64,000 nucleotides of DNA, from the NCBI GenBank assembly GCA_003225315.1, contig QHZD01000030.1:1-64000 (forward strand). Reading direction: 5' to 3'. Under the pieces are notes generated by a model. That model ran no database searches. It had not been told where the DNA came from and saw nothing but the letters and a program-made list of their open reading frames with translations. Positions within the stretch are counted from its first letter, which is position 1, and each line of letters opens with the position of its first letter. Origin of the DNA: Acidobacteriota bacterium. GTDB lineage: Bacteria > Acidobacteriota > Terriglobia > Acidiferrales > UBA7541. Both the position numbers and the translations under genes were made by a program. Of the stretch, positions 1-64,000 are shown piece by piece.

Positions 1-12
1 CAGGGGCCAGAA

Positions 13-79
13 AGCTGTGGAAAAGACGCTGCGCTTGGGAATCCCGCAAAAGACGCGGGATTCCCACTTTCCCACAGCT
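13..79. repeat. compound inverted repeat (24 bp of pairing)
   Basis: Bases 13-25 pair with 67-79 (12 of 13 positions), and 36-47 pair perfectly with 55-66 around a 7-base loop (48-54). A 10-base bulge (26-35) lies on the 5' side only. The two stems stack into one structure with 24 base pairs. No T-tract follows, so it is not an obvious terminator. It could be a structured RNA element or the end of a mobile element whose body lies to the left of the window. Confidence 0.7.
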
Positions 80-128
80 CCAACAACAGTCTTCCCTTCT
101 CGATTCAGGGGGAGGAAAAACCAAAGGC

Positions 129-179
129 AAGCGGACACACCACGTGCTAACAAAAGCGGACATCTCGATTTGCTAACAA
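129..179. repeat. tandem 25-bp direct repeat, insertion-sequence-end-like
   Basis: Two adjacent units, 129-153 and 154-179, each begin AAGCGGACA and end TGCTAACAA, with 7 and 8 variable bases between. Tandem internal repeats of this size are typical of IS21-type element ends, where the transposase binds several copies. No transposase gene is present, so this would be a solo remnant. The family assignment is a guess. Confidence 0.5.
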
Positions 180-318
180 CACCGCCTCGCTTTTTTCTCT
201 TGACGAGCCTTATTATCTCTGGTAAAGTAGCTTCTAGGTACAATTGCAGCTAATTCCTGCTTCCCGCCTGTACTCTACTTCTCGCGTTCTCAAAGCATCC
301 ACAATTTTGGTGCAATGT

Positions 319-411
319 AAGTCGTTTAGATGCAACATTTACGCGCCCCCTCGCATGTGTCGCAAACAAAGGACTTACGCAATACTTAAGTCCCTTAGAT
401 GCAACACTTAC
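319..411. repeat. pair of 24-bp direct repeats
   Basis: Positions 319-342 and 388-411 match at 21 of 24 bases and share the core TTAGATGCAACA followed by TTAC. The copies are 45 bases apart. Between and around them GGACTTA (371-377) and TAAGTCC (387-393) form an inverted pair. No gene is associated with them. Function unknown. Confidence 0.6.
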
Positions 412-431
412 AAAAAAACAGGGGTAAGTAG

Positions 432-451
432 GACAGGCATTCTTGCCTGTC
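432..451. repeat. short perfect hairpin, GACAGGCA family
   Basis: GACAGGCA and TGCCTGTC form an 8-bp perfect stem around the loop TTCT. A second hairpin with the same ACAGGC/GCCTGT core occurs at 28032-28049, which suggests a dispersed palindromic element. Confidence 0.5.
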
Positions 452-634
452 TCTTGTGAAGTGGCTTCCCAGTAGAATCAATCGGTTACGAATTGCCCAT
501 TTTGTAAGCCCTTTCTTTTGACATTCATACAAAATGATGGGGGGTGGGGGGTAGCAGGTGTACCGTACCCCCGACTCTTCTCCTGGGAGAGCGAGTCACA
601 GCTTTGCGGTGAATAAGGCACGCGAATCAACGAA

Positions 635-707
635 CGAAAAAGACAAAGGAGGCATTCACTCGCATCCCCGGGGTGTGGGGGGATAGACTTGCCAAGTGAA
701 TGCCTCC
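635..707 (-). terminator. terminator of the first TonB-dependent receptor gene
   Basis: A perfect 13-bp inverted repeat (648-660 with 695-707) lies 15 bases past the stop codon of the receptor gene. On the minus strand it is followed by the T-rich run TTTGTCTTTTTC. The 34-base interior carries its own C-rich/G-rich pairing. Stem plus T-tract fits an intrinsic terminator, although the loop is long. Confidence 0.6.
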
Positions 708-722
708 GGGTAAAGCTGCCTA

Positions 723-3700
723 TTAGAACTCGAGATTCAAACGCAGCTCAATTTGACGTGCGGTACTGATGGTGCCCGCTCTCCCAAAACTCGTGCTGCG
801 GATGCTGGGAGCGACCGTGCCAGCGGCCAGCCCAAAGTTCGGGTGGTTAAAGGCGTTCAGGAATTCCGATTGGAATTTGAGTTTGAACCTCTCCGTGAGA
901 GCGGTGTTTTTGGTGATGGCTACGTCAAAGTTGATGAAATGAGGGCCATAAAGCCAGGGATGGAAACCAAGTACTCCCGGCGTGGTGTTGGACTGAATGG
1001 CGGCATTTGCTGTGCCCAAGGTTTTGAGAATCTTGGGATCAATGATGTCCACGAAGGTGGCCCCGACGTGGTAAACACCAACGGAGTTTTGCAATTGCGA
1101 CATGGTGATCCCATTCAGGACGACTCCGCCGTCGCCATAATCGTTAAAAGGGCGGAATCGGCCGAGCAACTGAAAAGGAGTTCCGGTGTGATAGGTGACG
1201 ATGGTGCCGGCTGTCCAACCGCCCAAGACTTTATCGACTGGCCCACCGTAGTTCAGGAATTCTTTGCCTTTTCCGACGGGCAGATCGTAGGTCCCGTTGA
1301 CATGCACGGTGTGGCGAACGTCAAAGAGAGTCGGACCGTAGCTTTGGCGTAAATCGCGAATAGTGAATTGGTTGATGACGCCTTGCCACTGGTTTGCGGT
1401 GGCGGTTCCCAGGGTATGACTCCACGCGTAATTAGCGTCGAATTGCAGACCGTGCCACGCGCGCTGGCGGAAATCGACTTGAAGGGCATGATAGTTTGAC
1501 CAACCAGCCGCCTGCATGTAGCCCTCGGTGAAACTGCTGCCAATACCGATCTGCGAGCCAGCCTGGAACGGATTGGCCTGGAAGAAGTTTATGGGGTACC
1601 CGGCACCCGGGTTGCTCGCGGGGAAATTCGCGTTGGTCACGCAAGGGGTAAACGAGGCTCCCACGAGGTTGCAAAAGTAATTCACCGTTCCACTCGTTGT
1701 GGTCAGAACGGACCCGAGAGTTCCTGCCTGCCCGGTGTTTAGATCAGTTATGAAACCCGTGTTGTGATAGTCCGCGAATGTGCCGGGTGCGCCGCTCTCT
1801 CCGGCAAAGGCAGCGTCAAAGATGGGCAGCGACACTTGGCCGGCAAGGCCGGAATTGCCAAAGCTGGGATTTTGCGCGCAACCAGCGTTCGCCATGCATA
1901 TTTTGAGGTTGGATTGAGCGCTAATGAATTGCTGCAGGAAACTGGGCTGTCCGGGCAGGGCTGCGAGAACGTTGACTTCGTTGATGTCCGTGGAGATCCA
2001 TTGGTGGGGGGAACGGCTGCCGACATAGCGAACTTCGAGGGCGCTGCTGCGTCCCAGGGACCTCTGCACTCCCAGGTTCCACGACATCGTATACGGCTGC
2101 TGGATATGAGGATCCATGCCATTTACCGGGACGCTATCGAGGAAAGTGAATTCCGACTGATGAGCAACTTTCTCGTAGGAAGCTGGGGATAGCAGGTAGT
2201 TTGGCAGCGTGTCTCCAAGCGAAATGGTGCCGGGTGCGAACGTTCCAGCCTGCCCGGTGTTACTAGGATTAAGATTAAAGTTTTGGTAGAAGAAATTGCC
2301 GTAATCGGAAGCGTTGTTCCAGAAATATTGATACGGTTCGGTGAATCTCCGCAGCGAGAAGCCTGCGCGGATCACGGTTTGTCCGGCGCCCGTTACTCGA
2401 TTCAGAAGCCCCTGCTGAAATTGCGGGTTCCAGGCAAAGCCGATTGCAGGTTGCGGGCTAACATTCCACGGGTCGTACTGATGGCCGCGTGCTGCTATGA
2501 CCGGGTCCATTGTGCCTTTTAATGAGCCGGGGTTAAAGAGATTGCCCACACCAGAGGGACCGAAAAGGTCTTGCGGGGTGGCGCCATGGTATGCCCCGGT
2601 TAGATCGTGGTCATCACCGGTAAAATCCCACCGCAGACCATAATTCAAGGTGAAGCTGGGCTTGATTCGATAGGAGTCCTGAAAAAAGAGCCCCCAGGCT
2701 TTCTGTAGTTCATCGAGGTTGTAGGCGCCAACGCGCGCGGGATAGGTACCCGTTTTCGGGTCGTATGCATATTGTCCCCCGACATCGTGCACGCGCCCTG
2801 TCAATATGGCGTAGATTTGTCCAGCCTGGCCGATCGCTGTGGCGTCGGCATTGGGGAGTGAAGAAGAAGAGAAAACCTGAACCGCAGGATCGCCAGTTGC
2901 CAGACCTAGGCCGTAGTTCGGGAACCCCGCGGGCGGGTTCCAGTAGTGATCTTGCTCGCGATAGAAAGAAAAACCCATGCTCATTGTATGCGCAGCGTGC
3001 TGCCAGGTTGCAGTGTCGGAAGCATTAATCAGGGGATAGTAGGTGGACACTGGCAGATTGAACTGCTGACCGGACATGTTTCCATCGTAGGGATAAAAAC
3101 CGCCTGTAGGGGCGAAGTAGTTCCATGCAATCGCGGGATTGGTCGCATAGGACTTGGCCGCATTGTAGGCGAAGGCAGTATTGTTGTAGAGCATGCCGCC
3201 GTGAAACTGATTGATCAGCGTGGGGCTAATGGACCAGTCGAAACCGAAGGAAGCGGTGTAGTTTTTGGACTTGTTGCCGGCAACTTGATTGGCAAAGTTG
3301 GGCCCAGGAAGATACGCAGGTTGTACGGCAGGCTGGGATAATTTGGTTTCGTTCCAGGCAAAATTTACACGGAACTTTTTTGAAATGTTGTAGTCCAAAC
3401 GGACGGTCGGATAGTAGTAGGTGGTGGGCGAGGCCTGTTGCCAAGTGAGGAGTTGGAGGTTGGGATCACCATTGCCGTTCGGCGAGAGAACACCCGATTT
3501 TGACGCATCGTTAATGGCCTGCAACTCAGGGGCGATCACCGCAGCGTTGACGACGGTTGGAAGATTCGTTCCCGGATGCGCGGCGTTATAGCTGCTGGCG
3601 AGCTGCAGAACGTTAGCGGTCTGAACGTTACCGTTTGTATCGACATACGTGAACCCCCCGGCTTGAGTGGCAGGCGTCAACACATAATTTTGCCCGGTAA

Positions 3701-4652
3701 GAGCGCCCGGCTGCTTGCTCATGGCAAAACTGCCAAAAAAGAACAGCTTGTCTTTCAGGATTGGGCCACCCACGCTCCCGCCGAAGTCGTTCAAAATAAT
3801 TTTATTCCGTGGCACAGGATTCGTGGGCGTACTTTGGGCATTGTTGCGCCAACTATTCGCATTCAACGCGGTATTTCGAAAATCTTCGTAGGCGCGGCCG
3901 TGATAGGTATTTGTCCCCCTGCGGGTGACGAAGTTGACCTGCATGTTGGCCTGACCATATCCTGATCCCAAATCAAGCTGATCGGTTTGGACGGTCATCT
4001 CCTGAATATCTTCGAGCCGGGCGGATACGGCAGGTCGAGAATTGCCCGTAAACTTCATTCGACTGGTGCTTCCGTTGATGCCATCGATGTTATTGCCTTC
4101 CGCGATGGACGGAAGACCGCTGAACGCCCCCGTATACCCGGTTACCAAATGAGAGAGATTCGTGAGGTCGCGACCGCCCAACGGCAGGTCATCGATCTGC
4201 TTCATGTCAATGTTGGTGCTGATGGCATTCGAGGTCGTCTCGACCAGCGGACCGGTGTTCTCATTGACTTCAACGACTTCCGTGGTGACGCCTACATCGA
4301 GGGTTGCGCTCAAGTCGGTTACTTGCGCCGCGTGAACGATAATTTGCTGAAAAGCACGCGTTTTGAAACCGCCCTTGGAAACCGAGAGTGAATAGGTACC
4401 GACCGGGAGGTTCACAAAGCTATAGGTTCCCTTTTCCTGGGTGGCTGCGGTACGCACGTCGTTCGTCGAAAGATCACGCAATTCGAGCTGCGCTCCCGCG
4501 ACGACTGCATTGCTGGAATCAAGGACCAGAACATTTACGGTTCCCTGCGAGCCGATTTGCCCCCAGGCACTGGGAGCTCCGGAGATAAGAGCCAACAAGA
4601 ACAACCCGAGGAAACGGCACACAAATTCATGAACACCCCGATAAACCGCCAT
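723..4652 (-). CDS. TonB-dependent receptor, Oar-like, with carboxypeptidase-regulatory-like domain
   Basis: Outer-membrane receptor of about 1,309 residues. The chosen ATG (4652) follows GGAGGGTG and starts a signal peptide ending near SAWGQ. Upstream in-frame codons run through the operator and are unlikely to be translated. After the signal comes a carboxypeptidase-regulatory-like beta-sandwich, then a plug-like segment (residues about 140-260, containing DDLPLGGRDL), then a very large beta-barrel rich in aromatic/Asn/Gly strands. It ends ELRLNLEF with a C-terminal Phe as outer-membrane barrels do. This size and layout are typical of Acidobacteriota Oar-type receptors, whose ligands are mostly unknown. 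The gene is monocistronic, with its own operator (4676-4690) and terminator. The substrate is not readable from sequence; the neighbourhood suggests glycan or glycopeptide. Confidence 0.9.
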   Translation of the reverse strand: MAVYRGVHEFVCRFLGLFLLALISGAPSAWGQIGSQGTVNVLVLDSSNAVVAGAQLELRDLSTNDVRTAATQEKGTYSFVNLPVGTYSLSVSKGGFKTRAFQQIIVHAAQVTDLSATLDVGVTTEVVEVNENTGPLVETTSNAISTNIDMKQIDDLPLGGRDLTNLSHLVTGYTGAFSGLPSIAEGNNIDGINGSTSRMKFTGNSRPAVSARLEDIQEMTVQTDQLDLGSGYGQANMQVNFVTRRGTNTYHGRAYEDFRNTALNANSWRNNAQSTPTNPVPRNKIILNDFGGSVGGPILKDKLFFFGSFAMSKQPGALTGQNYVLTPATQAGGFTYVDTNGNVQTANVLQLASSYNAAHPGTNLPTVVNAAVIAPELQAINDASKSGVLSPNGNGDPNLQLLTWQQASPTTYYYPTVRLDYNISKKFRVNFAWNETKLSQPAVQPAYLPGPNFANQVAGNKSKNYTASFGFDWSISPTLINQFHGGMLYNNTAFAYNAAKSYATNPAIAWNYFAPTGGFYPYDGNMSGQQFNLPVSTYYPLINASDTATWQHAAHTMSMGFSFYREQDHYWNPPAGFPNYGLGLATGDPAVQVFSSSSLPNADATAIGQAGQIYAILTGRVHDVGGQYAYDPKTGTYPARVGAYNLDELQKAWGLFFQDSYRIKPSFTLNYGLRWDFTGDDHDLTGAYHGATPQDLFGPSGVGNLFNPGSLKGTMDPVIAARGHQYDPWNVSPQPAIGFAWNPQFQQGLLNRVTGAGQTVIRAGFSLRRFTEPYQYFWNNASDYGNFFYQNFNLNPSNTGQAGTFAPGTISLGDTLPNYLLSPASYEKVAHQSEFTFLDSVPVNGMDPHIQQPYTMSWNLGVQRSLGRSSALEVRYVGSRSPHQWISTDINEVNVLAALPGQPSFLQQFISAQSNLKICMANAGCAQNPSFGNSGLAGQVSLPIFDAAFAGESGAPGTFADYHNTGFITDLNTGQAGTLGSVLTTTSGTVNYFCNLVGASFTPCVTNANFPASNPGAGYPINFFQANPFQAGSQIGIGSSFTEGYMQAAGWSNYHALQVDFRQRAWHGLQFDANYAWSHTLGTATANQWQGVINQFTIRDLRQSYGPTLFDVRHTVHVNGTYDLPVGKGKEFLNYGGPVDKVLGGWTAGTIVTYHTGTPFQLLGRFRPFNDYGDGGVVLNGITMSQLQNSVGVYHVGATFVDIIDPKILKTLGTANAAIQSNTTPGVLGFHPWLYGPHFINFDVAITKNTALTERFKLKFQSEFLNAFNHPNFGLAAGTVAPSIRSTSFGRAGTISTARQIELRLNLEF

Positions 4653-4675
4653 CACACCCTCCTGAAACGGAGCCA

Positions 4676-4690
4676 TGTATAAATTATACA
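4676..4690 (-). promoter_or_regulatory. predicted GntR operator A over the -10 box
   Basis: A perfect 7-1-7 palindrome, read on the gene strand as TGTATAATTTATACA. It contains a perfect TATAAT (4688-4683), which would place the transcription start near 4676 and leave a leader of about 24 bases before the receptor ATG. It is one of four sites of the same pattern in the window (others at 14063, 17562 and 23863). A repressor bound here would block RNA polymerase. Confidence 0.65.
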
Positions 4691-4732
4691 AATCTACTCC
4701 GTTGAGGCTTTTTACTCCTTATCTCGCAGGCA

Positions 4733-4760
4733 TGTCAAGCACTTTCTGCAAGCGCTTACA
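4733..4760 (-). promoter_or_regulatory. -35-like TTGACA and LacI-type palindrome upstream of the receptor
   Basis: TGCAAGCGCTTACA (4747-4760) is a near-perfect palindrome with the central CG and the arm pattern of LacI/GalR-family operators. Immediately downstream on the gene strand is TTGACA (4738-4733). An 18-base spacer leads to TAAAAA, a weak -10 alternative to the TATAAT in operator A. No LacI-family regulator is encoded in this window. Two regulatory inputs on one receptor are possible but unproven. Confidence 0.4.
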
Positions 4761-4957
4761 CTGTCCGGCTCCTGTTATTTACCGGTGAGCCTTTCCCGAA
4801 GCGTCGCCTAGGATCGCCCAGTATTTTGCAAAGGGATTGTGAGCAAGACTCTTGATCGTGCACAGCCGGAGAAAAACAACCTCCATTATCAGGCCACAGA
4901 AGTTCTTATCAATTGGCCGATAAAACTTGGCAAGCCGTTTGACTTCCAGGAGTGTTG

Positions 4958-6355
4958 TTACTTGCGGCCGGTCCTTGCTGACCGTGAGGGTCGAGAAGGA
5001 GCGGAAGAGAGTTTTTCGGCGCTGAAATCCGCGATGCCAATCTGGATCAAAGTGTCACGCGACGATTTGTTTTCCGGCTTTAGCGTCCACACTCCGTACA
5101 CGCGCCCGTTCAAAACGGCAATTCCGTTGTAATCGCCCATGAAGACTCCTTGCGCGTCAAATGGCTGATCCATCCACGCATAGTTCTGAAACGTGCGGCC
5201 GCCGTCCGTCGATCTCGCCAGTACGACGACTTGCTGGCGATTCTTCGCGTCGCCGCGCCGGTCGTAAAAGACCAAGTACGCCGCGCCGTCAACGGGATCG
5301 ACGGCCATCCATTGAAAGAACTGGTCCGCGCCGTCGTGCGAAGGATCATCGTTGACGCGAACGGCGGCACTCCATGTTTCACCCTGATCGGCAGAGGTCG
5401 AGCAGAATACGTCCACATCGCCATTGCGGTAATCGCTCCATGTCAAATAGAGCCGGCCGCCTTTCGCGCCGCCGCGCGGGTCGATGGCAATCTGTGCAAA
5501 ACCATTGGCCCGTGAAACGGCCTGAAGCGTGAACATAGTAGGAGCCGTGTCGATGATATTTCGTGTGGGAGAAAAGGTCGCTCCACCATCATGAGAGATG
5601 GTGAAAACGATATGATTGCCGTCGGTCCACGCCGCGTACAATGTGCTGTCAGGCCCGACGGCTCCGGCAAAGCCTTCGATGGCTCCGTTATCGTCGCGCG
5701 GGAGTCCGCGAACATTGTCGATCTCCACTGGTTTGGACCACGTCTTGCCGTGATCTCTGGAGCGAACGAATAGAATTTGAGAATCGCTGAGGGTCCATCT
5801 CGTCCAACCTATATAAAGGTTGCCGGCGTGAGGCCCGCGTCCCATATCTGCAATGATGTAGGGCTTGTCTTCCCACGGAACCGTGGTTTTATCTGGCTGC
5901 TCAGTTGCCGCAATATCCTGTGATTCCCAGGTCGCGCCTCCATCCAATGAGCGGCGGACGTAAATGCCGTTGCGCGATGAGTTGTGCCCCCAATAATTAA
6001 ACGTGCCGAGCTTATCGAAGGCAATGTAACAAATGTAGGCGCGTCCTTCATTGTCGAAAGTGACTGAAACGTCTCCGGAAACGCGATAGTTTGGCGGCTC
6101 GATTCCCGTGGCGAGCTGCCAATGGCTTCCGCCGTCAGCGGAATAGGCGATGTGAGCGTTGTCTTGAAAAGCGGCGACAACTTGCTGAGGCTTGGTGGGA
6201 TTCACGGCAATCGAGGGTTCAGAGAAATAGCCCGGTTTGGGCGTCACAGTTATGACTTCTGTCTTGGGCGCTCTCGGGAGCGATTGGGACGACGCACTGA
6301 CGCTTAGCAAGACGGCGATCGCACTGAGTAATGCGAATCTCGAAAGTAGGACCAT
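4958..6355 (-). CDS. exported sialidase/BNR-repeat propeller protein
   Basis: About 465 residues starting with a signal peptide (MVLLSRFALLSAIAVLL...). The ATG at 6355 overlaps the upstream TGA by one base, so it is translationally coupled to the S9 peptidase gene. Six Asp-box motifs are visible (SADGGSHW, SLDGGATW, SRDHGKTW, SHDGGATF, SADQGETW, STDGGRTF), the hallmark of six-bladed sialidase-like propellers. Asp boxes are structural and occur in many hydrolases and binding proteins, so true exo-sialidase activity is not established. As the last gene of the receptor/peptidase operon, a role in trimming or binding glycosylated substrates in the periplasm or outside is reasonable. Confidence 0.8.
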   Translation of the reverse strand: MVLLSRFALLSAIAVLLSVSASSQSLPRAPKTEVITVTPKPGYFSEPSIAVNPTKPQQVVAAFQDNAHIAYSADGGSHWQLATGIEPPNYRVSGDVSVTFDNEGRAYICYIAFDKLGTFNYWGHNSSRNGIYVRRSLDGGATWESQDIAATEQPDKTTVPWEDKPYIIADMGRGPHAGNLYIGWTRWTLSDSQILFVRSRDHGKTWSKPVEIDNVRGLPRDDNGAIEGFAGAVGPDSTLYAAWTDGNHIVFTISHDGGATFSPTRNIIDTAPTMFTLQAVSRANGFAQIAIDPRGGAKGGRLYLTWSDYRNGDVDVFCSTSADQGETWSAAVRVNDDPSHDGADQFFQWMAVDPVDGAAYLVFYDRRGDAKNRQQVVVLARSTDGGRTFQNYAWMDQPFDAQGVFMGDYNGIAVLNGRVYGVWTLKPENKSSRDTLIQIGIADFSAEKLSSAPSRPSRSARTGRK

Positions 6356-8661
6356 CAACGTGGACGTCCAGAGGCAGGTTCTCGGTCCTCGTGGATTTCA
6401 AAGTTGCTGGGCGGGTTCACCCCGAGAAGATAGCGGACGAAATAATCCCAGCGCCGGCGCGCCAGATACAAATTGCCGCCTTCTCCATGATACATGTTGG
6501 GAACAATGAGCATGTCGAAGTCCTTGTTGGCTTTCATAAGAGCATCAGCGAAGCGCATCGTCTCGACGACGTGGACATTGTCATCTATGTCGCCATGTTC
6601 GATCAGCAGATGTCCCTGAAGACGGTCCGCCATCGTGACGTTCGACTGTTCGGCGTAGTCGGGACCCACTGGGAATCCCTGGTAGAGTTCGTTCCACCAG
6701 GCCTTGTCCAGTCTCGCGTCGTGATCTCCGGAGATCGCAACCCCGACCTTATAGAAATCGGGAAAAACCAGCATGGCATGGGCGGCGCCGTAAGCCCCGG
6801 CCGAGGTCCCGAAGATTCCGACACGCGTGGCATCCATGTAGGAATATTGAGCGGCCATCTGCTGAATCATGACGACGTGATCTTCGAACGCTCCGCCCAG
6901 GTTCCGATACGAGTACTCGTGGAATGCTCGAGAGCGTCCTGTGGTGCCTCGGCCGTCGACCATCACTACGATAAAACCCAGCTCCGCCGTTGATTGCAAA
7001 CCGCGCACGGCAGCCCCGAATGTCTTTGGTACAAAGAACGCTTGGGGGCCCGTATAAACCATCTCGATGATGGGGTACTTCTTTGCAGGATCGAAGCTCG
7101 ATGGGCGCCAGATCAGACCATAAAGATCCGTCGTGCCATCCTTGGCCTTGCCGTGAAATGCCTGAGGAGGCGTCCAGTTCGTTTTAAGCAGCTCGCTCGC
7201 GTCGGTTTGTTCAAGGACGCGAATTTGCGAGCCGTCTTTGGCATTTCGGAGAACCGTTTCTCCTGGCAGGTCAGGCCGCGAGGAGTTATCGACAAAACAA
7301 AAACGGTCAGGAGACAGGCTCACCGTGTGATTGGCGTTCGCAGGAGTCAGCATCATCAAGTTGTTGCCATCGAGGCCGATGCTGTACAGGTGCGTTTGGT
7401 AGGGATCTTCGTCTTTCTCGCGCCCGTTCGCCAAAAAATACACGCGTCGAGATTTCTCGTCGATGCCGCTGATCTGATGGACAACCCACGGTCCATGGGT
7501 TACCTGGTTTTTCAGAGCGCCGGTTTTCCGGTCGTATAGGTATAAATGATTCCATCCGTCCCGCTCCGAGGACCACAGTACTTCTGCCGAGTCGTGCAGA
7601 AACCGGAAAAAGGTCTGGCCCGGGTCGACGTAACGATCCGACTTTTCTCGAACCGCAACCTCTTGCTCTCCTGTTTCGGAGTCGACCGTGCGCAGTTCGA
7701 TGCCCTTTTCCCCTCGCTCCCAGGCTTCGTAATAGATGGTCTTGCTGTCTGGAAACCATTCGAAACCGGGCCCGCCCTGAAACTGAACCTCCAGGGAAGC
7801 GGCCTTCACATCGATGCGCTTGCTTTTCTGAACATCAAAGATGATCGGATTGGCTTTGGGCAGCACTTCACCAGGCAAAGGGTAAACGACGGTGAACGCC
7901 TTTGGGCGAAGCTGCCCGGCTGGAACGAACTGCAAGTTCGTGAAGCGTCCCGCGTTCCGCGTGTCCATCCGGTAGGTGACCAGCTTCGAGGAATCTGGCG
8001 ACCAGAACACCGCAGGCCGTTGCTTCACGTCCTGAGTCCCTTGTGCAATCATTGGCCGCAGTGATGGAATTGGCGTTGCGTAATCCCACGATGCCTCTCC
8101 ATCATGCGTCAGCCGCACGATTTCTCCGGTCGGTGCGTAACGGAGATACAAGTCGTGCTCTTTCACGTAGGCAACCCATTCCTTGTTTGGCGATGCTTCC
8201 TCGTATTGCCCTGCTGCTGGTTCTGGCGCTTTTTTGCACTCATAGTTTTCGATCTGGCAGGTCCACGCCGTTCCATCAACTTGAAATGAGATCGACTTCC
8301 CGCCCTTTGTGTAATCAAATGTATCGAACGGAAGCTCCGTTGGCTGAACCTCACGCTTGGCCTCTTTTGTAAGCGCCGCCGCCAGCCGTTCGTGGTCGAA
8401 TGCGGGGCCGAACGTGTTCTGCGCGGGGTCAACCAGGATAAATTCCATACCTTTCATGCCGGCCTTGCGATACCAGAAGCGATTCTTCTCGGCGATCCAG
8501 TGTGGAGTGACATCCGCGATGTACATGCGATGGCGCAGGTTCCCCGGAAGAAATTGTTGCGCGCGCTGATAAGCTTCGCGTGTGTCTTGCGCCCTACCTG
8601 AACTCGCCGCCAGGCACAAAACCAAGACAGCACGAGCGCACGCTTTATAGCGAGATCTCAT
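6355..8661 (-). CDS. S9 family peptidase, dipeptidyl-peptidase IV type
   Basis: A 768-residue serine peptidase with an N-terminal signal peptide (start MRSRYKACARAV...). The ATG at 8661 is chosen because AAAGGTGG precedes it and the signal peptide begins here; a longer in-frame extension has neither. Residues about 80-480 form the DPP IV-type beta-propeller, followed by an alpha/beta-hydrolase domain. The triad reads as Ser620 (GTSAG), Asp693 (HGDIDDNVH, aligning with DPP IV HGTADDNVH) and His725 (MYHGEG). Members remove N-terminal dipeptides with penultimate Pro or Ala. It lies second-last in the run TonB receptor - S9 - S9 - BNR, 83 bases downstream of the other S9 gene. Probably periplasmic. 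Confidence 0.9.
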   Translation of the reverse strand: MRSRYKACARAVLVLCLAASSGRAQDTREAYQRAQQFLPGNLRHRMYIADVTPHWIAEKNRFWYRKAGMKGMEFILVDPAQNTFGPAFDHERLAAALTKEAKREVQPTELPFDTFDYTKGGKSISFQVDGTAWTCQIENYECKKAPEPAAGQYEEASPNKEWVAYVKEHDLYLRYAPTGEIVRLTHDGEASWDYATPIPSLRPMIAQGTQDVKQRPAVFWSPDSSKLVTYRMDTRNAGRFTNLQFVPAGQLRPKAFTVVYPLPGEVLPKANPIIFDVQKSKRIDVKAASLEVQFQGGPGFEWFPDSKTIYYEAWERGEKGIELRTVDSETGEQEVAVREKSDRYVDPGQTFFRFLHDSAEVLWSSERDGWNHLYLYDRKTGALKNQVTHGPWVVHQISGIDEKSRRVYFLANGREKDEDPYQTHLYSIGLDGNNLMMLTPANANHTVSLSPDRFCFVDNSSRPDLPGETVLRNAKDGSQIRVLEQTDASELLKTNWTPPQAFHGKAKDGTTDLYGLIWRPSSFDPAKKYPIIEMVYTGPQAFFVPKTFGAAVRGLQSTAELGFIVVMVDGRGTTGRSRAFHEYSYRNLGGAFEDHVVMIQQMAAQYSYMDATRVGIFGTSAGAYGAAHAMLVFPDFYKVGVAISGDHDARLDKAWWNELYQGFPVGPDYAEQSNVTMADRLQGHLLIEHGDIDDNVHVVETMRFADALMKANKDFDMLIVPNMYHGEGGNLYLARRRWDYFVRYLLGVNPPSNFEIHEDREPASGRPR

Positions 8662-8744
8662 TTCGGGTTCCACCTTTCGCGGGGAGCCTGCCTTGCGGGG
8701 AGTATTTGCACTGTGCACGAGTTCCATTCTTTGCTGCCAAAGCC

Positions 8745-10913
8745 TCAGTGCGAAACCTTGCTCCTGCCTTGCAGGTGAAACGCAAAGAAGTCGTCCACCC
8801 GGTGCCACGCGTCCAGCAAGACATGCGCTCTAGTGAAATAGTGGAATTCGCCCGGGTACATCATGTAGGAAAGCAATTCGCCTTTGCCTTTCTTGAGGGC
8901 TTCGTCAATGAGCCATACGGACTCGAGATACGGCACGTTGACATCAGACGTCCCGTGAAGCACGAGCAAAGGACGTTCGAGGCGATCGATGTGGGAAATC
9001 GGTGAGGCATTGGCATAAACCTGTGGATTTTGCTCCGGCGTCCCAATACGGCTGGCTGTCCAATCGCCGTGATACGGATCGGAGTAGTACATCACATAGT
9101 CGACGACGCCTGCTACGTCCACACCAGCGCGGAATAGCTTGGGCTGATCGGTCATCGCAATGAGCGTGAAAAACCCGCCATAGCTCAAGCCCCAAACACC
9201 GATTCGGTCAGTATCCACGTAAGGCAGCGTCTTTAGATAGTTTGCCGACATCCATGCGTCTTTGGCGTCTTTTCCACCGACGTCCATGTACACGCCATTT
9301 CGCCAATCCCGGCCGTAGCCGATGCTGCCGCGATAGTCCGGAGCGAAAACGACATAGCCTTGTTGCAGCAGATACTGGTGAAAGCTGTAGTAGACGGCGT
9401 AATTCCGCTGCACGTGCCAGCCATCGTAGTTCTGATTTACGCCGTCCCCGTGAATCCAGATGATCGCCGGATGTTTTTTTGTGCGGTCCAGATTTTTCGG
9501 CACAAAGAGCCAGCCGGGAACCTGCTGGCCGTCGGGTCCGGGAAAGTGCACGAACTGAGGTTCGACAAATTTTGAGCGGTCGATCCCCGCGGGCATCGAG
9601 TCAGTCAGCCTCACTGGTTGCGCGCCGACGTTGGTACCGATGGCGAAAAGGTCCGCGCTATTGCGCGTATCCGTGTGCTGATAGACAATGCGCCCGTCCC
9701 CCTCGGACCAGCGTGGCTCGATGTTCGTGCCTGGGCTCGTCGTGATGTAGGTGATAGTTGCGCGTGCAGGATCATCGCCGATTCTGGCGATGCCGATGAC
9801 ACGGTCGCCGGGATGGTCTTCCACATTTGCGTCGAACGCGATGCGCGTGCTGTCGTGCGACCAGGCAGGACGCCAGGCCTCGAAGTGTCCTTTCGTGATT
9901 TGGACTGCGTCCCCGCCGGACGCGGGCATCACGTAAATATGGTCCCAGCCGTCCTGATCGCTGAGGAAGGCAATCCATTTGCCGTTGGGTGAGGGCCACG
10001 GCTGCGCCCCCGCTTCGCCCCAGTCGGGAATGCTCCAGAATTTATCTTCGTCTATTTCATGAATTGCTCGCGTGGAACCAGTGGCAGCGTCGGCGATGTA
10101 GATGAAGTATTTTTTGAAGTCTTCAGATTCCCCGTCGAATACGAGATGAGTTGCGTCGACCCAAGCCAAGCCCCCGTACTCGCCGGGCTTGCCGATCGCG
10201 ATAGGTTTGTTGCCCGCGAGCCTCAACGCATACATCTGACCTCGCACATATTCTGAGATTCGATAGATGAGCTTCGCGCCGGAATACGGCGGAGATTCGT
10301 CGTGATAGATGATCTTTGAACCGCCGGTGTAGGCAATGGACGCGCCGTCGGGGGACCAAACAATCCCGCGAATGCTCACCTCATTGTGCGTGACGGTCGA
10401 CTCTGTTCCGTCGGAGAGCCAACGTATGATCAGATCGCTTCCGTGCTGTGCCCCTTCAGCCGCCGTGGGGCTGTTCCGCACGAACGCTACCCGCTTGCCG
10501 TCGGGCGAGGGGACCATATCCCTACCGCGATTCGGCTTGCTCCACACCGGCTTGGGAGTACCGCCAGTAACGGGGACTTGCCACAAATCGCCGTCGTGCG
10601 GAAAATACACCGTATCGCCGTCCTCATTCCAGAAGGCGCCCTCCACTTGGCCCTCGGGAAACGAAGTGATGGCAACTGGCTGGCCGTGGCCATCGGCATT
10701 GGCCACATAAAAATTGGCCACACCGGCGCGGTCCCACGTGAACACCACGTGTTTGCCATCGGGCGACCACACCGGGTTGGAAGGATGCTTGATATCAATC
10801 AATTGCTCAATCGTCAGCTTTGAGAATTTCGGGCTGCTCTGAGGTGCGGCAGAAGCCGCGAACATCAGCGCCGCCGCGATCATGGCTCCGACCGCTATGT
10901 TCCGTCTCCACAT
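8745..10913 (-). CDS. S9 family peptidase (prolyl oligopeptidase/acylaminoacyl type)
   Basis: A 722-residue exported peptidase. The ATG at 10913 follows GAGGG and opens a signal peptide (MWRRNIAVGAMIAAALMF...). The N-terminal half contains WD40/PD40-like TolB repeats such as WSPDGKHVVF and SPDGKRVAFV, forming a propeller. The C-terminal hydrolase domain carries Ser577 (GLSYGG), Asp657 (HGTSDVNV) and His691 (GEFHYF). Family members cleave after proline or release acylated or short-peptide N-termini. It sits 117 bases downstream of the second TonB receptor in the same direction and is likely co-transcribed. Two different S9 enzymes in one operon suggest stepwise breakdown of imported peptides. 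Confidence 0.9.
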   Translation of the reverse strand: MWRRNIAVGAMIAAALMFAASAAPQSSPKFSKLTIEQLIDIKHPSNPVWSPDGKHVVFTWDRAGVANFYVANADGHGQPVAITSFPEGQVEGAFWNEDGDTVYFPHDGDLWQVPVTGGTPKPVWSKPNRGRDMVPSPDGKRVAFVRNSPTAAEGAQHGSDLIIRWLSDGTESTVTHNEVSIRGIVWSPDGASIAYTGGSKIIYHDESPPYSGAKLIYRISEYVRGQMYALRLAGNKPIAIGKPGEYGGLAWVDATHLVFDGESEDFKKYFIYIADAATGSTRAIHEIDEDKFWSIPDWGEAGAQPWPSPNGKWIAFLSDQDGWDHIYVMPASGGDAVQITKGHFEAWRPAWSHDSTRIAFDANVEDHPGDRVIGIARIGDDPARATITYITTSPGTNIEPRWSEGDGRIVYQHTDTRNSADLFAIGTNVGAQPVRLTDSMPAGIDRSKFVEPQFVHFPGPDGQQVPGWLFVPKNLDRTKKHPAIIWIHGDGVNQNYDGWHVQRNYAVYYSFHQYLLQQGYVVFAPDYRGSIGYGRDWRNGVYMDVGGKDAKDAWMSANYLKTLPYVDTDRIGVWGLSYGGFFTLIAMTDQPKLFRAGVDVAGVVDYVMYYSDPYHGDWTASRIGTPEQNPQVYANASPISHIDRLERPLLVLHGTSDVNVPYLESVWLIDEALKKGKGELLSYMMYPGEFHYFTRAHVLLDAWHRVDDFFAFHLQGRSKVSH

Positions 10914-11030
10914 AACGCCCTCACGGTCCACAAACTGAGAATTGAATTCCAAACGGGAGACCCGCGGGCGAGCGAAGGAGCGCCCAATCCGCCGGAGAAG
11001 AAATTGCAGCCTCAAGTGAGGCTGGCCCCG

Positions 11031-13967
11031 TTAGAACGTGAATCGCAAACCAAACCGCGTCACGAATGGGTCGATTGTCAGAAATGGCTTCAAATAAGTA
11101 TTGTTTGCGGGGTTGGGATCAAAGAAGTTATTCTCTCCCACGGTGGTCTGACTATTTGTGACGTTGAAAAAGTCAATGGTCGGTATCACGTGCCACCGCT
11201 CCTTCACCGCGAACTCGCGCGAGAGCCGCAAGTTCAGCATGTTGACGCTGGGAAGCCGCTTGATCCCGGCCGGCTGGAGGATAACTGTCTCCGGGCCCTG
11301 GGTGAACCCCCCAAACGCGCCGAAAAATTCCACCGGCTGGATTGGCAGGCCCGTGTAGTGTTGGAAGTTCATACTCGTGCCTATCTTCCAGGGGAATTCA
11401 TAGCTGCTGTCTACCTTAAAGATATAAGTGGCGTCCGAATTCAAGTAGTTATTGTTACGATTGATGTCGTTATTCGGGTCCGTAAAGTTGTCGCCGTATG
11501 CTTGATCGGAGTAGCCTCGACCATAGACACCTTTCTGGCGCTGGACCGTAAAACCGGAAAGCAGTTGCCATTTGTTCGACAGACGTTTTACGGCGGTGAA
11601 TTCCACTCCGTGGTAGGAGTTGTTATCCAGCTTCGGAATGTTAGTCACCAGGAAGTTGAATGCTAGAGGCCGCGATGGAGTAGGGTTGAAGTTGAACAAA
11701 GTCATCGGTTGACCCGTCAGCCCGTTGATGATCGGTTGCATAACGCCGTTCTGGTCTGGTAGCTGGGTGATTGGCGTGTAATCCGAAGGCGATACCAGCG
11801 TGTTCTCAAGCCCGAACAGGTTTTTCTTCGTGCGGTAATAATACGTTACGCCGACTCGCAGATCTTTCCATAGGCTTTTCTCGTAACCAGCGCTGACTTG
11901 CTCTGAATAAGGTCGGCTCATATTCCGATTAATGTGCGTGCTAGAGCCGCCGTAGGCAAAGACAGGAACTGTATTCACTCCCTGTGGGAGCCACTCGCTC
12001 TGCTGCGGAATGTTGTCGTTATCTCCAGTATCATCCCAGGTGTAATACTTTGCCGCTAACCCTACCGGGTTGACCGTTTCGGCCAGACCAGTTCCTTGCA
12101 TAATGTAGTAGCGTCCATAGCTGACGCGCACCACGGAGTCACCCTTGCCCGTCACGTCGAATGCCAGCCCCAAACGCGGTGACACTGTATTCCAATCAAC
12201 CAAGTTTCCGGAAGCCTGCTTGTCCGACGGTTGCAGCGGGAACAGTTGCGGAAACGTCTGTCCAGGATCACTGTTTTGCGAAGGGTAGTAAGTATTGAAT
12301 CGGTCGTAGCGGAGTCCCAAGTCCAAAGTTATGCGCCGGGCCACAGTCCACGTATCTTGCAAGTAGAAGCTGGTGTCCCGGAAGTAGTTCTTCTGGGTTG
12401 CCGGCGTATTGTAGGCTATCACTTCAATGGGCGTGCCATTGTCGAACACCTCGTTAATCCCCCCGTTAACCTTGTAGATATACGAGTTGTAGGAAAGGCC
12501 ATTCTCAAAACCAAACTTGAAATTGTGCGTACCGTGGAGCCCACCTTTGACCCAGGAACCACCTGCTGACCATTTTAGTACCCAAGCCGGATTTGCAAAC
12601 TGGTACGGCGCTGCGACTGTCTCGGTTCTAGTTCCGACGTCTTGTACGTTGATATCTGTTGCCTTCACGCCTGGCTGATACGCGAGGGGAAATACGATCT
12701 TGTTCCAGCCAATCCGGAAATCCAGCAGGAAATTGTTGGTAATCTGCGTGGTCCACAGTCCCTCAAGGATGTAGGCCGGTTCGATCTGTTTCCAACTCGC
12801 TTCCGCAGTAACGTAGTTATAGGCGGTATCACGCCGGAAGAATCGATTTTGTTCGTTGTATAGCCAGATGAAGCTGAATTTGTTTTTTGAGTTCACCTGA
12901 AAATCGCTCCGCAAGTCAGTATTCGTCTGGTGATTGATGTCGTTTACTGGCGTACCAGCCTGGTTCGTTACCGCGAGAATCCTCTGGTTCAAGTCGTAAC
13001 GGCGATAAGAACCGAAGAGCCACCAGCGATCTCTCATTAGGGGACCGCCAAGACTCGCTGTGGTATCTCGCGTCATGTCGAAGGGTGAGCCAGAAACAAC
13101 AGGGTTTCCATTGTAAATTGGAGCTCTCACGCCGACCTGCAGCTTGGAAGTCAAATAGTAAATTGCCGCCAGCCCATGCAGTTCGTTTGACCCAGATTTC
13201 GTCACTTGGTTCATATACACGCCGCCGATAGGCACGGAAGCGGGGGCATTGTCGGCGACGACCTGGAACTCATCGAAGGAATCATGATTGGTATAGAACT
13301 GGGTGTATCCGCCATTCGCACCGGGCCAATTCAAATCCAAACCATTGAAGCTGTAGATCTGCTCCGCCGGCGTACTGCCATGCACCTGCATGGTAGACTG
13401 CTGGTAACTATTGTCGCCCGCGACGTCAAATGTGCCCACCGTTGCGCCCGGCATCTGCGCTAAGGTGGACCAAGGGTCACGCCCGCTCGGAATGTCCTGC
13501 AGCAAATTCTGGTCGAAGGTAGCCGAGGTCTGGTTGCTCTGGAGATCAATTACCGGTTCGCCTTCCACCTTGACGACTTGCGTGACTTCGCCAACCTGCA
13601 GCTTCGAATTGACTGTTGCCGTGAACCCCGCCGTGAGCACGATACCGGTCTGACTATACGTGCTGAATCCAGGCGCAGTAATAGTCAGCTCATAGGTGCC
13701 TGGTGGAAGCAGGTCGAATAAATAGCTGCCGTCCGCTTCCGTGTGCGTGCTCCGCGGGGCGAGCAATGCTGGGCTTTTAACTGAAACTGACGCGTTAGGC
13801 ACCGCCGCACCGGAACTGTCTGTGACGGTGCCAGCTATCTTTCCGGTAGTTGAAACCTGAGCGGTCAGCGCGAGAGGCCCCATTAGTGAACAAAATAAAC
13901 CAATCAGGCACTCAAGGATGAATGACCTGAATCTAGACCTGGAGCGGGAAGCGAATAAGAAGGTCAT
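11031..13967 (-). CDS. TonB-dependent receptor, Oar-like, with carboxypeptidase-regulatory-like domain
   Basis: About 978 residues. The ATG at 13967 is preceded by GAGGTGG; the first 35 residues are basic then hydrophobic, consistent with a signal peptide ending near LTAQVS. A carboxypeptidase-regulatory-like domain follows (GKIAGTVTDSSGAAVPNASV...), then a plug-like region with DIPSGRDPW, then a beta-barrel ending VTRFGLRFTF. First gene of a probable operon with two S9 peptidases and the sialidase-like gene. It has a TTGACA-N16-TACAAT promoter overlapped by operator B. Ligand unknown. It is clearly shorter and distinct from the receptor at 723-4652, so the two may recognise different fragments of one polymer. 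Confidence 0.9.
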   Translation of the reverse strand: MTFLFASRSRSRFRSFILECLIGLFCSLMGPLALTAQVSTTGKIAGTVTDSSGAAVPNASVSVKSPALLAPRSTHTEADGSYLFDLLPPGTYELTITAPGFSTYSQTGIVLTAGFTATVNSKLQVGEVTQVVKVEGEPVIDLQSNQTSATFDQNLLQDIPSGRDPWSTLAQMPGATVGTFDVAGDNSYQQSTMQVHGSTPAEQIYSFNGLDLNWPGANGGYTQFYTNHDSFDEFQVVADNAPASVPIGGVYMNQVTKSGSNELHGLAAIYYLTSKLQVGVRAPIYNGNPVVSGSPFDMTRDTTASLGGPLMRDRWWLFGSYRRYDLNQRILAVTNQAGTPVNDINHQTNTDLRSDFQVNSKNKFSFIWLYNEQNRFFRRDTAYNYVTAEASWKQIEPAYILEGLWTTQITNNFLLDFRIGWNKIVFPLAYQPGVKATDINVQDVGTRTETVAAPYQFANPAWVLKWSAGGSWVKGGLHGTHNFKFGFENGLSYNSYIYKVNGGINEVFDNGTPIEVIAYNTPATQKNYFRDTSFYLQDTWTVARRITLDLGLRYDRFNTYYPSQNSDPGQTFPQLFPLQPSDKQASGNLVDWNTVSPRLGLAFDVTGKGDSVVRVSYGRYYIMQGTGLAETVNPVGLAAKYYTWDDTGDNDNIPQQSEWLPQGVNTVPVFAYGGSSTHINRNMSRPYSEQVSAGYEKSLWKDLRVGVTYYYRTKKNLFGLENTLVSPSDYTPITQLPDQNGVMQPIINGLTGQPMTLFNFNPTPSRPLAFNFLVTNIPKLDNNSYHGVEFTAVKRLSNKWQLLSGFTVQRQKGVYGRGYSDQAYGDNFTDPNNDINRNNNYLNSDATYIFKVDSSYEFPWKIGTSMNFQHYTGLPIQPVEFFGAFGGFTQGPETVILQPAGIKRLPSVNMLNLRLSREFAVKERWHVIPTIDFFNVTNSQTTVGENNFFDPNPANNTYLKPFLTIDPFVTRFGLRFTF

Positions 13968-14062
13968 GAACCACCTCGTAGCTAGAATTGGTGCCCGAGA
14001 AGTCTGTTTTCTCCCACCCCGAGGGAGACCATGTGGCAACAAACCGGCGGCCCCATAAATCG

Positions 14063-14095
14063 TGCATATTGTATACAGTTGTCAGGGACTGTCAA
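14063..14095 (-). promoter_or_regulatory. promoter and predicted GntR operator B of the receptor-peptidase operon
   Basis: On the gene strand, TTGACA (14095-14090), a 16-base spacer and TACAAT (14073-14068) form a good sigma70-like promoter. The operator TGTATACAATATGCA (14077-14063) covers the -10 box. The start site would be near 14061, leaving a leader of about 94 bases. The overlap suggests repression by occlusion. Confidence 0.65.
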
Positions 14096-14171
14096 CGGCA
14101 GAAACTGATTCGCTCTACACAGGATCACACTTCTTACCATCGGCCGCGGCCTGAGAGTCTTCGTCGCCAGA

Positions 14172-17100
14172 CTACCTTGCTGGTGCATCGTCCTTGGTTG
14201 CGGGCGCAGCATTGTTGAAACTGGTAATTGGAGTTATGTGGCGATCGGCCAGAGAACGGTTGAACTCGGGGACATCTTTTTCGAGTAAGGTCTGAACTTC
14301 GTTTTCAGCAGCGGCAAGGTCTTTCTCGATCATCTGGAGTAACGTGATTGACGTTTCCGTCGGGCCGAATCCAGTGCCGCCAGCCACGTCTCCACCCCCT
14401 GTTCCCACCTCCGCGTTCAACCAAATCAGGTTTAGATAGATTTTGTCAGCCGCGGAATAGTATTTGTCGTCGCTTAGGGCTTCGGCGCGGGAAATGAACT
14501 TGTATTCCACACTTTGCATCTTCTGATCCATTGCCTGGAGTGACTTGAGCAGTGCGGCATTGGGATTGGACTTGTCATTGGCCTCGTCCGCCTTGTCCTT
14601 TTCCCGCTGGTCCTTGTCTTGTTGGTCTGTGTCACTTCCATCCTTCTCGTCGCCACGCTCCTTCTTGCCCTCGCTGCGCGCCATCGCCTCGAGTACGCTG
14701 ATTTGCTTGCGCATCCATTCGATCCGGTTAACGGCCTCGGCAGTCTTGCTGATGTCGTCCCGGATTTGCAATTGCATCTTAAACGAGGCTTCCAGCTCCG
14801 TGTCGCTTGTGGAATTCTTCGGGTCTTTGATGATCGTGAGGGGCTGAGTGTAGGCCTGGCCATCGATCGTTAGCCGGATGGTATATTTCCCCGGCAGCGC
14901 AACCGGTCCGACTTCAGCTTCCTTGATCCCCCAGTGGAGAATTGGTCTCGCATCCATTCCGCGAAACCGCCGCTCTTCCCAAATGTGAGGGTTCTCGGCT
15001 GGCGCAGTGCGCAACGACACTAGCTTGGGGGCTTCATAGCGAAGATCCCATTCAGCTCGATTCATTCCCACACGGCGGGGCCCATTGATTTTTCGAATCA
15101 ACGCGCCATTCGAATCGAGGATCTCAATTCTTGGAGCCTCCTTCGGCGCTGATTTCAAAGAATAGTTTATTAGCGCGCGCCCACCGGGAAACAATCGGAA
15201 AGTCTGGCGCGGCTCGAAAAACCGGACCGGCCCGTCAGATGCTTTCTGCGCCAGCTGCTCCAGAGGCGTGATGTCGTCCAGGATGTAGAGTCCTCGCCCG
15301 TACGTGGAGATGACCAGATCGTGGAATTGCTTCTGCACGACCGCCCAGGTAACCGGGGCGTGCGGCAGCTCCGCTGTGAGAGCTACCCAGTGGCCTCCAT
15401 CGTCAAGCGAGTAGTAAATCGCGTTTCCAGTGCCCGCAAACAGCAAACCTCTTACGCTGGGGTCTTCGGCAATGACCCGCACGTACGCCAGTGGATGCTT
15501 GGGGAGGCCTCCTATAATCTGTGTCCAGGTATTTCCAAAGTCGGAGGTCTTGTAGATGAACGGATCCCGGTTGTCGACCAGGTGGAAATCGACGCTGACG
15601 TATGCGGAACCGGGATCGAAATGCGAAGGCTCGATGCTTGTTACCGTGCCTGAGGCCAGCATGCCCTTAATGTTCTTGGTGACATTCGTCCAATTTGTGC
15701 CACCATTTTTCGTGTACCAAATCTGTCCATCATTGGTACCGGCCCAAATCAAGCCCTGCTGTAGCTTGGACGGCGCGATCGCGAAAACCACCTCGCCATA
15801 AAATTGTCCAAGATTGTCGCCCACGATTCCACCGGACGAAACAATATGGCTCGGATCTTGTGTGGAAAGATCCGGGCTTATAACCGTCCAGCTCTGCCCC
15901 CCATTATTCGTTTTGAAGATGACCTGGCATCCGTAATAGACAGTATTGTGATCGAAAGGATCGATCGCTAGCGGCGGGGTCCAATGGCAACGATACTTCA
16001 GTTCGTTGGGAGGCGAATCCAATGTGTGAATCCAAGGACTCACGGACCGCGCGGCTCTGGTCCTTGCATCCCAACGTGTCACCTCGTTGGCATAACAACT
16101 GGACCAAACGATGTTCGAATCTGAGGGATCGGGAAGCGTGAAACCCGATTCGCAGCCGCCCATTCTGCGATCCCATCTGTACTCACCAAATTCATTCGAG
16201 GTTGTGTTGGGACCACGCATGTTCGGTCCGTCTTGCATATTGCTGTAGACGTAGTAGGGCACCTGCTCGTCCACGGCTACGTGATACATCTGACCAATGG
16301 GCAAAGTGACACGGTGGAATCCGCGCCCATGCACCGTGGTGATATGCATTCCACCATCGTCGGTAATGATAAAGCGGTCTGGATTAAGCGGATCAACCCA
16401 GATATCGTGCGTGTCTCCGCCCCAGGGAACTTCCTGAAAAACTTCGCCCCCGTCGAGCGAGCGGTAGAAACTGCTATTTGCCACAAATACCTCATTGTCG
16501 CTTCCACTCGAAACCGCGATTCGAATGTAGTATCCGGCACGTCCGATTAATGGACGCTGATAATTGACAGTCCGCCAATTCTCGCCGCTGTCGTCGGATC
16601 TCCAAACTGACCCCTGATCCTTCGTCTGAATCAATGCGAAAACGCGCTGCGAGTTAGTGGGGGCGACCGCAACGTCGATTTTTCCGACTGGCGGTTTCGG
16701 CAGCCCATGGGCCTCCAACTTCGTCCATTTCGTGCCGCCATCCCGCGAAACATAAATTGCACTTCCCGGGCCCCCGCTGAATTCTCCCCAGGTGTGCATT
16801 TCCATCTGCCACATTCCGGCAAATAGTACTCGCGGATTGTGAGCGTCCATAGTTAGGCCAGAGCAGCCGGTGTTCTCGTTGGCGAAAAGTACGCGCTCCC
16901 AATGTTGGCCCCTATCGTTGGTGCGGTAGACTCCGCGCTCCTGCTGGGGCCCCGTGGCGCGACCCAGGGCGCAAACGAACACGATGTCCGCGTTTTTTGG
17001 GTCAATGAGTATGCGTCCGATCCTTCCCGTGTCATCGAGTCCAGCGTGAGTCCATGTTTTCCCGGCGTCGAGAGAGACATATACACCATTGCCCATGACA

Positions 17101-17468
17101 TCGCTGTCGCGGATTGCCCACGCTTCCCCAGTCCCCACCCATATCACGCTTGGATCGGAAGGAGTGACTGCAATCGCTCCAATCGCGGCGGCCGACTGTT
17201 TATCAAAAATTGGTTCCCAACTGTTACCGCCATCAGTAGACTTCCAAACCCCGCCGGACGCGGCGCCCGCATAATAGGTGCTTGGGTCCCCGGGCACTCC
17301 GGCCGCGGCGGCAATCCGGTTCCCCACTCGTGGTCCAACAAATCTAAATCGAAAAGTGTCCTCATCTTTAGGTGGAGCGGCCGACCGCTGGGCATATGCG
17401 GACAATCCCCCGGTCCATATTCCCAAAACCAGAATTCCAGCCTTTTGCCGAGAGCTGAGAATACACAT
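14172..17468 (-). CDS. exported BNR/sortilin-like (VPS10-type) propeller protein
   Basis: A 1,098-residue secreted protein. The start at 17468 is preceded by AGGAAGGGG and begins a signal peptide (MCILSSRQKAGILVLG...). It carries repeated Asp-box-like motifs across residues 50-700 (STDGGNSWEP, SLDAGKTWTH, SDDSGENWRT, TNNGGQSWTV, TKNGGTNWTN, SLDDGGHWVA), as in VPS10/sortilin-type ten-bladed propellers and xyloglucanase-like GH74 folds. After about residue 850 comes a highly charged helical stretch rich in Lys/Asp/Glu, then a helical tail. Proteins of this layout are frequent in Acidobacteriota and are usually annotated only as glycosyl hydrolase-like. Catalytic residues are not identifiable here. 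It has its own promoter with operator C, tying it to the receptors. Confidence 0.8.
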   Translation of the reverse strand: MCILSSRQKAGILVLGIWTGGLSAYAQRSAAPPKDEDTFRFRFVGPRVGNRIAAAAGVPGDPSTYYAGAASGGVWKSTDGGNSWEPIFDKQSAAAIGAIAVTPSDPSVIWVGTGEAWAIRDSDVMGNGVYVSLDAGKTWTHAGLDDTGRIGRILIDPKNADIVFVCALGRATGPQQERGVYRTNDRGQHWERVLFANENTGCSGLTMDAHNPRVLFAGMWQMEMHTWGEFSGGPGSAIYVSRDGGTKWTKLEAHGLPKPPVGKIDVAVAPTNSQRVFALIQTKDQGSVWRSDDSGENWRTVNYQRPLIGRAGYYIRIAVSSGSDNEVFVANSSFYRSLDGGEVFQEVPWGGDTHDIWVDPLNPDRFIITDDGGMHITTVHGRGFHRVTLPIGQMYHVAVDEQVPYYVYSNMQDGPNMRGPNTTSNEFGEYRWDRRMGGCESGFTLPDPSDSNIVWSSCYANEVTRWDARTRAARSVSPWIHTLDSPPNELKYRCHWTPPLAIDPFDHNTVYYGCQVIFKTNNGGQSWTVISPDLSTQDPSHIVSSGGIVGDNLGQFYGEVVFAIAPSKLQQGLIWAGTNDGQIWYTKNGGTNWTNVTKNIKGMLASGTVTSIEPSHFDPGSAYVSVDFHLVDNRDPFIYKTSDFGNTWTQIIGGLPKHPLAYVRVIAEDPSVRGLLFAGTGNAIYYSLDDGGHWVALTAELPHAPVTWAVVQKQFHDLVISTYGRGLYILDDITPLEQLAQKASDGPVRFFEPRQTFRLFPGGRALINYSLKSAPKEAPRIEILDSNGALIRKINGPRRVGMNRAEWDLRYEAPKLVSLRTAPAENPHIWEERRFRGMDARPILHWGIKEAEVGPVALPGKYTIRLTIDGQAYTQPLTIIKDPKNSTSDTELEASFKMQLQIRDDISKTAEAVNRIEWMRKQISVLEAMARSEGKKERGDEKDGSDTDQQDKDQREKDKADEANDKSNPNAALLKSLQAMDQKMQSVEYKFISRAEALSDDKYYSAADKIYLNLIWLNAEVGTGGGDVAGGTGFGPTETSITLLQMIEKDLAAAENEVQTLLEKDVPEFNRSLADRHITPITSFNNAAPATKDDAPAR

Positions 17469-17561
17469 TTCTGCGCCCCTTCCTGAACTGGCCGTCTGCA
17501 AGAGCCAGGAACGGCAGCAGTTACCGCGCGGTGAAATAGAGTTTGCGCGCTAGTCGGATTA

Positions 17562-17590
17562 TGTATATTGTATGCACGATGGAACGTCAA
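17562..17590 (-). promoter_or_regulatory. promoter and predicted GntR operator C of the BNR gene
   Basis: On the gene strand TTGACG (17590-17585), a 17-base spacer and TATACA (17567-17562) make a sigma70-like promoter. The operator TGCATACAATATACA (17576-17562) covers the end of the spacer and the -10 box. Its two arms are those of operator B in swapped order, which argues that the two-fold symmetry is functional. Confidence 0.65.
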
Positions 17591-17920
17591 CGCTTATAGC
17601 GAACGTTCTTTGGAGGTTCCAGGACCAGTTCGCCTTGATTCGGTGTGGATCCATTGACTCAGGCGACTTGCGGGCGCGACCGTATGTTATAAGGTGGCTG
17701 TCTCGGTTCTGAACTATCCGGCGAATTCAAAAACGCAAGTCCGTGGGGGATCCTTAGTAGCCGTTAATGGTAAGTTTAGTCGAGGAAGACGTAAAAGTTC
17801 CTGGTTTTATCTGCATCCGTGGCGCTTCAGTCTCTATAGAGTTCCTTTGATTTGTTGCAGAGTTGGTATTGGTGGAGCAGAATTGCCAGTTTAGAAATAT
17901 TTGGAGATTTCGGCCCAATC
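17591..17920. other. intergenic region between divergent BNR and GntR genes
   Basis: A 330-base stretch without a convincing gene. It must contain the promoter of the GntR gene, but no well-spaced -35/-10 pair stands out: TTGACT at 17654 is 23 bases from TATGTT at 17683, too far apart. No copy of the 15-bp operator is visible here, so autoregulation through that motif is not supported. Confidence 0.5.
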
Positions 17921-18616
17921 ATGGAGACAGCCACGCCAAAACAGTCGGCACCGATCCCTCGGCAGTCCCTTTCTGCTGCTGTTGTCGAAAGGCTCACAGA
18001 AAAAATTCTCAGTGGTGAATTGCGTGAAGGTGAACAGCTTCGGCAGGATGCCATTGCCGCCGAATTTCAGACCAGTCGTATTCCCGTACGTGAAGCTCTC
18101 AGCCATCTCGCGGCGGAAGGTCTCATCACCATAGTCCCAAATCGAGGTGCCATTGTTTCGGCTCTTTCTCCGGACGAGATCATGCAGTTGTTCGAAACGC
18201 GCGCGGTCCTGGAGTGCTACATGCTGCGCTGCGCGATCGCTAACATGAAGGAAGAAGATTTCCAGCACGCAGCAGAAATCCTTCGTCTTTACGAACAGTC
18301 TCTGGAGAATGATTCGGACGTGAAGTCCTGGGGACGGTGGAACTGGAGTTTCCATTCCGCGCTCTATGAGCCGGCCAATCGTCCGGTCATGATGTCGCTC
18401 TTGAAAAAACTCAACATCAACTGCGACCGCTACACTCGTCTCCACTTGGTCTTTACGCGTAACTTGCACCGCGCTGGCCAGGCGCATCGCGAGCTTCTCG
18501 ATGTCTGCAGGACGAAAGATCCGGAGTTAGCCGTTGCAGCTCTCTGGAAACATATAACGGACGCCGGCGAGTATTTGAAGGAATTCATCAGACGCCATCG
18601 CGAACAGCATCCCTGA
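17921..18616 (+). CDS. GntR-family transcriptional regulator, FadR/FCD subfamily
   Basis: A 231-residue DNA-binding regulator. Residues about 15-80 form the winged helix-turn-helix (LTEKILSGELREGEQLRQD, then SRIPVREALSHLAAEGLI, the GntR signature). The rest is an all-helical FCD ligand domain with the expected metal-binding histidines (in FHSALY, AHRELL and WKHITDAG). FCD regulators usually respond to sugar acids, organic acids or amino acids and bind short palindromes of the TGTATACA kind. It is divergent from the BNR gene and upstream of the helical-barrel hydrolase, so it is the natural candidate to bind the four TGTATA...TATACA sites. The ATG at 17921 is preferred over an upstream in-frame ATG because homologues begin just before the helix-turn-helix; its ribosome site is weak. 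Confidence 0.88.
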   Translation: METATPKQSAPIPRQSLSAAVVERLTEKILSGELREGEQLRQDAIAAEFQTSRIPVREALSHLAAEGLITIVPNRGAIVSALSPDEIMQLFETRAVLECYMLRCAIANMKEEDFQHAAEILRLYEQSLENDSDVKSWGRWNWSFHSALYEPANRPVMMSLLKKLNINCDRYTRLHLVFTRNLHRAGQAHRELLDVCRTKDPELAVAALWKHITDAGEYLKEFIRRHREQHP

Positions 18617-18746
18617 ACCCCCACTCGCGGCGTGGTTGACTCCTCGGTAGGTCCACAATTTGCGCCTATTAGGGCACCACGCAAGGGCGGCACCCGCTGT
18701 TAGTTGCAAGCGATCCGCTAATGAGAAAAACAGGAAGTACATGTAG

Positions 18747-21128
18747 ATGGAGCGTCGAAAGTTCTTGAAGGATCTCGCCGTGGTGGCTGCGGCCACTCGC
18801 TGTTTGCCGGACGCTGTCAAATCCGGCGAGCATTCGGGAGAGGCGCCGGATCTCGCCACAGCTTTCGAGGCGGGCGCGACTTCACGAGCCGGCCTGGATA
18901 TCGAAGGTCACACGCAGATTTCCGAATTCAAAACGGATGTGACGATATGGAAGGTATACGAAGACCTGCGGACTCGCGAGGGTGCGATCACCTTTGTTTC
19001 TTCGAACGGTCGAGTCCGCGCACTCGGTAAGAGCGCAGAGGCTTCTTTCCCGGAGGCCGACCCGGCTTATCTTGGATTGGACTTGAAAGACATCGGTACA
19101 ACGGGTGCGGATCTTCTGGCGGAGCGCCTTCTTGCAAGTGGGGGCGATCCCGATCCGGTGAAGGTGATGTCAGCTGCTCCGCCTCTTGGATCGTCCTCGC
19201 CCGAGCGCTCAGGTTGGAGGCTGCCCTGGGACACGATCGTGGGGACGAAAGAGTGTTTTGACACGATGCCGGTGTTCCCATCAGGGGGCACGAGAACCTA
19301 CCATCCAGTGCAATACTTCCCCGAACTTACGAACCAAGCGGCCCGAAAACGATTCGATGGACTTATTGGCGGCTGGATGCCTGCGGTGCGAAAAGTGGTG
19401 GCACTTTCCGAAACTGCCTACGATGAAGTCGTGGTGTTCGGTGATGTACAGGCGCGCGACAAGTTCATCGTCCAGACGTGGCATCGCACAGCGCGCGTTG
19501 AGAACGGCAAGATCACAAAAGTCGTTTACGGCCACAGCTATCCGGGCTTCCCTCCGCGGCGCAAGGACCCCAGCCCTGAACAGTTCTACCGCGCGCTAGC
19601 GGCGTTTACCGGCTACTGGGAGAAGTTGCTGAGCGATTTCTCACCGGCTTCCGTTCCCGACAATGACTGGATCGACATGTCCAAGCACGCATTTGCCAAG
19701 GAGCTTATGGTGCGGCCTGGAGGCGTGTATCCGAAATACGGGGCCGTAGACCGCGATTACTACGGCTCAGAGTACGACGGGTTCCAGGACATCTTTACGA
19801 TGAGTGTTTACGCGAATCTCGAATGGGGCCGCTTCGAGATGGCACGAGCCGTTATCAACAACTTCTTCACAGATTTCGTGGACGCCAAGGGCATGAACAA
19901 TATGCGCGGACCTGAAATCGCACAGTTTGGCATGACGCTTTCGCTCCTCGCACGATACTTCAGCTATACGGGGGACAGCAGCTTGTTGCTGCGACATCAG
20001 GGCAAGATCGAAGCGACGGCGGGTTTGCTGGTGGAGCTTCACGAGGAAAGCCTGCGTTTGCCCCAGGACGATCCCGGCTACGGATTGATCCACGGCTGGA
20101 GCGAGTCGGATTCTTGCCTGGCCCCGAAACCCATGACTTGGTGGCTGCCTTATTTCGCCAACAACGCGTATTCGGCGAGGGGGCTAAAGGATATCGCTCA
20201 AGCGTGGAGCGACATTGGCCGATCGAAGCCCTCTCCAGCAATGGAAAAGATGGCCGTCGATTGGCTGAAGCGCAGCAAGGTACTGCAAGACGCGCTTGTT
20301 GCGAGCATGGAAAAGAACGTACGAAGCGATATGCATCCTCCCTACATTGGGCCGTTCCCCGGAACCACCATGACGTTTTGGGAATCGATGCAGAAAGAAA
20401 GGCCGAGCCCCCAACAGTGGGTGCACCGCGCCTATGCCGAGTTATTGCAGGCCGACATGCTGCCTGCCAAGCTGGCCAACATAGTGATCGACTGCTTGCG
20501 CGCGTACGGTGCCACGACGCTCGGAGTCGTTGCCAACGTAGAACGGCCGCATCCTGAAGGCCGCGACATTTTGGGTTTCATTTCCTACGGCTACGCGCAG
20601 ATGCTGCTGCGGTTGGATCGCGTTGAAGAATACCTGTTGTTCCTCTATTCCCATCGATACCACGACCACACTAGGGGGAGTTGGACTGCTGGAGAAGTGG
20701 CTGGCATTGATGGCAACAGCGCGCTGTTTTGCATTCCCGCGCAGCAAACCATTCCGCTGTTGATTCGCTGGATGCTGGTTCTCGAAGACTCCGATGAAGA
20801 AAAGCTGTATTTTGCAAGGGGCGTTCCGTGTGAATGGGTTGTCAGCGGGAAGGAGATTCGAATTGATCGAGCGCCGACGCGCTGGGGCAGAGTCAGCTTC
20901 AAACTGGTGGCGATGCCTGCGGCGAAAAGCATCGCTGCTTCCATCGGGCTATCCCGCTCTGGGTCGCCCAAAGAAGTGCACGTAAGACTGCGCCTGCCCG
21001 CACAGAACAAGTTGCTGAAAGTCAAAGTCAACGGCCGGACTGCGACTCTGCGCGGCCCTCGCAATGACACGGTCATCATCCAAACGCGGAACGGGAATCG
21101 ATTCGAGGTTGTTGGCGAGTTCAGCTGA
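18747..21128 (+). CDS. Tat-exported (alpha/alpha)-barrel hydrolase, family not recognised
   Basis: A 793-residue protein starting MERRKFLKDLAVVAAATRC, a twin-arginine-type signal. The body is helix-rich, with repeated W/Y/D/G motifs between residues about 300 and 650 (for example DRDYYGSEYDGFQD, NNMRGPEIAQFG, GLIHGWSESDSC) typical of six-hairpin glycosidase-like folds. It is followed by a C-terminal beta domain of about 100 residues (WVVSGKEIRIDRAPTRWG...), a common arrangement in GH families acting on plant polysaccharides. The specific family and catalytic acids cannot be assigned by eye. It lies 130 bases after the GntR gene in the same direction, and convergent with the GH127-type gene. 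GGAAG sits 9 bases before the ATG. Confidence 0.6.
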   Translation: MERRKFLKDLAVVAAATRCLPDAVKSGEHSGEAPDLATAFEAGATSRAGLDIEGHTQISEFKTDVTIWKVYEDLRTREGAITFVSSNGRVRALGKSAEASFPEADPAYLGLDLKDIGTTGADLLAERLLASGGDPDPVKVMSAAPPLGSSSPERSGWRLPWDTIVGTKECFDTMPVFPSGGTRTYHPVQYFPELTNQAARKRFDGLIGGWMPAVRKVVALSETAYDEVVVFGDVQARDKFIVQTWHRTARVENGKITKVVYGHSYPGFPPRRKDPSPEQFYRALAAFTGYWEKLLSDFSPASVPDNDWIDMSKHAFAKELMVRPGGVYPKYGAVDRDYYGSEYDGFQDIFTMSVYANLEWGRFEMARAVINNFFTDFVDAKGMNNMRGPEIAQFGMTLSLLARYFSYTGDSSLLLRHQGKIEATAGLLVELHEESLRLPQDDPGYGLIHGWSESDSCLAPKPMTWWLPYFANNAYSARGLKDIAQAWSDIGRSKPSPAMEKMAVDWLKRSKVLQDALVASMEKNVRSDMHPPYIGPFPGTTMTFWESMQKERPSPQQWVHRAYAELLQADMLPAKLANIVIDCLRAYGATTLGVVANVERPHPEGRDILGFISYGYAQMLLRLDRVEEYLLFLYSHRYHDHTRGSWTAGEVAGIDGNSALFCIPAQQTIPLLIRWMLVLEDSDEEKLYFARGVPCEWVVSGKEIRIDRAPTRWGRVSFKLVAMPAAKSIAASIGLSRSGSPKEVHVRLRLPAQNKLLKVKVNGRTATLRGPRNDTVIIQTRNGNRFEVVGEFS

Positions 21129-21446
21129 GTTGAACGGCGCTGTCTGTTCCAAATGGAATCGCTTCGCCGCCTAAGTTCGTTGGAGGACAGCTTCGTTTCC
21201 ACTGGAGGAGTCCATTGCTGGCCTCTCCAACTTGGCGAATTCTCAGATCGCTCTGGGTTACTTCTTTGTTGGAAAGCAAACCGGGGAACGCAGCTCGATG
21301 CTCAGGAAAAGGACGCCGGCTTGGTCCGCAAAACCCTTCTGTCCGTCGGAGCGCCGAGGGAGACTAGGCAACACAATTCAGGCGATCCTCATCGAATCAT
21401 GTTCAGGTTGCAAGACGGGAACACCTCGCACGACGAACTCTTTCCT
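21129..21446. other. convergent intergenic region
   Basis: 318 bases between two convergent genes. No ribosome-bound coding frame, tRNA or clear stem plus T-tract was found. Small open frames on the plus strand lack ribosome sites. Nothing further is seen. Confidence 0.5.
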
Positions 21447-23843
21447 CTAGCGCGCGGAGTCAGCGCGGATCATTCGAATGCCGAACACGCCTGAAATTTC
21501 GTTTCCGTCGGCAGCTTCGAAGCGTACTGTTACTTTCTGCTTTCCCTCAACCAACTGAGGCGGTAGAGCGTATTCGACGTCAAAGAAGCGAATATCCTGT
21601 TCCGGACTGCGCCGTTCCGTTGCTTGCTGCCCCACTTTCGTACCGTCCACCAGAACGTCGAACGTCCCATTCCGGCGGGCTTCATTGCTGTAAGTTACGA
21701 TCAAAGTCATCGGATGGGCGGTATCGACGGGAAGGTCCAAAGAGAACCACTTCGACCCGCGTCGCCCATAATGCCCCAGCAATTGGATCGGGGAGGTGTC
21801 TTCTCCCTCCTGGTTGAAATCGCGTTCCGTCTGCATTTGGCCGGGCTGCGCAAAGGCCACGGTCGATGCTTCCAGTTTCTTTTTTCTTTCTTCTTCAGCA
21901 ACGTAGGCCTCGGATTTCTTCTTCCATTCCTGCGGCGTGAATACGTCCCAGTAAATAGCGTATCTACGTCGCGGCAATTGATAAAAGGGGAGAAAATCGA
22001 TATCCGAGGTCAATCCCACTCCTGAGGTGCGGAACATCCCGGGTTTGCCGGTCACGGGTTTTAGCCAATTTTCCACCGGTAGTGCCGCAGCGACCAACAC
22101 AGGTGCCTGTGATTCCGCGCTTCGCTCCGGGCCTCGTCTTCTCTCTTGTTCCTGCCCTAGATCTCCGGCCAGAACCAGCGGGCCCCACATCAAGGCAAGA
22201 CGATTTGGATTGTCGGGCAAGGGTTCCGTTCGGAGAGTTTTCGGCAACACTAACTCCACGCTGTCCCCTTTTTTCCACGTGCGATCAATCTCGACGTACG
22301 AATCGGCTCTTGGAAGATTCGCCAGCGATTTGCCGTTCACCTTCACGCTAAAGCCTGTGCCGGCCCAGTAGGGCCGCCGCAGCGCCAACGTAAATTTCTT
22401 CGGCGTATCTGAAGTGATTTGCAGCGAAGCGAACTGGCCGTCAGGGAAGTCCGTGCTCATTTTCAGTTTCACATTTGCCGATTGCCAGTTCGCGGTCGAC
22501 GGAGCATATAGGCTTACCCAAAGCTTGTCTCCGGATTCGTAATAGATTCCGTACGCGTGGAGCGCATGACTCTCCATACCGGAACCAACACAGCAGGTAA
22601 AGTCTTCGTACTTGTCTTGGTATTCGTGCTGGACGCCGCGGCCAACCGGCACCATGTAGCAGACCCGGCCGTCGTTTGGATCCTGGGACGCAAGAATGTG
22701 GTTGAACAAGGCCCGTTCATGGAAGTCCGCGTAGCGGATGTCAGGTTCGACGGAGAACAAAGCGCGGGCCATCTTGATCATGTTGTAGACGTCGCAGGTT
22801 TCCGCGGTGCGTCCGTCAATCATGTTATCTAGCTTGTCTGGCGGACCGAGATACTCGTTCTTGCCGTGGCCCCCCGTCGCGAAGCTATGGTGCAGCGCAA
22901 CCTGGTCCCAGAAAAATGTCGCGGCTCTGTAATCTGCTTCATCGCCCGTATAAATGTAGCGCACGAGGGACCCCAGAAGCTTGGGAACTTGGGTGTTGCC
23001 GTGTTTGCCGGAAAGTATGTCCTTGCCGACAGCAAGCGGATCGACAATGGCGCGATGTTGAAATTTGCGGGAAAGCGCCAACCATCGAGCATCGCCGGTG
23101 TCCGCGTAGAGGTCGGCGGCCACTTCGTTCATGCCACCGAATTCCGTAGCAAGCATCTTCTGAATCTGTTCCTCGTCCAATCTTGCGAGAATACTCTCAG
23201 CCCAGCCGGCGAACTTAATCTCTACTTCCAAGGCCTCGCGGTTGCCCGAGTAACGGTAGGCATCGCGTAGCCCGGCAAATATTTTGTGTTCGACGTACCA
23301 TGGAGACCAAAGCCCATTCAGATCGAAACCCCCTGACCGTATGATGCCTCGGCACAATTCTTCAAAATGGATCTTTCCATCAACGCCGTCTTTGTCCATG
23401 AGGGCACCCAGGTAACCATCGCCCTGCTTTTCTTGAATTTCTTTGAGCTCCTTCACGATGTAGTCGGCGCGTTCCTTGAAGCGCGCGTCATCCGTCGCAG
23501 CCCACATGAGGCTCACAGCGGACAGGTAGTGTCCTGCAATGTGACCCGTGAGTTGCCGACCCGGGCCGTCCCATCCACCGTAACCTTTCGCTTTAGGTTC
23601 CAAGCCGGCGCGCTGACGTAGGAAAGCCAGCATCCGGTCGGGTTCTAGCTCGAGGAGATATTTGGCGTCCAGTTCTTGCGCAACCTTGAGAGGTCCACCC
23701 AGCAAACGCACGTCACTTAGAGGAAGAGGGCGGGCCTTCACAATTCTGTTCTTGGAGATTTGAGCAGGATTCCGCGCTTGCGCGAGAGCACTCACCTGAA
23801 AACAAAGACTCATTGCCAGAAGGACAGGAAGTAATCTTCTCAC
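21447..23843 (-). CDS. GH127-type beta-L-arabinofuranosidase (DUF1680 family), exported
   Basis: A 798-residue glycosidase with an N-terminal signal peptide. The GTG at 23843 is chosen because GGAGG lies 5 bases upstream; a GTG four codons earlier is possible. The (alpha/alpha)6 barrel carries the family metal/nucleophile set: Glu348 and Cys350 in AETCDVYNM, and Cys417-Cys418 in FTCCVGSGMES. These match the Glu-Cys-Cys-Cys zinc site of Bifidobacterium HypBA1, where the second-last Cys is the nucleophile. GGHGKNEYLG upstream probably supplies the acid/base Glu. In characterised members the substrates are beta-L-arabinofuranosides such as those on hydroxyproline-rich plant glycoproteins. A C-terminal beta domain extends to about residue 790. 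Operator D covers its promoter, placing it in the same regulon as the receptors. Confidence 0.85.
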   Translation of the reverse strand: MRRLLPVLLAMSLCFQVSALAQARNPAQISKNRIVKARPLPLSDVRLLGGPLKVAQELDAKYLLELEPDRMLAFLRQRAGLEPKAKGYGGWDGPGRQLTGHIAGHYLSAVSLMWAATDDARFKERADYIVKELKEIQEKQGDGYLGALMDKDGVDGKIHFEELCRGIIRSGGFDLNGLWSPWYVEHKIFAGLRDAYRYSGNREALEVEIKFAGWAESILARLDEEQIQKMLATEFGGMNEVAADLYADTGDARWLALSRKFQHRAIVDPLAVGKDILSGKHGNTQVPKLLGSLVRYIYTGDEADYRAATFFWDQVALHHSFATGGHGKNEYLGPPDKLDNMIDGRTAETCDVYNMIKMARALFSVEPDIRYADFHERALFNHILASQDPNDGRVCYMVPVGRGVQHEYQDKYEDFTCCVGSGMESHALHAYGIYYESGDKLWVSLYAPSTANWQSANVKLKMSTDFPDGQFASLQITSDTPKKFTLALRRPYWAGTGFSVKVNGKSLANLPRADSYVEIDRTWKKGDSVELVLPKTLRTEPLPDNPNRLALMWGPLVLAGDLGQEQERRRGPERSAESQAPVLVAAALPVENWLKPVTGKPGMFRTSGVGLTSDIDFLPFYQLPRRRYAIYWDVFTPQEWKKKSEAYVAEEERKKKLEASTVAFAQPGQMQTERDFNQEGEDTSPIQLLGHYGRRGSKWFSLDLPVDTAHPMTLIVTYSNEARRNGTFDVLVDGTKVGQQATERRSPEQDIRFFDVEYALPPQLVEGKQKVTVRFEAADGNEISGVFGIRMIRADSAR

Positions 23844-23862
23844 AGAGGCCTCCACAGCAATT

Positions 23863-23877
23863 TGAATATATTATACA
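23863..23877 (-). promoter_or_regulatory. predicted GntR operator D over the -10 box of the GH127 gene
   Basis: Gene-strand TGTATAATATATTCA matches the other three sites at 11 invariant positions. It contains a perfect TATAAT (23875-23870), which predicts a start near 23863 and a leader of about 20 bases. No strong -35 is visible 17 bases upstream, so an activator or extended contact may be needed. Confidence 0.6.
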
Positions 23878-24017
23878 ATATCAATCCTGGCCAAATTTAA
23901 GTGGTTGCGTTGGTCTATTCGTTTTGGAAATGTACAAGGTCTAGGCAACACTTGCGATCGAGCTGACTGCAAGATACTAGAACCTTCTATCGTTCGCGAT
24001 CGGCACGGAGGCTACAG

Positions 24018-24947
24018 GTGGGTATCATGCGGAGCTTCTTTCTGACGTGCTCGCAGAGTCGATGGCTGCGCGAGCAAGCACCTCGCTATGGGTTCGTGCG
24101 ACGGACCGTGTCCCGATTCATGCCCGGGGAAACAGTATCTGATGCTCTCGCCGCCGCTGTTGAGCTTCGCGAGCAGTCGATCGGGACGGTCTTCACGCAG
24201 CTAGGAGAAAACGTTTCCGATCCCACTGAAGCGGAACAAGTTACCGTCCATTATCTCGATGTGCTGGACCGTATTCGTTCCCAAGGATTGCACACGGAAG
24301 TGTCGGTGAAGTTGACTCAGCTTGGTTTGGACCTCGACCCAGAGCTCTGCTACAAGAATCTTGCGAGGGTCATCGAACACGCGGGAACGCGAAGTGTTGT
24401 CTGGATTGACATGGAGGCAAGCCACTACGTCGATCCGACGTTGACATTGTATCGTCGCGCCAAGTTGGCATACCCGAATGTTGGCGTCTGCTTGCAGGCA
24501 TACCTCTTCCGCACAGCTCAAGACTTGGCATCCTTGGTTCCACTCGGAGCTGCGATTCGCCTCGTCAAGGGCGCCTACAACGAGTCGCCGGAGGTGGCTT
24601 TCCCGCGTAAAAAGGATGTCGATGAGAACTACTTTGCGTTGGCCAAGCAGTTGTTGGGGGACGAAGCGAGAGCCAGGGGTGTGCGCGCGGCAATGGCCAC
24701 TCATGATCAGAAACTCATTCACCGCATCACGGAGTTTGCAGCGTCCCGGGAAGTAAGTAAGGATTGCTTGGAATTTCAGATGCTGTATGGCATTCAACGG
24801 GGCGAACAGCGTCGACTGGCCCAAGAGGGATGGAATTCAATTGTCCTAGTTGCATACGGCAGTTTCTGGTTTCCGTGGTTCATGAGGCGCTTGGCGGAAC
24901 GTCCCGCCAACGCTGTCTTCGTCATTCGCAACCTGCTAGCGACGTGA
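24018..24947 (+). CDS. proline dehydrogenase, monofunctional
   Basis: 309 residues, the usual size for stand-alone FAD-dependent proline dehydrogenase, which oxidises L-proline to pyrroline-5-carboxylate. Family motifs are present: SVKLTQLGLDLD, RLVKGAYNE, EFQMLYGI and the C-terminal MRRLAERPAN substrate-binding helix. There is no fused P5C dehydrogenase domain and no separate one in the window. GTG at 24018 follows GGAGG by 6 bases; an ATG three codons later is an alternative. It is divergent from the GH127-type gene and belongs by position to the peptidase/glycosidase locus, where it would consume released proline. No GntR-type operator was found in its upstream region. Confidence 0.9.
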   Translation: MGIMRSFFLTCSQSRWLREQAPRYGFVRRTVSRFMPGETVSDALAAAVELREQSIGTVFTQLGENVSDPTEAEQVTVHYLDVLDRIRSQGLHTEVSVKLTQLGLDLDPELCYKNLARVIEHAGTRSVVWIDMEASHYVDPTLTLYRRAKLAYPNVGVCLQAYLFRTAQDLASLVPLGAAIRLVKGAYNESPEVAFPRKKDVDENYFALAKQLLGDEARARGVRAAMATHDQKLIHRITEFAASREVSKDCLEFQMLYGIQRGEQRRLAQEGWNSIVLVAYGSFWFPWFMRRLAERPANAVFVIRNLLAT

Positions 24948-25020
24948 GGCCAGCGTTGCAGAAAGGTCAGTCAACTGCGCTCATGATGCACTCCTCCAGC
25001 CCATACAGCCAGATCGGACG

Positions 25021-25049
25021 AGAGCATTCGGCTGCTAACCGAATGCTCT
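25021..25049. repeat. 11-bp perfect hairpin with 7-base loop
   Basis: AGAGCATTCGG and CCGAATGCTCT pair perfectly around CTGCTAA. The loop has the form of a tRNA anticodon loop (GCT, Ser), but no D-arm, T-arm or acceptor surrounds it. Only a short T-run (25063-25067) lies 13 bases further on, so it is at best a weak terminator for the proline dehydrogenase gene. Confidence 0.5.
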
Positions 25050-25153
25050 AGCCGTGTCGGGATTTTTGGGAGCAAACTTGGAGCAGCATACAGCATAAGG
25101 ATGGCTCGGAACTCGTAAGCGCAACCGAAGCAACGACTTAGATTGAATTTTCG

Positions 25154-25197
25154 TCCGCTTAGAAGGCAGACGCTCTATCCAACTGAGCTACGGGCGC
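25154..25197 (-). pseudogene. truncated tRNA-Arg (anticodon TCT), 5' portion only
   Basis: Reading the minus strand from 25197: acceptor 5' strand GCGCCCG, a normal D-arm (GCTC/GAGC with AGTTGGATA), and an anticodon stem TCTGC/GCGGA around CTTCTAA (anticodon TCT, Arg). After that the sequence becomes AT-rich and unrelated. No variable loop, T-arm or CGGGCGC acceptor strand follows within 200 bases. It therefore cannot make a functional tRNA. It is probably a relic of recombination or element integration at a tRNA-Arg gene. Confidence 0.75.
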
Positions 25198-25313
25198 ACA
25201 GCTAACGACCATGTGTAGTTTAGTGCCTTTGTTGAGCCAATCGCAACGCCCAGGTTGCAAAGCAAACGCCCAATGTTGGCGGTGAAGTACCGAGCGGACT
25301 GAGATCGGTGAAT

Positions 25314-26060
25314 TCAACGTCCTCGCGATGCGCTTGCAAGTACAGTTTCGTGTTCGTGGCTCACGCTGGAAATGTTATCGAGCACGGCGCGGAAGATGTG
25401 CATCCGGTAGTAGACGTAGACGAAATATATCACCGGCATGACGAGCAAGGCTACGCCCAAATTGACGCCATTGGCGCCGTAGCTTGCGGCGCTGGCCAGA
25501 CCAGCTACGGCCGCGCCCACAAGGAAGTACGGGAACGTCCATTCGTAGCAAGAGGACCATATCTCTCTGAGGGAGCGTCCTTCAGCCAAAGAAACGACGA
25601 GCGAGACGAGCCCGGTGTTCAGCGTCATGTATACGCAGGCTCCCAGAACCATCATCACTGCCATTGAATTCAAAGCGAGCATCGTGGGAATAGTGTGCGA
25701 AGTCCAGAATGCCGCCGCGGTACAAATCGTCAGACATGTCGCGTTAAAAAGCACTTGCACAGGCTTCGGCCGCGTCTGCGTCTTCCAAAGGGATTGCACG
25801 AGCGCCCCGCCGAGGCCGATCAATACTGTCTCGCCAAAACTGAACAACGCGATGCCGGTGAGAATGAATACGAAGTTTATGGAGATCGTGGTTTTAAAGC
25901 CCGGCAGGCGAATCTTCATGGCTGAGGCCACCATCGCCAGCCCAAAGAACAAGAGGAAGCGGGTGAAGTTTTCCGAATTCCATCGGTAAGCTGCGACAGT
26001 CAGCACGGCAACAGCAACTGCGGCGATCATTGCGATGTAGGCTTTGGCTAGGCTTGGCAT
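25314..26060 (-). CDS. integral membrane sensor-like protein, paralogue of the HD-GYP protein's N-terminus
   Basis: About 248 residues with seven to eight hydrophobic segments and no enzymatic domain. The ATG at 26060 has GAGGAGGAA upstream. Sequence and order of motifs (KIRLPGFKTTISINFVFILTGI, ALVQSLWKTQTRPKPVQVLFN, a later EGRSLREIWSSCYEWTFPYFLVG) closely parallel residues about 60-240 of the HD-GYP/GGDEF protein at 28349 (KVNLPGIKATMSANFLFILVGI, LVQTLWHAQPRPRPIQWLFN, EGRNPVHVWKECYLWAFPYYLLG). It is therefore a stand-alone copy of that membrane sensory module. It starts 40 bases after the S8 protease stop and is probably co-transcribed with it. Function unknown; perhaps a sensor or scaffold. 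Confidence 0.8.
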   Translation of the reverse strand: MPSLAKAYIAMIAAVAVAVLTVAAYRWNSENFTRFLLFFGLAMVASAMKIRLPGFKTTISINFVFILTGIALFSFGETVLIGLGGALVQSLWKTQTRPKPVQVLFNATCLTICTAAAFWTSHTIPTMLALNSMAVMMVLGACVYMTLNTGLVSLVVSLAEGRSLREIWSSCYEWTFPYFLVGAAVAGLASAASYGANGVNLGVALLVMPVIYFVYVYYRMHIFRAVLDNISSVSHEHETVLASASRGR

Positions 26061-26100
26061 TTTCTGTGTTCCTCCTCTCATCTCTTGCGCCTATACCTGC

Positions 26101-27885
26101 CTATTCGTCTCCGTCATCTCCGGCACTAAAGGCCTGAGTCACACTGGTACCCCACAGAACGGAATCGCCCCAGACGACGCTGAAGCCCTGATCGAGGTAG
26201 CTACCCCACACAACGGAATCACCCCAGACCACCGAATACCCTTGGACCGTGGTGCCGTTGAATACCGATGTGCCCCAAACAACTGAGGTACCCCACACTA
26301 CAGAGCTATTCCAGATCGAAGTGGGATCTGCGACCAAGTACGCGGTACGCGTCAACGGGTCGTAGTTCACGGACGGTGACTTCGCGCTGCCCAGTGTGGG
26401 CGGAGCGAGATCCGTGCTCGAGAGCGCAGCCGCGACGTCCACGAAACCCGTGCCAATGGCAAAGATGTCGTGCTGAAGAGCATGGTTAAAGCCATGGCTA
26501 TCAATTTCGTTTAGATAATGACTGTAGCCCTTCCAGGCTGTCTTCATGAGACGGGCCTTAACCTGATCGGGGGTCAGGGCTGGATTCTGTTGCAGCAAGA
26601 GCGCAGCCGCCCCACTGACTACGGGAGTTGCCATGCTTGTACCGCTGAGCCGGAAGTATTGCGGCGCACCATAGTAGCTGCCGCAACTTGTCCCTATGGA
26701 ATTACAAGGGAACACATCAAGCGAAGGGTATGTCGTGGCGAGGGTGTTGTTGGAAGAGAGCAACGACACGACCCGATTGCCAGGAGCCGCCAAGTCCGGC
26801 TTCACGACGTGGTCAATCAGTGTTGGCCCCTTCGAGCTATAGCTGGCGATCGATTGGCTCGACTGAGAGAACGATCCGTGCAGGTTGCTCGCCCCAACGG
26901 TAATCACATAGGGGTCGTTCGCCGGCGCGCCGATGGTGGCGTAGCCTTGAGTGCCTAGAGACATGTCTCGTCCGGAGTTCCCGGCCGCTACAACCACGAC
27001 GATGCCGGCATTCCACGCAGCTTCTGCCGCCTGGCAGAGTGGATCGAGCGTATAGCTCTCGTAGACTGGGCGTCCGAGCGACAGATTCAGAACACGGATG
27101 TTATAGGTGCTCTGGAGATTGATGGCTTGCTGGATGGCAGCGATCACTGAGCTGTCTGATCCAGCACCGTTTCCGTCCAGCACACGGAGATTGATTATAC
27201 TGGCTTCGGGCGCTATGCCACGGTAAACGCCGGGGTAACGTTTTTGCTGCGAATCCGTTCCGTTGGAGGAGATGATTCCGGCAACATGCGTGCCGTGGCC
27301 GTAGGCGTCCGTGGTCGAGGAATCGCCAGTTACAAAGCTTTGGCTATAGACGACGCGCGTGGCAGGAGCGCCGCGGTCAGTATAGAGGTCATCGTGCACA
27401 CCGACACCGCTATCCACGACAGCTATGCCTATTCCGGTTCCGTCCCAGCCCTGTGAATAAGCTATGTCGGCATTGACCGCGCGCACGACATGATCCAACG
27501 CGCCATTGAGTGGGCGATTGGGTGAGATGAAGACGACTTCGGGATCGTCGGCAAGGGCATCCAGCGCCTCGACAGGAATGGAATAGTGGGCGCCCTTAAT
27601 GACGTCTAGCTTCCTCTTCAGGACTCCGCCCTTATTGTGAACTTTCTGATGGTAGGCATTGGTCGGCGTTTGGTTAAACTGGATGATCACGTCTACCGTT
27701 GCGCCGTGTTTACCGCCTTTAATAGCATCAAGGTCTTTGGACAGCTTATGTTTCTTGCTGTCGGCAAAGGACAATCCGGCAGCCAGCAAAGTAATCAGGG
27801 CCAAGAGTGCCAGCCGTCTGCCCCAAGTCGTTGTCTTTAGAAAGCCGTCGTGAGGGGATCGCATTGATTCCCGAATGGCGGACAT
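26101..27885 (-). CDS. S8 subtilisin-like serine protease with C-terminal VWG repeats
   Basis: A 594-residue exported protease. The start at 27885 follows AGGAGTG, with a signal peptide at residues 20-42. An I9-like inhibitory propeptide spans about 60-125 (VDVIIQF...VVFISPNR). The catalytic domain has Asp158 (VVDSGVG), His197 (GHGTHVAG), oxyanion Asn303 (AAGNSG) and Ser417 (SGTSMATP), all intact. After the domain ends near 490, a linker leads to six short repeats of the form SV(V/L)WG(T/D/S) between residues 528 and 581 and an acidic tail (GDDGDE). Upstream in-frame codons lack a ribosome site. The co-transcribed membrane sensor-like gene follows. Confidence 0.92.
   Translation of the reverse strand: MSAIRESMRSPHDGFLKTTTWGRRLALLALITLLAAGLSFADSKKHKLSKDLDAIKGGKHGATVDVIIQFNQTPTNAYHQKVHNKGGVLKRKLDVIKGAHYSIPVEALDALADDPEVVFISPNRPLNGALDHVVRAVNADIAYSQGWDGTGIGIAVVDSGVGVHDDLYTDRGAPATRVVYSQSFVTGDSSTTDAYGHGTHVAGIISSNGTDSQQKRYPGVYRGIAPEASIINLRVLDGNGAGSDSSVIAAIQQAINLQSTYNIRVLNLSLGRPVYESYTLDPLCQAAEAAWNAGIVVVVAAGNSGRDMSLGTQGYATIGAPANDPYVITVGASNLHGSFSQSSQSIASYSSKGPTLIDHVVKPDLAAPGNRVVSLLSSNNTLATTYPSLDVFPCNSIGTSCGSYYGAPQYFRLSGTSMATPVVSGAAALLLQQNPALTPDQVKARLMKTAWKGYSHYLNEIDSHGFNHALQHDIFAIGTGFVDVAAALSSTDLAPPTLGSAKSPSVNYDPLTRTAYLVADPTSIWNSSVVWGTSVVWGTSVFNGTTVQGYSVVWGDSVVWGSYLDQGFSVVWGDSVLWGTSVTQAFSAGDDGDE
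26131..26319 (-). repeat. tandem SVVWG(T/D)S-coding repeats in the protease C-terminus
   Basis: Three doublets of SVVWG-type heptads (for example SVVWGTSVVWGTS and SVVWGDSVLWGTS) separated by degenerate units such as VFNGTTVQGY and YLDQGF. DNA copies differ at several codon positions, so this is an established repeat and not a recent slippage. Trp-Gly spacing suggests stacked beta-strands or a glycan/peptidoglycan-binding or anchoring surface. Confidence 0.75.
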
Positions 27886-28348
27886 TAGGTTCACTCCTGA
27901 CTCATTTGACGTAGGGCCTCTAATTCGGAACAGAGCCCTGAGGTGCGCGCTGCTATTTCGTACAGGGAGTATGTCGGCCAGGCTCAATCCGCGTCGATAG
28001 TACAGAGGGTTCCCGGGTTTAGTACGAAGGTACAGGCGGTTTCGCCTGTCCGGCGAAACATCCGGTGGGAATGGTTTTGTGGATCGGCGGTCTTTCCGCT
28101 TGAATGCCAGTATCCCTTTCAATACAAAACCCTCACGTACTATTCCCAATCAATGGCCCGCCAATCAGAATTTCCTTATTAGCAAGAGCCGCGTTCTGCC
28201 CATTTTGTTGCGCTGGAGCGTTGAAATGCCACGGGGCCACTCTAGCTAGGGAATGGAGTGTTTGTTGGTTTGTCTACGCGTGGGGCTTGGGCGCTCTTGG
28301 AAAGGTAAGAGCCCTGCAGGAGCCGATCGGCAGAGAGTAGGAACGCGT
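27886..28348. other. divergent intergenic region between S8 protease and HD-GYP gene
   Basis: 463 bases upstream of both genes. It contains the alternative hairpins at 28032-28059 and presumably both promoters. I looked for a GEMM-type cyclic-di-GMP riboswitch because of the adjacent cyclic-di-GMP enzyme, but the conserved core was not seen. Confidence 0.45.
28032..28059 (-). promoter_or_regulatory. two mutually exclusive hairpins in the S8 protease upstream region
   Basis: ACAGGCG and CGCCTGT pair around GTTT (28032-28049, 7 bp). GTTTCGCC and GGCGAAAC pair around TGTCC (28039-28059, 8 bp). Both use 28039-28046, so only one can form at a time. If transcribed as part of the protease leader it could act as a switch; it may also just be a dispersed palindrome (compare 432-451). 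Confidence 0.4.
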
Positions 28349-30796
28349 GTGGTAGCAATCGCTGCGAAGAACTACTGGAGCAACACGTGGAGTGACGTCA
28401 AGTCGCTAGGGATTCCTGCGCTTACTTTTATCTTCACTCAGCTGATCGGAGGGCTGCCTCTATTGCCTTATGCCCTGCTAAAATGGCACTCCGATGATAT
28501 TTTCCGATACGGCTGCTTTCTAACCGTCGCCCTGTGCGCCTCAGTGCTCAAAGTAAATTTGCCCGGCATCAAGGCTACGATGTCCGCGAACTTCCTCTTT
28601 ATTCTCGTCGGCATTCTTGACCTCTCTTATTCTGAAACACTTCTGATGGGCTGTCTCGGGGGACTTGTCCAGACTCTTTGGCACGCCCAACCGCGTCCGC
28701 GCCCAATTCAGTGGCTTTTCAACCTGGCGAACCTCGCTCTTTCCATCAGCGCCGCAGAATTGGTCTTTCATAGCAAAGTCGCCGCGGACGTCGGATTTCG
28801 CTGGCCCATGTTGATGGCTGCGGCGGCGACAACCTACTTCGCCTTCAATACCATTTCCGTCTCCGGCATCATCGCCATGACCGAGGGGCGCAATCCCGTC
28901 CACGTTTGGAAGGAATGCTATTTGTGGGCCTTCCCTTATTACTTGCTCGGTGCGCTGATCGCTTGTGGCGTGAGCGCGGTCAATCGGCTGATCGGCTGGC
29001 AGTTCGGCCTTCTGGCCTTCCCCATCGTTTATTGGATCTACCGCTCCTATCAAACGTATTTGAGCCGTCTCCAGGCGCAAAAAAAACACGCTGAGGAGAT
29101 TGCCGCGCTTCATTTGCGCACCATCGAGGCCCTTTCTTTGGCGATTGAAGCGAAGGACCACACCACCCATGATCATCTCCGTCGCGTCCAGGTTTATGCG
29201 GTCGAGATTGCCAAGGACCTCGGCGTGGACGACGCCCAGCTGAATGCCATTCGTGCGGCCTCCATGCTGCACGACATTGGCAAGCTCGCGGTTCCCGAGA
29301 ACATTCTCTCCAAGCCGGGGCGCCTCACGCCCGAAGAGTTCGAGAAAATGAAAATCCATCCGATCGTCGGATCGGAAATTCTGGATCGCGTCCAATTCCC
29401 GTATCCCGTCGTTCCCATCGTGCGCTCCCATCACGAAAAATGGGACGGCACGGGCTATCCGGATGGCCTGAGGCGCGAGGCGATCCCCATCGGAGCCCGT
29501 ATTCTTTCCGCCGTGGACTGTTTTGATGCTCTCGCTTCCGAACGGCCTTATCGCCGGGCATTGACTCCAGCAGAAGCCATGAACAACCTCAGCGCCGAAA
29601 AAGGACGCAGCTTTGATCCTCGCGTTGTGGAGGTCATGGAGCGGCGCTATCAGGAATTGGAGATGATGGTGAGTTCCATGGAAACCGAACGACTGCGCCT
29701 GGACATCGCCCCGAAGGTGGACCGCCAGGTTGCTCCCTCGTCCGGTTTCGCGGAATTGCCTGACGAAGCCGAAATCCGCGCTACCTCCTTCCTCTCTTCG
29801 ATCATTTCGGCGCGCCAGGAGGCCCAGCTTCTTTTTGAGCTTGCTCAGACGCTCGGGAATTCATTGAGCCTGAAGGAAACGCTTTCCGTCGTCGCGGTCC
29901 GATTGAAGGAAATGATTCCGCACGACTCGATCGTTTTCTTTGTTTGCCAAGACGGGATGCTGATTCCGGAATATGTTCATGGCGTGGACTACGATCTGTT
30001 CAGCTCCTTGCGTATTCCCATGGGACAAGGTCTCTCAGGCTGGGTCGCGCGCAACGAAAAACCGATAACCAATGGCAATCCTGCCGCGGAAACTCTCCAT
30101 CTCGGTCCTTCTTCGGGCATCACAAACTTGCAATCGGCCGTGTGCGTCCCTCTCCGAGGCCGCGTAGGTGTCGCCGGTGTCCTTACTCTTTACCATCGTG
30201 AGAAAAACTGCTTCACGAAGGATCATCTGCGCTTGCTCCTCGCGGCCAGCTCGAAACTCGGGCTCTCCGTCGAAAATGCGCTCCAATTCGAACAAGCGCA
30301 AAGCACCGCCAGCACCGATTATCTGACCGGCTTGCCCAACGCCAGATCGATCTGCCTCCATCTTGACAAGGAACTTACGCGCGTCCGGCGCTCCAAGGGG
30401 CCTCTTGCAGTGTTGTTGTGCGACCTGGACGGGTTCAAAAAGGTCAACGACAAACTCGGTCACTTGACGGGAAACAAGTTGCTTCAGGAAGTGGCCACGA
30501 AGTTCAAATCCTCCTGCCGGGAGTACGACCAGGTCGGCCGGCTGGGCGGTGATGAATTCGTCTTTGTGCTTCCCGAAGTCACCAGGGATCTCGTGACGGA
30601 GATGGAGAAACGGCTCACGCGCGCCGTGTGCGAAGCGAGCCACATGGTTTGCGGCGACACGATCGTTTCCGTCAGCGTAGGCAGCGCGTTTCATCCCGAC
30701 GACGGCGTTTCAGCGGAAGAACTTCTTTCGGAAGCAGACCGCAGCATGTATCAGGTCAAAGAACAGCACTATTCGAAGCTTCAGCCGGCCTCCTAA
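28349..30796 (+). CDS. membrane-anchored HD-GYP / GAF / GGDEF cyclic-di-GMP enzyme
   Basis: About 815 residues from the GTG at 28349 (AGGA 7 bases upstream; an ATG at 28253 is possible but poorly placed). Residues about 20-235 form a multi-spanning membrane module shared with the protein at 25314. HD-GYP domain at about 255-430: His308-Asp309 (LHDIGK), HHEKWDGTGYPDGL at 361-374. GAF domain at about 493-648. GGDEF domain at about 655-805 with intact GGDEF (733-737) and an inhibitory RxxD site (REYD, 724-727) five residues before it. All catalytic motifs are intact, so it can in principle both make cyclic-di-GMP (with product inhibition) and degrade it. It lies 41 bases upstream of the ABC transporter operon in the same direction. 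Confidence 0.93.
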   Translation: MVAIAAKNYWSNTWSDVKSLGIPALTFIFTQLIGGLPLLPYALLKWHSDDIFRYGCFLTVALCASVLKVNLPGIKATMSANFLFILVGILDLSYSETLLMGCLGGLVQTLWHAQPRPRPIQWLFNLANLALSISAAELVFHSKVAADVGFRWPMLMAAAATTYFAFNTISVSGIIAMTEGRNPVHVWKECYLWAFPYYLLGALIACGVSAVNRLIGWQFGLLAFPIVYWIYRSYQTYLSRLQAQKKHAEEIAALHLRTIEALSLAIEAKDHTTHDHLRRVQVYAVEIAKDLGVDDAQLNAIRAASMLHDIGKLAVPENILSKPGRLTPEEFEKMKIHPIVGSEILDRVQFPYPVVPIVRSHHEKWDGTGYPDGLRREAIPIGARILSAVDCFDALASERPYRRALTPAEAMNNLSAEKGRSFDPRVVEVMERRYQELEMMVSSMETERLRLDIAPKVDRQVAPSSGFAELPDEAEIRATSFLSSIISARQEAQLLFELAQTLGNSLSLKETLSVVAVRLKEMIPHDSIVFFVCQDGMLIPEYVHGVDYDLFSSLRIPMGQGLSGWVARNEKPITNGNPAAETLHLGPSSGITNLQSAVCVPLRGRVGVAGVLTLYHREKNCFTKDHLRLLLAASSKLGLSVENALQFEQAQSTASTDYLTGLPNARSICLHLDKELTRVRRSKGPLAVLLCDLDGFKKVNDKLGHLTGNKLLQEVATKFKSSCREYDQVGRLGGDEFVFVLPEVTRDLVTEMEKRLTRAVCEASHMVCGDTIVSVSVGSAFHPDDGVSAEELLSEADRSMYQVKEQHYSKLQPAS

Positions 30797-30837
30797 ATCG
30801 GATGCAGGCCCGGCAAACGCTTCGGCGTGAGTGAAAA

Positions 30838-31728
30838 GTGAACGAGACCCAAAAATCCGCGAATTTATTTCGGCTCGCGCTCCGGCGATTGGTCATTCTT
30901 TTCGGTCTCGGCCTCGTCGGAGCCCTTGCTAGCGCCACCCTGGTGCGTTTTGCGCCGGGATACGGCGTTACGGAGAGAGACCTCGATCCGCGCTTGAGCG
31001 CAAATAGTGCTGAAGCCTTGCGCCAAAAACAAGCGCTCAACCAAAGTCTGCCCGCGTTCTACTTCCACTATCTTTCAGCGCTTGCCCGCGGCGATCTGGG
31101 AGAATCCGATTCGCTCAAGCGCCCCGTTCGCGAACTCCTTCGCCAGAGGTTTCCTGTAACCGGCAACTCTGTCATTCGAGGCCTCGGAGTGGCATGGCTA
31201 GCCGCAGCGCTCTTGGCATCGCTGGGACTTGTCATTCGCGGTTGGTTTTTCGAAGCTTCGGCCATCGCCTTTAACAGTTTCCTGCTGTCTCTGCCCTCCG
31301 CCGTAGTGGCCATGCTTGCCGTTCATCTGCGCGCGCCGGTTTTCTTCGCGATTGCCGTAGCCGTCTTTCCGCGGCTCTATAGTTACATCCGAAACCTGCT
31401 GATTCGAGCATACGACCAGCCCCACGTTCTCGCGGCTCGCGCGAGAGGCTTGGGGAGCGGCGCCATTTTGCTCCGTCATGTGGTGCCTTTGGCAGCTCCG
31501 CCACTGCTTGCTCTTCTCGGAGTGTCGTTCGCCATTTCCTTTGGCGCTGCCATCCCTATAGAAGCGCTTTGTGATTCACCCGGTTTGGGCCAGCTTGCCT
31601 GGCACGCGGCTCTCAGCCGCGACCTGCCGCTCATCGTGAACGTCACCCTGATTGTTGCCCTCGTAATGCTTGTTGCGAATTCGCTTGCCGATTTTGCAGG
31701 CCGCACTTTCGCGGGGAGCACGTCATGA
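30838..31728 (+). CDS. peptide-type ABC transporter permease (DppB-like)
   Basis: 296 residues with about six transmembrane segments and the EAA loop (AARARGLGSGAILLRHVVPLA) of the dipeptide/oligopeptide/nickel permease family. The start codon is GTG at 30838. Its stop overlaps the next permease start by 4 bases (ATGA), indicating translational coupling. It forms the inner-membrane channel with the permease at 31725. First gene of a four-gene transporter operon directly behind the HD-GYP gene. Confidence 0.88.
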   Translation: MNETQKSANLFRLALRRLVILFGLGLVGALASATLVRFAPGYGVTERDLDPRLSANSAEALRQKQALNQSLPAFYFHYLSALARGDLGESDSLKRPVRELLRQRFPVTGNSVIRGLGVAWLAAALLASLGLVIRGWFFEASAIAFNSFLLSLPSAVVAMLAVHLRAPVFFAIAVAVFPRLYSYIRNLLIRAYDQPHVLAARARGLGSGAILLRHVVPLAAPPLLALLGVSFAISFGAAIPIEALCDSPGLGQLAWHAALSRDLPLIVNVTLIVALVMLVANSLADFAGRTFAGSTS

Positions 31729-32531
31729 CGCCTCTTCAGAAAGTGGCTGCCTCCTTCCTGTGCGCGCTTTTTGCTCTGATTGTGCTCGCAACATTTCTCT
31801 TGCCAGCGCACTACGCTCGCCAGTTCAGAGATATTCCCAACGCCGGTCCTTCCTCTGCGCATCCCCTCGGCACCGACGCATTGGGCCGCGATTTCCTGGC
31901 TCGCCTACTCTATGGCACGCGCGTTTCCTTGCTCCTTGCGCCGGCTGCCGCTCTTCTTGCGACTTTGATCGCCGCCGTATTGGGAAGCGCTGCCGGTCTT
32001 CTGGGAGGCTGGTTCGAACGCATTGTGCTGGCGGCGACCGATCTTTCTCTCGCTTTGCCGTGGCTATTTCTTCTCCTTGTCGTGCGTGCGATGTTGCCTC
32101 TCGACGTTCCGCCGCTCGTGTCCGTGGTCATTGCTTTTCTGATGATGGGCCTGCTGGGCTGGCAGGCTTCGGTCCGCGTCATCTGCGCTGCCGCGCGCGG
32201 CGTCAGAGACTCCGACTTCTTGCTTCTGGCGCGCTCCTCGGGCTGCAGACCCGCGCGCCTCCTGGTGCGCCATGTTGCGCCAAATCTCCGGCCGCTCTTC
32301 TATGCGCAGTTTTTCATTTCAATCCCGCTCTTCATTTTGACCGAAGCGAACTTAAGCATCCTGGGCCTCGGTGTCATGGAGCCGATGCCGTCCTGGGGAA
32401 ATTTGATGCGCGGCTTCGAGGATTTTTCCACGCTCTCGACAAATCCCTGGAGGCTGACGCCCCTCGTCCTCCTCGTGATTGTAGTCATGTGTTTTCATCT
32501 CGTTCTGCCGTCGCAGGAGGTCGCCCAGTGA
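31725..32531 (+). CDS. peptide-type ABC transporter permease (DppC-like)
   Basis: 268 residues with about five transmembrane segments. N-terminal LGTDALGRDFLARLLYGTRVSL is the DppC/OppC signature, and the coupling loop is LARSSGCRPARLLVRHVAPN. It overlaps the permease before it by 4 bases and the binding-protein start by one base (TGATG). Partner of the DppB-like protein. Confidence 0.88.
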   Translation: MTPLQKVAASFLCALFALIVLATFLLPAHYARQFRDIPNAGPSSAHPLGTDALGRDFLARLLYGTRVSLLLAPAAALLATLIAAVLGSAAGLLGGWFERIVLAATDLSLALPWLFLLLVVRAMLPLDVPPLVSVVIAFLMMGLLGWQASVRVICAAARGVRDSDFLLLARSSGCRPARLLVRHVAPNLRPLFYAQFFISIPLFILTEANLSILGLGVMEPMPSWGNLMRGFEDFSTLSTNPWRLTPLVLLVIVVMCFHLVLPSQEVAQ

Positions 32532-34177
32532 TGCGCCGCGTTTGGATTGTTCTTGCTCTTACCTTTGTCTCGTGCTGGCCGGCATTCGCCGGCCCCCAGA
32601 CTGCCGACCACTCCGGCGGCGAACTCCATTTCTGCTTGCGCGGTGAACCAAAAACTTTCAATCCGCTACTAGTCGAAGAGACGTCCTCGGAAACGATCCG
32701 CTACCTCACGGGCGGCGTCTTGATCCGTTTGAATCGGCAGACGCAAGCTCTCGAGCCCGGCCTGGCCACTTCTTGGAAAGTCAGCGCGGACGGCCGCACT
32801 ATCAAATTTCATCTCCGCACCGGCCTGCATTTCTCCGACGGCACGCCATTCACTTCCGAAGACGTCGCTTACACGATGAAAGCTCTGATGGACCCGCAGC
32901 TGCACTCGCCCACGGGCGACTCTTTCCGGTCCGGCGAAGGCCAAGTCACCGTTCAAACGCCTTCCGCGGATTCCGTCGTTGTTACTTTTCCTGCTCCCGT
33001 GGCGGGGCTTGAGCGCCTCTTCGATCAAGTCGCGATTCTCTCCGCGCATTCTCCCAAAAAGGAGATGGCCGTCCTCGGCCCTTTCTATGTCGCGGACTAC
33101 GCTCCCGGCTCCTCCATCCTTCTCCGGCGAAACACGAACTACTGGAAAAAAGACAAGGAAGGAAAGCCTCTGCCCTATCTCGATTCCATTCGACTCGATA
33201 TTCAGCGCAATCGCGATATTGAATTGCTGCGCTTTCGCCGCGGTGAAATTCATTTGATCGACGTCCTGGACGCCGAATACTTCGACCGACTGCAGAAAGA
33301 AACACCCGCAGTAGCCCACGATGCAGGCACGGGCCTAGATTCGGAGTTCGTATGGTTTAACCAAGTTCCCACTGCGCCTTTTGCCGAAAACAAAAAGGCC
33401 TGGTTCCGCTCCACGGAGTTTCGCAAAGCCATTTCCATGGCCATTAATCGCGACGATCTGTCCCGGATCGTTTTTGGCGGACACGCTCGCCCGGCCTTCG
33501 GGCCTGTTTCCCCAGCAAACCATTTCTGGTTCAATTCTTCGCTTCCTGCTCCGCAATACGATTCGGCCGCCGCGCTTCGCCTCCTTGCCCAGGCAGGTTT
33601 TCGTCTCGAAGGCAGCATGCTGCGAGATTCTTCAGGAAATCGCGTGGAATTCACCGTCATCACCAATTCCGGAAATAAATCGCGCGAGCAAATGGTTGCC
33701 ATGATTGAGCAAGACCTTTCGCAAATTGGAATTAAGGTCAACCTCGTCACGCTCGATTTTCCCTCGCTCATCGAGCGCATCACTCGCACGTATGACTATG
33801 AAGCTTGTCTCCTCGGACTCGTCAACACCGACCTCGATCCCAACAGCCAGATGAACGTGTGGCTTAGCTCCGCGGAAAATCATCAATGGAATCCCAAGCA
33901 ATCGAAGCCCGCGACCGCGTGGGAAGCGGAGCTAGACCGCCTGATGCACGCGCAGGCCTCCGCCACTTCGGACAAAAAACGCAAAGCCGACTGGGACCGC
34001 GTTCAGCAAATAGTTGCCGAGCAGCAGCCCTTCATCTATCTCGTGAACAAAGATGCCATGTCTGCCGTTTCGCCGGCCGTCGTCGGCTCCGCTCCTTCTG
34101 TGCTCGATCCCCACGCTTTCTGGAACGCGGAAGTTCTTCGCCTCGGCGCCGATCCCGCGTTGGGGGCACAGAAGTGA
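32531..34177 (+). CDS. peptide-type ABC transporter substrate-binding protein (SBP family 5)
   Basis: 548 residues. The ATG at 32531 overlaps the previous stop and opens a signal peptide (MRRVWIVLALTFVSCWPAFAG). Family 5 motifs follow: GEPKTFNPLLVEE, GLATSWKVSADGRTIKFHLR, FSDGTPFTSEDVAYTMKAL. Family members bind oligopeptides, dipeptides, nickel or small glycosides in the periplasm. An earlier in-frame extension overlaps the permease gene and is discarded. The substrate is not predictable. Confidence 0.88.
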   Translation: MRRVWIVLALTFVSCWPAFAGPQTADHSGGELHFCLRGEPKTFNPLLVEETSSETIRYLTGGVLIRLNRQTQALEPGLATSWKVSADGRTIKFHLRTGLHFSDGTPFTSEDVAYTMKALMDPQLHSPTGDSFRSGEGQVTVQTPSADSVVVTFPAPVAGLERLFDQVAILSAHSPKKEMAVLGPFYVADYAPGSSILLRRNTNYWKKDKEGKPLPYLDSIRLDIQRNRDIELLRFRRGEIHLIDVLDAEYFDRLQKETPAVAHDAGTGLDSEFVWFNQVPTAPFAENKKAWFRSTEFRKAISMAINRDDLSRIVFGGHARPAFGPVSPANHFWFNSSLPAPQYDSAAALRLLAQAGFRLEGSMLRDSSGNRVEFTVITNSGNKSREQMVAMIEQDLSQIGIKVNLVTLDFPSLIERITRTYDYEACLLGLVNTDLDPNSQMNVWLSSAENHQWNPKQSKPATAWEAELDRLMHAQASATSDKKRKADWDRVQQIVAEQQPFIYLVNKDAMSAVSPAVVGSAPSVLDPHAFWNAEVLRLGADPALGAQK

Positions 34178-35037
34178 CCGAGGTTTCTCCACTTCTTTCG
34201 CTCCGGCTCTCCGTCGATTACCGCAACAAACCTGGAGTCTTGCGCGATGTCTCGCTCGAAATCCAGCCCGGAGAAATTCTCGGCCTCGTCGGGCAAAGCG
34301 GCTCCGGAAAAAGCACCCTGTCGCTGGCGATTCTGCGTCTCCTTCATTTGAAAGGCGGAATCGCCCGCGGCGATCTGCGCTTCAAGGGCGAAGACCTCTT
34401 TGCAAAGACCGAAGCGCAAATGCGCTCGCTTCGCGGCCGCGAAATCAGCATCGTTCTGCAAAGCCCGTTGTCCTCTCTCAATCCCGCTCTTCGCATCGGG
34501 TCGCAACTCGGCGAAGCCTGGCGTGCTCACGCCACCGGAACGCAAGCAGAATGCTCCGCAGCCATCGGCAACGCGCTTTCGAGCGTGAGTCTCCCCAATG
34601 ACGCCGACTTTCTTCGCCGCCGCCCTGGCCAACTCAGCGTCGGTCAAGCCCAGCGCGTCATCATCGCCATGGCCATCCTTCACCGCCCTTCCTTGCTCAT
34701 CGCCGATGAAGCCACCAGCGCCCTGGACACCATCACGCAATCCGAAATCCTGCGCTTGTTTGCGCAACTCAACCGCGAACTCGGCATGGGCATCCTTTAC
34801 ATTTCCCACGATTTGCTGTCGGTCGCTACGCTCTGCCATCGCATCGCCATTCTGAACGCCGGCGAAATCGTCGAGTGCGGTCCCCCATCGCAAATATTTG
34901 GCGCCCCCCGGCACGCCTACACACAGAAACTTGTCGCCGCCCTCCCCCGCCTGCCTATTTTTGATTGTTCTTCCGGCACGCTCTCAAAGCCGGCTCCAAA
35001 CGAAGAACATCTCGAACCAGTTTTCAGAAGCAAATAG
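34174..35037 (+). CDS. peptide-type ABC transporter ATP-binding protein (DppD-like)
   Basis: 287 residues from the GTG at 34174, which overlaps the binding-protein stop by 4 bases. Walker A GQSGSGKST (40-48), Q-loop QSPLSSLNPALRIG, signature LSVGQAQR (154-161, with Val where Gly is usual), Walker B LLIADEA (174-180) and H-loop His212 are all present. Only one ATPase is encoded here, whereas most peptide transporters of this class use a DppD/DppF pair. It could act as a homodimer or borrow a partner from elsewhere. Confidence 0.9.
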   Translation: MTEVSPLLSLRLSVDYRNKPGVLRDVSLEIQPGEILGLVGQSGSGKSTLSLAILRLLHLKGGIARGDLRFKGEDLFAKTEAQMRSLRGREISIVLQSPLSSLNPALRIGSQLGEAWRAHATGTQAECSAAIGNALSSVSLPNDADFLRRRPGQLSVGQAQRVIIAMAILHRPSLLIADEATSALDTITQSEILRLFAQLNRELGMGILYISHDLLSVATLCHRIAILNAGEIVECGPPSQIFGAPRHAYTQKLVAALPRLPIFDCSSGTLSKPAPNEEHLEPVFRSK

Positions 35038-35045
35038 GCTTGGAA

Positions 35046-35366
35046 ATGAAAGGAAATAGCGCATCCATTGGAGCCGAACCGCTTGGGAGCAAGATAACAA
35101 GTCGCACCTGGTATCGCATCTTGTGGGTTGTCGAGATAATAGCAATCGTAATCGCCACGTTTGTGGTGACCGTGCCGATTCAGGACTACGCTCTCAGGGA
35201 GTTCAAGGAATGGCTCAGCCGTCCATCACCGGAAGCATTGTCGGCATTTCGCAACAAACAACAAGAAGAGTCCCGCCTCCGTATGACCATCGCAGCCCCT
35301 TTCGTTACCCTGGCAATTCTGTTGGCCCTTCCTCTGTACCGATTGCGTCCGAAGTCAAAGAGCTAG
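35046..35366 (+). CDS. small membrane protein, unknown
   Basis: 106 residues with two predicted membrane helices (WVVEIIAIVIATFVVTVPI and MTIAAPFVTLAILLALPLY) flanking a charged, Arg/Glu-rich loop of about 35 residues. No recognised family. It begins 8 bases after the ABC ATPase stop, so it may be the last gene of that operon; the ribosome site is weak. Codon pattern looks coding. A promoter for the next unit begins 15 bases after its stop. Confidence 0.55.
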   Translation: MKGNSASIGAEPLGSKITSRTWYRILWVVEIIAIVIATFVVTVPIQDYALREFKEWLSRPSPEALSAFRNKQQEESRLRMTIAAPFVTLAILLALPLYRLRPKSKS

Positions 35367-35381
35367 CCATTACAGGTACCA

Positions 35382-35410
35382 TTGCCAACTTCCTTTTTCT
35401 ACTGTATGCT
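35382..35410 (+). promoter_or_regulatory. sigma70-like promoter placing transcription start at a leader ORF ATG
   Basis: TTGCCA (35382-35387, 5 of 6 consensus), exactly 17 bases, then TATGCT (35405-35410, 4 of 6). The usual start seven bases past the -10 falls on 35417, the A of the leader ORF ATG. The predicted transcript is therefore leaderless. Confidence 0.6.
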
Positions 35411-35416
35411 TTTCTT

Positions 35417-35509
35417 ATGTCGATGTTTACCCAGAAGAACGCGCCCCTCTGCATCTGTTGTATGTGCTATATGCGTGTGTCTTCTGGCGCGGAGAGGCTG
35501 AGCTTCTAA
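35417..35509 (+). CDS. Cys/Met-rich leader peptide, 30 codons
   Basis: A 30-residue open frame with 4 Cys and 4 Met. The core is CICCMCYM: four Cys codons (TGC, TGT, TGT, TGC) within 35450-35467. No ribosome binding site precedes it, but the predicted transcription start coincides with its ATG, as in leaderless polycysteine ORFs described in mycobacteria. Downstream lie two alternative stems, an intrinsic terminator and a rhodanese gene. The likely role is to sense charged tRNA-Cys through ribosome progress, not to make a functional protein. It could be a chance frame, but composition, promoter position and terminator agree. Confidence 0.6.
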   Translation: MSMFTQKNAPLCICCMCYMRVSSGAERLSF

Positions 35510-35553
35510 AGTTCTAAACTAGCCTCGAACGGTTTTCCCACCCACCGCCAGAA
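35440..35553 (+). promoter_or_regulatory. predicted attenuator: alternative stems 1:2 and 2:3
   Basis: Stem 1:2 pairs CGCGCC (35440-35445) with GGCGCG (35486-35491). Stem 2:3 pairs TTCTGGCG (35482-35489) with CGCCAGAA (35546-35553). They share strand 2, so they exclude each other, and 2:3 also takes the loop-side half of the terminator's 5' arm. A ribosome stalled on the Cys codons (35450-35467) would cover strand 1 and leave strand 2 free for 2:3 (antitermination). A ribosome that moves on would release strand 1, so 1:2 and the terminator form. Confidence 0.5.
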
Positions 35554-35581
35554 ACGAACTGGCAGGTGGGATTTTTATTTT
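35541..35581 (+). terminator. intrinsic terminator between leader ORF and rhodanese gene
   Basis: CCCACCGCCAG (35541-35551) pairs with CTGGC-A-GGTGGG (35559-35570) through 11 base pairs with one bulged A and a 7-base loop. ATTTTTATTTT follows at once. It lies 31 bases after the leader stop and 41 bases before the rhodanese ATG, so it must be read through for the rhodanese to be expressed from the promoter at 35382. It could also end the upstream ABC operon. Confidence 0.85.
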
Positions 35582-35622
35582 GGGAGCAAACGAGTTTCAA
35601 ACTGAACGCAAAGGAGAAAGCA

Positions 35623-36507
<885 letters not shown>

Positions 36508-36551
36508 GCCTGCTTTGTAGCGCCGGATCTTAGTGCAGAGCAGGGGGCCAA

Positions 36552-36580
36552 GGGCGAAGACGCCTCTCCCGTCTTCGCCC
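36552..36580. repeat. 11-bp perfect hairpin after the rhodanese gene
   Basis: GGGCGAAGACG and CGTCTTCGCCC pair perfectly around CCTCTCC, 44 bases past the rhodanese stop. No T-tract follows, so it may be a weak terminator or a dispersed palindrome. Confidence 0.5.
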
Positions 36581-36676
36581 TCAAATCTCGGTGCACGCGG
36601 TGAATTTGCACTGCTCTTTCTCAGACGTAAAACTGATTACGGATAACTGATAACTGAAACGCGTTTTTTGTCCGGT

Positions 36677-36750
36677 GGCGCGGTCGCCAAGTGGTAAGGC
36701 AATGGTCTGCAAAACCATTATCGGCGGTTCGATTCCGCCTCGCGCCTCCA
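36677..36750 (+). tRNA. tRNA-Cys (anticodon GCA)
   Basis: Complete cloverleaf of 74 bases including an encoded CCA. The acceptor GGCGCGG pairs with TCGCGCC (one G-U). Short D-arm, anticodon stem ATGGT/ACCAT around CTGCAAA (anticodon GCA), T-arm GGCGG/CCGCC with TTCGATT, discriminator T. U73 and GCA are the main cysteinyl-tRNA synthetase determinants. It lies just downstream of the rhodanese gene that carries the predicted Cys-sensing leader. Confidence 0.95.
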
Positions 36751-36947
36751 ATCTTTCATTTCTCTTCTTCGCTCTTCGCGTTCGCCCGTTCCCCTGTTGC
36801 TCTCATGGAACGTCCTAAGGCCGTTTCCGCTGACATTGCGCCCTAGAACAGTTGCAAAATAATGACGAGCCCAGCGAACACCCCACGTAGCGTCTTCACC
36901 CGGGCTCCAATTAGAATGCTTGCAAACGCCCGAAAGGACTTAATCGT

Positions 36948-37448
36948 ATGAAAAAGCTCATCTTCTTGTTGCTGGCATTTTCTGTTTTCGTCGTTCCCTC
37001 GCGCGCCCAGTCCGTAGACGCTTCTGTCAGCTACTCCTACTTCCGCCTGGGAGGTTCCGGGGGCATAAATCAGAATGGCGTCAGCGGATCAGTCGCCTAC
37101 AATCCCAATCGTTGGCTCGGCATCGTCGGCGATTTCGGCGGTTATCATGCCTCCCCTTTTGGTGTTTCCTTGAACACCTACACCTATCTTTTCGGCCCTC
37201 GCCTGACTCTGCGTAATCCCTCCAAGATCAATCCATTCGCACAGGTGCTTCTTGGCGGCTCGCGCATCACTGCCGGATCGGGCGGCGGCTCTGCCAACCA
37301 GTTTGCCTATAGCCTTGGTAGCGGTGTGGACATCGGCCTGCTCCCCCATTTGGCCTTCCGTCCCCAAGTGGACTACATCGGCCTTGAAACCTCCGGCTCG
37401 CGCACCAATTGCACTCGGGTCTCTGCCGGATTCGTCGTCCATTTCTAG
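36948..37448 (+). CDS. small outer-membrane beta-barrel protein
   Basis: 166 residues with a signal peptide ending at SRAQ and alternating amphipathic beta-strands rich in Gly, Ser and Tyr (for example ASVSYSYFRLGG, YTYLFGPRLTL, AFRPQVDYIGL). It ends GFVVHF with a C-terminal Phe. This fits an OmpA-like or OmpW-like eight-stranded porin-type barrel without periplasmic domain. AAAGGA precedes the ATG. No operon partner; function unknown. Confidence 0.75.
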   Translation: MKKLIFLLLAFSVFVVPSRAQSVDASVSYSYFRLGGSGGINQNGVSGSVAYNPNRWLGIVGDFGGYHASPFGVSLNTYTYLFGPRLTLRNPSKINPFAQVLLGGSRITAGSGGGSANQFAYSLGSGVDIGLLPHLAFRPQVDYIGLETSGSRTNCTRVSAGFVVHF

Positions 37449-37526
37449 CAAACACCACAAATCGCGTAATCCCGACCGGAGGGGGCCCCGAGCCTGGTCG
37501 CAAGGGACTGATTGGTGCCGTGAACC

Positions 37527-38267
37527 CTATGCGCTGGCCAATTCCTTCAGCAGCGCCTTGCCTTTGCGGAACCATGGCCGCTCCCGCCGTTGCATGTACC
37601 GCGGCAGAGTGCGTTTCTTCGCCTCCAGCTTCTGCAGCCACTCGCGCGCCTCTTCTCCCCGGTTCGCGGTTTTTAGGAAACTTGCGTAGTTGTACAGCGT
37701 CTCCGGCGTCGTCGAAATCTGCGTGACCTCCGCGAAAAGCTGGTCCGCGCGCTCAAGTTGACCCGTTCGCGCGTAGGCGTCCGCAAGCAGCCCCGCAGCA
37801 CGGTAATAATCGAATTTCCGGTCGGCGGCGACGACGCGCTCCAGGTCCGGAATCGCGCCCGCCAGATCGTTCAACCCCAGCGAGCACTGCGCCCGTGAAT
37901 AAAATGTGTACGGCGAAGCGCCTCGCGCGTCGACCGCGTGAGTGAACGCCTCACGTCCTTTCGCAAATTCTCGCTGGTCCTTATAGAGTTCGCCCAGCTC
38001 TTCGTAATTTGCCGGAGAAGGATTGTCTATAATGTCCGTTTCGACCTTCTGAATGCGCGAGCGCCGTCCAAATCCCTGAAAGAATCCGCGAAGGAGCCCG
38101 AGGTCCGGCAGTACCTCCGCGAGGATGTACACCGCTGCCCCAGGCGGTCCGAGAAAAAATATCACGTAAAACCAATAGCCTTCCGGCCGGCGCCTGATGA
38201 AGTGCACAATCGCCAGGCCCTGTAAGAGGAAGCCCCACGGATAAAAAAGATGGCCGAGTCCAAACAT
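37527..38267 (-). CDS. membrane protein with TPR repeats
   Basis: 246 residues. Two N-terminal transmembrane helices (FYPWGFLLQGLAIVHFI and YWFYVIFFLGPPGAAVYIL) resemble the PLDc_N-type short membrane module. Cytoplasmic tetratricopeptide-like helices follow from about 80 to 220 (ANYEELGELYKDQREFAKG, DYYRAAGLLADAYARTGQ). Likely a protein-interaction scaffold at the membrane. GAGG precedes the ATG. Specific partner unknown. Confidence 0.7.
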   Translation of the reverse strand: MFGLGHLFYPWGFLLQGLAIVHFIRRRPEGYWFYVIFFLGPPGAAVYILAEVLPDLGLLRGFFQGFGRRSRIQKVETDIIDNPSPANYEELGELYKDQREFAKGREAFTHAVDARGASPYTFYSRAQCSLGLNDLAGAIPDLERVVAADRKFDYYRAAGLLADAYARTGQLERADQLFAEVTQISTTPETLYNYASFLKTANRGEEAREWLQKLEAKKRTLPRYMQRRERPWFRKGKALLKELASA

Positions 38268-38389
38268 GGATGACCGCCTCGCCGACAGAATCGCTTTCCT
38301 TCACTTGCTGGTCAAACGGAAACTCTACTTGCTTCGTGCGAAAGTTTACTGCCTGATGGGACGATTTTCCCCTGCTATGATAGTGCCAA

Positions 38390-38974
38390 ATGAATCCTAT
38401 CGAAACGCTCGGCCTCGCGTTGGGAGCCGGATTTTCTTCCGGTCTGAATCTCTACGCCACCGTCGCAACGCTCGGCCTGCTTCAGCGTTTCGGCGTGCTC
38501 CGTCTCCCACCGGGATTGCAGGCTCTGGCTCATCCATTGGTTCTCGGAATCGCCATCGCGCTCTATCTGCTGGAATTCCTCGCGGACAAGATTCCGTATT
38601 TTGACACTGTTTGGGACGCCGTCCACACCTTCATTCGTCCGCCCGCCGCGGCTATACTTGCGTACGCGGCAGCCAGCGGGGCCGCGCCTGAATGGCGCTG
38701 GAGCGCCGCACTCATCGCCGGCGGAGTCGCCCTCACCTCGCATGGCACAAAAGCCAGCGCGCGCGCCGCTGTGAACGCAAGCCCCGAACCATTCAGCAAT
38801 TGGGCGCTAAGTTTTGGTGAAGACGTCCTCGCCGTTTGGCTGACTTGGATGGCGACGGTTCATCCCTTTGCGGCCACTATCATCGTCGCCGCGCTCGTAG
38901 CACTCTCAGCCTTCTTGCTTTACCATCTTTTCCGTTTTGCGCGCCGCGCCCTTCAGCGCCTCTTCGCAACGTAA
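38390..38974 (+). CDS. DUF4126 family membrane protein
   Basis: 194 residues, hydrophobic, with four to six membrane segments. The opening (ETLGLALGAGFSSGLNLYATV) and the segment EFLADKIPYFDTVWDAVHT are characteristic of DUF4126 proteins, whose function is unknown. It is convergent with the third S9 peptidase gene; the two stop codons are 23 bases apart. Confidence 0.8.
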   Translation: MNPIETLGLALGAGFSSGLNLYATVATLGLLQRFGVLRLPPGLQALAHPLVLGIAIALYLLEFLADKIPYFDTVWDAVHTFIRPPAAAILAYAAASGAAPEWRWSAALIAGGVALTSHGTKASARAAVNASPEPFSNWALSFGEDVLAVWLTWMATVHPFAATIIVAALVALSAFLLYHLFRFARRALQRLFAT

Positions 38975-38997
38975 CTGCGCCCCGCTCGGCAAGGCTG

Positions 38998-41082
38998 TTA
39001 TTTCAAATACGCGGCAAGCCAATCCAAAAACGTCTTGTACCAAAACCGCGCGTTCTGCGGCTTCAGCACCCAGTGGCCTTCGTCGGGAAAAACGACCAGC
39101 TTCGACGGCACTCCCTGCCGTTGCAGCGCGTTGAAAAATTCCAGCGACTGCGTGTACGGCACGCGATAATCTCTTTCGCCTGCAATTACCAGCGTCGGCG
39201 TCTTGAATTTTACGAGTTCGCCCGCGTATGTCACCGGTGCCCACTTCTTGTAACTCTCCGGATTCGACCACGGCGTGCCCTGCATGTCGTGCTCCTCGAA
39301 CCAGAGTTCTTCGGTCGCGTACATCGCCACTTTGTCATACACGCTCGCGTGGCTGATGATGGCTTTGAACCGGCCCGTATGCGTGGCGATCCAGTCCGCC
39401 ATGTATCCGCCGTAAGAGCCGCCCGCGGCGGCCATGCGCGAGCTATCGACGAACGGATATTTTTTCAGCGTGTAGTCCACGCCGTTCATCACGTCGACGT
39501 AGGCTTTGCCGCCCCAGTCGTTGGTGATTTCATCGGTGAATTTTTGTCCGTACCCGGTCGAGCCGCGCCGGTTGATCATCAGCGTCACGTATCCGGCCGC
39601 GGAAAAAACCTGCGCGTTCCACCGGTAGCCCCACGCATTCGACCACATCGTCTGCGGCCCGCCGTGCAGCAGCACCAGCAATGGATATTTTTTCGTGGCG
39701 TCAAATTTCGGCGGCCGGAGCAGCATCGCTTGCACTTTGGTGGCTTCGGCGCCGTCGAACCAGAATGTCTCCGGAGGGTTCATCTCCAGCCCTGCGAGAA
39801 TCGAATCATTCTGATCGGTCAGTTGCCGTACATTCGAGCCATCACTGGACGCTGCGAAAACCTCTGCTGGCAAAGTGAGGCTGGTTCGCTCAAAAACCAG
39901 TGTTTTTCCGTCCGCGCTGAACGATATCGCTGTATTGTAAGTGTCGGAGATAATTTGTTTCGGTTGCGCTCCAAGGCGCGCCGCCATCGCGTAGATGGGC
40001 TTCTGCGTTTCGTTCTCCGCCGTTAAATAAATCGTCTTGCTGTCCGGCGACCAAGCGAGTTCGTCCGCGCTGCGGTCAAACGTTTCCGTAAGATTCTCGA
40101 TTCTTCCCGCCGCGCGGTCGTAAATCATCACGCGCCAACGATCCGCTTCATATCCCGCGGTAAGCTGCGCGTGATAGGCGATGAATTTTCCGTCCGGCGA
40201 ATAGACAGGGTTCCCATCGAATCCCGATTGCCTTGTGATGCGTTTCGCCTCGCCGCCCGCCACCGGAACGATGAACAAATCGGCGTTCGTGCTGATCGCT
40301 TCCATCTTGTCAACGACGGCGGTGAAGCAAATCTCTCTTCCATCCGGCGAAAAGTTAATATCCGCTGGCCTGCCGCGCTCATCCGGTGGAACATCGTACT
40401 CCGCTCCTGTCGTCAGATCGCGTGGGGCCGCGCTCCCATCGGCTGGAATTACGAACAAGTGGCTGCGTTTTCCTTCGTTCCAATGTGTCCAGTGACGATA
40501 GAGAAGATGCTCGGCGACGTGCGCTTTCACTTTGTTCTTTTCTTTTTCTTCATCGCGCTTCTTGTTGCAATCGTCGTCGTTGTTCAGGGCAGCCGCGGAG
40601 CGGCTAACGCAATCCGGATAAACCGAAGACGTAAACGCGATCGTCTTTCCGTCCGGCGACCACTTCACCATCTCCGCCCCGGTCGAGAGTTTCGTCAGCG
40701 CGTGCGCTTCGCCGCCCACCATCGAAAGCAAATAAACTTGCGATTCACCACTACGCGAAGAGAGAAATGCGAGCGTTTTTCCATCCGGTGACCAAACCGG
40801 CGAAGAGTCGTGTCCGCTCTGCGTCAATTGCATCGCGGCTCCGCCGCCCGCCGTCGGCACGACCCAGATATCGCTCACACCGCGGTTCGCGTCCATGTCT
40901 GGAGTGGACACGGTGTACGCCACCCACTTCCCATCCGGTGAAACTTGCGGCTCCGCGATGCGGTGCAGCTTGATCATGTCGTCAAAAGTGATGGCGTGCT
41001 TCGCCGTTTCCTGCGCAGAATTCGCTGGTCCGGATCCCAGCAACGCGCTCGCGAAAACGCACTGCAAAATAACGCCTTTCAT
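38998..41082 (-). CDS. S9 family peptidase, acylaminoacyl-peptidase-like
   Basis: A 694-residue exported peptidase. The ATG at 41082 follows GGAG and begins a signal peptide (MKGVILQCVFASALLGSG). The N-terminal propeller is built from TolB/PD40 repeats such as VSPDGKWVAYT, WSPDGKTLAFLSS and FSPDGREICFT. The catalytic domain has Ser556 (GGSYGG), Asp638 (GERDYRVPY) and His670 (DEGHWV). It is the third S9 enzyme in the window but lies outside the receptor locus, with no GntR-type operator upstream. Divergent from the aminotransferase gene. Confidence 0.9.
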   Translation of the reverse strand: MKGVILQCVFASALLGSGPANSAQETAKHAITFDDMIKLHRIAEPQVSPDGKWVAYTVSTPDMDANRGVSDIWVVPTAGGGAAMQLTQSGHDSSPVWSPDGKTLAFLSSRSGESQVYLLSMVGGEAHALTKLSTGAEMVKWSPDGKTIAFTSSVYPDCVSRSAAALNNDDDCNKKRDEEKEKNKVKAHVAEHLLYRHWTHWNEGKRSHLFVIPADGSAAPRDLTTGAEYDVPPDERGRPADINFSPDGREICFTAVVDKMEAISTNADLFIVPVAGGEAKRITRQSGFDGNPVYSPDGKFIAYHAQLTAGYEADRWRVMIYDRAAGRIENLTETFDRSADELAWSPDSKTIYLTAENETQKPIYAMAARLGAQPKQIISDTYNTAISFSADGKTLVFERTSLTLPAEVFAASSDGSNVRQLTDQNDSILAGLEMNPPETFWFDGAEATKVQAMLLRPPKFDATKKYPLLVLLHGGPQTMWSNAWGYRWNAQVFSAAGYVTLMINRRGSTGYGQKFTDEITNDWGGKAYVDVMNGVDYTLKKYPFVDSSRMAAAGGSYGGYMADWIATHTGRFKAIISHASVYDKVAMYATEELWFEEHDMQGTPWSNPESYKKWAPVTYAGELVKFKTPTLVIAGERDYRVPYTQSLEFFNALQRQGVPSKLVVFPDEGHWVLKPQNARFWYKTFLDWLAAYLK

Positions 41083-41289
41083 TTCGTTTTTTCTCCAGTG
41101 AAACGCAATGAATCGCAACGGTGCAGGCAGAATCGTACCATGCAGAATCACACGATGCAGGACCACGGATAATGTCACGTTTCCCTGCCGAATCCAATAG
41201 CTCGGCTCACTTAGGTGCGGCTTGAAAGACTTATCCCAACGGCGCTAGTGCCGTTCTCGACTCTGCTACAATCCTTCCCCGGATATCTC

Positions 41290-42627
41290 ATGCCGACCAG
41301 CAGCGGACTTTTTCCCCGCCATTTTAAGAAGACCGTTCCCATCGCCGCTCGTGGGGAAGGATGCTGGATTATCGCCGCCGATGGCCGTCGATTCCTTGAC
41401 GCTTCCGGACAGGCTGCAGTCGTCAGCATCGGTCACGGCGTGCCGGAAATCGGCCGCGCAATGGCGGAGCAATCTTCCCGGATCGCTTTCGCGCACACTT
41501 CGCAATTTCACACGGCTCCGGCGGAACGACTTGCCAAGCGCCTGCTCGCGATGGCTCCGACGAATTTTCGCAACGGCGGCCGCGTCTATTTCACTTCCGG
41601 CGGCTCGGAAGCAGCCGAAACCGCTATTAAACTTGCGCGGCAGTTTCACATCGAATGCGGCCACAAGGATCGTTACCGCGTTTTCTCGCGCCGCCAGAGC
41701 TATCACGGCAGCACTCTTGGCGCTATGACTGTTAGCGGAAATGTTGCTCGCCGCGCTCCCTACGAACCGCTCCTCGCGGAATGGGGACACATTGCTCCCT
41801 GCTTTTGCTATCACTGCCCTTTCGAAAAAACTTTTCCGCAATGTGAACTCGCTTGCGCTGACGATCTTCAAGTCCATTTAAGTGGGCAAGCGCGACAGCA
41901 AGCGGCCGCGTTTATTTTTGAGCCGGTTGTCGGCGCCACTCTCGGCGCTGCCGTCCCGCCTGAAGGTTACGCAACGCACATCGCGGAAACCTGCCGCAAG
42001 AATGAAATCCTGCTTATCGCCGACGAAGTCATGACCGGTATGGGCCGCACCCGAAAGCCTTTTGCCGTGCAGCACTGGGACGTCGAGTCGGACATTATTC
42101 TGGTTGGCAAAGGAATCGCTAGCGGTTACGCGCCGCTGGGCGCGGTTCTCGTTTCCGCGCGCGTCGTCGAAGCTTTCGAGCATGGCTCGGGCGCCTTCGT
42201 GCACGGCTTCACGTATCAGGCCCATCCAGTGTCCGCTGCTGCGGGCAACGCCGTGCTCGACTATCTGGAAACGCACAAACTTTTTGATCGCGTGAATGCC
42301 GCCGGGCAAGAGCTGCACCGCGCGCTTTCTCCGTTGCAATCTCATCCGAACGTCGGTGATGTGCGCGGTCTTGGACTGCTTCTTGGCGTCGAGTTCGTTA
42401 AGAGCAAAGCTATTCGCGAGCCTTTCCCGAAAGAACAAAACATCGCGGAGAAAATTCGCCAGGCTTGTCTGGAGGAAGGCGTTCTGACCTATCCAACACA
42501 AGGCTGCATTGACGGCTTGCGTGGTGACCACATCCTTCTCGCGCCGCCGTTCACGATCTCGTCGGAGGAATGCGCGCTGATTGCTCGCGCGCTGCAGTCC
42601 GCGGCGGCGAAAGTGTTTTCAACTTGA
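41290..42627 (+). CDS. class III PLP-dependent aminotransferase
   Basis: 445 residues from the ATG at 41290; a GTG 75 bases earlier is an alternative and neither has a strong ribosome site. Fold-type I signatures: ADEVMTGMGRTRK with Asp245 for the pyridine nitrogen, and Lys274 in LVGKGIASGYAPLG forming the internal aldimine. A Cys-rich segment (171-189) is shared with a known subgroup of this family. Substrate uncertain: omega-amino acids, diamines or similar. It is followed by two peptidases in the same direction, so it may act in amino-acid use. Confidence 0.85.
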   Translation: MPTSSGLFPRHFKKTVPIAARGEGCWIIAADGRRFLDASGQAAVVSIGHGVPEIGRAMAEQSSRIAFAHTSQFHTAPAERLAKRLLAMAPTNFRNGGRVYFTSGGSEAAETAIKLARQFHIECGHKDRYRVFSRRQSYHGSTLGAMTVSGNVARRAPYEPLLAEWGHIAPCFCYHCPFEKTFPQCELACADDLQVHLSGQARQQAAAFIFEPVVGATLGAAVPPEGYATHIAETCRKNEILLIADEVMTGMGRTRKPFAVQHWDVESDIILVGKGIASGYAPLGAVLVSARVVEAFEHGSGAFVHGFTYQAHPVSAAAGNAVLDYLETHKLFDRVNAAGQELHRALSPLQSHPNVGDVRGLGLLLGVEFVKSKAIREPFPKEQNIAEKIRQACLEEGVLTYPTQGCIDGLRGDHILLAPPFTISSEECALIARALQSAAAKVFST

Positions 42628-42688
42628 GTCAGCATGAGGGCAGGTTTGTTTGCAGTGAGTTCCTGTTCTTTTGGAGAACAAAATAAAA

Positions 42689-44884
42689 ATGCGGCTTCCC
42701 TTGCGCACTCTTGTAGTCTCGATTCCCTTTTTTCTCTTGACCTTCGCGCTTTCTGCTCAGCTCAAGCAGGCGGCCCCGCCGGCCACTCCGATTCTCGGTT
42801 TTTCTCCCCCATATGCCGCCGCGGAGCACGCTCTCGAATCCACGTTTCAATCCATTCCCTCTGCCGAAAAAGCGCGTGAATGGCATCGCACGTTTACAGC
42901 CGAACCGCATCCCGCCGCTTCCGAACGCAACAATCAGCTTGCGGACTTCATCGCGGACGAATGGCGCAAACAAGGCTGGGAAGACGTTACGCTTCGCCGC
43001 TACGACGTTTTGCACTCGCGTCCGCGCAGCGTCTCGCTCGAAATGACTGAGCCCGTCCATTTCACCGCATCTCTGCGCGAAGATGCTTACAATGTCGATC
43101 CAGATACGAACAATCCCGCCGTATCCGGCTCCTACTTTGGGTACTCCGCATCCGGCGACGTCACCGCTGAAGTCGTCTACGCGCACAGCGGCAATCCCGA
43201 AGATTACGATTTATTGCGGAAGAACGGCATCAGCGTAAGAGGCAAGATCGTTCTGGTGCGCTACTCGAATCCTTACAGTTATCGCGGCTTCAAAGCGCTC
43301 ACAGCTGAACGTGAGGGCGCCGCCGCTCTGCTCATTTATTCCGATCCCGCAGAAGATGGTTCCGCGCGCGGCAAAGTTTTTCCTGATGGTCCGTGGGGCC
43401 CGGAGAGCCACACCCAGCGCGGCGCAATCACGTACGATTACATCGTTCCCGGCGATCCCACCACGCCCGGCTGGGCTTCCGTCCCCGGCGCAAAACACAT
43501 CGCCCCTGAGGAGGCGCACTCGCTGCCAAAGATTCTCGCGCTCCCACTTTCGTGGCGTGACGCCGAGCCGCTTCTCGAAAATATGAATGGCCCCGAAGCG
43601 CCAAAAGATTGGCAAGGCGCTTTGCCCATCACGTATCGCTTCACCGGCGCGGTCAAGGTCCACGTAAAAGTGGACATGGACACCGGCATGCAGCCTTACA
43701 CCGTCGTCGAAGCGCGCATTCGCGGCAGTGAGTTGCCCGACGAATGGGTTCTGCTCGGCAATCATCGCGACGCTTGGGTGTTCGGCGGAGTCGACCCTTC
43801 GAGTGGGACCGCTTCGATGATGGAGCTGACGCGCGCTCTTGGGGAACTCAAGCAGCGCGGCATTCGTCCGCGGCGCACCATGGTGGTTTGCAGTTGGGAT
43901 GGCGAAGAATACGCGCTCACGGGCTCGACGGAATGGGGCGAGCAGTTCGCCGGTGATCTCAAGAAAAAGCTGGTTGCTTATCTCAATGTGGACGAATCCG
44001 TCGCGGGAGCCGCCACCACAGCTGGTCCCGAGGGCCTGAGCTTCTCGCCCTCCGCTGTCGCTTCGCTTGCGCCGGTGCTCGTGGAAGCTTCAAAAGATGT
44101 TCGCGCGCCATCCGGCAAATCTCTGTACGAAGCGTGGCGCGCCACTTCGATGCGCGATACGAAGGCCAGCGCTCCGCCGCTCGACAGCGCGCTGGTGGAA
44201 ACGCGGATTGGCAGCGGCTCTGACCACACTGTGTTCCTCAATCATCTTGGCCGGCCGGTGATCAACCTCGATTTTACGGGCGACTACGGCGTGTATCACT
44301 CGATGTACGACGATCATTATTGGATGGAGCATATCGGCGATCCCACGTTCGAGTACCACATCGCCTTGACGCGCATCTGGGGCCTCGTCGCGCTGCGTCT
44401 CGCGAACGCGGACGTTCTCCCGTTTGACTTCGACTTTAACGCCTCTGCGCTGGAACAATTCTTGCGCGAGCTCGAACACAAGAACAAAGGCGAGCTACAG
44501 CGCCTCTCATTGAAACGCCTTCACGCTCGCATCGTCGAATTCGGGAAAGAGGGAGATCTTCTACGCAACGCAACCTCACACAGTCTTTTGTCAGGAGCAA
44601 CGACGTCGGAGGAAAAAACTCGGCGCCTCAACGAGCAGCTTCTTCAGGTCGAATCCAACTGGCTCGATCCCGTGGGCATTCCGGGCCGGCCATGGTTCCA
44701 ACATCTTCTTTATTCCTCACGCTATACGTACGCGCACTTGGAATTCCCCGGGCTCACCGAAGCCGTGGAAAAACGCGATTGGAAATTGGCGGCACAGCAA
44801 GCGGGTTTGCTGGAAAAAGCGTTGAAGAAAAACACGAAATTATTGCGTTCGGCTCGATCCTCGTGGGAGAAAAACAAGAAATGA
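42689..44884 (+). CDS. M28 family metallopeptidase, glutamate carboxypeptidase II-like
   Basis: 731 residues; the ATG at 42689 has GGAG upstream and opens a signal peptide ending at ALSAQ. The layout follows the transferrin-receptor/PSMA family: a PA-domain-like insert (about 140-290, including KNGISVRGKIVLVRY), the M28 catalytic domain with zinc ligands in NHRDAWVFGGVDPSSG, catalytic Glu in WDGEEYALTG, a later Asp in NVDESV and His in SGSDHTVFLNH, then a helical dimerisation domain. Family members cut C-terminal acidic or other residues. Its stop overlaps the next gene start by 4 bases. Confidence 0.9.
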   Translation: MRLPLRTLVVSIPFFLLTFALSAQLKQAAPPATPILGFSPPYAAAEHALESTFQSIPSAEKAREWHRTFTAEPHPAASERNNQLADFIADEWRKQGWEDVTLRRYDVLHSRPRSVSLEMTEPVHFTASLREDAYNVDPDTNNPAVSGSYFGYSASGDVTAEVVYAHSGNPEDYDLLRKNGISVRGKIVLVRYSNPYSYRGFKALTAEREGAAALLIYSDPAEDGSARGKVFPDGPWGPESHTQRGAITYDYIVPGDPTTPGWASVPGAKHIAPEEAHSLPKILALPLSWRDAEPLLENMNGPEAPKDWQGALPITYRFTGAVKVHVKVDMDTGMQPYTVVEARIRGSELPDEWVLLGNHRDAWVFGGVDPSSGTASMMELTRALGELKQRGIRPRRTMVVCSWDGEEYALTGSTEWGEQFAGDLKKKLVAYLNVDESVAGAATTAGPEGLSFSPSAVASLAPVLVEASKDVRAPSGKSLYEAWRATSMRDTKASAPPLDSALVETRIGSGSDHTVFLNHLGRPVINLDFTGDYGVYHSMYDDHYWMEHIGDPTFEYHIALTRIWGLVALRLANADVLPFDFDFNASALEQFLRELEHKNKGELQRLSLKRLHARIVEFGKEGDLLRNATSHSLLSGATTSEEKTRRLNEQLLQVESNWLDPVGIPGRPWFQHLLYSSRYTYAHLEFPGLTEAVEKRDWKLAAQQAGLLEKALKKNTKLLRSARSSWEKNKK

Positions 44885-46077
44885 TTCGCCCCTTTTCTTT
44901 TCGTTATCTGGTCATTCTTTTTTGTTCGTCAGTAATTGCATCGTTTTCCTTAGGGCAGAACAATCTGCCTGCCATGCCGCGCGCCCGCGATCTCGGCGTC
45001 CCGTTTGACGGCACACCCGGGCCGCTCAACGCCATCACCGACGTTTCCGGCGTCACCGTCGGGCACACCACGCTTATTTCCGGCGAAGGAAAACTGCAAG
45101 TCGGCAAGGGGCCGGTTCGAACGGGAGTGACCGCCGTTCTTCCGCGCGGAAAAGATTCGATGAGCAATCCTGTTTTCGCCGGTTGGTGGTCGCTGAACGG
45201 CAACGGCGAAATGACCGGCACGACTTGGGTGGAAGAGTCCGGCTTTCTCGAAGGCCCCGTGATGATCACTAACACGCACAGCGTGGGAGTGGTTCGCGAT
45301 GCGGTCATTCAATGGCGCGTCAATCACGGCCAGCCGGATCCGACGAGTTACTGGTGGTCGCTGCCGGTCGTCGCGGAAACATGGGATGGCTGGCTCAACG
45401 ACATCAACGGTTTTCACGTGAAGCCCGAGCACGCTTTGCACGCCATCGATACGGCAGCGTCCGGTCGGGTTGCGGAAGGCAATGTTGGTGGCGGCACGGG
45501 AATGGTCTGCAACGGTTTCAAAGGAGGAATCGGCACTGCTTCGCGCAAGCTGGACACGAAAGACGGTGGCTACACAGTAGGAGTTCTAGTGCAATGCAAC
45601 TACGGCCGCCGTCCCGATCTCCGTATTGCCGGTGTCCCCGTGGGAAAAGAAATTCCTGAAGACGCTGCATATAGCTCGGCTGGATTCGCGCAAGAAGACC
45701 GAGGATCCATTATCGTCGTTGTTGCGACGGACGCGCCGCTCGTCGCGCATCAGCTGAAGCGGCTGGCCCGCCGCGTTTCACTGGGGCTCGGCCGGAACGG
45801 CAGCATCTCTGGCAACGGTTCCGGCGACATTTTCATTGCGTTCTCCACGGCGAATTCAGGCGCTGCAGCCGCCGACCACGTCGTCGATCTGAAAATGTTG
45901 CCCAACGACAAGCTTGGTCCGGTCTTCGCCGCCACCGTTCAGGCGACTGAAGAGGCCATCATCAACGCCATGATTGCCGCCGAAACCATGACCGGCATCG
46001 AGAATCACAAAGTCGTCGCGCTGCCCCACGACAAGCTTCGCGAAGTGCTCAAGAAATACAACCGCCTCATCCAATGA
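44881..46077 (+). CDS. P1 family peptidase (DmpA-like aminopeptidase)
   Basis: 398 residues with a signal peptide (MIRPFSFRYLVILFCSSV). DmpA-family Ntn-type enzymes mature by cleaving a Gly-Ser bond; here Gly275-Ser276 in EDRGSIIVVVATDAP matches, with GGGTGMVCNGFKGGIG as the conserved upstream loop. Substrates are L-aminopeptides, D-amino acid amides or beta-peptides. ATGA overlap with the M28 gene means the two peptidases are made together, probably for stepwise peptide hydrolysis in the periplasm. Confidence 0.9.
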   Translation: MIRPFSFRYLVILFCSSVIASFSLGQNNLPAMPRARDLGVPFDGTPGPLNAITDVSGVTVGHTTLISGEGKLQVGKGPVRTGVTAVLPRGKDSMSNPVFAGWWSLNGNGEMTGTTWVEESGFLEGPVMITNTHSVGVVRDAVIQWRVNHGQPDPTSYWWSLPVVAETWDGWLNDINGFHVKPEHALHAIDTAASGRVAEGNVGGGTGMVCNGFKGGIGTASRKLDTKDGGYTVGVLVQCNYGRRPDLRIAGVPVGKEIPEDAAYSSAGFAQEDRGSIIVVVATDAPLVAHQLKRLARRVSLGLGRNGSISGNGSGDIFIAFSTANSGAAAADHVVDLKMLPNDKLGPVFAATVQATEEAIINAMIAAETMTGIENHKVVALPHDKLREVLKKYNRLIQ

Positions 46078-46198
46078 GTAGACGCAAAAGAGAAGGTCGT
46101 GGCATGTCACTCTAATTTTCTGATTCAATTCACGAAATTTTAGTGAAATAGTATTAGCGGCGGATGATAGTGCGGCTTTTAAAATCAAAAATAGCGTT

Positions 46199-46462
46199 TC
46201 AACCATCCAGTATGTCAAGCCAAGCCGCGACATTAATTCGTTCCCGCAGCTGCCGTTTCACCTGGTCAGAGTCCGTATCATGGTCTACGTTGATGCTGAA
46301 CGAGCTGGCTACCGAAGTGCCGAGCCTGGCATATTTGTTATATTGTAGCGAATCGATGACCCGTCCATTTTCCACGTATGGGCGCACTGAAGAGAGATGG
46401 TAGTTATCCATCTGTAGGAGCGAGAAATCAGTCCAGTATTTCGATTGAGAAGGTCTACTCAT
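46199..46462 (-). CDS. small hypothetical protein
   Basis: 87 residues, soluble and polar. The ATG at 46462 has a good ribosome site (AGAGGGA, 6 bases), the main reason for calling it. The second half (SSFSINVDHDTDSDQVKRQLRERINVAAWLDILDG) looks amphipathic. No family recognised. Its local base composition is more AT-rich than the neighbours, compatible with recent acquisition. Confidence 0.55.
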   Translation of the reverse strand: MSRPSQSKYWTDFSLLQMDNYHLSSVRPYVENGRVIDSLQYNKYARLGTSVASSFSINVDHDTDSDQVKRQLRERINVAAWLDILDG

Positions 46463-46563
46463 ATAATCCCTCTTGAGCGAATAACTTTCCACGCTTCTGA
46501 TCCGCCCCCGCGCTCTACTGAAATATACGCTGGCGCGCAATGATTGACAAGGAGGCAACAGCC

Positions 46564-46962
46564 ATGACCACAGAATCAAGTTGGAAACCGTGGCAGAGGC
46601 AAGCTATCTGGTTTCTGTTTGGATTAGGTTGTGGACTACTGGTAGCTGTGCTGATGGCCGCGCAGAATCTTGCGAAGATCACGAAAGTCGCCGATGCACA
46701 GGCCAAAAACCTCAGCCAGCAGACATTGCTCTTCGATCCGCCAGCAAATAGCGGCCTTGCGAACGCGGGCACGCCAATGACAGAGGTTTACAACGGGAAT
46801 CGCGCAACGCCGTTAATTGGATACCCGCGTTGGATCATTGTCGGTAAAGTTAAGCCGACAATTGCCGGAAATCCAGCAGGGGCGAAGTATTCCTGCTACG
46901 ATCCGCAGACCAACCAATACGACGGCCCTTACGTTCCCGAGAGTCCAACTGTACGCCCTTAA
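46564..46962 (+). CDS. single-pass membrane protein, unknown
   Basis: 132 residues. The ATG at 46564 has AAGGAGG 8 bases upstream, better than the ATG at 46540. A transmembrane helix (AIWFLFGLGCGLLVAVLMAA) near residues 15-35 is followed by a soluble domain with no known motif and a Pro/Asn/Tyr-rich end. Topology suggests a periplasmic C-terminus. Divergent from the small gene at 46199. Confidence 0.6.
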   Translation: MTTESSWKPWQRQAIWFLFGLGCGLLVAVLMAAQNLAKITKVADAQAKNLSQQTLLFDPPANSGLANAGTPMTEVYNGNRATPLIGYPRWIIVGKVKPTIAGNPAGAKYSCYDPQTNQYDGPYVPESPTVRP

Positions 46963-47011
46963 CCGAAGTTTTGCCGGGTCGAATTGAATAGTTCGCTTTG
47001 GCGATGATTCG

Positions 47012-48211
47012 CTAAATCACTGGCACGGCGGTTTTGCGCCGTGGATTGAAGAACGGGAGCGGTACTACCTTTGCAGAAACGGTGTGGCGCACCGCTTCGA
47101 CGGTCATCTCGATGCTCAACGTCGTGTCTACCTTTGCGCTGTCGCGGTTCACGCAAGCCAGCGCGACCATTTTTTTCAGTGTGGGCGACCATGTTGTCGA
47201 GGTGGCTTTGCCCACCTGCCGCCCGCCGCGATACACCGGCACGGCCACGCGGGAGGCCATGCTCGGCACTTGCGGCGCCATTTTCAGTTTGTCGTAGAGC
47301 GCCTCGACTTCGTTCCAGTCGATCTCCAGCCCTGCGAGCGCTCGCTCCGCGCCTCTCTTTGCTTCATGTGCCAGCGCTTCGCGTCCCACGAAATTTTCCT
47401 TCTTCAAGTCCACCAGCTTCCCCAGCCCGATTTCCGCCGGAGAATACTTCTGCGATGCAATCAACGCTTTCTTGCTCGAAATGTAATCCACTTCGATCAA
47501 AATCAGCCCTGCTTCGATTCGCGCGATGTCCAGCGCAATCATGCCCGCGGGATGAATATCAAACGCCTTGCCCTTGGCGATCAACGCATCCCACACTTTG
47601 ACGGCGTCGATCCACGGCATCCATATCTCGAATCCCAGGTCGCCCGTATAACCCGTCCGCGAAATGTCCACAGGCACTCCCGCGATTTTTCCATGCGTCA
47701 CGCGAAAATATTTCAGGTTGGTGATGTCCGCGTCCGCCGCCTCGTGCAGCACTTTGCCGGACATCGGCCCCTGCAGCGCCAGCGCCGCAGTCTGCTCCGA
47801 AATATCTTCAATCGTCAAGTCCAGCGCCAGGGCATTTTGCCGGAACCACCGCAGGCTGGGATCCGCGGCCGTCCAGCGATATTCATTCTCTCCCAGCCGC
47901 GTGATCGTTCCGTCGTCGATCACTTTGCCTTCGGGATCGCACCAGCAGCAGTAAATCACCTGGTCCACGGCCACTTTATTGATGTCGCGCGCAATCACGC
48001 GGTTCACGAACTTGGTGGCGTCGCGTCCCGTCACGCGGTATTTGAAGAGCGGGGAAATATCGATCAGCGCCGCGGAATTGCGGACGGCGTTGTACTCGTG
48101 CTCGTGGTGCATCTCGTAAACGCTGACGGTGTAATAGCCCGACCATTCGCGGTAGTTCAGGCTTTCGCACAGCGCCAGCGTTCTTTCGTGAAACGCGGTT
48201 CCGACGGGCAA
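47012..48211 (-). CDS. GcvT-family aminomethyltransferase-like protein
   Basis: 399 residues with the T-protein fold. N-terminal NSAALIDISPLFKYRVTGRDA, the folate-site loop DPEGKVIDDGTITRL with the conserved Asp, LALQGPMSGKVL, and ISRTGYTGDLGFEIW are all GcvT motifs. T-protein transfers the aminomethyl group of glycine to tetrahydrofolate. No gcvH or gcvP lies nearby, and the N-terminus (HERTLALCESLNYREWSGYYTV) differs from canonical GcvT. A methylamine- or betaine-type demethylase acting with folate is a fair alternative. Cytoplasmic. Confidence 0.8.
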   Translation of the reverse strand: MPVGTAFHERTLALCESLNYREWSGYYTVSVYEMHHEHEYNAVRNSAALIDISPLFKYRVTGRDATKFVNRVIARDINKVAVDQVIYCCWCDPEGKVIDDGTITRLGENEYRWTAADPSLRWFRQNALALDLTIEDISEQTAALALQGPMSGKVLHEAADADITNLKYFRVTHGKIAGVPVDISRTGYTGDLGFEIWMPWIDAVKVWDALIAKGKAFDIHPAGMIALDIARIEAGLILIEVDYISSKKALIASQKYSPAEIGLGKLVDLKKENFVGREALAHEAKRGAERALAGLEIDWNEVEALYDKLKMAPQVPSMASRVAVPVYRGGRQVGKATSTTWSPTLKKMVALACVNRDSAKVDTTLSIEMTVEAVRHTVSAKVVPLPFFNPRRKTAVPVI

Positions 48212-48362
48212 GAATCCTCCTGATGAGCGCGGCAGTTCGCCGCTGCAAAGACACTGGATTATAGGTGCGAACTCTCGGCGCTCGCAAGGTTTGCGCGCGA
48301 AATCGGGCTAGGGGTGCGCGGCTTTGCGTCCCGTCCAGGCTCTTGCTATCTTGAAATCAACC

Positions 48363-49052
48363 ATGACCGAAAGAGTAGTTTTGATCACCGGGGCCAACGG
48401 CGGACTGGGAACGTTCGTGACCAAGCGTTTTCTTGAGACCGGCGTGATGGTTGTCGGCGGTTCCCGGAAGATCTCGAAAGAGGACTTCGAAGGGCCCAAT
48501 TTCGTCCCGCTGGCGGCTGATTTCACGGAGCCAAATGCAGTGCGCGATGCGATTGCCTCGGTGGTCACGCGTTTTGGCAGGCTTGACGTGCTGGTGCACG
48601 TGATGGGCGGCTTTGCGGGCGGTTTGACCGTCGCAGATACCGATGACACCACCTGGGAGCAAATGCGCGACATGAATTTGACTTCGGCGCTTTATGTTTT
48701 GCGCGCCGCGATACCGCATCTCCGGAAATCGGGGAAAGGCCGCGCCATCGCGATCGGGAGCCTGGCTGCCGTCGAGCCACACGCGAGACTTGGCGCGTAC
48801 GTGACGTTCAAATCCGCGCTGACGACTCTCGTGCGAACCGTGGCGCTCGAAAACAAGGACAGCGGAATGACTGCAAACGTGGTTTTGCCCGGAACGATGG
48901 ACACGCCGGCGAACCGCAAATCCATGCCGGGCGCTGATTTTTCGAAATGGGTTCAGCCGGCCGATGTAGCTGATCTGGTCCTGTGGCTCGCAGACGAGCG
49001 GTCAGGGCATATCAACGGTATGGCGATTCCGATAGACAGCCCCAAAGCATGA
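48363..49052 (+). CDS. short-chain dehydrogenase/reductase
   Basis: 229 residues with a classical Rossmann fold: TGANGGLG cofactor motif at 9-16 and the YxxxK pair in AYVTFKSAL, preceded by the Ser region AIGSLAAVE. The C-terminus GHINGMAIPIDSPKA is typical of classical SDRs. Substrate unknown. The ATG at 48363 places the cofactor motif at the usual distance; no good ribosome site is seen. Confidence 0.85.
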   Translation: MTERVVLITGANGGLGTFVTKRFLETGVMVVGGSRKISKEDFEGPNFVPLAADFTEPNAVRDAIASVVTRFGRLDVLVHVMGGFAGGLTVADTDDTTWEQMRDMNLTSALYVLRAAIPHLRKSGKGRAIAIGSLAAVEPHARLGAYVTFKSALTTLVRTVALENKDSGMTANVVLPGTMDTPANRKSMPGADFSKWVQPADVADLVLWLADERSGHINGMAIPIDSPKA

Positions 49053-49088
49053 ACGTCTTGTTCACTGCTCTTTGCCATCTGCGTTCCT

Positions 49089-49109
49089 GTGACGGTGTCA
49101 CTGTTTTTT
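49089..49109 (+). terminator. weak intrinsic terminator after the SDR gene
   Basis: GTGAC-GGT-GTCAC forms a 5-bp stem followed by TGTTTTTT. Position 37 bases after the SDR stop suits a terminator, although the stem is short. Confidence 0.45.
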
Positions 49110-49211
49110 CGTCGCCAAAGCAGGCTATCAACACTTGGGACCAGCCGATGACGCTTTACAGTGGGCCGAGGCTGGCCCTATAGTCATTTGACGACCGCCT
49201 CCGAACACTGC

Positions 49212-50027
49212 ATGCGAAAAATCCACCTCATTCGAACCGCACTGCTTCCCTGCCTGCTCTTGTTCAGCGCAAGCCTCTGCGCGGCGGAAGACATCAAGAA
49301 GATTCATCCCGCAGGATACGTCAGCGATCTGGCCGGCGCTATCGCCCCGGAGGCCAGGACGCGGCTCGAAGCGCTATGCTCGGAGGTGGAGCAGAAGACC
49401 GGCGCGCAGTTGGCGATTGTCACCGTCCAATCGCTCGAAGGCGAGAGTGTCGAGAACTACGCGGTGGATCTGTTCAAGCAGCTTGGAGTCGGAGGTAAAA
49501 AAGACAATCGCGGCGTGCTGCTGCTCGTCGCTCCCAACGAGCGCAAATACCGCATCGAAGTGGGCTACGGGCTCGAACCGGTGATCAATGATGCGCGGGC
49601 GGGAGATGCCGGGCGCGCCATGGTGCCCTACTTGCGGCAGAACGATTATGGCAAGGCGGCGGAAGTCGCCGCGTGGCAACTAGCTAAGTACATTGCAGAT
49701 GATGCTGGTGTTACGTTGAGCGGCCTGCCGCCCGCCCCGCGAAATCAGAATCGCGGAGGGAATCCGGGAATCCCTGTATTCTGGGTCATTCTTGGTCTGA
49801 TTATTTTCTTTCGCGTGATTGGAAGTCTGTCAGGCCGAGGCGGGCGCGGAGCGAGCGGCAGTGGCTGTCTCTGGTTTCTCCTGGGAATGCTGGCAAGCAA
49901 TAGCGGCCGGGGCTCGGGTGGGGGAGCCTGGGGCGGAGGCGGCTTCGGCGGTGGCGGAGGAGGCGGCGGGTTTGGGGGATTTGGCGGCGGCAGCAGCGGA
50001 GGCGGAGGAGCTTCGGGAAGCTGGTAG
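49212..50027 (+). CDS. TPM-domain (YgcG/Psb32-like) membrane protein
   Basis: 271 residues: a signal peptide, then a TPM domain at about 35-165 (VSDLAGAIAPEARTRLEAL, DNRGVLLLVAPNERKYRIEV, GYGLEP), one transmembrane helix (VFWVILGLIIFFRVIGSL) and a Gly/Ser-rich tail of about 50 residues ending SGSW. TPM proteins of this type usually neighbour LemA proteins, as here. Function is unclear; phosphatase activity and roles in membrane-protein quality control have been proposed for relatives. Confidence 0.85.
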   Translation: MRKIHLIRTALLPCLLLFSASLCAAEDIKKIHPAGYVSDLAGAIAPEARTRLEALCSEVEQKTGAQLAIVTVQSLEGESVENYAVDLFKQLGVGGKKDNRGVLLLVAPNERKYRIEVGYGLEPVINDARAGDAGRAMVPYLRQNDYGKAAEVAAWQLAKYIADDAGVTLSGLPPAPRNQNRGGNPGIPVFWVILGLIIFFRVIGSLSGRGGRGASGSGCLWFLLGMLASNSGRGSGGGAWGGGGFGGGGGGGGFGGFGGGSSGGGGASGSW

Positions 50028-50053
50028 CTCCGTTTGAAAGGAATGGATTCGAA

Positions 50054-50806
50054 ATGCAATCCACGGACACAAAACTTGCAGAATTAGTTCGAAGGCTGAA
50101 GGAATTCGCGGCGGCAAATTTGGAATGTGTGATTTTATTTGGCTCAGCCGCGCGCGGGGATTTTCGCGAAGCACACTCGGATCTCAACGTCGTCTGCATC
50201 CTGCATTCGCTGAGTGTCGCGGAGTTGGGGCGGCTCGCGTACGTGGTGAAATGGTGGTGCGTCGATCAGAAAGAGCCTGCGCCGCTTTTTTTCACGAGGG
50301 ATGAGCTAAAGAATGCCGCGGATGTTTTTGCCATCGAGATTCTGGACATGAAGCACGGGCGGCGAGTGCTCTTTGGAGCGGACGTTGTGGCGGACATTGA
50401 AGTGCCGATGAATTTGCATCGCGTGCAGATCGAGCATGATTTGCGCACGATCCTGCTGAAGTTGCGGCAGCACTATTTGCGCGCGCCGGGCAATTCAAAG
50501 GAATTGGCGCCCATCCTGAGAAAATCGTTTTCGGGAGTCCTGACGCTGTTGCGCCACGTGGTGATCGCATTTGGAGAAGAGCCGCCGGTCAGCGCTCATG
50601 ATATTGTTGCTCGGGCGGCTGAGCTGACGGGCTCGAGTGCGCAGGCGTTTGACGCCATGCTGAAGCTGCGCGAAACGGGCGAGTTGCACGGCGAAATTAT
50701 TCCGGTATACGGCGCGTATTTAAAGGGATTGGAAAAAGTCTTGGATGCGCTGGACCATCATTTTCCCAAGCGGGAATGGCGGCGCGTGAAGAACGCAGAT
50801 TCGTAA
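50054..50806 (+). CDS. nucleotidyltransferase-fold protein with altered active site
   Basis: 250 residues. The N-terminal motif FGSAARGDFREAHSDLNV is that of MNT/Pol-beta nucleotidyltransferases, but the usual DxD metal pair reads DLN, so the second acid is lost. The rest is helical, resembling the substrate-binding helices of HEPN/KNTase-type partners. It lies between the TPM and LemA genes, 26 and 22 bases from each, and is therefore probably co-expressed with them. It may be a binding protein instead of an enzyme. Confidence 0.7.
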   Translation: MQSTDTKLAELVRRLKEFAAANLECVILFGSAARGDFREAHSDLNVVCILHSLSVAELGRLAYVVKWWCVDQKEPAPLFFTRDELKNAADVFAIEILDMKHGRRVLFGADVVADIEVPMNLHRVQIEHDLRTILLKLRQHYLRAPGNSKELAPILRKSFSGVLTLLRHVVIAFGEEPPVSAHDIVARAAELTGSSAQAFDAMLKLRETGELHGEIIPVYGAYLKGLEKVLDALDHHFPKREWRRVKNADS

Positions 50807-50828
50807 ACTCAATTGATTCGAGGCGGAC

Positions 50829-51455
50829 ATGAAGAATGCTCTGATCGTTCTGGTTGTTTTGGTGATCATCGCGCTGCTGCTGGGCAGTTCCTTCGTCAGC
50901 CGCAGAAATCAGATGGTCGTGAAGCGCGAGTCGGTGAACGCAGCTTGGGCGCAGGTGGATGTCGTCCTGCAACGGCGAGCCGACTTGATCCCGAACCTGG
51001 TGGAAACCGTAAAAGGCTTCGCGGCGCAGGAACAAACCGTTTTCGGCGACATCGCCAAGGCGCGCTCCGCCTTGCTCGGCGCGCATTCTCCGGCCGAGAA
51101 AATAGCGGCGAATGGACAATTGGATTCGGCGTTGGGGCGGTTGCTGGTGGTGGTTGAAAACTATCCGCAGCTAAAATCTAACGAGAATTTTTTGCGACTG
51201 CAAGACGAGCTGGCAGGCACGGAAAATCGCATCGCCGTGGAGCGCCGCCGCTACAACGAAGCCGTCCAGGATTACAATACCTTCATTGCGCTCTTTCCGA
51301 ACAGCTTGGTGGCGAGCATGAGCGGGTTCACGCGCAACGATGCTTACTTCAAAACGGAAGAAGGCGCGCGGCAGGTTCCCAAAGTCAGTTTCGGAACTCC
51401 CAACGCGCCAGCGACGCCGGCTACGACACCGAAGCAAGCGCCTGCAAAGCCGTGA
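50829..51455 (+). CDS. LemA family protein
   Basis: 208 residues with an N-terminal transmembrane helix (ALIVLVVLVIIALLLG) and the LemA helical bundle (VNAAWAQVDVVLQRRADLIPNLVETVKGF, ENFLRLQDELAGTENRIAVERRRYNEAV, FPNSLVASMSGF). It ends in an Ala/Pro/Thr-rich tail. LemA proteins are membrane-anchored and of unsettled function. Third gene of the TPM/nucleotidyltransferase/LemA cluster. Confidence 0.93.
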   Translation: MKNALIVLVVLVIIALLLGSSFVSRRNQMVVKRESVNAAWAQVDVVLQRRADLIPNLVETVKGFAAQEQTVFGDIAKARSALLGAHSPAEKIAANGQLDSALGRLLVVVENYPQLKSNENFLRLQDELAGTENRIAVERRRYNEAVQDYNTFIALFPNSLVASMSGFTRNDAYFKTEEGARQVPKVSFGTPNAPATPATTPKQAPAKP

Positions 51456-51482
51456 GGTTTTTGTTTCGGCAAAGCGCGCATT

Positions 51483-51968
51483 TCAAGATAGCCCGAGCTG
51501 CTTGCGGATTTCCGCGACGATTTCCTCCGGGGATTTCGCGGCGTCGACCATGATGGCATCGACAGGTTCCTCAAGATCGGCGAATTGGCCGGCCAGGATG
51601 CCTTCGCCAGCAAAATGGCCGTGGCGCTGGCGAATTCTTTCGGCGAAGAGTGCGTAACTCCCTTTCAGATAAACAATTTTAATTTCGGGGCTGGGACGAA
51701 GCTCATCGCGATAGGCGCGCTTGAGGGCGGAGCACGCAAGCATGACGTTTTTGCCAACAGCGATCCATTCGAGGATGGCTTTGCGCATGGCTGCGAGCCA
51801 AGGAGCGCGATCGGCGTCATTAAGTGGGATTCCGTGGGACATTTTTTCGATGTTGGCGGGCGGATGGAAGCCGTCGGCGTCGGCGAATTGCCAGTTGAGT
51901 TGCGCGGCGAGCATGGTGCCCACAGTGGTCTTGCCGGCACCGGTTGTGCCCATGATGATGACGACCAC
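51483..51968 (-). CDS. gntK: gluconokinase
   Basis: 161 residues, the normal length for GntK-type gluconokinase, which makes 6-phosphogluconate from gluconate and ATP. P-loop GTTGAGKTT at 7-15; ADGFHPPANIEKMSHGIPLNDADR is the family's substrate-binding segment; CSALKRAYRD and LKGSYALFAERIRQRHGHF follow. The start is GTG at 51968, with AAAGGG upstream. It is the most distal gene of a minus-strand series that includes glucokinase and glucose-6-phosphate dehydrogenase, so 6-phosphogluconate is the shared product. Confidence 0.93.
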   Translation of the reverse strand: MVVIIMGTTGAGKTTVGTMLAAQLNWQFADADGFHPPANIEKMSHGIPLNDADRAPWLAAMRKAILEWIAVGKNVMLACSALKRAYRDELRPSPEIKIVYLKGSYALFAERIRQRHGHFAGEGILAGQFADLEEPVDAIMVDAAKSPEEIVAEIRKQLGLS

Positions 51969-51992
51969 AATTCCCTTTCGCGGAGCTTGCCG

Positions 51993-53126
51993 TCAGACCT
52001 GGCCGAGAAATTCGCCTAGCAGCATATGGAAATGGTGAACGCCGTTTTCGCGCTTCACGGAGTAACGGCCGCGGTCGTACGTCGATGAGCGCAAACCGCG
52101 CTGAACATTCTCGCAGAGGCCGATGTCTTCCTGCTGAACTTCATCGCTGAAGGCTACGGCGCGTTTGATGCGTTCCTGATTATTCTGAGAAGCCACATCG
52201 TGGAAAAACCACTCGAAGATGGTGAGGGTCTTTTCGTGGGACAGAGGAACGATGACGTTGGTTGAAATGTTGTCGGGATAAATGTTGAGCATCAAGTTTG
52301 GAAAAATCCAAAAATACAGTGCGTCTTGCAGGCCGGCACCGGGCGCGTACATGCGCTCGCCCGCATCTCCCTCTTTCATGGCGCGAATCGGGGCGAATTG
52401 TTGCGAATTATACCGGAAAGTATCGGTGCGATATTGCGCGTAGTCGATTTCCTTCATCAGGCCGGGATGCGCGATGGGAATGTGGTAGCCCTCGAGATAG
52501 TTGTCAACGTAAACCTTCCAATTGCAATCGATGACGTAGTCGCGGCGCTCGGCAAATTGCAGGCCTTCAAATTGAAAACCACGCGCCTGCTGAGGAATCT
52601 GACCGAGATAAGAGGACAGGGGCTCGGCCTTCAAATCGAAATTCACAAAGATGAACCGTTCCCAGGTTTCGCAGCGAAGCGGCACCATGCCCATGGTGCG
52701 GCGGTCGAAAAATTCAACACCGTCAACGTCGGGCGTACCAATCAGGCGGCCATCGAGAGTGTAAGTCCAGCCGTGATACTGGCAACGCAAAACGTTCTTG
52801 CAGCCGCTGCCAAGCGCGATCGGACCGGCGCGATGGCGGCAAACGTTGCTGAAAGCACGCAATTCCCCTTGCTTGTCGCGAACGACGATGATGGGTTCAC
52901 CTGCGACATCGGCGGTGAAATAACTTTCGGAGTCGGCGATGGTGCGTTTTATGCCGTTAACTTCTCCGCAGGATTGGCTGAGAGTTCCGACGAGTTGCCA
53001 AGTGCGCTGGAAGACGCGAGTTTTCTCGATTTCAAGAATCGCGGGATCGGTGTAAAAGCGGGAGGCGAGCGTTTGCGCACACTCGATCTGTTCGTGAACA
53101 TCGAGATGGAGAGGTTTCGTCAACAT
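51993..53126 (-). CDS. Rieske-type ring-hydroxylating/demethylating oxygenase, alpha subunit
   Basis: 377 residues. The Rieske [2Fe-2S] site has Cys96-x-His98 and Cys115-x2-His118 (CRH...CQYH); the mononuclear iron site shows DNYLEGYHIPIAHP with His215 and His220. Single-component alpha subunits of this size include choline/glycine-betaine or carnitine-type monooxygenases as well as aromatic dioxygenases. The start at 53126 is 2 bases after the aldehyde dehydrogenase stop, so the two are co-translated. No reductase gene is adjacent, so electrons must come from elsewhere. Confidence 0.87.
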   Translation of the reverse strand: MLTKPLHLDVHEQIECAQTLASRFYTDPAILEIEKTRVFQRTWQLVGTLSQSCGEVNGIKRTIADSESYFTADVAGEPIIVVRDKQGELRAFSNVCRHRAGPIALGSGCKNVLRCQYHGWTYTLDGRLIGTPDVDGVEFFDRRTMGMVPLRCETWERFIFVNFDLKAEPLSSYLGQIPQQARGFQFEGLQFAERRDYVIDCNWKVYVDNYLEGYHIPIAHPGLMKEIDYAQYRTDTFRYNSQQFAPIRAMKEGDAGERMYAPGAGLQDALYFWIFPNLMLNIYPDNISTNVIVPLSHEKTLTIFEWFFHDVASQNNQERIKRAVAFSDEVQQEDIGLCENVQRGLRSSTYDRGRYSVKRENGVHHFHMLLGEFLGQV

Positions 53127-53128
53127 GA

Positions 53129-54622
53129 TTAGAATTTGCGGGTTTCCTGGCGCGACCAGCGCTCGACGACGATTTTGGATTCGGTGAAGAATTCGACGGC
53201 GTCGCGTCCCTGGCCGTGAAGGATGCCGAAGAAACTTTCCTTCCAACCGCTAAAGGGAAAATAGGCCATGGGAGCTGCGACGCCGATATTGATGCCGATA
53301 TTTCCGGCCGGGGCTTCGTAGCGGAATTTGCGCGCGGCGGAACCGCTGGTAGTGAATAGCGAAGCCTGATTGCCATAAGGACTGCAGCGGAGGAATTCCA
53401 TGGCTTCGTCGATGGAATTGGCGTGAATCAAGCTGAGCACGGGACCGAAGATTTCCGTATTGGCGAGCTGACTATTCGAGGGCAAGCCATCGAGAACCGT
53501 GGGCGTGAGGAAATTTCCTGATTCGTATTTCGGGATTTTGGTGTTGCGCCCGTCGAGAATGGGCTTCGCGCCTTCGCCGACGCCCGCGGAGATTAACGAT
53601 TCGATGCGCTGCTTGCTTTCCCTGGTGATGACCGGGCCCATCTGAATGCCAGCGTCGAGGCCATTGCCGGTGCGAATCGAAGAAGCGGCGTGCGCGATGG
53701 AATTGCGAAAGGTTTTTTGCGCTTCGCCGATGGTGACGGCGACGGAAACCGCGAGGCAACGCTGACCGGCGCAGCCAAACGCGCTGTCACTTATGATCTG
53801 CGTGGCGAGATCCATGTCCGCATCGGGCAAAATGATGACGTGATTCTTCGCCCCGCCCTGGCATTGCATGCGCTTGCCGCTAGCCGCAGAGCGCGTGTAA
53901 ACATGCCTGGCGACAGGAGTAGAACCAACAAAACTGATGGCGCGCACTTGCGGATGATCGCAGAGGGCGTTGACCACTTCTTTCCCGCCGTTGACGAGAT
54001 TCACGACACCCTTGGGCAGGCCTGTCTTCTCCAAAAGCTCGAAGGCGCGATGCATGGAGAGGGGAACGCGCTCGGACGGTTTCAGAATGAAAGTATTTCC
54101 GCACGCGATGGCATACGGAAGGAACCAGTACGAAACCATTGCAGGAAAATTGAAAGGCACGATGGCGGCGACCACTCCAAGCGGTTGGCGGATTTGCATT
54201 TCATCCACGCCAAGAGTTACGTCCTCGAGGTTAAAGCCTTGCATCATCATGGGGATGCCGCAGGCCACTTCGACGTTTTCGATGGCGCGGCGAAGTTCGG
54301 CTCGGGCTTCGGAGAAAGTCTTACCGTTTTCGAGCGTGATGACGCGGGCGAGGTCGTCGAGATTTTCTTCGAGGAGGTTTTTCAGCTTGAAGAGGTATTG
54401 GACGCGTTCGCCGGGAGGCGTGCGGCGCCAAGCCGGGAAAGCATCGGCGGCGGCTTGAACGGCGGCGTCAACGTCAGCGGAACTCGAGAGGGGCGTGCGC
54501 GCCAGAAGTTCGGCAGTAGCAGGATTGGTTACGTCAAAATACTCGGTCGCGGTGGACCGGCACCAGGCGCCGTTCACATAGTTTTGAAGGTCGGTTACCT
54601 GGGTGGTTACGGCACTGCTCAT
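53129..54622 (-). CDS. mmsA: methylmalonate-semialdehyde dehydrogenase (CoA-acylating), ALDH6 type
   Basis: 497 residues. The ATG at 54622 follows AAGGAG by 6 bases. Catalytic Cys289 lies in [10 protein letters not shown], the NAD fold includes [10 protein letters not shown], and the usual general-base Glu of ALDHs is absent (CQGGAKNH), as in CoA-dependent ALDH6 enzymes. They convert methylmalonate or malonate semialdehyde to propionyl- or acetyl-CoA in valine, thymine or inositol breakdown. Paired with the Rieske oxygenase; no other valine or inositol genes are nearby, so the physiological aldehyde is open. Confidence 0.92.
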
Positions 54623-54752
54623 ACTCAACTCCTTGGCCTCGGTGTGATGTTCGGGAATCGTTCCACGGGGCCAACCTTATGAGGAATCAGATCAATGTAG
54701 TCTACCAAGAAAAGGAGCATGCTGCGCCCTTACATCAGCAAAGGAGAAGGCG

Positions 54753-55736
54753 CTACTTGTCGCTGGCGGCGAGGGCTTCGTAGGCGGCGCCGAGGAGCGG
54801 GGCGGATTCGTTGAGGACGATGGAGACGGGAATATTGCTGAGGAGGCCCTCGAATTTCCACTTGTCCTTGAAGGCGTGGAAGAAGGTGCCATCCTTCATT
54901 TTTTCGAGGATTTTGACGGCGATGCCGCCGGCAACATAAACACCACCCAGCGCCAGAACTTTCAGCGCGAGATTCCCTGCCTCGGCGCCGTAAATTGCCG
55001 TCCAGAGATCCAATGTGTCCGAGCAGACACGGCAGGATTTGTCCAAGCCGCGGCGAGTGATCTCCGGAGCAGGATCGGCGTCGGGATCTTCGAAGGTAGC
55101 ATGCGTCACTTTTGGCGCAAGGAATTCGTGGATAGTACGAAAGCCGCGTCCGGAGAGAATCAGTTCCCAACTGACTTGAGGATAGCGGCGGCGCATGAAG
55201 CGCAGGAGTTCGATCTGCTGCTCGGTGTGAGGCGCGAAATCGGAATGGCCGCCTTCGGAAGGCACAACGCGGTAGCGTCCGCCATCCCACACAAGAAACG
55301 ACTGGCCAAGGCCAGTACCCGCAGCGATTAAAGCGCGCGTCCCGCCCGGCTCTGGATTGCCCGGATTCAAAACGCAGAAATCCTGTGGCGGAAGATGCTC
55401 GATACTGTGGCCGGTGGCGCCGAGGTCATTCAAGAGGACAACGTGCGGGACGCTCAGCTCCTTAACGAGAGCTTTGGTGTCTACAATCCAGGGAAGATTC
55501 GTGGCCCTCACGGTGCCATTGATCACCGGCCCGGCGATGCCGAAGCCCGCGGCAACGATACTCTCTTTGCCGAGGTGGTCGGCGGCCTGGCGGGAAAATT
55601 CCTTGACGATGCGCTCGAATTGCGCAAATTCCTTGCTCGCGAAGCGCTGCTTGAAGACGGGCGTGAGTGTGCCGCCTTTTTCGGAAAAGAGCGCCAGATT
55701 ACACTTCGTCCCGCCAACGTCCCCTGCAAGGATCAC
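54753..55736 (-). CDS. glk: glucokinase
   Basis: 327 residues of the bacterial Glk family, which phosphorylates glucose with ATP. Phosphate-1 motif LAGDVGGTKCNLALF, substrate segment VVLLNDLGATGHSIEHL, phosphate-2 ALIAAGTGLGQSFLVW and VPSEGGHSDFAP with the catalytic-site residues, adenosine motif GGVYVAGGIAVKI. GTG start at 55736 after GGGGGAA. It lies 48 bases downstream of the glucose-6-phosphate dehydrogenase gene, whose substrate it makes. Confidence 0.95.
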   Translation of the reverse strand: MILAGDVGGTKCNLALFSEKGGTLTPVFKQRFASKEFAQFERIVKEFSRQAADHLGKESIVAAGFGIAGPVINGTVRATNLPWIVDTKALVKELSVPHVVLLNDLGATGHSIEHLPPQDFCVLNPGNPEPGGTRALIAAGTGLGQSFLVWDGGRYRVVPSEGGHSDFAPHTEQQIELLRFMRRRYPQVSWELILSGRGFRTIHEFLAPKVTHATFEDPDADPAPEITRRGLDKSCRVCSDTLDLWTAIYGAEAGNLALKVLALGGVYVAGGIAVKILEKMKDGTFFHAFKDKWKFEGLLSNIPVSIVLNESAPLLGAAYEALAASDK

Positions 55737-55784
55737 CAGTTCCCCCTACCGGCTGCTAACTTTAGTTTACGTCAGGTGCTGAAA

Positions 55785-57308
55785 TTACGGGTTATACCAA
55801 TGTCTGCCGTCGCGTTCGAGTAGAAGATCGGATTCTCTTGGTCCCCAGCTTCCGGATGGATATTGTGGCACGTTGGCGGTCCTGGTCGCGCTCCAGACGT
55901 CCAGAATCGGATCGACCAACGACCAGGCGGCTTCCACACTGTCGCCGCGATCGAAAAGCGTGGCATCGCCGCGAACACAGTCGTTCAAGAGGGTGGCGTA
56001 GGCGCTGCGAGAGACATCCCCAAAACTTTCGCGATAGCAGAAATTCATGGTGACATTGCCGATGCTCATCTCCGTCCCTGGGCGCTTGGCACCAAAGGAA
56101 ACGGAAATGCCTTCGTCGGGCTGAATGTTCAAGATGAGGCGGTTGGGTTCAACCTCTTTTTCGCGGAAGACGATGTGCGGGGCGCTGCGGAACTGGATCA
56201 TGATCTCCGTGCTGCGTGTGGCGAGGCGCTTGCCGGTGCGAAGATAGAACGGAACGCCAGCCCAGCGCCAGTTGTCGATCAACAGTTTGGCGGCAACGAA
56301 AGTTTCGGTCTTGGAAGACGGATTCACGTTGAGCTCTTCGCGGTAGCCGGGCACGAGCTTACCGTCGAGCTTTCCAGGAGAATATTGCCCGCGAACGACC
56401 TCCTGAGCGACCATCCCCAAATCGAACGGGCGGATGGACTGGAGCACTTTCAGTTTTTCGTTGCGCACGGCGGTGGCATCAAACGAAGCCGGAGGCTCAA
56501 CGGCTACCAGCGAGGTCAGTTGAAGAACGTGGCTCTGAATCATGTCGCGGAGAGCGCCCGCCGTTTCATAAAAACCGCCGCGACGCTCGACACCGAGCGT
56601 TTCCGCCGCAGTGATTTGCACGTGATCGACGTAATTGCGGTTCCAAAGCGGCTCGAAAATCCCGTTGCCGAAGCGCAGAACGAGAAGGTTCTGAACGGTG
56701 TCCTTACCGAGGTAGTGATCGATGCGGTAGACCTGCTTCTCGTCGAAAACATTGAGGACGATATGATTCAAGGCTTTGGCTGACGCGAGATCGCGGCCAA
56801 AGGGCTTCTCAATGATGATGCGCGCCCAGGATTTCGGCGAGGGAGGTTGTGAGAGTCCGGCGCGGCCAAGCTGCTCGACGATGTCCGGATAAACTTCCGG
56901 CGGCGTGGAAAGGTAAAAGAGGCGGTTGCCGCCAATGTTTTTTGCGGACTCCAATTCCGCGAGGCGCTTGGCAAGTTGGGCGTAAGCTTCAGGATTGCCA
57001 TAGTCGCCCGGGGAGTAATAAAGATTTGCAGCGAAAGCGTCCCACTGTTTCGGATCGATGGGGCCGACTTCGGAGATGCTCTTGGCCGCTTCACCAAGCG
57101 TGGCGCGGAAAACGTCTTCGGCCATGGGCGTACGGGCAAAACCGACGATGGCGTAGCGTGGCCCCAGGCCATTGTGAATCGCGAGGTCGTACATGGCGGG
57201 AATGACTTTGCGCTTGGCGAGGTCTCCCGAAGCGCCGAAGAGAACCACGGTGCAAGGCTCGGCGACGCTGCCATAAACTGAACCGGAACGACCTGAATCG
57301 CCAGCCAT
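55785..57308 (-). CDS. zwf: glucose-6-phosphate 1-dehydrogenase
   Basis: 507 residues; the ATG at 57308 follows GGAGGG. NADP motif GASGDLAKRKV, active-site RIDHYLGK with the catalytic His, and EKPFGRD are all present. It catalyses the first step of the oxidative pentose-phosphate or Entner-Doudoroff route. It belongs to a minus-strand run with glucokinase downstream and gluconokinase further on. A HAD phosphatase gene ends 55 bases upstream and may share its transcript. Confidence 0.96.
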   Translation of the reverse strand: MAGDSGRSGSVYGSVAEPCTVVLFGASGDLAKRKVIPAMYDLAIHNGLGPRYAIVGFARTPMAEDVFRATLGEAAKSISEVGPIDPKQWDAFAANLYYSPGDYGNPEAYAQLAKRLAELESAKNIGGNRLFYLSTPPEVYPDIVEQLGRAGLSQPPSPKSWARIIIEKPFGRDLASAKALNHIVLNVFDEKQVYRIDHYLGKDTVQNLLVLRFGNGIFEPLWNRNYVDHVQITAAETLGVERRGGFYETAGALRDMIQSHVLQLTSLVAVEPPASFDATAVRNEKLKVLQSIRPFDLGMVAQEVVRGQYSPGKLDGKLVPGYREELNVNPSSKTETFVAAKLLIDNWRWAGVPFYLRTGKRLATRSTEIMIQFRSAPHIVFREKEVEPNRLILNIQPDEGISVSFGAKRPGTEMSIGNVTMNFCYRESFGDVSRSAYATLLNDCVRGDATLFDRGDSVEAAWSLVDPILDVWSATRTANVPQYPSGSWGPRESDLLLERDGRHWYNP

Positions 57309-57363
57309 CGTCACGCCCTCCGCAAGTTGCGCGCTGTTCAGGTAATTGATGCAGCGCTCAAAA

Positions 57364-57975
57364 CTATACCTCAACCCCAAATTTTCCAAGCTCCGAACGC
57401 AATTGGTCTGCGTTTTGATGCTGAATGGTGTTCATCCCGAGGCGGCGCGGGCTTTCCAGGTTGAGCGGCCGGTCATCGATGAAAAGACATTTTTCGGCAG
57501 GGCGCTGCGTCACTTCCAGGGCAATGCGATAGATGGTTTCCTCAGGCTTACGGGAGCGAACGTAACAAGAGCTGAAAAAAACAAGGAAATTGCGTCGAAG
57601 ATCGAAGGCTTCAATGCGGTACTCGTTGAGTTCGAACGGCTCGTTGTTTATGGCGCCGACGAAATAATTTCCAGAGCGCGAGACTTTGTCGAGAATGGCG
57701 CGCGTTTCCGGATACTCCTTGGACTGCGCGAACATGAACGCGACGAACTCCTCGCGGGTGAAACTGCGCGACCGGTAGAACAAGGTGCGGTCGAGATATT
57801 CGTTCAAGGTGATTTGGCCGGAGTCGAAGGCTGGAAAAGAAAGATCGTGGCGGTCCTGAAATTCTTCCCAATCGAGGTGGAATGCTGCGGCGGCTTCTTT
57901 TCGTGAGCTGCGGTCCCAGCCGTTCGTCAGAATGACGCCGCCAATGTCCCAAAAAAGAGTGGTGATCTCAGCCAA
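57364..57975 (-). CDS. HAD family hydrolase
   Basis: 203 residues starting at TTG (57975), chosen because GGGGGAG stands 6 bases upstream and the HAD nucleophile motif begins at once: LFWDIGGVILTNGWD with Asp10. Motif III Lys is in SRKPEETIY and motif IV in FIDDRPLNLE. The second Asp of the DxD pair is replaced by Gly (DIG), as in non-phosphatase or epoxide-hydrolase-N-terminal-like and haloacid-type members. A small helical cap covers about 20-90. Substrate unknown. It is first in the direction of the zwf/glk run. Confidence 0.85.
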   Translation of the reverse strand: MAEITTLFWDIGGVILTNGWDRSSRKEAAAAFHLDWEEFQDRHDLSFPAFDSGQITLNEYLDRTLFYRSRSFTREEFVAFMFAQSKEYPETRAILDKVSRSGNYFVGAINNEPFELNEYRIEAFDLRRNFLVFFSSCYVRSRKPEETIYRIALEVTQRPAEKCLFIDDRPLNLESPRRLGMNTIQHQNADQLRSELGKFGVEV

Positions 57976-58163
57976 GCGCAGCTCCCCCGATCTATTGCTT
58001 TGTTGCGGCCCTACTGTTCGATGAAGGAGAACGGGAAATGATGCACTATTTTGAGGGGACTCGCCAGCGACCGAGGGAATCGAAATCATAGCGGGCACGA
58101 AACTAGGAATTTCGGCGGGTTTGCAGTAAGGTGAGTAGGAATGTCGCGCGTGAGGAGAAGAAC

Positions 58164-58496
58164 ATGGCGGATGAGTCTTGCGGCCCAACACCGGCAGCCA
58201 GCGAACCGGTGAAACCCGGCACGCGCATGGTGAAGTGCGTGAAATTCGGCAAAGAATTGCCGGGGCTGGATCGCATTCCGTGGCGCGGAGAGCTTGGAAA
58301 GCGCGTATACGAGAGCGTTTCGAAAGACGCCTGGAAGCTCTGGCTGGAACATTCCAAGATGGTCATGAACGAGTACCGGCTGAACCCACTTGATCCTAAC
58401 TCTCAGAAAATCATGGAAGAGCAGATGGAACAGTTTTTCTTCGGCGAAGGCGCGAAATTGCCCGAGGGATACGTTGCGCCAAAGGCAAAAGGTTAG
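58164..58496 (+). CDS. YggX-like Fe(II)-trafficking/oxidative damage protection protein
   Basis: 110 residues. The family core begins [19 protein letters not shown] and continues through [32 protein letters not shown] and MEQFFFGEG, with the conserved Cys near the N-terminus (VKCVKFG). YggX proteins protect iron-sulfur enzymes from oxidation. The ATG at 58164 has GAGGAGAAG upstream and adds about 21 residues before the core, including an extra Cys (DESCGP), unusual for a family of about 90 residues. Convergent with the ATP-grasp gene; the ends overlap by 4 bases. Confidence 0.9.
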
Positions 58497-59806
58497 TTCC
58501 CTTGGCTCGTCACGCGGCGCGGCGCCGGATGCTCGACGGGCAGGCGCGGCGTAATTGTAAACGATAATTTTTCATGGGCTTCGCGGAGAGATTGCTCGAC
58601 TTTTTCTGGCGTGTCGCCCCTCGCAAAAAGAAATCCAAGATAGCTTGAACCCTCCGGCCAGGCGGCGATGGCATCGTGCAAGCGCGCGGTGATCGTCAGT
58701 TCGGTGATCCCTGGAATCGAACGCGCGACATCTTCTCCAGAGACAGCCTCCAGAATTCCGCTCTTGGGAACGGGAATCATCATGACGCCGGAGGCAATTT
58801 GTTCGCGCGGAAAATTCCGGCCGGGGAGTTCCAGGGCGTGACGCAGTAGCAGCTCTTCGAGGCCGATGGGCTCACTTTCACCTTCGAATGAAAATCGGAG
58901 GGAGCGCGCGCAGAGCCCGCCAATTGGGCGGGGCGCAACTTCCAGGGGCCAGACACCTTCGTCGTTGATGCGAAACTCAGCGTGGACTGGACCGTGCGAC
59001 AGACCCAGCGCCCGGACGGAGTCCCTGGCACACTTTTCGATGGCGTGCTGCACCGACTCTGGAAAGCGTGCCGGAGTGACGTAAATCGTTTCCTCGAAGT
59101 AAGGGCCTTCGAGCGGGTCGGGCTTGTCGAAGATCGCCAGCACACGCAGAACACCGTCGGTAAGGAGTCCCTCGACAGCAACTTCTTTGCCCGGAATGTA
59201 GCCTTCCACGAGCATTTGATCGAGATTCGGCTCGCGAGTGGCGAGAATCTCAGGAGACTTGAGCAACCGCCGGACGCGCGCCGCAGCGGCGAGAAACTCC
59301 TCGCGATTGTTTGGGCGCACAACGCCTTGGCTCGCTGAAAGCGAGAGTGGTTTCAGCACGCAGGGATAGGAGATACCGAGCAAAACTGGCTCTGGCGTTG
59401 GATCGATGGGAAGGTTTCGAAACCACGGCACGTGCAGGCCGGCGTCGCGAAAAACTTCTTTCATGCGCAGCTTGCTGCGGCAGGCTTCCACTGCTGCGGG
59501 ATGGTTGTAACGAACTCCGAGGCCGCGCGCGGCATAGGCAGCAGCGGCAGCAGGCCGGTCACCGAGAGCGAGAATCCCGGCGACGTCCTGGGCGCGAAAC
59601 GCCTCCATAACTGTGTAAGCAGCTGCTTCGGGCGATTCGAAATGCACGGGGATGGCTTGATCGCCCCAGGGATCTTCGAGCTGGTGGCATCGATCGGTGA
59701 CGTAAACTAGCTGAACGCCGAGCTTATGCGCGGCGTCTTCAAAACTGCGCGTTTGGTAGCCGAGTTTCGCTGTAAAGAGCAGCAATCGCTTGAGTGGAAT
59801 TGTCAT
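58493..59806 (-). CDS. ATP-grasp domain ligase, partner of the CCAEP-tail radical SAM protein
   Basis: 437 residues from the ATG at 59806. Domains: N-terminal pre-ATP-grasp fold ([21 protein letters not shown]), ATP-binding loop [31 protein letters not shown], and the metal-binding [25 protein letters not shown]-terminal domain of about 110 residues follows, as in amino-acid ligases of the carnosine synthase/BtrJ class. These join a carboxylate to an amine through an acylphosphate. It starts 23 bases after the radical SAM stop, hence one operon; no strong ribosome site suggests coupling. Substrate unknown. Confidence 0.85.
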
Positions 59807-59829
59807 GCTGGGTGCGTTTCTGCGCCGGA

Positions 59830-61281
59830 TCAAACAAAGCCGTCGGCGCTTGCGACAGCATTTTTCGCGAGCGGCTTCGGCGCACCGATGGAAACCAACT
59901 GGTCGCGAGTTGGCTCGGCGCAGCAATACCAAGGTTCACTGAGGAACGGGACGCCAACCTGGGAGCGCTCTGGCAAGCTGATCTTCGGAGCGGGCAATCC
60001 GGCTGCGGCGTGAGCAGCATTCCAGATGCGTTCGAATGTGGGCGGCCGCGACTCTTTTTGGCGCTCGCCTGCGGCGGCAATTTCCTGAACGGTTTCGCTG
60101 AGAGCGTCGAGGCGCGGGTCAGCATTTTTCCAAGGGTACGCCAATGACTGCGGGTCGAACGGCCCGATCAGGAGGCGCACATCATCCAATTCCAACATCC
60201 GCGAGCCTTCCGGGATGAGCAAACGAATACCAAGCTGAATGGGCGCAACGTTCTCGATCACGCCCTGTTCAGCGATCACTCGCAGCAAATCTGAGTAGCT
60301 ATCCAGCGTCGTCCAAGGAGTGAACGGAACGAATGTCGGATGGAGAGTCATGCCAAGTTCACGGAACGTTTTTATGACCTGCAGAAAATCTTCGCGCGTG
60401 TGTCCCTTGTCTAGAAAACCCAAGACCGCATCGTCCACAGATTCGACCGCGCTGATCACAAAGAGGCAGCCGGTATCGCGAAGAGTGGGCAAGTGGTCCT
60501 TGTATTTGAGCAAGTGCTCGATCTTGATGGTCACGTCGTACGTCACCGAGGGAAATTCGCGATGAAACGCCTCGACGAGTTCCATCGCGTGACGAATGCC
60601 ATTAAAGAAATCGGGATCACCGAAGGTAATGTGCTGCGCGCCAGCGGCCACCTGGCGCCGAATGTCTTCTAGCACCACGTCGCGGCTGACAATTCGAAAG
60701 ACTCCCTTGTAAACGGGCACGATGGGGCAATGGCGGCAAAGATGCTTGCAGCCGCGGCTCGCCTCCGTGGAGCCAACGATCCGAAAACCATCCCCGGGAA
60801 CGATAAGATGCGCATACTTTTCCATCGCGGGCATCCCGGATCGATCGGGAACCTCGAACTGCAGCCGCGCCAACGAAATCATGGACTCCGGGGACTGCGC
60901 GATTGCCGTTCCATCCGTGGCTAACTGTTCCGCCAGTTGCACAAGCCCTTCTTCGAATTCGCCGCCAAGAATCGTGGAGACGCCAAGCGCGCGAAGATAC
61001 TCGACATTCATGGGGGCGTACAGACCGTAACAACAGAGGTGCGCGCCAGGATTCAGTTTACGAAGCCGGGGAATGAGCTGCGCCGCCAGCCGCGTTGCGG
61101 TGTGCATGGGCAAATAGATGGCGACGAGCTCGGCATCGGTAATCGAAGTCTCATTCAGGGACTGCCGGGCAAGGTCGAGCACTGTAACGCGGTGGCCGCG
61201 TTTGCGCAGCCACACCGCGGGCGACGCCAGGCCGAAGGGCTGCCTACCCAACTCGTAGGTCGAAATGAGAACGACGTTCAC
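59830..61281 (-). CDS. B12-binding-type radical SAM protein with CCAEP tail
   Basis: 483 residues. The N-terminal 130 residues have the cobalamin-binding-like Rossmann layout (LISTYELGRQPFGLASPAVWLRKRGHRV cut as two strands), followed by a radical SAM core with the 4Fe-4S cysteines Cys178, Cys182 and Cys185 (CKHLCRHC). Near the C-terminus WYCCAEPTRDQ (Cys453-Cys454) carries the CCAEP motif. I recall a family defined by this CUAEP/CCAEP tail, in which some members have selenocysteine; here both codons are TGC, so it is the cysteine form. The ATP-grasp gene follows directly. Reaction and substrate are not established. Confidence 0.85.
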   Translation of the reverse strand: MNVVLISTYELGRQPFGLASPAVWLRKRGHRVTVLDLARQSLNETSITDAELVAIYLPMHTATRLAAQLIPRLRKLNPGAHLCCYGLYAPMNVEYLRALGVSTILGGEFEEGLVQLAEQLATDGTAIAQSPESMISLARLQFEVPDRSGMPAMEKYAHLIVPGDGFRIVGSTEASRGCKHLCRHCPIVPVYKGVFRIVSRDVVLEDIRRQVAAGAQHITFGDPDFFNGIRHAMELVEAFHREFPSVTYDVTIKIEHLLKYKDHLPTLRDTGCLFVISAVESVDDAVLGFLDKGHTREDFLQVIKTFRELGMTLHPTFVPFTPWTTLDSYSDLLRVIAEQGVIENVAPIQLGIRLLIPEGSRMLELDDVRLLIGPFDPQSLAYPWKNADPRLDALSETVQEIAAAGERQKESRPPTFERIWNAAHAAAGLPAPKISLPERSQVGVPFLSEPWYCCAEPTRDQLVSIGAPKPLAKNAVASADGFV

Positions 61282-61366
61282 GCTCCTACCAGTATAGCCG
61301 CGCGGCGCGAGGATTCAATTTCGGCTATGATAGAGGGCTACGCACCATGGCGAAAGGACTGTCAGG

Positions 61367-64000
61367 ATGGCCATCAACGCGGGCAATTCTTTCCGCACTC
61401 GCGACAAACTGAACGTGGGCGCCCAGACCTTCGATATTCACCGCCTCGAGTTTCTTGAAAAGCAGGGCGTCGCCGACCTGGCGAAACTTCCTTTTTCACT
61501 GCGCATACTTCTGGAGAATCTGGTTCGCTGCGAGGATGGCCGGTTTGTCCATGCCGAGGACATTCGGGCGCTGGCGGGCTGGCGACCCGGGGCTCCGGAA
61601 AAAGAGATTGCTTTTATGCCCGCGCGCGTCCTGTTGCAGGATTTTACGGGGGTGCCCGCGATCGTCGATCTCGCCACGATGCGCGAAGCGGTACAACGCA
61701 TGGGGGGCAGTCCGAAGCGAATCAACCCGCTGTTCCCCGCTGAGCTGGTCATTGATCATTCCGTGCAGGTGGATAATTTTGGCAACGTGAATGCGTTCGG
61801 CTTGAACGCGGAACTTGAGTTTCAGCGCAACGTGGAGCGCTACGCCTTCCTGCGCTGGGGACAGACAGCGTTTCAAAATTTCAAGGTCGTTCCGCCGGAC
61901 ACCGGAATCTGCCACCAGGTAAATCTGGAATATCTCGCGCGAGTTGTCTGCGCGATGCCCTACGGCAACCGGTTTGAGGCTTATCCCGATTCAGTGGTGG
62001 GCACGGATTCGCACACCACCATGGTCAATGCCTTGGGCGTATTTGGCTGGGGCGTCGGCGGAATCGAAGCAGAGGCGGCCATGCTGGGCCAGCCCTCTTC
62101 GATGCTCATTCCGGAAGTGATCGGTTTCCGGCTGCACGGGCGATTGAGCGAAGGCGCAACCGCCACCGATCTTGTTCTGACCGTCACGGAAATGTTGCGG
62201 AAAAAAGGTGTAGTCGGGAAATTTGTGGAGTTCTATGGATCAGGCTTATCCACGCTGAGCGTCCCCGACCGCGCCACGATTGCCAACATGGCCCCGGAGT
62301 ACGGCGCAACCATGGGCTTCTTCCCCGTTGACGCGGAGACTTTGGCGTATCTGCAATTTACTTCGCGCTCCGCTGAACAGATCGCGCTTGTCGAAGCCTA
62401 CTGCAAGGAGCAGATGCTTTTCCGGACGGATCAGACGCCCTCGCCGCTCTTTAACGACACGCTGGAATTGGATTTGGGAGCGGTTGAGCCGACGGTCGCC
62501 GGCCCCAAGCGTCCGCAGGATCGCGTCGCGCTGCGTCAGGCAAAGTCTTCTTTCACCAAAGTCGTGGAAGGAACGTCAGCGAAGCACGTAGCCGTTCGAA
62601 ACAACGGCGACTCGTTTGACCTTTCAAGCGGGGCAGTGGTTATTGCCGCTATCACCAGCTGCACCAACACTTCAAACCCTTCGCTCATGCTGGGCGCGGG
62701 GCTGCTGGCGAAGAAGGCAGTCGAGCGCGGGTTGCACGTCAAACCGTGGGTTAAGACCAGCCTGGCGCCAGGATCGAAAGTTGTCACCGATTACCTACAA
62801 GCTGCTGGGCTGACACCTTACCTTGAGAAATTGAATTTTCACTTGGTGGGCTACGGCTGTACAACCTGCATCGGCAACAGCGGCCCGCTGCCGGAAGCCA
62901 TCGGGTCTGCCATCAAGGATAACAATCTGATCGCCGTCGCGGTACTGAGCGGCAATCGCAATTTTGAGGGCCGCATTCATCCGCTGGTTCGCGCGAATTA
63001 TCTGGCGTCGCCGCCGCTGGTCGTTGCCTATGCGCTTGCGGGCCGCATGGATATGGACCTCACGACCGAATCGCTCGGAAACGATTCGGCGGGCAAGCCG
63101 GTCTATCTAAAGGACATTTGGCCGACTCCGCAAGAAATCGAATCAACGGTTCGCTCAGCGGTTTCTTCATCGCAATATAGCAAGCAGTACAGCGAAGTGT
63201 TCGAAGGCGACGCGCACTGGAAGTCCATGCCCATTCCAAAAGGCGACATCTATAAGTGGGACCCGAAATCCACTTACATCAAGATGCCGCCTTATTTCGA
63301 GAACATGCCGAAGACGCCGCCGGCGCTAGCCGACATTCATGGCGCCAAAGTGCTGGCGATTCTTGGCGACAGCGTCACTACCGATCACATTTCGCCGGCC
63401 GGATCGATTCCGGTGGATTCGCCCGCGGGAAAATACCTGATCGCCAACGGCGTGAAGCCGCATGAATTCAATTCCTACGGGGCGCGCCGCGGAAATCACG
63501 AGGTTATGATGCGCGGCACGTTTGCGAACATTCGTCTGCGCAACCAGCTTGCACCGGGCACGGAAGGCGGTTGGACGCTCTTCCTTCCTGACGGCGAGAA
63601 GATGTACATCTACGACGCCGCGGTGAAATATCGCGAGGCGGGCGTGCCGCTGGTGGTCATTGCCGGAAAAGAGTACGGTTCGGGTTCCTCGCGCGATTGG
63701 GCCGCAAAGGGCACGCGACTGCTTGGCGTGCGTGCAGTTGTTGCGGAAAGCTACGAACGCATTCACCGCAGCAACCTGGTCGGCATGGGCGTGCTTCCGC
63801 TGGAATTCAAGGCCGGAGAAAACCGCGAATCGCTCGGCCTGATGGGTCACGAAATTTTCGAGATCGAAGGAGTCGCGTCACTCGGGCCGAAGAAACAGAT
63901 CACCGTGCATGCTAAATCGGGAGAAGGTCGCGCAAAAACCTTCTCGGTGATTGCGCGCGTGGACACTCCGGAGGAAGTTTCCTACTACCATCACGGCGGC
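61367..64000 (+). CDS. acnA: aconitate hydratase A, partial at the window end
   Basis: 878 codons are present, open to the last base. The final residues SYYHHGG correspond to the family's C-terminal YYRHGG segment, so only about 15-20 residues are missing. The 4Fe-4S ligand motifs are SCTNTSN (about 62660) and [12 protein letters not shown] (about 62851), and the swivel domain has [12 protein letters not shown] and [10 protein letters not shown]. It isomerises citrate to isocitrate in the TCA cycle; IRP/AcnA-type length. The ATG at 61367 has AAAGGA upstream. Divergent from the radical SAM gene, with 85 bases between. Confidence 0.96.

Follow-up and report, generated by a model that had tools for sequence, protein, structure and literature searches.

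In mycobacteria, leaderless small ORFs encoding polycysteine are summarised as cysteine-dependent attenuators (Canestrari et al. 2020, doi 10.1111/mmi.14498, via PMC9031893, PMC9094748 and PMC13236596). The mode of action of these poly-Cys leaders is described as translation attenuation (PMC13236596). Actinobacterial cys operons and cbs also have leaders with Cys-codon runs (PMC1262725). In Rhodobacterales, the uORFC-8-2 motif upstream of cysS is a predicted Cys-codon attenuator (PMC8632094). Classical attenuators of the trp, his and thr type comprise regulatory codons, stems 1:2, 2:3 and 3:4, and an intrinsic terminator before the genes.

We analysed a 64,000-nt stretch of DNA from an Acidobacteriota bacterium, hereafter the window. 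Upstream of a rhodanese gene is a leader of ~178 nt. Judged from its sequence, this is very likely a ribosome-mediated transcription attenuator whose Cys-rich ORF is leaderless, and would respond to cysteine. It would share with the mycobacterial systems the leaderless start, and shares the Cys-codon run and a position 5' of sulfur or cysteine genes. One mycobacterial poly-Cys leader precedes a sulfurtransferase. We suggest that the acidobacterial leader works like its mycobacterial counterparts, as a likeness rather than by shared descent. It differs from them in its classical terminator/antiterminator switch, its phylum and the presence of tRNA-Cys among its probable targets. Furthermore, the leader peptide (P0001) had no match in NCBIfam or Pfam, even at E 10. 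The trp, his and thr attenuators share its overall layout; here, in contrast, there is no Shine-Dalgarno sequence, the stop codon is beyond strand 2, the amino acid sensed would be cysteine, and the targets probably include a tRNA gene. Tandem Cys codons, a terminator and a predicted response to charged tRNA-Cys are held in common with uORFC-8-2, but in alphaproteobacteria that motif occurs only before the cysteinyl-tRNA synthetase gene, and is absent upstream of genes for sulfur assimilation or tRNAs (PMC8632094). Similarly, the actinobacterial leaders have Cys-codon runs before cys operons but lack conserved terminator hairpins (PMC1262725).

A promoter scan identified the sigma-70-like site TTGCCA-N17-TATGCT on the plus strand (35382-35410; TTGCCA 35382-35387, TATGCT 35405-35410), and no second such site on that strand within 34900-36800. 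The -10 box is 6 nt from the ATG at 35417. This begins an ORF of 30 codons plus stop (35417-35509, plus strand), conserved in relatives, that encodes MSMFTQKNAPLCICCMCYMRVSSGAERLSF. The putative regulatory codons, TGC ATC TGT TGT ATG TGC (35450-35467), specify Cys-Ile-Cys-Cys-Met-Cys; hence, four of six codons are Cys, and there are four Met codons in total. Promoter, start codon and codon content had been described in a first-pass annotation and all were reproduced. We infer that transcription starts at or beside the ATG. Across 79 related leaders, those of rhodanese plus other targets, a -10-like hexamer (at least 3 matches) was present 4-11 nt 5' of the start codon in 67, most commonly at 6 nt; when the position was shifted as a control, 12 of 79 had one. 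A Shine-Dalgarno sequence was found in none of the 79. Leaderless translation agrees with this spacing and with the missing Shine-Dalgarno sequence, short of proof.

The leader folds more stably than shuffled sequences (z -3.4). Fold and pair counts define strand 1 (35431-35444, plus strand, as are the others), with the conserved core CCAGAAG at 35431-35437. Strand 2 (35473-35489) can pair with strand 1 (using 35473-35487) or strand 3 (using 35482-35489). Strand 3 (35541-35553) can pair with strand 2 (using 35546-35553) or strand 4 (using 35541-35551). Pair counts and terminator energy place strand 4 (35559-35570) and the T-rich tail of an intrinsic terminator at 35559-35582. The terminator stem (35541-35551:35559-35570) has an energy of -18.8 kcal/mol and is followed by ATTTTTATTTT. 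Hence, the terminator that had been proposed just before the rhodanese ribosome site stands; 91.5% of cells in the alignment of relatives are paired. The stem is nearly invariant and does not covary because there is almost no variation in it.

Covariation links strand 2 to strand 1 as well as to strand 3. In the trimmed alignment, changes on both sides of the conserved 1:2 stem (35431-35438:35480-35487) occurred in 13 cells, versus 5.1 in shuffles (0/500), and in 7 cells for stem 2:3, versus 2.7 (3/500); relatedness inflates these counts, and pairing is far lower when stem partners are slid. Position 35482 changes together with its partners in strands 1 and 3, being A-U-A in the window's genus, while another genus has G-C-G in several of its members. 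The 2:3 stem had been given in the first-pass annotation as 35482-35489:35546-35553, which is an exact 8-bp match. Its 1:2 stem, CGCGCC:GGCGCG, is complementary in the window yet absent from the predicted fold and not conserved. With CGCGCC taken as strand 1, 66% of cells were paired and covariation was not above shuffles; we conclude that strand 1 is CCAGAAG. An alignment of related genomes had also been proposed as a check. The Cys codons are conserved and stems 1:2, once relocated, and 2:3 covary, but stem 3:4 is too invariant to do so. By sequence, antiterminator 2:3 and terminator 3:4 exclude each other, with the anti-antiterminator inside the ORF.

Because transcription would begin at or next to the ATG, a ribosome would load on the nascent RNA at its 5' end. 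With plentiful Cys-tRNA it would clear the Cys codons, 1:2 would re-pair and 3:4 would cause termination at ~35580. When charged Cys-tRNA runs short, the ribosome would stall at codons 12-17 and mask strand 1. Strand 2 would then capture strand 3, and polymerase would read through into rhodanese. In the window's genus, read-through would probably reach a tRNA-Cys gene 169 nt past rhodanese. Conservation, the mutually exclusive stems, the codon-matched regulon and the positions beside tRNA-Cys come from comparison; where transcription starts, that ribosomes stall, that the switch responds to cysteine and that the tRNA is co-transcribed are what we infer.

Constrained folds of the window leader, a simple model in which the size of the ribosome footprint is assumed, are consistent with such switching. 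With the ribosome masking codon 12, 14 or 17, all eight pairs of 2:3 form. Stems 1:2 and 3:4 form when the leader carries no ribosome or when the ribosome sits at the stop codon. For a ribosome stalled at codon 15, 2:3 was not favoured. Hence, the earlier proposal that a ribosome on the Cys codons frees strand 2 is borne out in these folds at codons 12, 14 and 17, with strand 1 having been misplaced. Counted by eye, a stalled ribosome permits strand 3 to form 6 or more pairs with the region of strand 2 in 44 of the 48 related leaders listed; the stop-codon state leaves at most 3 such pairs in 37 of them. In the same type of fold, 2:3 also forms in some relatives when no ribosome is stalled and strand 4 has yet to be made.

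The rhodanese gene (35623-36507, plus strand) starts at the ATG at 35623, preceded by the Shine-Dalgarno sequence AAAGGAG (35610-35616, plus strand). It encodes a two-domain thiosulfate sulfurtransferase similar over its full length to solved structures, of which 3aax (E 5.7e-102) and 3hwi are the closest. Two rhodanese domain stretches and a CRIGERSSH loop identify the product as CysA2-like. There is one close copy in the window genome.

Among 89 genomes of the family, ~35 orthologous rhodanese loci from several genera keep the same leader layout. Briefly, this consists of a -10 box just 5' of the ATG, no Shine-Dalgarno sequence, Cys codons, antiterminator and terminator. The relatives are named as Candidatus Acidiferrales and other Acidobacteria (Acidobacteriota). 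Most of these loci score 100-165 bits against a covariance model of the leader. Sequence comparison thus confirms a recurrence of the predicted layout far beyond chance, with Cys codons, promoter-to-ATG spacing, antiterminator and terminator all conserved, in agreement with the first-pass reading of a leaderless Cys-codon transcription attenuator. The peptides themselves diverge yet remain Cys-rich, as in MSILAQKNAFSCICCMCCMRVSSGAGRLSS, MAMNCYCQIACRCSCCRCCAHVRSGLGRLKI and MQICCQCCACCCCMFCADVSSGAGRLGS. Same-genus rhodaneses of ~68% identity have neither leader nor tRNA-Cys. A few relatives carry damaged leaders; those at L037/L050 look frameshifted. At L011 (G022:C15), where the leader is ~215 nt 5' of rhodanese, an in-frame TGA falls right before the Cys run (MQANPQKTTRTS-stop-CCLCCMC). 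The leader there may be broken or recoded, or the assembly may be in error.

In another family of the same order (L017, L020 and L021), very Cys-rich ORFs ending SGGR or SGGPR precede rhodanese. A G+C-rich hairpin directly follows the ORF stop, which is a different attenuator layout. In other phyla, a Cys leader preceded rhodanese at 3 of 103 loci, against 1.7 expected from shuffles; for loci from an actinobacterial search the figures were 2 of 33 and 0.45. The leader-rhodanese pairing is therefore not general, though individual leaders at L078 (Chloroflexi) and L344/L345 look genuine. Our literature searches, which were of partial coverage, agree with the statement that no such control has been described for rhodaneses of this phylum.

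The covariance model finds many further copies of the leader in the family and class. Those rich in Cys codons precede cysD, cysH, genes for sulfite/nitrite reductases (one with cobA), a sulfate ABC binding protein, siroheme synthase, TauE, and outer-membrane and solute-binding proteins. Leaders rich in Thr codons precede aspartokinase. Hence, clustered Cys codons are found 5' of sulfur or cysteine genes both in the window and across the regulon, and the short ORFs are rich in codons for the amino acid that the pathway supplies. This match between codon identity and downstream pathway supports amino-acid sensing independently. The window genome itself has several targets, of which rhodanese is one. 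Here, Cys leader MKTCCQMMCCCCACNAACRKARISGQRSFRT (C1:208868-209044; L271, G000:C1:206000-209400) precedes a sulfite/nitrite reductase-like gene with cobA, Cys leader MTSIQLTGVCCCPHPTVTAAAYCLDGKPAF (C17:152017-152192; L272, G000:C17:149000-152600) precedes cysD, and Thr leader MMTPTAKRITSKSSMSIISTTTKKTISASGAWRNT (C50:32432-32614; L270, G000:C50:29500-33000) precedes aspartokinase.

In another family of the class (f11), a leaderless Cys leader is followed by a single-domain rhodanese and then a family 2A encapsulin, the shell protein of a sulfur nanocompartment (L303, L305, L315 and L316); the family 2A assignment was confirmed for L305. At L257 and L258 (G099:C131 and G100:C45), a Cys leader is followed by an 1100-residue outer-membrane beta-barrel protein and then tRNA-Cys. 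The beta-barrel protein is possibly a cysteine- or sulfur-related uptake receptor.

The first-pass annotation omitted the adjoining tRNA-Cys (GCA) gene (36677-36750, plus strand), which has no detected promoter of its own and is probably the last gene of the attenuated unit. A second, different tRNA-Cys is encoded elsewhere in the window genome, with no leader. We consider it fairly likely that leader-peptide attenuation controls a promoterless second tRNA-Cys, directly in genomes G003, G004 and G080 and via the rhodanese transcript in the window. This would be feedback on the tRNA that reads the leader, within a wider leaderless Cys/Thr regulon in Acidobacteriota. Elsewhere in the window, on the minus strand at 25114-25199, there is a weak tRNA-Arg (TCT) call, at 30.5 bits in Rfam and just over threshold.

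A possible, if less probable, explanation is that the attenuator governs rhodanese only and that tRNA-Cys is a separately expressed neighbour. The 169-nt spacer in the window and a terminator-like element between rhodanese and tRNA-Cys at L010 would fit this. So would the tRNA-Cys genes near outer-membrane-protein leaders at L212 and L214, which seem to have their own promoter and, therefore, were not counted as targets. Against this, the order leader-rhodanese-tRNA-Cys is kept at 14 of 16 testable loci of the genus's leader-rhodanese clade, with the tRNA 55-372 nt past rhodanese. Moreover, in three genomes the leader, Cys-rich and with a terminator, lies directly before tRNA-Cys, and the interval holds neither a gene nor a promoter. 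The leaders are MTSLAKSNVATRLCCRCWGLIRSGEGRLIP in G004 (L186/L209, G004:C241; 33 nt before the tRNA), MVTARFSTQQFGTTACCCTCRYTSGQEDASR in G003 (L185/L196, G003:C13; 12 nt) and MSSALHSATQACCCRAGCVCPDAGGLIG in G080 (L199, G080:C128; 52 nt). G080 carries the usual leader-rhodanese locus elsewhere too. A search of G004 for rhodanese found no match, and the leader is intact there; hence, the tRNA is indicated as its target.

Association of the leader with tRNA-Cys is also evident in the wider set. A same-strand leader lies within 1.5 kb at 14 of 30 loci of this tRNA-Cys type (eight leader-rhodanese-tRNA, three direct and three with the leader after the tRNA), where chance predicts fewer than one, given a match density of a few per 5-Mb genome. 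An above-chance promoter was found in the 62 nt before tRNA-Cys at none of 12 leader-linked loci, versus 10 of the 18 others. All same-strand tRNAs found just downstream of family leaders are tRNA-Cys. At L004/L154 (G017:C327), an unusual additional stretch 3' of the anticodon arm interrupts the tRNA-Cys that follows rhodanese, and ARAGORN calls none.

Translation attenuation, in which stalling exposes the downstream ribosome site instead of blocking termination, is described for mycobacterial leaders (PMC13236596, PMC9031893), whose cys operons are without conserved terminators (PMC1262725). It is unlikely here. A G+C-rich stem with a T run is present in almost all leaders of the family, and the rhodanese Shine-Dalgarno sequence is 28 nt past the T run. 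Moreover, tRNA-Cys could not be controlled in this way because it has no Shine-Dalgarno sequence.

We regard as very improbable that the Cys-rich peptide is itself active, perhaps by sensing metals or thiols, with slow Cys decoding playing no part. Clusters of Cys can bind metals, and the peptide tail SSGAGRL is conserved in the window's genus. However, the tail is conserved because RNA strand 2 encodes that stretch, and both the number of Cys residues (3-9 per leader) and their order drift while the richness in Cys persists. Metal binding cannot account for the Thr codons before aspartokinase in the parallel family. A T-box or other riboswitch with an incidental ORF would suit an element that has a terminator and precedes amino-acid genes, but is scarcely credible, since Rfam covariance models match only tRNAs in the 64,000-nt window, with no T-box or other leader, and codon identity follows the pathway.

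We found no precedent for control of a tRNA gene by leader-peptide attenuation or a T-box in a literature search of partial coverage, including few subscription papers. Within that literature, such a mechanism is otherwise known only for protein genes. If our interpretation is correct, the supply of one tRNA would be set by the decoding speed of its own codons, and tRNA dosage would thereby be tied to demand. Furthermore, leaderless leader peptides acting on a classical terminator switch would constitute a genome-wide sulfur regulon in Acidobacteriota, a phylum abundant in soil for which few genetic tools exist. For annotation of such leaders this offers a rule: codon identity predicts the pathway.
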